A stretch of 36,603 nt of DNA, taken from positions 1-36,603 of the forward strand of contig JAFSMX010000034.1 of the NCBI GenBank assembly GCA_017447725.1. Direction: 5' to 3'. Shown in pieces: positions 1 through 36,603 of the stretch. The notes under the pieces are model-generated. The model was not told where the DNA came from and ran no database searches. It saw nothing but the letters and a program-made list of their open reading frames with translations. A program made the position numbers and the translations under genes. The DNA is from Bacilli bacterium (GTDB taxonomy: Bacteria; Bacillota_I; Bacilli_A; RFN20; CAG-826). The stretch's first letter is position 1, and every line of letters starts with the position of its first letter.

Positions 1-1
1 C

Positions 2-103
2 AAGTTTATCAAGGCATACATACATTGGTTTAACTATGAACGTCCAGCATATGCTTTGCAATATAAAACCCCACATCAGTATAAACATGACATGGGGTAT
101 TAG
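2..103 (+). pseudogene. IS3-family transposase, C-terminal tail (cut by window edge)
   Basis: The last 33 codons of a reading frame that enters from the left edge, ending in TAG at 101-103. The translation contains AYIHWFNYERPAYALQYKTP, which matches the end of the DDE integrase domain of IS3/IS150-type OrfB transposases (a YI.WYN..R.H.AL.Y.TP pattern). Whether the upstream part is intact cannot be seen. The family makes a circular intermediate and inserts through a DDE active site, none of which lies in this fragment. The element appears to end at the inverted-repeat-like sequence just downstream, so the following gene has its own promoter outside the element. Confidence 0.8.
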
Positions 104-111
104 AGCTTTTT

Positions 112-141
112 TGAACTGTCTACTTTCGCTTGACTAGTTCA
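112..141 (+). repeat. Probable right end of the IS element
   Basis: Nine bases after the transposase stop, the sequence begins TGAACT and ends AGTTCA, with TGTCTACTTTCGCTTGACT between. Read on the minus strand it starts TGAACTAGTCAAGCG, with the TG...CA type of terminus usual in IS3-family elements. The left end is outside the window, so the inverted-repeat partner and any target duplication cannot be checked. Confidence 0.5.
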
Positions 142-222
142 GTTAATCCCTCTTTTATTTTGGAATGATACTAAATCTAATTACTAAGTAATTAATTCGT
201 TAATGAGTCGAAGCAAAATTTA

Positions 223-231
223 TGTTATAAT
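223..231 (+). promoter_or_regulatory. Extended -10 promoter for the deaminase gene
   Basis: TGTTATAAT is a perfect TGN-TATAAT extended -10 with no convincing -35. Transcription should begin near 238, leaving a leader of about 14 nt that contains GAGGT (239-243) as ribosome binding site before the ATG at 252. Confidence 0.65.
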
Positions 232-251
232 ATTTTGCGAGGTATTTAGAG

Positions 252-704
252 ATGAACAAATACATGAGAATGGCAATTAATGAAGCACGCAAAGGTATTC
301 GTGCTGGCCACGGTGGACCTTTCGGTGCAGTCATTGTCAAAGATGGCGTCGTCGTTGGAAAAGGTCATAACCAAGTCGTGAAAAACAATGATCCAACTTG
401 TCACGGTGAAATGATGGCAATTCATAAAGCCTGTAAAAAACTTGGTACATTTGATTTAAGTGGTTGTGAACTTTACACAACTGGTGAACCATGTCCAATG
501 TGTATGGCAGCTATTCTCTGGGCCAATATTAAAAAAGTTTATTATGGCTGTAATATCGTTGATACCGAAGGTATCGGATTTAGAGATAAAGTCTTCTATG
601 AGATGCAAGGTCATCTTGATGAAATGGTCATCGAACTTGACCGTAAAGCATGCTTAAAACTCTACGCTGAATACGCTGCAATCGAAGATAAAACTAACTA
701 TTAA
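252..704 (+). CDS. Guanine deaminase-like nucleoside deaminase
   Basis: A 150-residue zinc-dependent deaminase of the CDA superfamily. Zinc ligands are H51 and the PCPMC cysteines C81 and C84, with catalytic E53 in HGE (usually HAE). The NDPTCH segment, the GGPFGAVIVKDG N-terminus and the length fit B. subtilis GuaD, which converts guanine to xanthine; tRNA adenosine deaminase TadA is the main alternative, but TadA has a different context around HAE and a different C-terminus. The start is supported by GAGGT at 239-243. The gene is a single transcription unit with its own extended -10 promoter and a terminator at 719-751. It would serve purine salvage in the cytoplasm. The exact substrate is an inference from family resemblance. 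Confidence 0.75.
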   Translation: MNKYMRMAINEARKGIRAGHGGPFGAVIVKDGVVVGKGHNQVVKNNDPTCHGEMMAIHKACKKLGTFDLSGCELYTTGEPCPMCMAAILWANIKKVYYGCNIVDTEGIGFRDKVFYEMQGHLDEMVIELDRKACLKLYAEYAAIEDKTNY

Positions 705-718
705 TTAGCAAATAAAGC

Positions 719-751
719 AAAAACGATCATATTGGTCGTTTTTTCTTTTTG
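719..751 (+). terminator. Intrinsic terminator after the deaminase gene
   Basis: AAACGATC (721-728) pairs with GGTCGTTT (734-741), with one G-U pair and a 5-nt loop, followed by a T-rich run to 750. Confidence 0.75.
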
Positions 752-757
752 CGCTTG

Positions 758-766
758 TGATATACT
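758..766 (+). promoter_or_regulatory. Extended -10 promoter, near-leaderless
   Basis: TGATATACT is an extended -10. The predicted start of transcription is near 773, only about 6 nt before the ATG at 779, and no Shine-Dalgarno is present. Confidence 0.6.
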
Positions 767-778
767 TTACACGTATTT

Positions 779-1216
779 ATGCCTAAGTGTCGTTATTGTC
801 ATGAATCGATCTCCCGTTTAGACAAAGAAATTTGTCCATTTTGTGGTGGAAAGAAACCTCTTGAAGGAATCGATGATTCGACAATCGACATTACAAAAGT
901 TTTTAATCCTGTTGAGTTAAAAGACAACAATCTAAAACCACGCTCCAAAAAAGTTGCTGGAATTCTAGCAATGCTTCTTGGTGTTTTTGGTATTGATGAG
1001 ATTTATATCTCTCGACCAAAAAGAGCCTTAATTGCAATAGCAATTACACTTTTAGCAATTGGTGGTTTAGGAACTATTTTGTTTTGTTTCGCTTTAAAGA
1101 ATGTTTTTGGGTTTTTGATTCCTTATTTTGTGATCGAAATCTACTACATTTTTAAAGGCATCTATATGCTAACAAGTCCAACACTCAAAGATGGAAGAGG
1201 AGAGTTTTTAAAGTAA
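779..1216 (+). CDS. Zinc-ribbon and TM2-like small membrane protein
   Basis: A 145-residue protein of unknown function. The N-terminus is a zinc ribbon with C4, C7, C19 and C22 (CRYC and CPFC). A linker then leads to hydrophobic segments at about 58-76, 83-105 and 108-131. The first contains LGVFGIDEIYIS, which resembles the turn motif of TM2-domain proteins (GxFGxHRFYLG). It sits immediately upstream of rsmE, whose ATG lies 1 nt after this stop, so the two are probably co-transcribed with mtaB. The start codon lies about 12 nt after a TGATATACT extended -10, with no ribosome binding site, suggesting near-leaderless translation. The fold call is moderately sure; no biochemical role can be given. 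Confidence 0.7.
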   Translation: MPKCRYCHESISRLDKEICPFCGGKKPLEGIDDSTIDITKVFNPVELKDNNLKPRSKKVAGILAMLLGVFGIDEIYISRPKRALIAIAITLLAIGGLGTILFCFALKNVFGFLIPYFVIEIYYIFKGIYMLTSPTLKDGRGEFLK

Positions 1217-1217
1217 G

Positions 1218-1937
1218 ATGCAACGTTATTTTGGAAATATTATCGGAAAAGAAGCTGTTTTAGCTGAAAGTGATCAATTTCACCTTATTAAAGTGATGAG
1301 AGCTCGCGTCAACGACCAAATCGAAGTCGTTTGCGAAGGGAAACTCTTTTTATGTAGTGTTGAATCCATTAAACCTCTTTCGATTAAAATTATCACCCGC
1401 TTAAAAGAAAATAACGAACTCAAAAATGATGTTGTTTTAATTGCCTCTCTCCTAAAAGGAGAAAAACTCGATTTAGTCCTTCAAAAAGCAACCGAACTTG
1501 GTGTTGAAGAAATCGTTTTGCTTCAAAGCGAACGTTCGATTGCGAAGATTCGTAATTTAGATCGAAGTTTCAAGCTTGAACGTTTTAACCGTATTGTCAA
1601 AGAAGCAGCGGAGCAATCTAAACGTACTCGTCTTCCACTTCTTTATCGAGTGATCAAATTTGATCAATTACCAGAAATCCGAGCTGATATTAAACTGATG
1701 GCTTATGAAGGAGAGAAAGGATCAACATCCTCCTTCTTAAATGCTGTTAAAAGCGTTAAATCAGGAGAAAGAATCGCGATTATGATTGGTCCAGAAGGTG
1801 GATTTAGTGAAAACGAAGTTAATGAAGCAAAAGAGTATGGATACAAAACTGTTTCCTTAGGAAAAAGAATTCTTAGAGCTGAGACAGCATCCTTCTATGC
1901 TTTATCTGTTTTAGCCGCTCATTTAGAAAGAAAATAA
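1218..1937 (+). CDS. rsmE: 16S rRNA (uracil1498-N3)-methyltransferase
   Basis: A 239-residue SPOUT-class methyltransferase that methylates U1498 of 16S rRNA using S-adenosylmethionine. Family landmarks are the N-terminal MQRYFGN and HLIKVMRAR segment (PUA-like domain), LQKATELGVEEIVLL in the middle, and the SAM-binding knot IMIGPEGGFSENEV followed by SLGKRILRAETASFYALS near the C-terminus. Length is normal. It begins 1 nt after the preceding gene and its TAA stop overlaps the mtaB start (TAATG). The nearest purine-rich stretch, GAGGAG, is about 16 nt upstream, so translation probably depends on coupling. The rsmE-mtaB pair is common in Firmicutes, often behind dnaJ and prmA, which are not seen here. 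Confidence 0.93.
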   Translation: MQRYFGNIIGKEAVLAESDQFHLIKVMRARVNDQIEVVCEGKLFLCSVESIKPLSIKIITRLKENNELKNDVVLIASLLKGEKLDLVLQKATELGVEEIVLLQSERSIAKIRNLDRSFKLERFNRIVKEAAEQSKRTRLPLLYRVIKFDQLPEIRADIKLMAYEGEKGSTSSFLNAVKSVKSGERIAIMIGPEGGFSENEVNEAKEYGYKTVSLGKRILRAETASFYALSVLAAHLERK

Positions 1938-3172
1938 TGATTAAAGTTGTCTCTTTAGGTTGCAAAGTAAACTCGTATGAATCAAGTGCCTTAAAGGAGC
2001 AACTTTTTAATTTATATCCTAATAAGGATATCACACTTATCAATACCTGCTCTGTTACCGCGGTTGCCGATCAAAAATCTCGTCAGATAATTCGACGTGA
2101 GAGAAAGAAAAATATCGAAGGTATTATTGTGGTCATGGGTTGCTATTCCCAAAACCACGCTGATTATGTTTTAAATGAATGTGGTGCGGATATTGTTGTT
2201 GGAACATCAAACCGTAGTAAAATCCCTCTATTAATTAATTCTTATTTAAATAATAAAGAAAAAATCAAAGATATTGACGAAGACACTCGCCACTTTGAAT
2301 ATGAATCTTTCAAAAGTTTTGCTGTACCTGATGCAACACGTGCTTATATTAAAATTGAAGACGGATGTAATAACTTTTGTTCATATTGCACAATCCCTTA
2401 CACCAGAGGTGTATCGAGATCTCGACCAAAGCAAGAGATTATCGATGAGATTAAATCATTAATTGATCAGGGTTATTTAGAATTTGTTTTAACTGGCATT
2501 CATACTGCCCATTACGGGATTGATAATCATGAATGTTCGTTTTCAGACTTAGTCGAAGAATTACTACAACTTCCAGGCTTATATCGATTACGCATTTCTT
2601 CTATTGAAGAAAGTGAGATTGATGAAAAATTAATTACTTTGTTTACAAAGTATCCAAATTTAGCTCATCATCTCCATATGCCACTTCAAAGTGGTTCGCC
2701 AACTGTCTTAAAAAGGATGCGCCGCAAATATAAAACTGATGATTTCTTAACCAAAGTTAATAAACTTCGTGAAGTCTGTCCAGATATTGCAATTACAACT
2801 GACGTTATTGTTGGCTTCCCACAAGAAACTGAGGAAGAATTTCAAGAAACTGTTTCTTTTATAAAGAAAATCAACTTCGCGGAAGTCCATGTATTCCCGT
2901 TTAGCGCTCGTCCGGGAACAGATGCAGCGAAGATGGATGGACAAATCGATCCGAGTGTTAAACAACAAAGAGTGCAAGTTTTGTTAAACTTGTCAAAAGA
3001 ACTTCAAGAATCCTTTAAGAATCGTTTCCTTGGTGAGGAGATGGAAGTCATCTTAGAAGAGAGAAATAAAGTGACAAATTTGATGTCTGGATTTACGTCT
3101 AATTATATAAAATTAGATGGCGATTTCTCTGATGAGTATAAAGGAAAGATTGTAAAATTAAAAGTTCGATAA
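1937..3172 (+). CDS. mtaB: tRNA ms2t6A37 methylthiotransferase
   Basis: A 411-residue radical-SAM methylthiotransferase that adds a methylthio group to t6A at position 37 of tRNAs reading ANN codons. The N-terminal UPF0004 domain supplies three cysteines for one 4Fe-4S cluster (VSLGCKVNSYES, NTCSVT, VMGCYSQ). The radical-SAM motif is CNNFCSYC in EDGCNNFCSYCTIPYTRG. LGCKVN rather than the LGCxKN form of RimO or MiaB supports MtaB. A TRAM-like tail closes the protein. The start overlaps the rsmE stop (TAATG). No terminator follows, but rpmF has its own promoter in the 94-nt gap. Confidence 0.92.
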   Translation: MIKVVSLGCKVNSYESSALKEQLFNLYPNKDITLINTCSVTAVADQKSRQIIRRERKKNIEGIIVVMGCYSQNHADYVLNECGADIVVGTSNRSKIPLLINSYLNNKEKIKDIDEDTRHFEYESFKSFAVPDATRAYIKIEDGCNNFCSYCTIPYTRGVSRSRPKQEIIDEIKSLIDQGYLEFVLTGIHTAHYGIDNHECSFSDLVEELLQLPGLYRLRISSIEESEIDEKLITLFTKYPNLAHHLHMPLQSGSPTVLKRMRRKYKTDDFLTKVNKLREVCPDIAITTDVIVGFPQETEEEFQETVSFIKKINFAEVHVFPFSARPGTDAAKMDGQIDPSVKQQRVQVLLNLSKELQESFKNRFLGEEMEVILEERNKVTNLMSGFTSNYIKLDGDFSDEYKGKIVKLKVR

Positions 3173-3217
3173 ATTCGAGATAAAATATATAAAAATTAAA
3201 CATTGTCTAAAAATATA

Positions 3218-3245
3218 TTGAATAGATTGCCATTTAAGATATAAT
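3218..3245 (+). promoter_or_regulatory. Promoter of rpmF (-35/-10)
   Basis: TTGAAT (3218-3223) and TATAAT (3240-3245) are separated by 16 bp. Transcription should start near 3252, just before the GGAGGA ribosome binding site (3253-3258). It is one of the few promoters here with a readable -35. Confidence 0.7.
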
Positions 3246-3266
3246 CTTCGTCGGAGGATTTAGAAT

Positions 3267-3464
3267 ATGGCAGTACCATTTAGAAGAACTTCAAAGACAG
3301 CAAAAAGATTACGTCGTACACACTTCAAATTATCCGTTAGCGGATTAGTCACATGCCCAAACTGTGGTGCAACAATCAAATCCCACAACGTTTGCCCAAA
3401 ATGTGGTTACTACAACGGTAAAGAAGTTGTCAAACAATCCAAAAAGGCTGTTGAAGAAAAATAA
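3267..3464 (+). CDS. rpmF: 50S ribosomal protein bL32
   Basis: A 65-residue large-subunit ribosomal protein. It starts [17 protein letters not shown], with the typical basic N-terminus, and carries two zinc-binding pairs, CPNC and CPKC (a C+ paralogue that binds zinc). The ribosome binding site is GGAGGA at 3253-3258. It is the first gene of a small unit with deoC and rpsU. The family N-terminus is normally MAVP, which supports this start. Confidence 0.96.
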
Positions 3465-3485
3465 TAATTCGGAGAATTAAAAAAC

Positions 3486-4130
3486 ATGGAACTCAACAAA
3501 CTCATTGATCACACCTTGTTAAAACAAGATGCTACTCCAGAAGCAATTGAAAAGCTTTGTAAAGAAGCTCTTGAATACCATTTTATGTCCGTGTGTGTAA
3601 ACCCAGGATTTGTTCCTCTTGCTGCAAAGCTTTTAAAAGGCAGCGATGTTAAAGTTTGCACAGTCGTCGGATTCCCACTTGGTGCCACACTTCCAGAATC
3701 AAAGGCTTATGAAGCTAAATTAGCAATCGAAGCCGGAGCCACAGAAGTTGATATGGTTCTTAACGATTCAATGGCGAAAGTCCATGACTACGAATTTATT
3801 GCTAACGAAGTTAAGTTAGTCAAAAAAGCATGTGGAAAGATCCTTCTTAAGGTAATCTTAGAAACATGCTTATTAACTGATGAAGAAATCACAGAATGCT
3901 GCAAAGCCTGTGTCAAAGGTGGAGCAGATTATGTTAAAACATCTACTGGTTTCTCCACAGGCGGTGCCACTACACACGCAGTTAGATTAATGCGTGAAGC
4001 AGTTGGACCAAACGTTGGTGTCAAAGCCAGCGGCGGAATTCACAATCGTGAAGAAGCAATGGCGATGGTTGAAGCCGGTGCATCTCGTATTGGTGCATCC
4101 TGTGGCGTCAAAATCGTTAAAGGTGAATAA
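3486..4130 (+). CDS. deoC: Deoxyribose-phosphate aldolase
   Basis: A 214-residue class I aldolase that cleaves 2-deoxyribose 5-phosphate to glyceraldehyde 3-phosphate and acetaldehyde, completing deoxynucleoside catabolism. The Schiff-base lysine is K151 in ADYVKTSTGF; D89 (EVDM) and K180 (VKASGG) complete the catalytic set. Length is normal for the short bacterial form. It lies between two ribosomal protein genes, with GGAG at 3471-3474 upstream. Phosphopentomutase (deoB, 31377-32573) supplies its substrate but is 27 kb away rather than in a deo operon. Confidence 0.95.
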   Translation: MELNKLIDHTLLKQDATPEAIEKLCKEALEYHFMSVCVNPGFVPLAAKLLKGSDVKVCTVVGFPLGATLPESKAYEAKLAIEAGATEVDMVLNDSMAKVHDYEFIANEVKLVKKACGKILLKVILETCLLTDEEITECCKACVKGGADYVKTSTGFSTGGATTHAVRLMREAVGPNVGVKASGGIHNREEAMAMVEAGASRIGASCGVKIVKGE

Positions 4131-4148
4131 AAGAGGAGGTGAAAACAT

Positions 4149-4322
4149 ATGCCAAAGACAATCGTTCGTGAAAACGAAAGCTTAGACGAAGCTCTTCGTC
4201 GTTTCAAACGTCAAGTGAACAAATCAGGCGTCCTTCTCGAAGCACGCAAACGTGAGTTCTACTTAAAACCAGGCCTCAAACGCAAAATGAAAAGCGAAAT
4301 GGCCAGACGTAAATCTTACTAA
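4149..4322 (+). CDS. rpsU: 30S ribosomal protein bS21
   Basis: A 57-residue, highly basic small-subunit protein located at the 3' end of 16S rRNA and involved in initiation. The translation begins [19 protein letters not shown] and continues [18 protein letters not shown] and MARRKSY, the expected bS21 pattern and length. A strong AGGAGGT (4134-4140) sits 8 nt before the ATG. The gap to deoC is 18 nt, and an intrinsic terminator follows, closing the rpmF-deoC-rpsU unit. In many Firmicutes rpsU is followed by yqeY, which is absent here. Confidence 0.96.
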
Positions 4323-4343
4323 TATAAAAATTTTTCAAAAATT

Positions 4344-4371
4344 AAGCAGTTATATATAACTGCTTTTTTTG
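4344..4371 (+). terminator. Intrinsic terminator after rpsU
   Basis: AAGCAGTTAT (4344-4353) and ATAACTGCTT (4356-4365) form a near-perfect stem, followed by seven T residues in total. Confidence 0.85.
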
Positions 4372-4435
4372 TTCTTTAAAAAGAAAAGTGCAAAAATTCG
4401 CATTTTTTACGGATTAAGTTAATAGGAGGACAATT

Positions 4436-5608
4436 ATGAAAAATTTTTGTTATCAAAGTAGCGAGCATGATTGTGGCTATGCCTCGCTCAAGATGCTATT
4501 TGCCATCATTTCCAAGAACAAAAACTACCTTTATTTGCCTAAAGGCGAACAAAAAGAACACTTTTCGTTTTTAGATTTGATCGAAATAGCTGCCACACAC
4601 CAAGTTAATCTTACCGGATATGAGTTAGAGTTCGGTAAGCTAAAGGAACAACATCTTCCAATCTTAATCCAGTTAAGCGGAAATCATATGGTTGTTCTAA
4701 CAAAAATCCATCGGGATATTTATTACATTAGTGATCCTGCACGTGGAAAAATCAAAATGAGACACGAAGATCTCCAAAGAATCTATGATAAACGCGCATT
4801 AATCATTGAAAATGAAAATTTAGACAGGAAATACAAAGCTGAAAAACCGCGATTAATGCCGAAAACGTATGGAGTTGTCCATGTGGTGGTCGCTTTATTA
4901 ATCGTTGGAATGCTAGGTTTAGATTTTTATCTAATGAATCTCAGCGAGAACGTACCATTTATTTTCATGTTGATCATGTTTTTGATTATGATTGAGGTTT
5001 TTGAGAACTGGTATTTATTCAAAATGAGTGATTATTTTGATGAAAAATATATCCAACTCTACTTTCGAAATAGTCAGAACCAAAACAATGAAGAATATCA
5101 AAAATATTTAGCAGTGAAGGTCAATCTCTTTCAATCATCAAAATCCCTTGTTGTTTTTGCTTCGTTAGCACTAATTCTTGGAATTCTAGTTTCAATCAAT
5201 GATCCGAAGAACATTTTAGTGATTGCGATTATCGCGCTTTATAAAGCGTTAGAAAAATACATCACCCAAAGAGGCGATGAAAAAGTTGTTCACGAGATGA
5301 ACTGTCAAGAATCATCAGCATTTGACCATCAAGACCAAGTTGTTTCGACACTAACAAATTTAAACAAAAGAAGCAATCATTACGGCATGATGATTACAAC
5401 TCGAAACTGCTTCTTCCAAATGATTTTAATGTTATTAACATTATTCATGATGGTTTTATCAAAAACAATGTCGGCTAATTTTGCCGTTTTCCACTTTGGA
5501 GTTTACTTTGTGATCGGACAAGGAATTTCACTTCTTTTTGACCGATTAACAAACATGCAAGAACAAAAGAAAAATCTAACTCAGTTTTACGATAAATGCG
5601 GTTTATAG
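4436..5608 (+). CDS. C39 cysteine protease fused to ABC-type membrane domain, no ATPase
   Basis: A 390-residue protein with a C39-type peptidase domain at about 1-125: Q7, C13 in HDCGYASLKML, H84 in NHMVVL and D100 in DPARGK, so the catalytic set appears intact. About six hydrophobic segments follow between residues 145 and 385, resembling an ABC exporter transmembrane region. Peptidase-containing ABC transporters normally continue with about 250 residues of nucleotide-binding domain and reach about 700 residues; here the frame ends with TAG and no Walker A or signature motif lies downstream before ybeY. C39 domains cleave double-glycine leader peptides at the inner face of the membrane. No leader peptide gene is seen nearby. 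A strong AGGAGGA precedes the ATG. It may be a reduced transporter, or a membrane-anchored protease using another partner. Confidence 0.75.
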   Translation: MKNFCYQSSEHDCGYASLKMLFAIISKNKNYLYLPKGEQKEHFSFLDLIEIAATHQVNLTGYELEFGKLKEQHLPILIQLSGNHMVVLTKIHRDIYYISDPARGKIKMRHEDLQRIYDKRALIIENENLDRKYKAEKPRLMPKTYGVVHVVVALLIVGMLGLDFYLMNLSENVPFIFMLIMFLIMIEVFENWYLFKMSDYFDEKYIQLYFRNSQNQNNEEYQKYLAVKVNLFQSSKSLVVFASLALILGILVSINDPKNILVIAIIALYKALEKYITQRGDEKVVHEMNCQESSAFDHQDQVVSTLTNLNKRSNHYGMMITTRNCFFQMILMLLTLFMMVLSKTMSANFAVFHFGVYFVIGQGISLLFDRLTNMQEQKKNLTQFYDKCGL

Positions 5609-5649
5609 CTAATTAAGACTAATTTCATTTATGAATTTTTCCCTAATAG

Positions 5650-5658
5650 TGATATGAT
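5650..5658 (+). promoter_or_regulatory. Extended -10 promoter for ybeY-cdd-era-recO
   Basis: TGATATGAT is an extended -10. The predicted start near 5665 gives a 33-nt leader without an obvious Shine-Dalgarno. Confidence 0.5.
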
Positions 5659-5697
5659 ATTCAATACAAACGAATCTGAAACAAGAATAAAACTCGC

Positions 5698-6150
5698 ATG
5701 ATTGAAATTGACTATATCAACCAAGGCCCAAAAACTTACGATGACTTTGCGAACATCTTTAATGACCTCGCTAAGAAAGTCTACGAACATTTATCTCTAA
5801 AAGATAATTATCTTGTTGATGTTAGTGTGGTGGACAACAAGTTCATTCATCAAATCAATCGTGAATACCGTGGTGTAGATCGTCCAACCGATGTGATTAG
5901 CTTTGCCTTCCTTGATGACAAAGAAGAGCAAACTCTTGTCGGATTAGACCAAATCTCACTCGGAACAATCCTAATCTCGTTTGAAAAAGCCGAAGAACAA
6001 GCAAAAGTATACGAACATTCTCTAATTAGAGAAATGTCGTTCCTCTTCGTTCATGGCTTACTCCATCTTCTGGGTTATGACCACATGAAAAAAGAAGATG
6101 AAATAGTGATGTTTAAATTACAGGATGAAATCCTCGGAGGTCGAAAATGA
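5698..6150 (+). CDS. ybeY: rRNA maturation endonuclease YbeY
   Basis: A 150-residue zinc metalloprotein needed for 16S rRNA 3'-end maturation and ribosome quality control. The metal motif H-x3-H-x5-H is present as HGLLHLLGYDH near residues 119-129. The NREYRGVDRPTDVISFAF segment is also typical. It opens the conserved Firmicutes run ybeY-(dgkA)-cdd-era-recO; phoH, usually upstream, and dgkA are missing. The TGA stop overlaps the cdd start (ATGA), showing that TGA is a stop codon in this organism. No ribosome binding site is visible before the ATG. Confidence 0.94.
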   Translation: MIEIDYINQGPKTYDDFANIFNDLAKKVYEHLSLKDNYLVDVSVVDNKFIHQINREYRGVDRPTDVISFAFLDDKEEQTLVGLDQISLGTILISFEKAEEQAKVYEHSLIREMSFLFVHGLLHLLGYDHMKKEDEIVMFKLQDEILGGRK

Positions 6151-6548
6151 CAAAAGAAGAATTAGTTCAAAAAGCTCAGGAAGCTAGAAAACTTTCTTAC
6201 TCACCTTACTCCCACTTTGCTGTTGGCGCCGCTTTACTTTGTAAAGATGGTGAAGTTTTCTATGGTGCAAATGTGGAGAACTCTGCTTACCCACTCTGCA
6301 TGTGTGCAGAGAGAAATGCTCTGTATAACGCTTATATGCACGGAAAGAAAAAAGAGGATTTTGCTGCAATGGCTCTTTCAGCTGCTTCTGATGAACCATG
6401 TTCACCTTGTGGAGCATGCCGACAAGTTCTCAGTGAAATTTTCCCAGCTGATGCGCCAATTTATATGTCAAACCTTAAAGGTCAAATTCAAGAAACTAAT
6501 GTTCGTGAACTTCTTCCATTTGCCTTTTCTGCTGACGACTTAAAGTAA
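6147..6548 (+). CDS. cdd: Cytidine deaminase
   Basis: A 133-residue homotetrameric-type deaminase that converts cytidine and deoxycytidine to uridine and deoxyuridine. The active site reads CAERNA (zinc-binding Cys and catalytic Glu) and PCSPCGACRQ (two zinc cysteines); VGAALL and VENSAYP are substrate-site segments. GGAGGT lies just upstream inside the end of ybeY. The start overlaps the ybeY stop (ATGA) and the stop overlaps the era start (TAATG), so the genes are translationally coupled. Confidence 0.95.
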   Translation: MTKEELVQKAQEARKLSYSPYSHFAVGAALLCKDGEVFYGANVENSAYPLCMCAERNALYNAYMHGKKKEDFAAMALSAASDEPCSPCGACRQVLSEIFPADAPIYMSNLKGQIQETNVRELLPFAFSADDLK

Positions 6549-7420
6549 TGAAAAGTGGCTTCGTAGCAATTATTGGAAGACCAAATGCTGGGAAATCCAC
6601 AATCATCAACGCTCTTTTAGAGCGTAAACTTTCCATTGTTACAGAAAAAGCCCAAACAACACGTAATTCAATCAAAGGTATCTATGACGATGATGAATAC
6701 CAAATCATCTTCATCGACACACCAGGGATTCATTTAGCGCACCATTCACTTGGCCGCTATATGAACCAACAAGCGTTTGACTCCGCAAAAGATGTCGATG
6801 CGATTGTTCTGGTGGTGGATGGATCAAGAAAATTTGATGCTGGAGATGCCGCGATTGAAGAAAAGATTAATAAAAAAACACCTTTATTTGTGGTAATCAA
6901 TAAAATTGATTTACTTAGACTTCCTGAAGTTGAAGAAATCAAAGCCAAATATCGTGAAGTTTATCCTAGTGCGGAGATTCTCGAGATGTCCGCCATTGAA
7001 AACTTTGGCATCGATTCTCTTTTAGAGAAAATTAAATCTTTAATGAAAGAAGGCCCACGATATTTTGAAAAAGATGCGATTACAGATAAAGATCCTTCCT
7101 TCTTTGTCTCAGAAGTTATTCGCGAAAAGCTTCTCAAACTTCTTAAAGAAGAAGTCCCTCATAATTTAGCTGTGAGAGTGGATGATATTAAAAACCAAAA
7201 GGATAAATGTGTTATCCGTTCAACAATTATTGTTGATAAAGAATCCCATAAAGGAATTGTGATTGGCAAAAACGGTAAACGTATCAAAGCGATTGGCATG
7301 AAAGCCCGCGAGGACTTAGAAGAATATTATGGAAAACGGATCTTCTTAGAATTATTCGTTTCAGTGAAAGAAGATTGGTTAAATAACCAACGACTTCTTA
7401 AAGAACTTGGATATAAATAA
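6548..7420 (+). CDS. era: GTPase Era
   Basis: A 290-residue GTPase that binds the 3' end of 16S rRNA and acts in 30S assembly. G1 is GRPNAGKS, G2 lies in TTRNSIKG, G3 is DTPG and G4 is NKID. The C-terminal KH domain carries VIGKNGKRIKAIG. Length is normal. It overlaps cdd and recO by one base each (TAATG at both ends). The order ybeY-cdd-era-recO fits its ribosome-assembly role beside YbeY. Confidence 0.97.
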   Translation: MKSGFVAIIGRPNAGKSTIINALLERKLSIVTEKAQTTRNSIKGIYDDDEYQIIFIDTPGIHLAHHSLGRYMNQQAFDSAKDVDAIVLVVDGSRKFDAGDAAIEEKINKKTPLFVVINKIDLLRLPEVEEIKAKYREVYPSAEILEMSAIENFGIDSLLEKIKSLMKEGPRYFEKDAITDKDPSFFVSEVIREKLLKLLKEEVPHNLAVRVDDIKNQKDKCVIRSTIIVDKESHKGIVIGKNGKRIKAIGMKAREDLEEYYGKRIFLELFVSVKEDWLNNQRLLKELGYK

Positions 7421-8133
7421 TGGAAATCGATGGTCTCGTTTTACGAGTGAATCAATATCGCGATTATGACGCGATGGTTTGCGTCATTAACGAACGATCA
7501 TCGTTTTCTTTTTTAGCACGTGGAATTAGAAAGATTCAGTCAAAGAACTCTTTTAGTGTTCTTCCATTTGCCGAATCACACTTCGATTTAATGAAAACAA
7601 AAGATGGTCTGTCTTTAAGGACAGGTAGCATTATTAAATCGCATTCCAAACTTCGAGATTCCTTTATTGGATTAACAATGTTTGATTTTATTGGGGAAGT
7701 AACCACGAAGTTTCTTTTAGAAAAAGACTACTATAAAGCCTATCCATCAATTAAAAGGATTATTGAACTTTTGGAATCTGGATTTGATCACTATACACTC
7801 GCGATTATCTACTTAGCCTTCATTTTAAATGAATCTGGATATGGTTGGAGTGTCGATAAATGCCAGAAATGTGGTCAAAAAGACGACATCGTCGCGATAA
7901 ACACATCGAGTGGTGGATTTATGTGCCGCGATTGTTTTGATGGCCAAAACGGGGCTAAACTAACAACTCGTCTATTAAAGATCATTCGATATATCTTTAT
8001 GGTGAAACCAGAAATGTATGATCACATTGCCTTTGAGAAAGATGAATGTCTTGTTGTTTTATCTTTGCTCGAAGAATTCATCCTTGGAACAGTTGAATTT
8101 AAGCTAAAATCACTAAAATTACTTCAAAATTAA
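7420..8133 (+). CDS. recO: DNA repair protein RecO
   Basis: A 237-residue recombination mediator that loads RecA with RecR and anneals single strands. The N-terminal OB fold begins MEIDGLVLRVNQYRDYDAMV. A zinc-finger segment, CQKCGQ followed by GGFMCRDC, is in the C-terminal half, as in Firmicutes RecO. The start overlaps the era stop. The stop codon lies inside an 11-nt-periodic TTAACTA repeat (8119-8147). The following 91 nt contain a promoter for glyQS and no convincing terminator. Confidence 0.93.
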   Translation: MEIDGLVLRVNQYRDYDAMVCVINERSSFSFLARGIRKIQSKNSFSVLPFAESHFDLMKTKDGLSLRTGSIIKSHSKLRDSFIGLTMFDFIGEVTTKFLLEKDYYKAYPSIKRIIELLESGFDHYTLAIIYLAFILNESGYGWSVDKCQKCGQKDDIVAINTSSGGFMCRDCFDGQNGAKLTTRLLKIIRYIFMVKPEMYDHIAFEKDECLVVLSLLEEFILGTVEFKLKSLKLLQN

Positions 8134-8147
8134 CTAAAAATTAACTA
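8119..8147 (+). repeat. 11-nt periodic TTAACTA-type repeat at recO 3' end
   Basis: Units begin at 8119 (TTACTTC), 8130 (TTAACTA) and 8141 (TTAACTA), exactly 11 nt apart, across the recO stop codon. The units are less like the TTAGTAG repeats at other sites (TTAGTTA when read on the minus strand) and the region is AT-rich, so this copy is the weakest of the set. Confidence 0.4.
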
Positions 8148-8165
8148 AAATACACTCATAATAGG

Positions 8166-8197
8166 TTGACAAGTTGTGTTTGCGCACGCATTATATT
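8166..8197 (+). promoter_or_regulatory. Promoter of glyQS
   Basis: A consensus TTGACA (8166-8171) is followed by CATTAT (17-bp spacer, 8189-8194) or TATATT (8192-8197). The short leader leaves no room for a T-box, and none is seen. Confidence 0.55.
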
Positions 8198-8224
8198 TAG
8201 CATTCAATTTATTGAGGTATCAAA

Positions 8225-9592
8225 ATGGAAAAGAAATTCGATGAAATCGTAAATCATTTAATTACGAGTGGTTTTGTCTACCAGGATAGTGAAATCTACG
8301 GTGGACTTTCTAACTCCTGGGATTTTGGTCCTTTAGGAGTCGAACTCAAAAACAATATTAAGAAACTCTGGTGGAAGAAGTTTGTTCATGAATCTCCAAC
8401 AAATGTTGGAGTTGATGCAGCAATCCTCATGAATCCAGGTGTTTGGAAAGCAACTGGTCACGTGGCAACATTCGCCGATCCATTAATCGATTGTAAAGAA
8501 TGCCATGCTCGTCACCGCGCTGATAACTTAATCGAAGAACAATATCCTGATGCTGATGTTCATGGAATGAACAATGATCAACTCATGGAATTCATTCGCG
8601 AAAAGAAAGTAAAATGTCCGGTTTGTGGAAAATCTAATTTTACTGACATTCGTCAGTTCAACATGATGTTCCGTACACATATTGGTGTTACCGAAGCTAG
8701 CGAATCATTAGTTTATCTTCGTCCAGAAACCGCCCAAGGTATGTTCGTGAACTTTAAGAATGTTCAAAGAACATCTCGTCGCAAAATTCCATTTGGTATC
8801 TGTAATATTGGTAAATCCTTCCGTAACGAAATCACTCCTGGAAACTTTATTTTCCGTGTGCGTGAGTTCGAACAAATGGAAATGGAATTCTTCTGTAAGC
8901 CAGGCACAGATTTAGAATGGTTTTCCTATTGGAAAGAGTATTGCTTACACTTCCTTGAATCATTCAATATTAAGGAAGAAAACCTTCGTTACCGTGACCA
9001 CGAACCAGAAGAACTTGCTTTCTATAGTAAAGCAACATGTGACGTTGAATATAAGTTCCCATTTGGTTGGGGAGAAATTCTCGGCGTAGCCGATAGAACT
9101 GATTACGACTTAAAACGTCATATGGATGCCTCTGGACAATCTTTAGAATATCTTGATCCAGAAACAAACGAGAAATACATTCCATACTGTATTGAACCAT
9201 CAATGGGTGTTGAACGTATCTTCTTAATGCTCGCATGCGAAGCATACGATGTTGAACAACTTGAAAACGATTCCCGTATCGTCATGCACTTCTCACCAAA
9301 GGTTGCTCCATATTTAGCTGCTGTTCTTCCATTAAGTAAACAATTAGCTCCACAAGCTAAAGAAGTTTTAGCAAAGCTAAACAAATACTTCTCTGTTACT
9401 TATGATGAAACAGCAAGTATTGGTAAACGTTATCGTCGTCAAGACGCTATCGGAACACCTTACTGTATAACAGTAGACTTCGATACTGAAACCGATGGAT
9501 GTGTTACAATCCGTGATCGCGACACCATGGAACAAGTCCGAATCAAAGTCGATGAAGTCCGCAACTTCTTAGAAAGCAAAATTATTGATTAG
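8225..9592 (+). CDS. glyQS: Glycyl-tRNA synthetase, dimeric class II type
   Basis: A 455-residue class IIa synthetase of the single-chain alpha2 type (archaeal/eukaryotic-like, also in many Gram-positives), which charges tRNA-Gly. Class II motifs are visible: motif 2 region [25 protein letters not shown], and motif 3 [25 protein letters not shown] is a glycine-site signature. An insert has zinc-type pairs CKEC and CPVC. The anticodon-binding domain is at the C-terminus. GAGGT lies 6 nt before the ATG. Many Firmicutes glyQS genes are T-box controlled, but the 91-nt upstream gap here holds no T-box. The stop codon sits in a TTAGTAA repeat. Confidence 0.96.
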
Positions 9593-9617
9593 TAAATTAT
9601 TAGTTAATATTTAGTAG
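9589..9617 (+). repeat. 11-nt periodic TTAGTAR repeat between glyQS and dnaG
   Basis: TTAGTAA (9589), TTAGTTA (9600) and TTAGTAG (9611) start exactly 11 nt apart. The first unit contains the glyQS stop codon, and the last ends 2 nt before the dnaG -10 hexamer, so the array fills the upstream promoter region of dnaG. Confidence 0.65.
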
Positions 9618-9619
9618 AT

Positions 9620-9625
9620 TATAAA
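9620..9625 (+). promoter_or_regulatory. -10 element of dnaG, near-leaderless
   Basis: TATAAA ends 8 nt before the dnaG ATG, so transcription should begin about 2 nt upstream of the start codon. No ribosome binding site exists. The 11-nt repeats take the place of a -35 region. Confidence 0.5.
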
Positions 9626-9633
9626 CGAAGTTT

Positions 9634-11445
9634 ATGGCAATTGATTACGATGTTTTAAAAGAAATTAAAGAACGCGCTGATATTGTTGATATCATCTCGT
9701 ATTTTTTGCCAAGCGTTCAAAAGAAAGGACGTAACTATGTTTGTATCTGCCCATTCCATGATGACCATAAGCCATCAATGCAGATTTCCAAGGAACACCA
9801 AACATTTAGATGTTTCGTCGATAACATCGGTGGTGATGTTTTCACTTTCGTACAAAAGTACGAGAAATGCACTTTTGAAGAAGCTGTCCGTAAAGTAGCC
9901 GAAATCATTGGTTATGACGACCCACGCCTTCATAAGAAGGCCTATGTTAAACCAGTCGATACAAACCTCGTTCCAGTTTACAACTGCATTAGTGAAATTC
10001 AAAAGTTCTATAAGTACTGCCTAATGACTGATGAAGGCGTTGTCGCTCGAGAATATCTCGAGAAGAGACAAATTAGCGCGGATCAACAAACAAAATTTGG
10101 ATTAGGCTATGCTCTTCAAGATGGCAAAATGACCATTGAATATCTCAAACAAAAGGGATTTTCTTTTAAGAACATTGAAGATACAGGCATTGCTCTCTTA
10201 CAAACTAGTGGAATGAGTGATAATAATGCGGGAAGATTAATCTTCCCAATCTTCGATAAGAGTGGCCAAGTTGTCGGATTCTCTGCTCGTAAAATGACCA
10301 GTGGAGATGATGCTCCAAAATATGTTAATTCCCCTGAAACTAAGATTTTTACCAAAGGTAAGATTCTTTATAATTTTAACAACGCCAAGCAAACAGTGAA
10401 GCATGACGGCTACATTTATTTAGTTGAAGGTTTCATGGATGTTTTCGCTCTCGATAGCATTGGTGTGACCTCTTGTGTTGCGTTAATGTCAACAAAGTTG
10501 ACCACTCAACATATTGATGAACTTCGCAAGCTAAATGTTGAGGTTCGTGTCTGCCTTGACGGAGATAAACCAGGCCAAGAAGCAATGATGAAGATCATCT
10601 CTCAATTAAATGAAGCGCATCTTCATGCTCGATACGTTAGCAAAGCTAATGAACTTCGTGACCCAGATGAAATCCTTAAACAGGATGGCCCAGAAGCTTT
10701 AAAAGCTTATGTTAATTCACTCGTTGATCCATTTGATTTCATTATCAACTACTATGAAACAACTTCCCCACTTGGATCAAATGAGGATAAGAAAAAAGTG
10801 ATTAATCACTTTGTACCAATGATTGCTCGTCTAAAATCGTCGTTAGACGCGGACAATTATATTTATAAATTAGAGAAAATTACCGGTTTCTCTGCGCAAG
10901 CAATCCGTAACTTAGTCGAAAAGCATAAATCTGGACAAGTTGCGGCGAAGGTCAATAACAAAACAGATGTTATATCCGAGAACAACTTTAAATCAGTTCC
11001 AAAGGAACTCCGTCGTTTAGAGATTGCTGAAAACATGGTTATTGAACAAATGATGGTTTCCCCTGAAGCTGTCCAGTTCTTTGAAGAAAAGATTAAGTAT
11101 TTTTATAACGAAACTTACCGTTCATTAGCTAATTTTATCGTCGATTATGTGCACACTTATCCAAATAATGAGATTTCCCCAAGCGCATTAATTGACCTAG
11201 TTTCCTTATCTAGTGTTGAAAATAAGGAAGATATTGTTAATTTATTAACAAAATTATCATTTAGAATTTCCACAATCAAGTATTCCCCTGATGCTTTAAA
11301 AGATTGTGAAAAGATCATTACCGAAGAAAGAATCAAGGTCTATGAGAGAAATAACTTATTAAAGGCCTTTGAAGGAAAAAGTGTCCAAGAGCAGGCGCGT
11401 CTCATGGATGAATACATCAAACGCACTACAAAAAACGGCCAATAA
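9634..11445 (+). CDS. dnaG: DNA primase
   Basis: A 603-residue replicative primase. The N-terminal zinc-binding domain (about 1-100) has C39, H42 and C60, but the expected fourth ligand (CFGCG in the family) is replaced by D63 in CFVDNIGG. The TOPRIM catalytic core has E264 in LVEGFMDVFA and DGDKPGQEA near 309. The C-terminal helicase-interaction domain follows. Length is normal. The ATG lies 8 nt after TATAAA with no Shine-Dalgarno. Gene order dnaG-rpoD is the classic macromolecular synthesis arrangement without rpsU, which is 5.5 kb upstream. Confidence 0.95.
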   Translation: MAIDYDVLKEIKERADIVDIISYFLPSVQKKGRNYVCICPFHDDHKPSMQISKEHQTFRCFVDNIGGDVFTFVQKYEKCTFEEAVRKVAEIIGYDDPRLHKKAYVKPVDTNLVPVYNCISEIQKFYKYCLMTDEGVVAREYLEKRQISADQQTKFGLGYALQDGKMTIEYLKQKGFSFKNIEDTGIALLQTSGMSDNNAGRLIFPIFDKSGQVVGFSARKMTSGDDAPKYVNSPETKIFTKGKILYNFNNAKQTVKHDGYIYLVEGFMDVFALDSIGVTSCVALMSTKLTTQHIDELRKLNVEVRVCLDGDKPGQEAMMKIISQLNEAHLHARYVSKANELRDPDEILKQDGPEALKAYVNSLVDPFDFIINYYETTSPLGSNEDKKKVINHFVPMIARLKSSLDADNYIYKLEKITGFSAQAIRNLVEKHKSGQVAAKVNNKTDVISENNFKSVPKELRRLEIAENMVIEQMMVSPEAVQFFEEKIKYFYNETYRSLANFIVDYVHTYPNNEISPSALIDLVSLSSVENKEDIVNLLTKLSFRISTIKYSPDALKDCEKIITEERIKVYERNNLLKAFEGKSVQEQARLMDEYIKRTTKNGQ

Positions 11446-11470
11446 GCCACGATAAAAGGAAGGAAGAGTT

Positions 11471-12754
11471 ATGGCAAAGGAAGAAGTAAAGAAAGCCGCT
11501 AAAAAGGCGAAACCAACCAAAGAAGTTAAACCAACCAAAGCAAAGAAAGCTAGCAAAGCCGATGATGATGGCGAAGAAAGTGTTGATCAAGCCCATGTTT
11601 TAGAAACAATTAAGAAAGATCTTCTAAAGAAGGCAAAAGAAAACGATAACACCATCGAGCAAGAGGAAATCTATGATGCAACTTCAATGCTTGATTTAAC
11701 TGATGAAGATTACGAAGGAATTATTTCCTACTTCCAATCTAACAAAGTAAACGTCATCTCGGATGAAGAAGACATGGAAGACATCGACTTTGATGAATCA
11801 AAGATGTCTGAATCAGATATGGATCTTGCCGATGATGATATGCTCGGAGAAGATGAAATTGAAGAAGAGGAAATTACCGCTGACTTATCCAAGATGATTG
11901 TTGGAGATGTCAAAGTAAATGACTCTGTGAAGATTTATCTTCGTGAAATCGGAAAAGTTCCATTATTAACCGCTCAACAAGAAACCGAACTCGCCAAACG
12001 AATTGCTGAAGGCGATGAAGAAGCCAAACAAGATTTAATCCAAGCTAACCTTCGTTTAGTTATTGCTATCGCGAAGCGATATGCTGGTCGTGGCATGCCT
12101 TTCTTAGACCTCATCCAAGAAGGAAACATGGGTTTAATTAAGGCTGTTGATAAATTCGATTACACAAAAGGATTTAAGTTCTCAACCTATGCGACATGGT
12201 GGATCCGTCAAGCGATTGCTCGCGCGATTGCTGACCAAGCTCGTACCATTCGTATTCCTGTACACATGGTTGAAACAATCTATAAGATTACTCGTGCCCA
12301 ACGTCAACTTGTTCAAGAACTTGGACGTGAACCAACCGCTGAAGAAATTTCTGAACGTTTAGATGGTGCGTTAAGTGCTGACCGAATCCGCGAAATTCAA
12401 CGTATTAATCAAGAACCAGTTTCTTTAGAAACTCCTATCGGTGAAGAAGATGATTCCCACTTAGGAGACTTCTTAGAAGATAAGGAAGTTGAAACGCCAA
12501 ACGAATACACAACCAAGTCTCTTCTTAAAGACGAACTCTATGAAGTTATGTCTGACTTAACTGAAAGAGAACAAAAAGTCTTAAAACTTCGTTACGGATT
12601 AGAAGATAACCATCCACGAACACTGGAAGAAGTCGGTAAAGAATTCAACGTTACTCGTGAACGTATTCGTCAAATTGAAGCGAAAGCGATTAAGAAACTT
12701 CGTCATCCAAACCGAGCTAAAAAGCTCGGAGACTACCGAGGATATCGTTCTTAA
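11471..12754 (+). CDS. rpoD: Primary RNA polymerase sigma factor
   Basis: A 427-residue housekeeping sigma-70 (SigA/RpoD). Region 1.2 begins [23 protein letters not shown]; region 2 contains [18 protein letters not shown] and [13 protein letters not shown] (-10 recognition and melting); region 4.2 contains [22 protein letters not shown] (-35 recognition). It is longer than B. subtilis SigA because of the N-terminus: residues 1-30 are lysine-rich, and about 60-140 are strongly acidic. AAGGAAGG upstream supports the start. The TAA stop overlaps the trmK ATG. The abundance of extended -10 promoters in this window fits region 2.4/3.0 doing most of the promoter recognition, an inference. Confidence 0.97.
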
Positions 12755-13377
12755 TGAAATTATCGCAAAGACTTTTAACAATTGCTTCTTTTGCTAAAGA
12801 AGGAGCGCTTGTTGCTGATATCGGCGCTGATCATGGTTTACTCTCAATTTATCTAGTCGAGAATAAACATGCTAAAAAAGTCTTTGCTGTTGAAAATAAA
12901 GTTGGCCCGTTCTCTATTTTAGAGAAAAACACCAAAGATTATCCTGAGATCACCTGTTCATTAAGCGATGGGATTAGTCAAATTCCAGACGAGATTGATA
13001 CATTAGTCATTGCTGGAATGGGCGGGATTCTCATCTCCGATATTCTTGTAAAGAATAAAGAGAAGCTAAAAAACATTGAAAACATCGTTATTGATGCTCA
13101 CCGAGATCTTGAACTTGTCCGAAAAACACTAAACGACCTTGGTTATGAATTTGAAAAAGAGGTTTTAGTCAAGGAACATGTCTTCTATAACGTGATGTCT
13201 CTTCATCTCGGATCAAAGAAACTTAGTTCCAAAGAACTCGAATTTGGTTATCAAATTAAAAAAGACCCTTTATTCAAAGAATATCAAACAACCCTTCTTG
13301 ATCGATTAGAAAAGAATTACTCAAAGAATAACTCTTCAGAGTTAAGAAACAAAATTGAAAGGTTAAAACAGTTATGA
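12754..13377 (+). CDS. trmK: tRNA (adenine22-N1)-methyltransferase
   Basis: A 207-residue SAM-dependent methyltransferase that forms m1A22 in tRNA. The Rossmann motif reads VADIGADHGLLSIYL, followed by the acidic VFAVENK, and the catalytic-side motif is LVIAGMGGILISDIL. B. subtilis has the same order rpoD-(cccA)-trmK-yqfO. The start overlaps the rpoD stop (TAATG) and the TGA stop overlaps the nif3 ATG, so translation is coupled on both sides. Confidence 0.93.
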   Translation: MKLSQRLLTIASFAKEGALVADIGADHGLLSIYLVENKHAKKVFAVENKVGPFSILEKNTKDYPEITCSLSDGISQIPDEIDTLVIAGMGGILISDILVKNKEKLKNIENIVIDAHRDLELVRKTLNDLGYEFEKEVLVKEHVFYNVMSLHLGSKKLSSKELEFGYQIKKDPLFKEYQTTLLDRLEKNYSKNNSSELRNKIERLKQL

Positions 13378-14147
13378 ATACGATTAAACTATTACGCAAT
13401 TTAGCCAAACGTTTTCCAAAATCATTAGCTGATCATGGCGACCATGTTGGTTTAATGACCGGACGTCTTAAAGAAGATACTCGCACTGTTTTACTTTGTC
13501 TTGATTTTGATGAAATTGTCTATGAACAAATTCTTCAGATGAAAGACAAACCAGATTTAATTTTGACTCATCATCCATTTATCTATGGTACTAGGTACCA
13601 CGTCTTTAAATATTGTGAATTTAAGCGCATTGTTTGTGAAAAAATCGATGCTTTAGGAATTCCTGTTTATTCAATGCACACTAACTTTGATAAAGGTGTT
13701 GGCGGAATGAACGATGCCTTAGCAGAAGCCTTAGAACTTCAAGACATTCACCCACTTGAAACTTGTTATATGGCCCGTGGTGGAAGACTGAAAGAACCAA
13801 TGAATATCCGTGATTTTGCATTATATGCAAATAAGAAACTACACATGGATTATTCTCACCTTGTTCATGGCGGAAAAGACACAGTCGAAACAGTCGCTGT
13901 TTTAGGCGGTGCTGGATCTTATAAATACAAAAACGCGATGGAGGAAGGTTACGATATTTTCATTACCGGTGACACTCCTCATCATATTCGCCGAGATGTT
14001 TTAGCTCAACATTATAACTATTTAGATATGCCTCACGAAGTCGAAAAGATTTTCGTTCCACAAATGAAAAAAATCCTCTTATCAATCGATCCATCACTAA
14101 AAGTGATTGAAGTTGATCACGAGGCTTTACCAGAATTAATTCAGTAA
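13374..14147 (+). CDS. Nif3-like dinuclear metal protein (YqfO family)
   Basis: A 257-residue Nif3/YqfO family protein, annotated elsewhere as GTP cyclohydrolase I type 2-like. Metal-binding residues are visible in ILTHHPFIYG, HTNFDKGVGGMND and, at the C-terminal side, FITGDTPHHIRRDVL and MPHEVEKIF. It lacks the extra CutA-like domain found inside B. subtilis YqfO (about 370 residues), so it is the short form. The physiological role of the family is unsettled; linkage to trmK is very conserved. It converges on ispH with a 12-bp overlap, and its apparent terminator lies within ispH at 14223-14243. Confidence 0.88.
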   Translation: MNTIKLLRNLAKRFPKSLADHGDHVGLMTGRLKEDTRTVLLCLDFDEIVYEQILQMKDKPDLILTHHPFIYGTRYHVFKYCEFKRIVCEKIDALGIPVYSMHTNFDKGVGGMNDALAEALELQDIHPLETCYMARGGRLKEPMNIRDFALYANKKLHMDYSHLVHGGKDTVETVAVLGGAGSYKYKNAMEEGYDIFITGDTPHHIRRDVLAQHYNYLDMPHEVEKIFVPQMKKILLSIDPSLKVIEVDHEALPELIQ

Positions 14148-15005
14148 TGATTTAATTTTGTTTTCGACTTCTAAAGTAATTTCTCTTGGAGTCGATGCTC
14201 CAGAAGAAATCGCAATATAATTAAGACCTAATAGGTCTTTTTTATTTATATCATTCGCGTTTTCAATCATTAAGACCTTTGCTTTTGGATGTGTGGATGA
14301 GGCGATTTCAAACAATGTTTTTGTGTTATTCGAGTTTTTCCCACCGACAACGTAAATGAGCTCAACATCCTTCGAAAGGTTCTTAAGCGCGTTTTGTCGT
14401 AATGTGGAGGCTTGGCAAATTGATTCAGAAACACTTACTTCTTTTAAAGCATCTTTGATGAAAGAGATGGTTTGGGCGATTTCTGACTCGGAAAATGTCG
14501 TTTGGCTAATGACTAACGGGTTAGTATATTTCTCTTCTAAATGAACGTTTTTTGGCTCAATTAAATGAACTTTATTGCTAATTGACAAAGCAGCGTTCGC
14601 TTCTGGATGGTTTTTCTTTCCTAAATAAAGTACATCACGGTTTTCGCTAACAGCTTTCTTGATGACATTCTCAGTGAGGGTCACGAATGGACAAGTCGCA
14701 TCAATAAACTTGATGTTTCGGTGGTTTAATTCTTCTTCAACAGCTAATGAGTGACCGTGGGCGGTTAAAATGACAATTGCGTTATTATCGACTTTGTCGA
14801 TGAGTTCGACTAAAGACTTGTTTTCATCATAAATGGTGGTGATTCCGGCTTTAGAAAGTTCATTTAAAGCATCTTCGTTATGAACAAGCATTCCTAAAAC
14901 AACAACTTCTTGATCTTGATGGGCTTTTTTAACTTCCAAAGCCATCTTCATTGCTCGCTCAACTCCGGCACAATAACCAAAAGGTTCCAGAATTTCAATT
15001 TTCAT
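14136..15005 (-). CDS. ispH: 4-Hydroxy-3-methylbut-2-enyl diphosphate reductase
   Basis: A 289-residue iron-sulfur enzyme for the last MEP step, making IPP and DMAPP from HMBPP. The three cluster cysteines are C12 (PFGYCAGVERA), C105 (DATCPFV) and C197 (SICQAST); substrate histidines H42, H83 and H133 are in place. With dxs and ispG in the same window, the MEP pathway is clearly used. The ATG lies exactly 6 nt after TATCAT of an extended -10 (TGTTATCAT), so the mRNA should be leaderless. Adjacent divergent cshB-like and upstream nif3 match the B. subtilis yqfO-ispH-cshB-nfo order, but ispH is inverted here. Confidence 0.96.
   Translation of the reverse strand: MKIEILEPFGYCAGVERAMKMALEVKKAHQDQEVVVLGMLVHNEDALNELSKAGITTIYDENKSLVELIDKVDNNAIVILTAHGHSLAVEEELNHRNIKFIDATCPFVTLTENVIKKAVSENRDVLYLGKKNHPEANAALSISNKVHLIEPKNVHLEEKYTNPLVISQTTFSESEIAQTISFIKDALKEVSVSESICQASTLRQNALKNLSKDVELIYVVGGKNSNNTKTLFEIASSTHPKAKVLMIENANDINKKDLLGLNYIAISSGASTPREITLEVENKIKSLLN
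14223..14243 (+). terminator. Terminator for the dnaG-rpoD-trmK-nif3 run, inside ispH
   Basis: AAGACCTA (14223-14230) and TAGGTCTT (14232-14239) form a perfect palindrome, followed by T residues to 14243 on the plus strand. It lies 76 nt beyond the nif3 stop and within the coding sequence of convergent ispH. The 1-nt spacer means the top base pairs would open into a small loop. Confidence 0.65.
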
Positions 15006-15011
15006 GGTGTT

Positions 15012-15020
15012 ATGATAACA
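15012..15020 (-). promoter_or_regulatory. Extended -10 promoter of ispH, leaderless
   Basis: On the minus strand TGTTATCAT is followed by AACACC and then the ATG. Counting from -7, the first transcribed base is the A of the start codon. Confidence 0.7.
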
Positions 15021-15038
15021 CGAATTAAATTTTTCGTG

Positions 15039-15044
15039 TATAAT
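15039..15044 (+). promoter_or_regulatory. -10 element of the helicase gene
   Basis: TATAAT preceded directly by TG. Transcription from about 15051 gives an 11-nt leader with no Shine-Dalgarno before the ATG at 15062. Confidence 0.6.
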
Positions 15045-15061
15045 TAGCGCGGTAAAAAATT

Positions 15062-16420
15062 ATGCCGTTTACTGCGATTAACTTATCAAAGAAAATGATT
15101 GCTAGCTTAAACCGCCAGCATTTTTATGATCCTTCTGAGATCCAACTAAGAGTTATTCCAAAGGCTCTAAAAGGTGAAAATTTACTCATTCAATCAGCGA
15201 CTGGAACTGGCAAAACTTTATGCTTTGTTATTCCAATTATTGAACAAATTGATTTGAAAAATCAAAATGTCCAAGCGATTGTGGTGGCGCCAACTCGAGA
15301 ACTCGCTCAACAAATCTTTGATACGTTTGTTGCGTTTAATAAAGATTATCCAGAACTAAAAGTTCGTTTATTCAAGTCTGGAACTGAACGAGAAAATTCA
15401 ACTAAAGGTCTTTCGGTTGCTCCTCATGTTATTATCGGAACTCCAGGAAGATTAGCGGATATTTTTGATCAGAATATTCTTAATTTAACTTTTGTTAAGA
15501 CAGTTGTTCTTGATGAAGCGGATATGCTTCTAAAAGAAGGTTTCTTTCCAGATATTGACCGATTCGTTTTACGAATCAACCACCATCAATTCTTAGTTTG
15601 TTCAGCCACTTTAGAAGCTAACCTTGGTCATGAGTTAGAAAAATACATTGGTGCCGATCAACTCGTCATTAATGAAGAAATCATGACAAGTAGTAGCGTT
15701 GAACATTTACTTGTCGATATCGGACATCAAGATGTTAATCACGCTGTTTTATCTATGATAAAAGAGATTAATCCATATTTACTTTTAATCTTTGCTTCCA
15801 AGAAAGAAACAGCGAATAAGGTTTATGAATTTTTAAAATCAAACGGACAACCTGCTGGGCTTCTAACCGGAGATTTATCCGCTCGTGAAAGAAAGAACGT
15901 TTTGAAACGTGTCAAAAACGGAGAAATCTATTATCTAGTTTGCTCTGATATGGCAGCGCGTGGTTTAGATATTGAAGATGTCACCGACATAATTAATGTC
16001 GACCTTCCAGAAAATCTTGATTTCTATTATCATCGTGCTGGACGAACTGGTCGATTTGGTAAAGAAGGAAAATGTTATACATTTTATAACAATGAACGCA
16101 CATCTAAACCGCTTCAATTACAAAGTCAGGGTGTGAAGTTCAAATATCTCGTTCTTCGTGATGGAAAACTTACTCTAGGACACGAAATTGCTAAACCTCA
16201 TCCAGTTAGTAAAAAGAAAGACACTGCACTTGATCAAAAGATTCGTAAAGTTGTTAATCTTTCCAAAGGAAAGAATAAAAAAGTTAAACCTGGATACAAA
16301 AAGAAAGTCCGCGAAGAAGTAAAAAAAGTTAAACAACAACATCGACGTGAAATCATTAAACAAGATATTCGTCGTCAAAGAGTTGAAAGATATAAAAGAG
16401 AGAATCGTCAAAATGGATAA
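15062..16420 (+). CDS. cshB: DEAD-box RNA helicase, CshB-like
   Basis: A 452-residue ATP-dependent RNA helicase. Q motif near Q28, Walker A SATGTGKT (45-52), [17 protein letters not shown] at 151-154, SAT at 181-183 and [10 protein letters not shown] of motif VI are all present. The C-terminal 70 residues are rich in Lys and Arg, suggesting an RNA-binding tail. B. subtilis cshB lies in the same place between ispH and nfo, which supports this name over cshA; CshB aids ribosome biogenesis and cold growth there. The last 8 bp overlap the nfo start. Confidence 0.9.
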
Positions 16421-17288
16421 CGAAACACTTTATATTGGCTCACATGTTTCTATGTCTGCTCCAGATTATTATTTAGGCTCTGTTAAAGAGGCTCTTTCTT
16501 ATGGAGCAAACACTCTGATGTTTTATACTGGAGCTCCACAAAACACTTTCCGTCTTCCGCTTGAAAGACTGAAGATTAATGAAGGTCGTGCTCTTTTGAA
16601 AGAGCATGGTATTGATGAAAGTAAGGTTGTCGTCCACGCTCCATACATCATTAACATTGCCAATCAGTTAAACGAAAACGTCTATGATTTAGCTAAAAGC
16701 GCTTTAGCAATCGAACTTCAAAGAACAGCTGCTTTTGGTGTGAAAATCATGGTTCTTCATCCAGGAAGTCACGTGGGAACCGGAGTCGAAAACGGAATCG
16801 AATCGATTGTTAAGGCTCTCGATGAAGTTTTAGATAAAGACCATAGCGATGTCCAAATTGCTCTGGAAACCATGGCCGGAAAAGGCGGCGAAATGGGTTC
16901 AACATTTGAACAAATCGCTGAGATTATTTCGAAAGTTAAACACCCAGAAAGAATCGGCGTTTGTCTTGATACTTGCCACATCTCAGATTATGGTTACGAT
17001 GTCAATGACATCGACACAATCTTAAAACATTTCGACCAAACCATAGGTTTGAAGAAACTTCTCTGTTTACATATTAACGACTCGAAAAATGAATCCGGTT
17101 CGCATAAAGACCGTCATGAAAATCTTGGATATGGAACAATTGGTTTTGAAGCTTTAAATCGATTTGTCCATCACCCATTATTAAAAGATCTTCCGAAGTT
17201 ACTTGAGACTCCATATGTTGATGGAAAACCTCCGTATAAGGAAGAAATTGAAATGTTAAAAAAATCCCAGTTCGTCAACTGGAGATAA
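16413..17288 (+). CDS. nfo: Endonuclease IV (AP endonuclease)
   Basis: A 291-residue TIM-barrel zinc enzyme that cuts DNA 5' of abasic sites. Metal ligands sit in IGSHVSM (near the start), [33 protein letters not shown] and [23 protein letters not shown]. The start is taken at 16413 because the family begins within a few residues of IGSHVS; an in-frame ATG at 16347 would add 22 residues inside the helicase gene. ATGGATAA overlaps the two genes. The last codons also form the ispG terminator (17258-17282) read on the other strand. Confidence 0.94.
17258..17282 (-). terminator. Terminator of ispG, embedded in the end of nfo
   Basis: On the minus strand CCAGTT, a GACG loop and AACTGG form a perfect 6-bp stem followed by GA and seven T residues. 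The plus strand of the same bases encodes KKSQFVNW near the C-terminus of Nfo. Confidence 0.75.
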
Positions 17289-17290
17289 TT

Positions 17291-18349
17291 TTATAATTCT
17301 TTAATTAATTTAGTAAGTTCCTCGTAAATGTCTTTATCAGGAACTTTTTTAATGATTGTATCTTTATTAAAGATAACCCATTCGCCTTTTCCGCCAGCGC
17401 AGCCAATGTCTGCGCGCTTTGCTTCACCTGGACCATTAACAATACAACCCATCACAGCAACGGTTTTATTAATCTTGTTTTCTTCCAAGAATTTCATGAT
17501 TTTGTTCGCCAGAGGAACAAGATTTACTTGGGTTCGACCACAGGTCGGACAAGAAATAAGGTTTGGATAATCGTTACGAATTCCTAAATCTTTTAATAAT
17601 CGACGACAGGCACGAACTTCTTCGGCTGGATCATCGCTTAAGGAAATGCGAATCGTATCTCCGATGCCTTCTAAAAGTAGTGGAGCAAGTCCGCTTACTG
17701 AACGAACTAGGCCAACATCTTTTGGACCAGCTTCAGTAATTCCAATGTGTAATGGATAATTGAATTTTTTACTCGCTAAGCGATAAGATTCGATTGTTTC
17801 TAAAACGTGAGAACATTTCAAAGAAATGACAATATCATAAAACTCGAATTTTTCGAGAGTTTTAACCATTCTTGAAACTGATTCAACAAGTTCATTAGCT
17901 GTGACAACAGCAGTGTTATTATTAACTTCTTTATCGATTGATCCAGAGTTCACACCAATGCGAATTGGGATGTGTTTTTCTTTACAAGCTTTAACAACTT
18001 GACGAACATTTTCTTCTGAACCGATGTTACCTGGATTTAATCGAACCGCATCAGCGCCAGCTTCAATAGAAGCTAGTGCTAATTTATAATCGAAGTGAAT
18101 ATCGGCAATTAATGGAATCGAAATAAGTTTCTTAATTTCCTTAATTGCATGAGCGTCTTCCATGTCTAAAACACTAACGCGCATTAAATCTGCTCCAAGA
18201 GCAGCACATTCATTAATTTGCTCAGCAACTTTATCAAAGTTGGATGTCTTAATGTTACACATTGATTGAATTAAAACACGGTTTTGACCACCAAGTGTAA
18301 TGTTTCCAACTTGAATTTGTTTTGTTTTTTCTCGAGCTAATTGAGCCAT
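17291..18349 (-). CDS. ispG: 4-Hydroxy-3-methylbut-2-enyl diphosphate synthase
   Basis: A 352-residue MEP-pathway enzyme that converts MEcPP to HMBPP with a 4Fe-4S cluster. Cluster ligands are C267 and C270 (SCPTCGRTQ), C302 ([10 protein letters not shown]) and E309. The N-terminal TIM barrel has IQSMCN and [10 protein letters not shown]. The length fits the flavodoxin-dependent bacterial form. The stop is only 2 nt from the nfo stop in a tail-to-tail arrangement. The ATG lies exactly 6 nt after TATAAT of an extended -10, giving a leaderless mRNA. Confidence 0.96.
17315..17350 (+). terminator. Terminator of nfo, embedded in ispG
   Basis: AAGTTCCT (17315-17322) and AGGAACTT (17339-17346) form a perfect 8-bp stem around a 16-nt loop, followed by T residues to 17350 on the plus strand. 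It is inside the ispG coding sequence. Confidence 0.65.
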
Positions 18350-18355
18350 GAATTG

Positions 18356-18364
18356 ATTATATCA
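18356..18364 (-). promoter_or_regulatory. Extended -10 promoter of ispG, leaderless
   Basis: On the minus strand TGATATAAT is a perfect extended -10, followed by CAATTC and then the ATG at 18349, so the start codon should be the first transcribed codon. Confidence 0.75.
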
Positions 18365-18400
18365 TTCTTAAAATATCTTGTAGATATATTTTTAGGTGTG

Positions 18401-18409
18401 TGCTATTAT
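18401..18409 (+). promoter_or_regulatory. Extended -10 promoter of rpmG
   Basis: TGCTATTAT. Transcription from about 18416 gives a 21-nt leader with CGGAGGA (18424-18430 region) before the ATG at 18437. Confidence 0.65.
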
Positions 18410-18436
18410 CTTACTTGCTTAACGGAGGAAATTACT

Positions 18437-18589
18437 ATGCCAAGAGATCATTTCACATTAAAATGCACCGTTTGTGGCGAAGAAAATTACATCGCCGATA
18501 AAAATAAAAAAGAACATCCAGACCGTATGGAAATCAAAAAATACTGTCCAAGATGCAAAAAGCACACAGTGCATAAGGAGAAGAAATAA
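18437..18589 (+). CDS. rpmG: 50S ribosomal protein bL33
   Basis: A 50-residue large-subunit protein beginning [18 protein letters not shown] with a second pair CPRC, so it is a zinc-binding C+ form. The start at 18437 is set by the CGGAGGA site and the known family N-terminus; the open frame extends upstream, but that extension overlaps the divergent ispG promoter and gene start. The TAA stop lies within the stem of the following terminator. Confidence 0.95.
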
Positions 18590-18609
18590 GGTTAACCCTT
18601 ATTTTTTTA
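18585..18609 (+). terminator. Terminator overlapping the rpmG stop
   Basis: AATAAGG (18585-18591) pairs with CCTTATT (18597-18603) around a 5-nt loop, followed by T residues. The rpmG TAA is within the 5' arm, and the next gene starts 3 to 4 nt after the T run, so that gene is read by partial read-through or a promoter not seen. Confidence 0.7.
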
Positions 18610-18612
18610 TAT

Positions 18613-19251
18613 ATGATCGACTTATTTCGTTCTAGAATAGCCTGCACATCATATTTGATGTGGAAAGATAAGGAACATGCTATTTTAGTCGACCCTGGTT
18701 ATAACATTAACAATTGTTTACTCGATCATATTAGTCACCTCGAATTAACAATCGAGGCAATCCTTATCACTCATGTCCATTTTGACCATATAGACGCCTT
18801 AGAAGCGGTGGTAAATGCTTTCCCAAAAGCCACTATCTTCATTTATGAAGATGAAGCTAAGGAAATCGATAATCCAAAATATAATCTTTCAAGTTGGACT
18901 GAATACGGAAACAAGAATCTTGTGTATCGTCCAAAAAATATGAAAGAGTTGATGGATGGAGAAGAATTTGAAACATGCGGATACACTATTAAGTGTATAG
19001 CAACTCCATTTCATACTCGTGGATCAGCAGTTTTCCTTGTCGATGAGGAAAACGCGATGTTTAGTGGAGACACTCTCTTTTACACAACTGTCGGAAGAGT
19101 TGATCTAGCAAGCAGCGCTCCTCGATTAATGTCTTCAAGCTTAATAAAGCTTGTGAAACTAGAAAAAAATTACACTATTTACCCTGGTCATGGACCAAAA
19201 ACTACTCTTGAAAGAGAGAAGAAATATAACTCATATTTACGAAATATCTAA
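18613..19251 (+). CDS. MBL-fold metallohydrolase (glyoxalase II-like)
   Basis: A 212-residue metallo-beta-lactamase-fold hydrolase. The binuclear zinc site is complete: THVHFDHID gives H54, H56, D58 and H59, followed by H134, D153 (SGDTLF) and H193 (YPGHG). Such short proteins are often hydroxyacylglutathione hydrolase-like; the true substrate cannot be told. The ATG lies just after the T run of the rpmG terminator with no ribosome binding site. An alternative ATG downstream would remove conserved N-terminal residues. efp follows after 39 nt from its own promoter. Confidence 0.85.
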   Translation: MIDLFRSRIACTSYLMWKDKEHAILVDPGYNINNCLLDHISHLELTIEAILITHVHFDHIDALEAVVNAFPKATIFIYEDEAKEIDNPKYNLSSWTEYGNKNLVYRPKNMKELMDGEEFETCGYTIKCIATPFHTRGSAVFLVDEENAMFSGDTLFYTTVGRVDLASSAPRLMSSSLIKLVKLEKNYTIYPGHGPKTTLEREKKYNSYLRNI

Positions 19252-19258
19252 TTTTAGA

Positions 19259-19264
19259 TATAAT
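19259..19264 (+). promoter_or_regulatory. -10 element of efp
   Basis: TATAAT with transcription expected near 19271, followed by AGGAGGA before the efp ATG at 19291. No clear -35 and no TGN. Confidence 0.5.
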
Positions 19265-19290
19265 TGTTAGCGTTTTAGGAGGAACTAAAT

Positions 19291-19845
19291 ATGAACGTTA
19301 CTGAATTACGTCCTGGAAACTATTTCATCGACGAAGGTAACCTTTATCAAGTGCTCGATATCTTATTAAATAAGACAGCGATGCGTAAGATGGTTGCTAA
19401 AGTCAAAGCTAAAAATATGCGTACAGGAGCAATCATTGAACTTGCTCGTAACTCTGGTTATGATGTCGAGAAAGCAACGCTTTCTAAGAAGAAAATGGGA
19501 TTCCTTTATGATGATGGAGTCAATTTTGTCTTCATGGATAATGACACTTACGAACAAATCGAAATTAACAAAGATCGATTAGAATGGGAAAAGAACTTCC
19601 TTGTTTCTGGTTCTGAAATCGAAATTCTCTTCTATGATGATGAAATTCTCGGTATTTCCTTACCATCAACAGTTGCCTTAACAATTACCGAATGTGAACC
19701 TGGAGTTCGCGGTGATACCGTTAATAAAGCAATGAAACAAGCAACTTTAGAAACTGGTCTTAAGACCAAAGTCCCACTTTTCATTAATAATGGCGAAAAG
19801 ATCCTTGTTCGCACCGACACCGGTGAATACGACGGACGCGCCTAA
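19291..19845 (+). CDS. efp: Translation elongation factor P
   Basis: A 184-residue protein that relieves ribosome stalling at polyproline. It keeps the three-domain length and C-terminal signature (GLKTKVPLFINNGEKILVRTDTGEYDGRA), with RLEWEKNFLVSGSE in the middle. The domain I tip is unusual: where B. subtilis reads KPGKG with a modified lysine, this protein reads NKTAMRKM, so aligned residues are M31 and R32. Mollicute-type EF-Ps also have a divergent tip. AGGAGGA precedes the ATG. UPF0154 follows after 14 nt, apparently in the same unit. Confidence 0.94.
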   Translation: MNVTELRPGNYFIDEGNLYQVLDILLNKTAMRKMVAKVKAKNMRTGAIIELARNSGYDVEKATLSKKKMGFLYDDGVNFVFMDNDTYEQIEINKDRLEWEKNFLVSGSEIEILFYDDEILGISLPSTVALTITECEPGVRGDTVNKAMKQATLETGLKTKVPLFINNGEKILVRTDTGEYDGRA

Positions 19846-19859
19846 GAAGGAGACCTAAC

Positions 19860-20084
19860 ATGGAAAATTTATCAGTTGGTGGCTTCATCGGAGCTCTTAT
19901 TGGTGTTCTCATCGTCGGTCTAGCGGTGGGCTTCTTCCTCTCACGTTGGTTCTTCAAACGTGAACTTCAGAAGAATCCTCCAATCAACGAAAAGATGATT
20001 CGTGCCATGTTCCAACAGATGGGACGCAAGCCATCTGAAGCTCAAGTCAGAGCGGTCATGAACAGCATGAAAAGAAACGGGTAA
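19860..20084 (+). CDS. UPF0154 (YneF-family) small membrane protein
   Basis: A 74-residue protein with one N-terminal membrane helix (about residues 7-28, GGFIGALIGVLIVGLAVGFF) and a cytoplasmic tail including NPPINEKMIRAMFQQMGRKPSEAQV, which is the UPF0154 signature. Function is unknown. In B. subtilis yneF is in the same chromosomal neighbourhood as plsY, parE and parC. AAGGAG precedes the ATG and a strong terminator follows. Confidence 0.88.
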   Translation: MENLSVGGFIGALIGVLIVGLAVGFFLSRWFFKRELQKNPPINEKMIRAMFQQMGRKPSEAQVRAVMNSMKRNG

Positions 20085-20108
20085 GACAATTCCTCACCCA
20101 AGCAAATT

Positions 20109-20135
20109 AAGCGCCTTAAACGGGCGCTTTTTTTG
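20109..20135 (+). terminator. Intrinsic terminator after efp-UPF0154
   Basis: AAGCGCC (20109-20115) pairs with GGCGCTT (20123-20129), followed by a run of T residues. This is the most GC-rich terminator in the window. Confidence 0.9.
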
Positions 20136-20211
20136 TGCCCGATTTTCCTATATAAAATTTTTGAACAGTAGTGGTAGTGGTCCGTTGACGATTTTAAAAA
20201 GTGTCAATGAA

Positions 20212-20264
20212 AAACACCCATCAAATCGGAATAATTTGTTTATCCACAATATCGATGAGTGTTT
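20212..20264 (-). terminator. Possible long-loop terminator of plsY
   Basis: GATGAGTGTTT (20254-20264, plus strand) is complementary to AAACACCCATC (20212-20222) except at one position. On the minus strand the 3' arm runs into five T residues. The 31-nt loop holds a consensus DnaA box, so the hairpin may have another purpose. Confidence 0.4.
20240..20248 (+). other. Consensus DnaA box (TTATCCACA)
   Basis: A perfect match to TTATNCACA in the convergent gap between UPF0154 and plsY, 35 bp from a TTAGTAG/CTACTAA array. A single match of this length can occur by chance in a window of this size. Confidence 0.45.
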
Positions 20265-20282
20265 TATCAACAGTGTAATTAT

Positions 20283-20311
20283 CTACTAATTTGCTACTAA
20301 ACAACTACTAA
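20283..20311 (-). repeat. 11-nt periodic TTAGTAG repeat at plsY 3' end
   Basis: CTACTAA on the plus strand at 20283, 20294 and 20305 (TTAGTAG on the plsY strand), exactly 11 nt apart. All three 7-mers are identical while their 4-nt spacers differ. The first unit on the minus strand contains the plsY stop codon. Confidence 0.75.
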
Positions 20312-21048
20312 CTTAACCACTTAATTTTTGATTCTTCATGATTGGCCAATCGTTTGATGTTTGTGCGGTGTCTGTAGATTAATAACGCCGCTCCGAATGT
20401 CATCACCCCGGCATACTCAAATCCGGCAACAACATAATCACCCCAACCATACATTCCGAAGTTTGCAAATGAGACTGGAGCAAAGTATTTAACGATGACC
20501 ATGATCCAAGCAACGAGTGTCACAGCAATGATTGTTACAATGGAACCAAGCGAGACATACTTTTTAATTTTTAGAACAATAAAGAAGACTGCTAAGCCGA
20601 CAACAGATAGTAACCAAGATGTCGCAAGAACAAATCCTGCGATAGCTGCCACAGCTTTACCTCCATTAAACTTCGCAAACACAGGATAACAATGTCCAAC
20701 CATTGCTCCTACAGGAGCAAGGTAAATATAGAGAACACCGTTGTTCCATAAGCCTGAACCAAAGTTGTCGATTAAAACTTGGTTTAAGGAAGAGAATTTA
20801 ATAATTGACCAAACAATTATTAAAGGAATCACAGTTTTGATCATATCGAGGATGATGCAAAGTAAGCCAATTTTCTTGCCAAATAGTCTTCCGACGTTCG
20901 TTCCACCCGAGTTTTTTGAGCCTTCTTGGCGTGGATCACGATGGAAAAACACCTTTCCGATAATGATTCCTGTTGGAATAGAACCAAAAAAATAACCTAA
21001 AATTAATGATAAAAAACCGACGATTATATTATATAAAATAATATCCAT
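20308..21048 (-). CDS. plsY: Acyl-phosphate glycerol-3-phosphate acyltransferase PlsY
   Basis: A 246-residue polytopic membrane enzyme that transfers acyl groups from acyl-phosphate to glycerol 3-phosphate, the first committed phospholipid step. Loop motifs are GSIPTG (22-27), GSKNSGGTNVGR (43-54, family GSGNxGATNxxR) and GHCYPVFAKFNGGKAVA (118-133). It is longer than the usual 190-210 residues because of extra sequence around 75-110 and 170-215. AGGAGAT precedes the ATG on the minus strand. It is divergent from parE, as an inverted version of the B. subtilis plsY-parE-parC neighbourhood. Confidence 0.93.
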   Translation of the reverse strand: MDIILYNIIVGFLSLILGYFFGSIPTGIIIGKVFFHRDPRQEGSKNSGGTNVGRLFGKKIGLLCIILDMIKTVIPLIIVWSIIKFSSLNQVLIDNFGSGLWNNGVLYIYLAPVGAMVGHCYPVFAKFNGGKAVAAIAGFVLATSWLLSVVGLAVFFIVLKIKKYVSLGSIVTIIAVTLVAWIMVIVKYFAPVSFANFGMYGWGDYVVAGFEYAGVMTFGAALLIYRHRTNIKRLANHEESKIKWLS

Positions 21049-21111
21049 TTCAAATCTCCTAAATACGCATTTATTCTAATAAAAAACTCCGTGCTTTTTC
21101 AACCTTTTGTT

Positions 21112-21120
21112 TGCTATAAT
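21112..21120 (+). promoter_or_regulatory. Extended -10 promoter of parE-parC
   Basis: TGCTATAAT is a perfect extended -10. Transcription from about 21127 gives a 20-nt leader without a clear Shine-Dalgarno. Confidence 0.7.
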
Positions 21121-21146
21121 CAATTTCTGGAAATTGAATTAAGCAT

Positions 21147-23090
21147 ATGTCAGAAACAAATAAAAACACGTCTTATACTGCTGCCGATATTGATCTTTTA
21201 GAGGGTCTTTCTGGTGTAAGAAAAAGACCAGCCATGTACATCGGTTCAACTAACCTCAATGGTCTACATCATTTGGTGTGGGAAATTGTTGATAACGCGG
21301 TTGACGAAGCACTCAATGGTTATGGTAATGAAATTAACTTAACCATCCATAAGGATGGTTCTTTATCAGTTTTAGATGGTGGTCGAGGTATTCCAGTCGA
21401 CATTCATAAAGCTACTGGAATGCCGGCTGTTCAACTCATTTTTACCACCCTCCATTCTGGTGGAAAATTCTCCAATAAAGCCTACCAAAGTAGTGCTGGT
21501 CTACACGGTGTCGGAAGTTCTGTTACAAACGCCCTTTCTGACTACTGTGATGTGACTGTTTTTAGGGATGGAAAAATCTATCATATTCGTTTTAAAGATG
21601 GTGGAAAACTTGAGACTCCACTCGAGGTTCTTGGTAACACCAAGAAGCGTGGTTCGATGATCAGATTTAAACCTGACGCACGAATCTTTTCTAGTGTTGA
21701 TTTTAAATACGATATTATTGCTAACCACATTCAAGAAAGTGCTTATCTTCTCCGTGGTGTAAAATTCACTCTTCATGATGAAAGAAGTGGTCAACATGCG
21801 GAATTCTGCTATAAAGACGGAATTAAAGAGTATGTGAACTACCTCACTGAGAAAAAACAACGTATTGGTGAGTCGATTTATTTCGAAGGAAAAGAAAACG
21901 GCATTGCTATTAGTATTGCTTTGCAATACTGTTCCGATGATTATCAAGAAACAATCTATTCTTACGCTAACAATGTCAGAACCCGTGACGGTGGTACTCA
22001 TGAACAAGGTTTACGTGCTGGCTTAACTAAAATTGTGAACGATTATGCCGAACAAAATAACCTTTTACGAAGTAAACAAAAACTCGATGGAAATGACATC
22101 CGTGAAGGTTTAACCGCAATTATTTCCTTAAAAATACCTGAGGAAAAGCTCGAATATGAAGGTCAAACTAAGCAAAAACTTGGTACTCCTGAAGCTTTGC
22201 CTCTTGTAACTAACTTTATTTATAATAACTTTAGTTATTATATGAATGAACACAAAGATTTTGCTGTTTCGTTAATCCAGAAATGTTTGAAGGCTCAAAG
22301 TGCTCGTTTAGCGGCAAGAAAAGCCAAAGAAGAGATCCGTTCTAAGAAAAGTATCAAACAAGACATTGTCTTGTCTGATAAACTTACTCCAGCAACCTCT
22401 AAGGATTATGATAGTAACGAATTATTCATTGTTGAGGGTGATTCTGCTGGTGGAACAGCGAAAAACTCACGTGATCGAAGCCATCAAGCAATCTTACCAC
22501 TTCGTGGTAAACCATTAAATACTTTTGGGCTTCCTTTAGATAAAGTCCTTAAAAATGAAGAATGTGCGACATTAATTAACACCATCGGAACAGGTGTGAA
22601 TGAGTCATTTAATATCGATCATGCCAGATATGGCAAAATCATTATTATGACTGATGCTGATACCGATGGAGCACACATTCAAACACTTTTAATTACCTTC
22701 TTCTATAACTTTATGCCTGAACTCATTAAGAAAGGCCGACTCTTTGTCGCAATGCCTCCTTTATACCGAGTTCAAAGAGAAGTGAATCATAAAATGATTC
22801 ATCGATATGCTTGGGATGATGCAGGATTAGAACAAGCCAAGAAAGAAGTAGGCCCTGGATGTAAGGTTTCCCGCTATAAAGGTTTAGGCGAAATGAACGC
22901 TGATCAACTTTGGGAAACAACCATGAATCCAGTGACAAGACAATTAACTCAAGTCACAATTGAAGATTCCTTATTAGCAGCCCAAGAATTAACTATTTTA
23001 ATGGGTAATGACCCAGCTACAAGACGTCGTTGGATCGAAGAAAATATTAACTTCAACGAAATTGATTCGTTTATTGATGAGGTGAAATAA
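21147..23090 (+). CDS. parE: DNA topoisomerase IV subunit B
   Basis: A 647-residue type IIA topoisomerase ATPase subunit. The GHKL ATP site has EIVDNAVDEALNG, DGGRGIPV and GLHGVGSSVTNALS. The TOPRIM domain has EGDSAGG (about 429-435) and DADTDGAH (about 501-508). Assignment to ParE rather than GyrB rests on the partner subunit, which lacks a GyrA box, and on linkage to plsY as in B. subtilis. Topo IV decatenates sister chromosomes, and the locus lies about 6 kb from the probable dif site. parC follows after one nucleotide. Confidence 0.9.
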   Translation: MSETNKNTSYTAADIDLLEGLSGVRKRPAMYIGSTNLNGLHHLVWEIVDNAVDEALNGYGNEINLTIHKDGSLSVLDGGRGIPVDIHKATGMPAVQLIFTTLHSGGKFSNKAYQSSAGLHGVGSSVTNALSDYCDVTVFRDGKIYHIRFKDGGKLETPLEVLGNTKKRGSMIRFKPDARIFSSVDFKYDIIANHIQESAYLLRGVKFTLHDERSGQHAEFCYKDGIKEYVNYLTEKKQRIGESIYFEGKENGIAISIALQYCSDDYQETIYSYANNVRTRDGGTHEQGLRAGLTKIVNDYAEQNNLLRSKQKLDGNDIREGLTAIISLKIPEEKLEYEGQTKQKLGTPEALPLVTNFIYNNFSYYMNEHKDFAVSLIQKCLKAQSARLAARKAKEEIRSKKSIKQDIVLSDKLTPATSKDYDSNELFIVEGDSAGGTAKNSRDRSHQAILPLRGKPLNTFGLPLDKVLKNEECATLINTIGTGVNESFNIDHARYGKIIIMTDADTDGAHIQTLLITFFYNFMPELIKKGRLFVAMPPLYRVQREVNHKMIHRYAWDDAGLEQAKKEVGPGCKVSRYKGLGEMNADQLWETTMNPVTRQLTQVTIEDSLLAAQELTILMGNDPATRRRWIEENINFNEIDSFIDEVK

Positions 23091-23091
23091 G

Positions 23092-25716
23092 ATGGCGAAG
23101 AAAAAAGAAGTTCAACCAGTCGAAATCATCGAAAACATCCATCATGAAACGATGGAAGAGATTATGGGAAGTCGCTTTGCGACTTACGCTAAATACGTCA
23201 TCCAAGATCGGGCGATTCCAGATGCTCGAGATGGTTTAAAACCAGTTCAAAGAAGAATTATTTATGCCATGTACAAAGATGGCAATATTTTCACTCGTCC
23301 AACAAGAAAATGTGCTCACACAGTTGGTGCTGTCATGGGTACTTATCACCCTCATGGTGATAGTTCCATTTATGAAGCGCTTGTTCGTATGAGTCAAACA
23401 TGGAAAGTAAATAACCCATTAATTGACTTCCAAGGTAACAACGGATCCATCGACGGAGATGGTCCTGCGGCTTATCGATATACCGAAGCTCGACTCAGTC
23501 AAATCGCTGAAGAAATGATCCGCGATATTGATAAAGATACAGTGGACATGTCACTCACATTTGACGATGAAAATTTTGAGCCAGTTGTCGTGCCTTCTCG
23601 CTTCCCAAATTTACTTGTAAATGGTAGCGAAGGTATTGCTGTTGGTATGGCCACAGAAATCCCAACACATAACCTCAAAGAGGTTATTGAAGCAATAATT
23701 TATCGCATTAATCACGTTCGAGTTGAGCCAAAAGACCTCCTTCAATTTGTTCCAGGACCAGACTTTCCAGGCGGTGGTTTAATCATCCGCTCAAAGGGTC
23801 TTGAAGACATCTATTTAGAGGGTCGAGGAAGAATCGAAATTCTTTCTAAAACCGAAGTGATTAATACCGAAAAAGAAAAGAAAATTATCGTCACCGAAAT
23901 TCCATATAAAGCAGTCAAAATTGACATTGTTCACGAGATTGATATGCTCCGACATAACAATGTTTTGCCAGGTATTGCGGAAGTTCGTGATGAATCTGAT
24001 CGACAAGGTTTACGCATCGTGATCGATGTCAAAAAAGAAGCGAATATTGACGTTATTCATCAATACCTTTTAAGTAAATCAGGATTACGTTCTTCTTACT
24101 CCGCAAACATGGTCGCGATTGTTAATGGCTCGCCAAAAACAATGAATCTTTTAGATTTCATTGATTGTTATATTGAACACCAAGTGAACGTCATCACAAG
24201 ACGCTCGAATTTTGAACTGAATAAGAACCAATCACGTCTACATATCGTTGACGGTTTAATCAAAGCCATTTCGATTCTTGATGAAGTCGTTGATTTAATT
24301 AGAAAATCAAGAGATAAAGCTGACGCAAAGAAGAATTTACAAGAAAAATTCGGCTTTAGTGAAGCTCAATCCGAAGCGATTGTCATGTTACAACTTTATA
24401 AGTTGTCTAACACTGACATCACGACTCTTTTAAATGAGAAAAAATCCTTAGAAGAGAGAATCGAATTCCTTAAAGGAATTCTTGAAGATCGAAATAAACT
24501 TAATCGTCTACTTTGTAGTGATCTTCGTGAAATCTCCAAAAAATATGGTTACGAGAGAAAAACACAAATTGTTGATAAACATGAATCAACAACCATTGAT
24601 AAACGCGATTTAATTAGTAAAGAACTTGTTCAAGTCGCGATTACTCGTGATGGTTATATGAAATATTCCTCCTTAAAATCATATCGTTCAAGTGGAGAAA
24701 ACCCACTTCCAGGTATGAAAGCTGGAGATGTCCTTGTTTATAATGGAGAAGTTTATACAACTGACTACCTCATTTGTTTTACAAATGATGGAAACTTCCT
24801 TTATATTCCAGTACACCAATTAACCGAAAATAAGTGGAAAGACGAAGGTCGACACATTAACTATTTAATTTCTTTAAATCCTAATGAAAAAATAGTGCGT
24901 GCATATGCGATAGACACGTTTAGAAGTGACCTATTCTTTGCTTTAGTCACTAAAAACGGACAAATTAAGCGTCTTCCAGTCTCAGATTTCCAAGTTGTGC
25001 GTTATTCTAAACCACTGATCTGCATCAAACTACTCCAGGATGATGAATTAGCCGATGTCACATTAACTGATGGAGACTCGAATTTAGTCCTCTTCACTAG
25101 TGACGGAAATTCCACGATGTTTAACGAAAATGAACTACCAACAAGCGGCATGCGAAGTGGTGGTGTAAAATCGTTTGCTAAACTAGGCAAAGCACACATT
25201 GTAAATGTCCTTGCTTATCCAAAGGATAACACTAAAGGAAAAGTCGTTGTGATTACCAATAAAGCCTGTATCAGAATTTACGATGTGGAAAAGACCGAAT
25301 TAACCTCTCGTTTAGGTCGCTCTTCATGTGTCTTTAAATCATTTAAATCTGATGTCCATGAACTTGTTTACGCCTTCAAGCTCAATAAGGAAGAAGAATC
25401 GAATACAATTCGTTTCTTAGATAACATGCAGGAGATTCGTGACATTGTCGTCGATGATTATCATCTCACTCCAATGGATCGATACGCCAAACAAAGTGTC
25501 GAAATGAGCGCCAAAATTCGCTTAATTACACCATTTGTTGAATCAAGTGAATTTGTGGATGATAAAATCGTTTCTCACTACGTTAAAAAAGAAGAAGTTC
25601 CAGACTTCTCTAAAAGTGATGAAAAAGAAGAAGCTTCTTTAGAAGAAATTAAGGAAGAAGAGGAAAAAGGCTACACCCAAATTTCTATCTTCGACGATGA
25701 TTTCTTAAACGAATAA
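23092..25716 (+). CDS. parC: DNA topoisomerase IV subunit A
   Basis: An 874-residue cleavage subunit. The catalytic tyrosine is Y130 in AAYRYTEARL. The quinolone region reads HPHGDSSIYEA with S91 and E95, the usual sensitive-type residues. No GyrA box (QRRGGKG) is seen in the C-terminal propeller, which supports ParC. The last 45 residues are very acidic. GAGGTG at the end of parE serves as ribosome binding site. An intrinsic terminator ends the two-gene unit. Confidence 0.92.
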   Translation: MAKKKEVQPVEIIENIHHETMEEIMGSRFATYAKYVIQDRAIPDARDGLKPVQRRIIYAMYKDGNIFTRPTRKCAHTVGAVMGTYHPHGDSSIYEALVRMSQTWKVNNPLIDFQGNNGSIDGDGPAAYRYTEARLSQIAEEMIRDIDKDTVDMSLTFDDENFEPVVVPSRFPNLLVNGSEGIAVGMATEIPTHNLKEVIEAIIYRINHVRVEPKDLLQFVPGPDFPGGGLIIRSKGLEDIYLEGRGRIEILSKTEVINTEKEKKIIVTEIPYKAVKIDIVHEIDMLRHNNVLPGIAEVRDESDRQGLRIVIDVKKEANIDVIHQYLLSKSGLRSSYSANMVAIVNGSPKTMNLLDFIDCYIEHQVNVITRRSNFELNKNQSRLHIVDGLIKAISILDEVVDLIRKSRDKADAKKNLQEKFGFSEAQSEAIVMLQLYKLSNTDITTLLNEKKSLEERIEFLKGILEDRNKLNRLLCSDLREISKKYGYERKTQIVDKHESTTIDKRDLISKELVQVAITRDGYMKYSSLKSYRSSGENPLPGMKAGDVLVYNGEVYTTDYLICFTNDGNFLYIPVHQLTENKWKDEGRHINYLISLNPNEKIVRAYAIDTFRSDLFFALVTKNGQIKRLPVSDFQVVRYSKPLICIKLLQDDELADVTLTDGDSNLVLFTSDGNSTMFNENELPTSGMRSGGVKSFAKLGKAHIVNVLAYPKDNTKGKVVVITNKACIRIYDVEKTELTSRLGRSSCVFKSFKSDVHELVYAFKLNKEEESNTIRFLDNMQEIRDIVVDDYHLTPMDRYAKQSVEMSAKIRLITPFVESSEFVDDKIVSHYVKKEEVPDFSKSDEKEEASLEEIKEEEEKGYTQISIFDDDFLNE

Positions 25717-25735
25717 AATCACCAAAAATGAGTGA

Positions 25736-25762
25736 AAAACGCTGCGAAATCAGCGTTTTTTT
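25736..25762 (+). terminator. Intrinsic terminator after parC
   Basis: AAAACGCTG (25736-25744) pairs perfectly with CAGCGTTTT (25751-25759) around a 6-nt loop, followed by T residues. Confidence 0.88.
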
Positions 25763-25808
25763 CATACATATGCGAATTATTCTCGCTTTTAGTTAACTAA
25801 AGAATGTG

Positions 25809-25814
25809 TATAAT
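25809..25814 (+). promoter_or_regulatory. -10 element of yqeG-yqeH-nadD-rsfS, leaderless
   Basis: TATAAT followed by exactly 6 nt and then ATG at 25821, so the start codon should be the 5' end of the mRNA. A second TATAAT (25815-25820) directly abuts the ATG. Confidence 0.7.
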
Positions 25815-25820
25815 TATAAT

Positions 25821-26342
25821 ATGTGCAAAGTTTACACTCCTTATGCCCATGCAAAATCAATCTTCGAGATTGAGATTGATTTTTATAAAAAGCATGGAAT
25901 TAAGACCGTTTTATCGGATCTAGATAACACTCTAGATTCGTATAAAAGTAAGACTCCGAGCGCTAACGTAGTTGCCTTTAAGGAAGTTTTAAAGGAAAAC
26001 GGGATTGAATTATTCATTATCTCAAACAATACCGGAAAACGCGTCAAGCTTTATGCGGATACTCTTGGAGTTAGATATGCGTCAGCGGTGGGTAAACCAT
26101 TCGCTAAAAAGCTTCTTCGTAAACTTAGTGAAGCACAAATTGATCCAAAAACAGCGGTGATGATTGGCGATCAAACCACAACCGATATCGCTTCGGCAAA
26201 TCGAGCTAGAATACTTTGTATTCTCACGGATAAGATTGTCAAAGAAGATCAACCAACCACCCACTTTAACCGTTTGTTTGATCGCCCAATTCGTCGTCAT
26301 TTAAGACGAAAAGGAAAACTAATTGATTGGAGGGAAAGATAA
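25821..26342 (+). CDS. yqeG: YqeG-family HAD phosphatase
   Basis: A 173-residue HAD-superfamily IIIA phosphatase. Motif I is SDLDNTLDS (D33 and D35), motif II lies in FIISNNTGK and motif III in VMIGDQTTTDI. Substrate is unknown. The start is set at the ATG 25821: an upstream in-frame GTG at 25806 would fall within the -10 region. No ribosome binding site exists, consistent with leaderless translation. It heads the yqeG-yqeH-nadD-yqeK-rsfS operon known from B. subtilis (aroE and yhbY are absent here). The TAA stop overlaps the yqeH ATG. Confidence 0.9.
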   Translation: MCKVYTPYAHAKSIFEIEIDFYKKHGIKTVLSDLDNTLDSYKSKTPSANVVAFKEVLKENGIELFIISNNTGKRVKLYADTLGVRYASAVGKPFAKKLLRKLSEAQIDPKTAVMIGDQTTTDIASANRARILCILTDKIVKEDQPTTHFNRLFDRPIRRHLRRKGKLIDWRER

Positions 26343-27484
26343 TGGCAAAAATTTCTCAAATTCGTCGTTGCTATAGCTGTGGAGCTGTATTGCAATCTGA
26401 GGACCCAACAAAAGAGGGTTATGTCAAGAAAGAAACATTAGAAAACGCATCACAAAACTTCTTATTCTGTGATCACTGTTTTGAACTTGAACGTTACAAA
26501 AACAAATCCAATGATCCAGAAGTCAGTGAAGATTATCTGAAGTTCATTATGGATGCAAAGCGTAAAAACGCTTTAATTGTTTACGTTGTAAACCTCTTCT
26601 CGTTTGAGGCTAGTTTCTCTCTCCAAATTAACGCTATTCTTCAAGGAATGGATATTTTAGTTGTTGGTAATAAGTTCGACCTTTTACCAGCAAGTTGTAC
26701 CGAAGAAGATACCCGTGAATATGTTGCTCATCGCTTCCGTGCTTCCGGAATTAAGTTAACTCGCGACGATGTTGTCTTAGGTAGTGCCACAACTGATGAA
26801 AATGCGAAAAATATTCTATCAAGAATATACGAACTTCGAAACGGAAGAGATGTCTACGTTATCGGTTCATCTTTAAGTGGTAAAACAACCCTTGTCCAAT
26901 CATTCCTTCGTGTTTATTCCAACATGTCTAAAGGTACAATCTCCACACACCTTTATCCAAAGACCAAATTATCAGTTATGGAAATTCCTCTATCAAGAAC
27001 CGCATCATTATATGATGCTCCAGGAATTTCGATTAATAACTCCATTTTATTTAACCTTGATCGTGCCACACTGAAACAAATCTATTTAACAAAGGCTGTT
27101 GAATCAAGAAAGGTCAGCTTAGAAGAGGGTCAAGTTCTCTGTCTTGGTGGAATTGGTTACATCCAACTCATTAAAGGCAAGAAAACCGACTTTAAGTGCT
27201 ATTTCCATGACCATGTCGAGTTAAAGAAACTCTCCGGACAACGTGTCGATGACAAATTTATTCAACTTGTCTTACGTAAACGCCTTGTTCCATCTCTTCC
27301 AAAGATTCGTTCAGGAAAAGATTTAGATGTTTTCGATATTACGATTACTGAAAGTAATTATCGTGATATTGGTGTCCAAGGTTTAGGCTGGATTAACTTT
27401 AAAGCCGCCAACCAAACATTCCGTATTTGCCTTCCAAAAGGAGTTGCAATTTATTCCTCAAGACCTAAGGTCTTAACCAAATAG
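26342..27484 (+). CDS. yqeH: Ribosome biogenesis GTPase YqeH
   Basis: A 380-residue circularly permuted GTPase for 30S assembly. The N-terminal zinc finger has C10, C13, C43 and C46. The permuted G-motif order is visible: G4 NKFD (110-113) precedes G1 GSSLSGKT (175-182) and G3 DAPG (225-228). The start is the ATG at 26342, 7 nt after GGAGGG; a TTG 15 nt upstream would overlap that site and is less likely. It overlaps yqeG by one base. nadD starts 4 nt after its stop. Confidence 0.95.
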   Translation: MAKISQIRRCYSCGAVLQSEDPTKEGYVKKETLENASQNFLFCDHCFELERYKNKSNDPEVSEDYLKFIMDAKRKNALIVYVVNLFSFEASFSLQINAILQGMDILVVGNKFDLLPASCTEEDTREYVAHRFRASGIKLTRDDVVLGSATTDENAKNILSRIYELRNGRDVYVIGSSLSGKTTLVQSFLRVYSNMSKGTISTHLYPKTKLSVMEIPLSRTASLYDAPGISINNSILFNLDRATLKQIYLTKAVESRKVSLEEGQVLCLGGIGYIQLIKGKKTDFKCYFHDHVELKKLSGQRVDDKFIQLVLRKRLVPSLPKIRSGKDLDVFDITITESNYRDIGVQGLGWINFKAANQTFRICLPKGVAIYSSRPKVLTK

Positions 27485-27488
27485 TTTA

Positions 27489-28592
27489 ATGGCTAATTAC
27501 ATCATTTACGGTGGATCTTTTGATCCAATTCATAACGGTCATCTTCGTATTGCCCGCGCTGCCACGCTAAAGCTTAACGCTGACGTGATTTTCGTGCCTG
27601 CCCGCTCACCTCGTTGGAAAGAGTGTGAAGCTAGTGCAGAAGATCGTTTAAAAATGATGAAACTTGTTTTACGAGCTTACGCTCCAGCAGGTTCGATGAT
27701 TTCTGACTTTGAATTAAAATCCAAAAGTGATGTCAATTATACAATTGATACAGTTCGTTATTTCTTAAAGAAATACCCAACATCAAAATTCTATCTTTTA
27801 ATTGGTGGAGATCAAGTTAATAAATTCCCAGATTGGAAAGAAGCGGCGGTGCTTAGTCAATTAACACAAATCGTTTTTGTTCCACGTCCAGGAGTTTTAA
27901 TTAACGAAGACATTGTATATAAATACAATATGCTTAATTTAAACTATCTAGAAAGCGGTGAAGTTAGCTCAACTGATGTTAGACTCGGTTTATCTCATGA
28001 TCTACCGCAAGAAGTTTTAAATTATATTGAAAAGAATCGTCTTTACTTTGTAAAGAAGCTATCTGAATATGTTGATGAGAAACGTCTTCTTCACTCAATT
28101 GAAGTTGCTAAGCTTTCTTATCAAATCGCTTGTGTAAATAATCTAGAGAATCCTTCAAGATTCTACTTTACTGGTTTATTTCACGATATTGGAAAGCTTG
28201 CCAATTATGGAAAAATTAATCCAGAAGAAGTCATGAAGAATGAATATTCGGATTATTTAGACATGCCAAAATTCGCATATCACCAATTTGTTGGTGAATA
28301 TATTTTAAAAAATGACCTAAACATTCAAGATGAAGAAGTCTTAAATGCGGTGAAATTCCATTGTACAGGTTCTGCAAATATGAGCCAACTTGGAATGGTG
28401 GTTTATGCCGCAGATAAAATTGAGCCAACTCGTCAATTTGATTCTCGTTTCTTAATTAATTCTTGTTTAAAGAATTGGAAACAAGGCTTTTTAGACACGT
28501 TAGCGGATAATCGCAAATATTTGCTTGCCCATGCAAAAGATATTGAAAATAGACTAACTCATGAGTGTTTTAAGATGTATTTAGGAGATTAA
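27489..28592 (+). CDS. nadD: Fused nicotinate-nucleotide adenylyltransferase and YqeK HD hydrolase
   Basis: A 367-residue two-domain protein. Residues 1 to about 190 are NadD: GGSFDPIHNGH with HxGH at 15-18, LLIGGDQVNKFPDW, and SSTDVR near 160-165; it makes nicotinic acid adenine dinucleotide in NAD synthesis. From about 195 it is a YqeK-type HD domain, with H202, H232-D233 (FHDIGK), H265 and D309, expected to hydrolyse diadenosine tetraphosphate. B. subtilis has two separate genes in this order; fusion is known in mollicutes. No ribosome binding site precedes the ATG, so coupling with yqeH is likely. Confidence 0.93.
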   Translation: MANYIIYGGSFDPIHNGHLRIARAATLKLNADVIFVPARSPRWKECEASAEDRLKMMKLVLRAYAPAGSMISDFELKSKSDVNYTIDTVRYFLKKYPTSKFYLLIGGDQVNKFPDWKEAAVLSQLTQIVFVPRPGVLINEDIVYKYNMLNLNYLESGEVSSTDVRLGLSHDLPQEVLNYIEKNRLYFVKKLSEYVDEKRLLHSIEVAKLSYQIACVNNLENPSRFYFTGLFHDIGKLANYGKINPEEVMKNEYSDYLDMPKFAYHQFVGEYILKNDLNIQDEEVLNAVKFHCTGSANMSQLGMVVYAADKIEPTRQFDSRFLINSCLKNWKQGFLDTLADNRKYLLAHAKDIENRLTHECFKMYLGD

Positions 28593-28594
28593 GT

Positions 28595-28921
28595 ATGGAT
28601 AAAGTTGTTACATTAATTAAAAAAGTCCTCGAAGATCATAAGGCAGAAGACATTTCTGTGATTGATGTTTCCGAAAGAACACCTTTCGCGGAGTATTATG
28701 TTCTTTGTTCAGCCACGAATATTCGTCAAATCGGCGCCTTAGCTGACGCAGTTATTGATAAACTCGAGGAAAAGAAGATTAATTATTCCCATAAAGAAGG
28801 AACTCCTGAATCTGGATGGATTTTGATTGATGCTTATCATGTCATTGTGAATGTTTTCTCGAAAGAAGAAAGAGAAAGAGTTTCCATCGAGCAAGTCTTA
28901 TCTAACTCGAAAAAGAAGTAA
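28595..28921 (+). CDS. rsfS: Ribosomal silencing factor RsfS
   Basis: A 108-residue protein that binds uL14 and blocks subunit joining when nutrients are short. EDISVIDVSERTPFAEYYVLCSATNIRQI and EGTPESGWILIDAYHVIVNVFS are the family signature. TTAGGAGAT before the ATG is the ribosome binding site. The gene closes the yqeG operon. The probable dif site begins at the last base of its stop codon, followed by an intrinsic terminator. Confidence 0.95.
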   Translation: MDKVVTLIKKVLEDHKAEDISVIDVSERTPFAEYYVLCSATNIRQIGALADAVIDKLEEKKINYSHKEGTPESGWILIDAYHVIVNVFSKEERERVSIEQVLSNSKKK

Positions 28922-28948
28922 CTTCGCATAAGGGATATTATGTTAACC
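28921..28948 (+). other. Probable dif site (XerC/XerD recombination site)
   Basis: A 28-bp 11+6+11 structure: XerC-type arm ACTTCGCATAA (28921-28931), centre GGGATA (28932-28937) and XerD-type arm TTATGTTAACC (28938-28948). From memory of the E. coli dif, 8 of 11, 4 of 6 and 9 of 11 positions agree. The B. subtilis dif arms agree at 8 and 9 of 11, including the leading ACTTC. The inner arms form an inverted CATAA/TTATG. The position marks the switch from mainly plus to mainly minus genes. Chromosome dimers would be resolved here by Xer recombinases; xerD lies 3.7 kb away. Confidence 0.82.
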
Positions 28949-28959
28949 AATTATTAAGA

Positions 28960-28986
28960 AAGAGCGAATTAATCGTTCTTTTTTAT
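28960..28986 (+). terminator. Intrinsic terminator of the yqeG-rsfS operon
   Basis: AAGAGCGA (28960-28967) pairs with TCGTTCTT (28973-28980), with one G-U pair, followed by T residues. It starts 11 bp after the dif site. Confidence 0.75.
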
Positions 28987-29010
28987 TACTTTATTATCCT
29001 ATTATATTAA

Positions 29011-29037
29011 AAAGAAAAAGCGCTGTTTTAGCACTTT
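29011..29037 (-). terminator. Intrinsic terminator of the ABC permease gene
   Basis: On the minus strand AAAGTGCT and AGCGCTTT (29030-29037 and 29017-29024) form an 8-bp stem with one G-U pair, followed by a T-rich run. Confidence 0.7.
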
Positions 29038-29060
29038 TCCACATATTTCGATGTGAATAA
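29035..29060. other. Pair of DnaA-box-like sequences
   Basis: TTTTCCACA (29035-29043, one mismatch to TTATCCACA) on the plus strand and TTATTCACA (29052-29060, perfect TTATNCACA) on the minus strand face each other, 8 bp apart. They are 3 bp from a CTACTAA repeat and about 100 bp from the dif site. Confidence 0.4.
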
Positions 29061-29063
29061 CAT

Positions 29064-29081
29064 CTACTAATTATCTACTAA
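29064..29081 (-). repeat. 11-nt periodic TTAGTAG repeat at permease 3' end
   Basis: CTACTAA on the plus strand at 29064 and 29075 (TTAGTAG on the gene strand), 11 nt apart. The permease stop codon lies between the two units. The 14-mer TTAGTAGATAATTA is shared with the plsY array. Confidence 0.7.
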
Positions 29082-29847
29082 TTCCTGTTTTCACTGCCAC
29101 TTTATTTCTTAAGTAATTAGCCGGGATTGATACGATAATCATGAGTAAAATCGCTATCAAAGAATAACCAAAAATGACCGCCATATTCGTTGGGTCGTTA
29201 ATTTGGGCAGCCTTGATCAAACTACCTAAACCATTACGCGTATAACCTGTGACAATCTCGGACATAATTTCTATCTTAAAAGATAGAGAAAACGATGAAA
29301 TGATACCAACTATTAAATAAGGGAGAGCTAATGGAATTTGAATTCTAAAGACAGTTTGGATTCCTTTACCACCATCGATTTTCACCGCATCCAAAATCTG
29401 TGGATCAATATTTCTCATGCCATTAACTAGCGATTCATAAAGAATTGGTAACGATATAATCGTTACAAGAAAACATGGGGCGTATTCTGCTTTAACTAAA
29501 ACAACAAACAGGAAGACAACTGCCGCTGTTGGAATCGCTTTTAAAGCAGTCATCAGCGGAGACATTACTATGTAAAGTTTCTCGCTGTCTCGAACAATTA
29601 AAGCGAGGATTCCAGCAATGATAAACGCAATAAAGAATCCAATAAGCATTTTTAAAAGAGAATAAGCTAAACATTGGTATGTATAACCAATTCCGAGTAA
29701 CTTCACCATCGCTTCAAATGTCACAATTGGTGAAGGAAAAATCATTGAATTCTTATCAAAGATAAGCGTTGCTAAAAACCATAATCCAAAAAGAAGAATG
29801 ATTCCTAAAATGATTAAAACATACTTATTTGAAATAAATTTCTTCAT
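29071..29847 (-). CDS. ABC transporter permease, NitT/TauT-like
   Basis: A 258-residue inner-membrane permease of the BPD_transp_1 family with about six helices. The EAA loop that docks the ATPase reads DAVKIDGGKGIQTVFRIQIPLALP. The start at 29847 gives a standard N-terminus with a membrane helix; the open frame extends 27 residues upstream over the lipoprotein gene but that part looks non-native. It overlaps the lipoprotein gene by 23 nt in another frame and forms an operon with it. No ATPase gene is adjacent, so one must be supplied from elsewhere. Substrate cannot be told; sulfonate, nitrate, thiamine-precursor and riboflavin-type systems share this fold. Confidence 0.85.
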   Translation of the reverse strand: MKKFISNKYVLIILGIILLFGLWFLATLIFDKNSMIFPSPIVTFEAMVKLLGIGYTYQCLAYSLLKMLIGFFIAFIIAGILALIVRDSEKLYIVMSPLMTALKAIPTAAVVFLFVVLVKAEYAPCFLVTIISLPILYESLVNGMRNIDPQILDAVKIDGGKGIQTVFRIQIPLALPYLIVGIISSFSLSFKIEIMSEIVTGYTRNGLGSLIKAAQINDPTNMAVIFGYSLIAILLMIIVSIPANYLRNKVAVKTGISR

Positions 29848-30748
29848 TCGTTGCTGGTAGACCAAAGACGGATAAGAATGTATCAATCTCTGATTTATGT
29901 TCAAAAGCGTTCTTATAACCGACACCAAGACGATTGCCGTTACTGATTGATGCTATTGCATCATTAATATTAATCGCTAACGCAGATTCGGCTGCTGGAT
30001 CTTTTGCTAAAACATCTTTTAATGTTTCTGGATGTTCTAAAAGGCGCGCTGAATAGCGCTTAAATGCATCGAGGTATGACTTCACCGTATCAGCATTTAA
30101 ACCTTTCTTCACAAAAACAGACGCTTGGAAGATTTCTTGACCATTAAATTTGTTCTTATATTCATTTTGAATATTAGCAAAGACTGTAATTGGAGCCCCT
30201 TTACTCTGTAAACTTGTTAAATCAGGTTCGGCAATTAAAGCATATTCATAAGCTTCTTGGTTAAGCTCAATCATATTTTTAATGTCGCCCGAACTTCCTT
30301 TGATCTTTTCATCTGGGACATTGATGTTATAGATAGCCTGGAAAGTTTTGTGAGGGACGCTTCCTTTACCGAAAAGGTAAATATTGTCTGTTGCATCTAA
30401 AACTCCATCATCATCTGTTCCGTTAGATACAATAAACATATTACCAAAGGTAATTGTTGCAGCTATTTGGTAATTTAATCCTTTATTAATTTGTTGAATT
30501 CCAGCATTTGTTGGTAAAACAGCAATATCAACCTTCTCTTGCACCATTTGGGCAATGATTGTTGGAGCTGTATTGGATGGCTGGAACTTAGGATCGTTAA
30601 TAAACGATGATAAAACGACCGCTGGAGCACCTGTTGGTGTCATGATGGATAAACTACCATCAACATTATTTTCGAATGGCTCTAAGCCTTTTTCGGAGCA
30701 TCCCGCTAATAAGAGAGGGAGCAATAGTAATAAACATTTCTTTTTCAT
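29825..30748 (-). CDS. ABC transporter substrate-binding lipoprotein
   Basis: A 307-residue secreted lipoprotein. The signal peptide MKKKCLLLLLPLLLAGC has a lipobox LLAG with the lipidated C17. The mature part resembles periplasmic-binding proteins of the NitT/TauT or ThiY group (GSLSIMTPTGAPAVVLSS at its start). The start at 30748 is preferred over in-frame ATGs at 30760 and 30754 because it begins directly with the KKK signal peptide and lies just after a TATGAT -10. The upstream palindrome 30783-30798 is centred 41.5 bp from the predicted start of transcription, a classic activator position for CRP/FNR proteins. Confidence 0.82.
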   Translation of the reverse strand: MKKKCLLLLLPLLLAGCSEKGLEPFENNVDGSLSIMTPTGAPAVVLSSFINDPKFQPSNTAPTIIAQMVQEKVDIAVLPTNAGIQQINKGLNYQIAATITFGNMFIVSNGTDDDGVLDATDNIYLFGKGSVPHKTFQAIYNINVPDEKIKGSSGDIKNMIELNQEAYEYALIAEPDLTSLQSKGAPITVFANIQNEYKNKFNGQEIFQASVFVKKGLNADTVKSYLDAFKRYSARLLEHPETLKDVLAKDPAAESALAININDAIASISNGNRLGVGYKNAFEHKSEIDTFLSVFGLPATNEEIYFK

Positions 30749-30755
30749 AGACATA

Positions 30756-30761
30756 ATCATA
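30756..30761 (-). promoter_or_regulatory. -10 element of the ABC lipoprotein gene, near-leaderless
   Basis: On the minus strand TATGAT, preceded by TG, ends 7 nt before the ATG at 30748. Predicted transcription start is 30749. Confidence 0.5.
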
Positions 30762-30782
30762 CAAAATATGATTTACTAATAA

Positions 30783-30798
30783 TGTGATTTAAATCACG
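30783..30798. promoter_or_regulatory. CRP/FNR-type operator palindrome
   Basis: TGTGATTTAAATCACG contains a perfect 14-bp palindrome, GTGATTTAAATCAC (30784-30797). It has the TGTGA-N6-TCACA geometry of CRP sites, differing in one outer base. It lies between the divergent ABC lipoprotein and CRP/FNR-family genes, ending 6 nt before the regulator's ATG. Confidence 0.8.
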
Positions 30799-30804
30799 AA
30801 TTTT

Positions 30805-31380
30805 ATGGATTTCATTCAAATTTTAGAACAAGAAAACATCCAATCAAAGTTCTTTCCTAAAGGAACTGTTCTTTTTCATGAAGGAGATGAATGTCAAAAC
30901 ATTGGGTTAGTTAAAACCGGTTACATTCGCATTCAATCGTATTCGATCAAAGGAACGGAAATTGTCTATAACGAGATTAAGCCAAATGATTTTTTCGGTG
31001 TTCATCTGGTTTTTGATCAAAATAACAAATACCGTGGAAATGTTGTCGCAATTGAAGATTGTCAAATCTTCGTTATTTCTAAAGTAGAGTTCCAAAGACT
31101 TATACAAGAAAATACCGAATTCTTCTTAGAATTCATGAAACTAGAATCTTCGTTCGTGAAATCACTTAATCAGCATATCAAACTGTTAACATTATCTAGC
31201 GCTGAGGAGCGTTTTATTTTCTATCTTCAATCCAACGGCGGACAAATCACATACAAGAGCATCACCACACTTGCTCAAAGTGTTCATTTAGAGCGAGAGA
31301 CTCTGTCTCGCCTTATTTCAAAATTAGAAAAAAGGCATCTCATCAGACGCCTTTCTCATCAAATAATTTTACTAAACTAG
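30805..31380 (+). CDS. CRP/FNR-family transcriptional regulator
   Basis: A 191-residue regulator with an N-terminal cyclic-nucleotide-type beta roll ([23 protein letters not shown]), a dimer helix around 110-140 and a C-terminal winged helix. The recognition helix [16 protein letters not shown] has the R-E-x3-R arrangement that reads GTGA in CRP. Only two cysteines are present, so the four-cysteine Fe-S site of FNR is absent; the classical cAMP pocket is not evident either, and the signal is unknown. It likely binds the palindrome 8 nt upstream, activating the divergent ABC operon and controlling itself. It converges with deoB in a 4-bp overlap, CTAG. Confidence 0.88.
31328..31354 (-). terminator. 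Terminator of deoB, embedded in the regulator gene
   Basis: On the minus strand AAAGGC and GCCTTT with inner TCT/AGA pairing form a hairpin followed by six T residues, 23 nt beyond the deoB stop. The plus strand of these bases encodes KRHLIRRLS at the C-terminus of the regulator. Confidence 0.65.
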
Positions 31381-32573
31381 TCTTCAAGAAGTTCTTTGAT
31401 TGGTTTTCCAATCATGTTATCAGCTTTCTTAAGACCGAAGTTTGCTAAGATGGTTTCACCAATATCAGCGAAGCATTCACGTTCTTCCAGATATTTACCA
31501 TGTTTGAATGATTTGCTAAAGCAAAGTAGAGGAACTTTTTCACGGGTATGATCTGTGCCAGTGTGGGTTGGATCATTTCCGTGGTCAGCAGTAACCATAA
31601 TTAAGTCATCTTCTTTAGAAGCTTCCATGAGTTCACCAAGTTGAACATCGAATTCTTCAAGAGCTTTTCCATATCCGAGTGGATTACGACGATGGCCGTA
31701 TTCAGAGTCGAATTCAACTAAGTTGATGTAACATAAACCTTCAAAGTCATGGTTCTTACATTCATCAATGGTTTTTTCCATTCCGTCTTTGTTGGAAACG
31801 GTTTTTTGAGTTTTAACAACACCGGAACCATTGAAGATGTCCCCAATCTTACCAATGCAGGAAACCATATAACCATTCTTTTCAAGAATGTTCATCGCAG
31901 TAGTTCCGCTTGGGGAGAGAGCTAAGTCATGACGGTTTGGTGTTCTTTTGAAGTTACTTGGATTATCACCGATGTATGGACGAGCGATAACACGTCCGAC
32001 GTAGTATTCTGGGCGTAAGCAGATTTCACGAGCGATTTCACAGCAACGATATAATTCTTGAACGCCAGTAACTTCTTCGTGAGCTGCAATCTGTAAAACA
32101 GAGTCTGCGGAAGTATAGACGATTAAAGAATTTTCACGCATTTGTTGTTCGCCAAGTTCTTTAATAATTTCGGTTCCACTGGCAGCTTTATTTCCGATTA
32201 ATTTATGACCAGTTTTTTCCGCAAGTTCATCCATTAAAGCTTTTGGGAAACCAGTATCGGTAAATGTAATGAATGGTTTAGTTGTATAAATACCCATCAT
32301 TTCCCAGTGACCAGTCATGGTGTCTTTACCGTTACTTGCTTCTCTAAGTCTCATGCTATAAGCATGTGGATGGTTAACTTTTGTTGTTCCTTTAACAGGA
32401 GCAAGATCACCAATACCAAGGGAATTCATGTTTGGAACGTTTAATCCACCACATTTTTCTGCGGTATGAACCCAGGTATTTGTTCCTTTATCGCCAAACT
32501 TTTCTGCATCTGGCATTTCGCCAATACCGGCTGAGTCAGTGACGATAACGAATATTCTTTTGAATTTTTTCAT
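31377..32573 (-). CDS. deoB: Phosphopentomutase
   Basis: A 398-residue alkaline-phosphatase-superfamily mutase that interconverts ribose or deoxyribose 1- and 5-phosphates. [13 protein letters not shown] holds the first metal ligand D13, [11 protein letters not shown] contains the phosphorylated threonine, and [20 protein letters not shown] holds further metal ligands. AGGAG precedes the ATG. It follows xerD on the same strand, as in B. subtilis (ripX-drm), although purine nucleoside phosphorylase is not next. Its product feeds DeoC (3486-4130). Confidence 0.96.
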
Positions 32574-32604
32574 ATGAAACTCCTAAAACGTGAATTATTT
32601 TAAA

Positions 32605-33483
32605 CTATTTTCTTTTGCTATACAAATCATACGCTTCAAGAATTCGTCGAGTAGAGATATTTAAATAAATCTGTGTTGTCGCAATATTGCTATGACCAAG
32701 CATTTCTTGAACAGTACGGATGTCAGCACTACTTTCTAAAAGATGAGTTGCAAAGCAATGTCTTAAGGTATGAGGGGAAATTTCCTCTTGAATTCCAACC
32801 ATTTCAGCGTACTTTTTGACTTGTAAAAAGAAGTATTGTCGAGAAAGAGGTTTACCATAACGATTTAAGAAAACAATTTCGCTTCTCGCACCAGGATTTT
32901 TCTTTCGGCCGTGCTCAAGGTATCTCACTAAATATTCTTTCGCGAACTCGCCAAACGGAACCTTTCTTTGCTTGCTTCCTTTACCAATAACCGTGATGAT
33001 TCCTCTTTCTAATGAGATGTTTTTCATTTTTAATGAAAGAAGTTCACTTACTCTTAATCCTGAAGCATACATGATTTCGAGCATTGCTCGGTCTCGTTCA
33101 CCTTCTGGTTTATCTAAATCAGGTGCTTCGAGTAGTTTTTCAACTTGCTCTACGCTCAAAATAGATGGAAGATGTTTCATTCCCTTAGGTATTTCAACTT
33201 CATTCATTGGGACATGGACAAAATCTTCTTTTTCCAAGAAAACATAGAAGTTTTTAAGGGAAGATAATCGACGAGCAATTGTTGCAGTCGACATTTCTTT
33301 TTTACTCTGGATACGAATGAAATCGCCAATGTCAGTCGGTTGAATTTCTTCGGTATCATTATATTTGAATTCTTTAAAGAATTCGTTTAAATCGTAAGCA
33401 TAAGAAAGAATTGTGTCACTAGATAAACCTTTCTCGACTCTTAAATGTTGAAAAAATAGTTCTTTAGCGCGATTAACGTCCAT
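32605..33483 (-). CDS. xerD: Tyrosine recombinase XerD
   Basis: A 292-residue site-specific recombinase for chromosome dimer resolution. The catalytic set is complete: R144 (ASGLRVSE), K168 (GKGSKQRK), H238 and R241 (HTLRH), H264 (LGHSN) and Y273 (IYLN). The SAM-like N-terminal domain spans about 1-95. Linkage to deoB matches B. subtilis ripX, favouring XerD over XerC. The start overlaps the end of dinB by 11 bp. The probable target dif lies at 28921-28948, and another copy of the XerD arm at 34707-34717. Confidence 0.93.
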   Translation of the reverse strand: MDVNRAKELFFQHLRVEKGLSSDTILSYAYDLNEFFKEFKYNDTEEIQPTDIGDFIRIQSKKEMSTATIARRLSSLKNFYVFLEKEDFVHVPMNEVEIPKGMKHLPSILSVEQVEKLLEAPDLDKPEGERDRAMLEIMYASGLRVSELLSLKMKNISLERGIITVIGKGSKQRKVPFGEFAKEYLVRYLEHGRKKNPGARSEIVFLNRYGKPLSRQYFFLQVKKYAEMVGIQEEISPHTLRHCFATHLLESSADIRTVQEMLGHSNIATTQIYLNISTRRILEAYDLYSKRK

Positions 33484-34669
33484 GTTTTTTCTCCTTTAAG
33501 ATGTCGGATGCTCTCATGAACGTTTCACTTTTCATTCTTCGGTTCAGTTCTCGGATGAGATCGCGAGTGGCATTCTTCTCATCGTTTTCGTCAAAGTTAT
33601 CAAATATTGATAATTGTTCGACATAATCCGATGCATAAATCAGATTTTGAAGAGTTACACCACACAAACGAATTTCTTGTCCGTTTAAATTCTTCTCTAA
33701 AAGAATCGATGCTTCATTAAAGATAGTTTCAAAGTCGTTAGTTGGTTTATTTAGCTTAACTGACCGATTAATCATCTTAAAATCATTTGTCTTTAAGACA
33801 AGTTGGACGTTGGAACCAATTTTATCTTTTTGTTTTGCTTCATCAGAGACTTCTTTAGAAAGGTCTCTTAGATAGCCTTTTATTTCTTCAAAGTCAGATG
33901 AATCGCGAATAAATGTTGTCGAGTGTCCAATGGATTTAGGATCCCACGGTTCGACATCGACCTCATCACTTCCATATCCGTTAATCCAGTCTTTAATTAC
34001 ATAGTAAAACTTACCAAAAGCATTCTTAACTTCGAGGTTATCTTCATTAACTAGCTTTGCTAAATCACCAATTGTTTTAATTCCAATTGCTTCAAGTCGA
34101 GGCGCAGTTTTCTTTCCAATTCCATAAAACGAGGAGATTGGTAGAGGATCGAGCATTTTACGAACATCTTTTCGACGAATAATCGTGATTCCCATTGGTT
34201 TCTTCATATCACTTGCCATTTTGGCAAGGAACTTTGTTGGAGCAACACCAATGGAGCATTTTAATCCAATTGTCTGAAGGAGCTTATTCTGAAAATCCTC
34301 GAGATACTTCACCACATCTTTCACATTGGAAAGTTGTTTGGTCATGTCGACATAACATTCATCAATCGAGGCTTTCTCAATAATTGGTGAGTATTGTTTA
34401 ACAAAGTTAAAGAACTCTTTTGATTTACGACTATAGAGTTCATAATGTCCAGGAATGACAATCGCGTTTGGGCATAATTCCAGAGCTTTAAAAGTTGGTT
34501 GTCCACTATGAACGCCGTATTTTCTAGCTTCATAAGAACAGGTTGAAACAATTCCGCCACGTCCACTATGTCCAATAATGACTGGCTTACCAATCAAGGT
34601 TGGATTAACTAGTTCTTCGCAGCGAACAAAGAAGGTATTTAGATCGATGTGCAAAATGATTTTGCTCAT
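33473..34669 (-). CDS. dinB: DNA polymerase IV (Y family)
   Basis: A 398-residue translesion polymerase. Metal-binding residues are D9 (HIDLNTFF), D103 and E104 (SIDECYVDM). The second aspartate of the common DMD motif is asparagine here (N11), which is not a metal ligand in the family. The fingers and little-finger domains follow, and the C-terminus lacks an obvious beta-clamp motif beyond QLSIF near 360, which fits the QLxLF clamp-binding form. The ATG lies 6 nt after TAAAAT or 8 nt after TATAAA, so the mRNA is probably leaderless. xerD overlaps by 11 bp. Confidence 0.93.
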   Translation of the reverse strand: MSKIILHIDLNTFFVRCEELVNPTLIGKPVIIGHSGRGGIVSTCSYEARKYGVHSGQPTFKALELCPNAIVIPGHYELYSRKSKEFFNFVKQYSPIIEKASIDECYVDMTKQLSNVKDVVKYLEDFQNKLLQTIGLKCSIGVAPTKFLAKMASDMKKPMGITIIRRKDVRKMLDPLPISSFYGIGKKTAPRLEAIGIKTIGDLAKLVNEDNLEVKNAFGKFYYVIKDWINGYGSDEVDVEPWDPKSIGHSTTFIRDSSDFEEIKGYLRDLSKEVSDEAKQKDKIGSNVQLVLKTNDFKMINRSVKLNKPTNDFETIFNEASILLEKNLNGQEIRLCGVTLQNLIYASDYVEQLSIFDNFDENDEKNATRDLIRELNRRMKSETFMRASDILKEKKHGR

Positions 34670-34675
34670 ACTTCT

Positions 34676-34683
34676 ATTTTATA
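34676..34683 (-). promoter_or_regulatory. -10 element of dinB-xerD, leaderless
   Basis: TATAAAAT on the minus strand. Taking TAAAAT as the hexamer, the ATG at 34669 is exactly 6 nt downstream; taking TATAAA gives a 2-nt leader. Confidence 0.5.
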
Positions 34684-34690
34684 GAGCATA

Positions 34691-34731
34691 AAAAAATCAT
34701 TCAATATTATGTTAACCATAACTCGAATGAT
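34691..34731 (-). terminator. Terminator of dxs
   Basis: On the minus strand ATCATTC and GAATGAT (34725-34731 and 34696-34702) form the outer stem, with TTATG/CATAA as an inner stem, followed by a T run. The inner stem overlaps the XerD-arm copy at 34707-34717. Confidence 0.65.
34707..34717 (+). other. Isolated copy of the dif XerD arm
   Basis: TTATGTTAACC is identical to the right arm of the dif site, in the same orientation, within a shared 15-mer (34704-34718 and 28935-28949). The flanking bases do not resemble the XerC arm, so it is a half-site only. It also lies in the dxs terminator loop, so chance is possible. Confidence 0.4.
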
Positions 34732-34734
34732 CTT

Positions 34735-36597
34735 TTATTTTAAATGTTCAATAATTTGTTCTGGAAGTAACCCAAATGATTCAAGTTGTTCCGTGATTGT
34801 GGCTTGTTTAACAAAAATGTTTGGCACGCAATAAGCCGAAATAAGGCCCCTAAATTTCATTTGCGATAATTTAAGCGTCACAAGAGAAACAAGGCCTCCT
34901 TGGGTGCTATACGCATCGTAAATAACGATTTTGTCGTAATCCTTGAGGCTCGAAAGTGCTTCTTCATCAATCGGATTGATAAATAAGGCATTGTAAATTG
35001 TGCAATCAAGGCCTTCTTTTTCGACTAGGTGATCTAGTTCACGAACAAGGTGTCCAACACCAATAACAGCGACCTTCTTTGATTTACTTTCACGTAGTTT
35101 TAACCATTTTCCAAAGGAAAGTTGTTCATCTTTTCCCTCTTCAAGGCATGTTGCACGTGGGTAACGAATTGCAAAAACGCCATGGTTATTAAATGATTCG
35201 TCATATAAAAATTCAGCTTCCTTACGTGATGAAGGCATTGTAATAACCACTCCAGGAATCGTCGATAAGAATGCTGCATCATAGATGCCTTGGTGTGTTT
35301 CACCATCACGACCAACTAAACCAGCTCGATCAACCAAGATAGTTGCGTTAGCTTTTGTACGTGCCATATCATGAGCGATTTCATCGTATGCACGTTGCAT
35401 AAATGTCGAATAAATCGAAATAATTGGGTGGAATCCACCACGAGATAAACCACCAGAAAGAGTTGCTGCGTGTTCTTCGGCTATGCCGACGTCTAAGCTT
35501 CTTTCTAGGAATTGTTTTAAAACTTCATCTATTTCAGCACCGTCTGTTGTTGCTGGAGAGATTAAGAAAGCATCCTGATGTTTTTCCATCTCTTTTAGAG
35601 ATAATTCAGCAAAAACTTTGGACCAAGACACATTTTTAGAACTCTTTAACGGTTCACCATCTTGTACTTTAAATGGAGCAACACCGTGCCAAGATCCTTT
35701 AATGTCGTTTTCGGCTAATTCATAACCTTTACCTTTGGTAGTACAAACGTGTAGCACCACAGATTTCTCAGTATTTGATACGCGTTTGAACGCTTTTTCA
35801 AGCTTGCGAATATTGTGTCCGTCAACTGGACCAATATAAGCAAAACCAATGTCACTAAAGATATTTGGAGATGTTAAATGACGTTTAAACCAGTTCTTAA
35901 TACGAAGAGTAAGATTATAAATCTTCTTGCCCACTTTAGTGCGAACCATCACACGGCGGTAACCATATTTAATTCTGTTATATCCAGCGGCTGTAGAAAG
36001 CTTACCAAACGTTTTTGATAAAGCGCCAACTGGCTTAGAAATTGACATACCATTATCATTTATAATGATAACTACCTTGTGTTTTCCTGTTGCTAAATTG
36101 TTCAATCCTTCAAAGGCTAATCCAGAAGAAATTGATCCATCACCGATAAGAGCGATAACGTTATAATTTTCACCTTTTAAATCACGAGCGATGGCAAAGC
36201 CATTAGCAGCAGAAAGTGATGTTGATGAGTGACCAGCGTCGAAACAATCATAGACTGATTCATCAATTTTCTGGAAACCAGAAATGCCATTTGTTTGGCG
36301 TAAGTTTTCTAATGGTCTTCCTGTAAGGATTTTATGCGTATAACATTGGTGACCAACGTCGAAAATCAGCTTATCCTTTGATAAATCAAAGAAATGCTCA
36401 ATTGCAATCGTTAGTTCCACCACACCGAGATTACTAGAAAGATGTCCACCGTTTTTAGCGGTACAGCGGATAATCTCTTTACGAATGTCGTCAGCTAAAA
36501 CATCAAGCTCAGAATAGGAAAGATTTTTCAAAAATGAAGGATCTTTGATTTCGTTGAGATTAATGTGTTTAACCTTGTTAACTTTACTCTTAGACAT
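34735..36597 (-). CDS. dxs: 1-Deoxy-D-xylulose-5-phosphate synthase
   Basis: A 620-residue thiamine-diphosphate enzyme that condenses pyruvate and glyceraldehyde 3-phosphate, the entry to the MEP pathway and to thiamine and pyridoxal precursors. GGHLSSNLG (50-58), VGHQCYTHK (81-89), FDAGHSSTS (119-127) and the ThDP motif starting GDGSISSGLAFEGLNN (152) are present; the transketolase-type middle domain has HDMARTKAN and DRAGLVGRDGETHQG. The full gene fits within the window, with its ATG 6 bp from the right edge, so its promoter is not visible. With ispG and ispH here the pathway is present, though dispersed. Confidence 0.95.
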   Translation of the reverse strand: MSKSKVNKVKHINLNEIKDPSFLKNLSYSELDVLADDIRKEIIRCTAKNGGHLSSNLGVVELTIAIEHFFDLSKDKLIFDVGHQCYTHKILTGRPLENLRQTNGISGFQKIDESVYDCFDAGHSSTSLSAANGFAIARDLKGENYNVIALIGDGSISSGLAFEGLNNLATGKHKVVIIINDNGMSISKPVGALSKTFGKLSTAAGYNRIKYGYRRVMVRTKVGKKIYNLTLRIKNWFKRHLTSPNIFSDIGFAYIGPVDGHNIRKLEKAFKRVSNTEKSVVLHVCTTKGKGYELAENDIKGSWHGVAPFKVQDGEPLKSSKNVSWSKVFAELSLKEMEKHQDAFLISPATTDGAEIDEVLKQFLERSLDVGIAEEHAATLSGGLSRGGFHPIISIYSTFMQRAYDEIAHDMARTKANATILVDRAGLVGRDGETHQGIYDAAFLSTIPGVVITMPSSRKEAEFLYDESFNNHGVFAIRYPRATCLEEGKDEQLSFGKWLKLRESKSKKVAVIGVGHLVRELDHLVEKEGLDCTIYNALFINPIDEEALSSLKDYDKIVIYDAYSTQGGLVSLVTLKLSQMKFRGLISAYCVPNIFVKQATITEQLESFGLLPEQIIEHLK

Positions 36598-36603
36598 TTA
36601 CTA

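Follow-up and report, generated by a model that had tools for sequence, protein, structure and literature searches.

A predicted chromosomal dif site and replication terminus in an uncultured low-GC Bacilli bacterium

Introduction

The text of Kono et al. (2011) describes predicted dif sites in Firmicutes and in one Tenericutes genome; the site described here is of the same class and stands in the same relation to the GC-skew switch as those, and that text, supplementary site tables aside, makes no mention of the present lineage (PMC3025954). The sequences that guide FtsK are poorly conserved in Bacilli (PMC5357621).

Here we analyze a stretch of 36,603 nt, referred to as the window, which is an entire contig (C29) of a 39-contig draft genome (0.9 Mb, 94% complete) from an uncultured Bacilli bacterium. 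A first-pass annotation had proposed that a 28-mer in this window, laid out as 11+6+11, is the organism's dif and that the window therefore spans the replication terminus. We compared the candidate and its surroundings with those of related genomes.

Results

The sequence ACTTCGCATAAGGGATATTATGTTAACC, 28 bp long, is found exactly at 28921-28948 of the window, and a letter-by-letter check bore out the proposed layout, ACTTCGCATAA-GGGATA-TTATGTTAACC. The site thus has the format of a XerCD site, with two partly palindromic 11-bp arms (palindromic at 7 of 11 positions) around a 6-bp center (Table 1). Allowing up to three mismatches, this was the only match to the 28-mer in the 0.9-Mb draft genome, and the reversed 28-mer, used as a control under the same threshold, matched nowhere in it. 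A gamma-proteobacterial-type dif pattern, based on published consensus sequences and independent of the candidate, also had its sole match in the genome at this position, with two mismatches. By neither search does the draft hold a better dif-like 28-mer elsewhere.

Table 1. Positions of the predicted dif site and of neighboring features in the window.
Feature	Position	Strand	Basis or remark
dif, XerC-side arm ACTTCGCATAA	28921..28931	+	column 7 is C or T, other columns invariant (20 congeneric or near loci)
dif, central region GGGATA	28932..28937	+	varies between species except for the last two bases
dif, XerD-side arm TTATGTTAACC	28938..28948	+	TTATGTTAA invariant in 20/20 congeneric or near loci; last two bases mostly CC
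rsfS	28595..28921	+	TIGR00090, 91.7 bits; last base of stop codon overlaps first base of dif
Intrinsic terminator hairpin after dif	28955..28985	+	fold -13.2 kcal/mol, z -5.3
deoB, phosphopentomutase	31377..32573	-	TIGR01696
xerD, one of two partner recombinases, beside deoB	32605..33483	-	TIGR02225, 324.6 bits (XerC, 294.9); conserved synteny
parE-parC (topoisomerase IV)	21147..25716	+	named by eye from sequence; conserved, 3-8 kb upstream of dif
TGGTGG-type strand-switch interval (plus left, minus right)	28395..29375	.	best switch -525 to +448 bp from dif

A dif-like sequence could nevertheless arise by chance, or be a mere piece of the rsfS transcription terminator. The surroundings are AT-rich intergenic DNA, and a loose 14-base pattern, at up to three mismatches, occurs 17 times in the window against 11.4 times expected by chance. 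Because this loose pattern is so common, our argument rests on uniqueness at low mismatch and on conservation, not on looks alone. We searched 193 relatives with a 26-base version of the site in which three central bases were left free and up to three mismatches were allowed. It matched in 148 of them, nearly always as a single copy, whereas the pattern read backwards matched in only one; the 45 relatives with no match at this threshold may be incomplete drafts or carry diverged sites. Both this difference and the single low-mismatch site in 0.9 Mb speak against a chance match. As for the terminator, the hairpin is a separate element, and the site persists where rsfS has been lost (see below). 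Conservation across genomes thus refutes a chance or terminator origin, which we regard as having a negligible probability.

The few extra matches in relatives lie inside a glmM-like gene or are palindromic duplicates at the site itself. That dif-like matches can arise within genes is a point in favor of chance: in three relatives (G040, G077 and G076; L149 8693, L150 2710 and L151 9339) the match falls inside the glmM-like gene, with codons that read Ala-Ser-His-Asn-Pro-Tyr in two of the three. Given this location, we rejected these matches as coding coincidences; they are a trap for dif prediction programs.

Two relatives show unusual arrangements. One (G165, L155) has two inverted dif copies, at 8708-8735 and 8854-8881, about 120 bp apart, which differ at the last base only and sit within a longer inverted repeat; the pair may be genuine and invertible, or may have arisen in assembly. 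In the other (G180, L154 9635-9713), the XerD arm lies at the outer end of a palindrome whose arms are about 22 bp long, and a second, mirrored dif-like site results.

Across 20 congeneric or near loci, nearly all arm columns reach 2.0 bits, central columns 12-15 carry 0.12-1.39 bits, columns 16-17 are largely conserved, and conservation is lower in the flanks than in the arms. Conserved arms around a variable center are what one would expect at a Xer site, in which the arms are read by proteins and the center need only match that of the partner copy. Arm conservation is partly built in by the search pattern, and to avoid this circularity we used loci fetched by XerD alone as a motif-independent test. 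In all eight such loci with enough flanking DNA, drawn from the bacterium's relatives and two further genomes, dif lies 2.3-4.7 kb from xerD. The XerD-anchored loci of other phyla showed no dif, and those of Paenibacillus showed weak matches only.

GC skew in the window changes sign at the site, from +0.022 on the left to -0.041 on the right, a difference reached in none of 5000 block shuffles, and cumulative skew peaks at 28,964, 16 bp past dif. For the bacterium's own genome the skew covers the 36,603-nt window, and we sampled relatives with long contigs for the scale of the chromosome. On a 648-kb contig of one congener (G019), all 8 sampled stretches before dif had positive skew and all 12 after it negative skew, and the plus-strand share of coding direction fell from 1.00 to 0.17 across the site. 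In a second relative of the same family (G041), represented by a 1.48-Mb contig of a 1.5-Mb genome, skew and coding direction both flip at dif, at 298.5 kb, with the reverse flip near 1.02 Mb. The latter is about 720 kb from dif, roughly half the chromosome, as expected for the origin. Skew also flips at dif in several other families; in G100 the flip has the opposite sign, and in G068 skew is flat. A 2.08-Mb relative at the order level (G161), with incoherent skew and one all-N stretch, was excluded from support. Dif and the skew switch thus coincide in the window and on the G019 and G041 contigs.

Gene direction switches at the same point, as had been proposed. The ORF tables are consistent with 30 of 33 genes on the plus strand to the left, the exceptions being ispH, ispG and plsY, and 6 of 7 on the minus strand to the right, the exception being a Crp-like gene. 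Together, the skew and coding-strand flips support the proposal that the window spans the replication terminus.

The genes around dif keep their arrangement within the genus and, in part, throughout the order. Read from the left, the genus has parE-parC-yqeG-yqeH-nadD/yqeK-(rsfS)-dif, followed on the right by an ABC transporter (an ssuC-like permease and its binding protein), then (crp-like)-deoB-xerD-dinB-dxs. Other families of this order often have rsfS about 1 kb upstream of dif and ssuC or deoB downstream. In the window, nadD and yqeK are fused in one reading frame of 367 aa (27489-28592). Four congeners (G004, G011, G013 and G019; L037, L040, L042 and L047) lack the otherwise near-universal rsfS in the interval from nadD/yqeK to dif, and a profile search of these four drafts found no copy elsewhere. 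All four keep dif, which shows that the site is independent of rsfS. The expectation that related genomes would carry a conserved 28-mer at this place holds, with rsfS a usual rather than an obligate neighbor.

These flanks also bear on whether the site instead stems from a mobile element that uses Xer, such as an IMEX or a pdif module, either as its attachment site or as a remnant of it. Such elements do carry dif-like sites, usually with altered centers or arms in the examples described (PMC3025954, PMC5357621). Here, there is no insertion: the housekeeping genes on both sides keep their synteny throughout the genus, and a single site coincides with the skew switch, with no second dif in the genome. 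We rejected a mobile-element origin on the syntenic flanks and consider it extremely improbable.

The genome encodes two candidate partner recombinases. The xerD gene lies 3.7 kb from dif; the second gene, on contig C7, encodes a protein 34% identical to XerD that scores higher as XerC and adjoins a trmFO-like gene. Both proteins have the R-K-H-R-H-Y catalytic residues, as read by eye, and both narrowly miss the strict NCBIfam XerC/XerD equivalog cut-offs, so that the names rest on relative score and synteny. The short distance between xerD and the site recalls the linked xerS-difSL modules (PMC5357621), and would fit a dif resolved by one XerS- or XerH-like protein alone. A second full-length Xer protein in trmFO-xerC synteny argues against this, as do the 11-6-11 form of the site, which is not the 31-bp difSL, and a score of 128 bits with the XerS model against a cut-off of 267; we judge resolution by a single recombinase to be very unlikely. 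The first-pass annotation had named the xerD beside deoB as the recombinase of dif, which stands insofar as it is one of two, but not as the only one, given the xerC beside trmFO. The genome also encodes one FtsK/SpoIIIE protein, gamma domain included, in one reading frame (PF01580, 173.5 bits; PF09397, 38.3 bits).

Short G-rich words around dif are strongly polar in this genus (the window; L054-L073, L157-L176). Pooled over three congeners, GGTGGTG occurs 132 times pointing towards dif and twice pointing away, and GTGGTGG 119 times and once, which sums to 251 to 3 over both arms. The window itself has 28 TGGTGG words, 26 of them directed towards dif. Plus/minus counts of TGGTGG pooled over loci are 150/20 to the left of dif and 12/80 to the right, and at the best-resolved loci the switch falls within about 0.5 kb of dif; at six loci (L037, L039, L040, L043, L045 and L050) the best switch lies elsewhere, within 10 kb. 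Words directed towards dif are about 2.5- to 4-fold more frequent than a second-order Markov expectation (GGTGGTG and GTGGTGG), and those directed away are below expectation. Polarity is weak in 40-kb samples around dif from other genera; over the sampled G041 chromosome, the counts of polar words are 35/5 and 39/6.

Gene direction is not the cause of this polarity, because in lagging-strand genes of three genomes GTGGTGG is found in the antisense orientation, towards dif, 7, 2 and 4 times, against 0, 0 and 1 times in the sense orientation. Another skewed word, GAAGAAG, was rejected: its sense-strand density is similar in leading and lagging genes, which indicates a coding effect. As with KOPS and SRS, then, the TGGTGG-type words are skewed towards dif, switch there and follow the replication arm. 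They match neither: of the known motifs for KOPS in E. coli and SRS in B. subtilis, GGGNAGGG (KOPS) and GAGAAGGG, there are hardly any copies.

The core of the polar words resembles E. coli Chi, GCTGGTGG, which is also polar, and the words may be Chi or Chi-like sites of AddAB/RecBCD. An AddA-like nuclease-helicase is present in G006, G012, G020 and G041, and was not found in G000, G013, G022 and G023. Chi as the sole cause is weakened by the finding that G023, where no AddA was found, is as polar as G006, which has it, and this tends to favor FtsK guidance over Chi. The gamma recognition-helix region of FtsK reads GIGFPKAGRL, unlike its counterparts in E. coli and B. subtilis, which would fit a different target. 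We tentatively suggest, with somewhat less than even confidence, that the TGGTGG-type words (GGTGGTG/GTGGTGG) are the lineage's own FtsK-orienting code, read by a diverged gamma recognition helix.

Discussion

Its uniqueness, its conservation and its position at the terminus lead us to conclude that the 28-mer is almost certainly the chromosomal dif of this uncultured low-GC Bacilli bacterium, a predicted function that agrees with the original proposal, and that the window spans the replication terminus. Judging from sequence, it is very probably an ordinary dif of the XerCD/FtsK type, canonical in kind, in an uncultured lineage.

By analogy with the well-studied XerCD/dif system, we infer that a dimer left by recombination between sister chromosomes would be resolved at this site. 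At the division septum, FtsK would drive DNA towards the terminus and thereby bring both copies of dif side by side; the ACTTCGCATAA arm would be bound by XerC and the TTATGTTAACC arm by XerD, and cleavage and strand exchange over the 6-base center would then yield two monomers.

The site would locate the terminus of replication for a group of uncultured Bacilli whose genomes are mostly available as drafts, and the arrangement parE-parC ... dif ... deoB-xerD provides a reliable landmark for orienting contigs and checking assemblies. As a candidate FtsK guide specific to one lineage of Bacilli, the polar words lend themselves to testing and, unlike dif itself, may be new.

We compared the site with the reference dif sequences that Kono et al. 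give for E. coli and B. subtilis (PMC3025954). The B. subtilis site, served by RipX (XerD) and CodV (XerC), is also a 28-bp 11-6-11 site at the terminus, and is identical to ours at 20 of 28 positions and at 9 of 11 in the XerD arm. The XerC arm differs, with CGCATAA here, as in E. coli, against CCTAGAA in B. subtilis, and the center here is GGGATA; dif here also has rsfS on one side and an ABC transporter on the other, at a distance of 3.7 kb from xerD. The xerD-deoB and xerC-trmFO linkages correspond to ripX-drm and trmFO-codV of B. subtilis. In their sequence, the polar words are unlike the E. coli KOPS, the B. subtilis SRS and the A-rich L. lactis motif. The E. coli site is identical to ours at 21 of 28 positions, again with 9 of 11 in the XerD arm, and here too XerC and XerD are accompanied by one FtsK that has a gamma domain. 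The two systems differ in two respects: the polar words here are of the TGGTGG type, with hardly any copies of the E. coli KOPS, GGGNAGGG, and the gamma recognition-helix region is RIGYNRAARI in E. coli against GIGFPKAGRL here.
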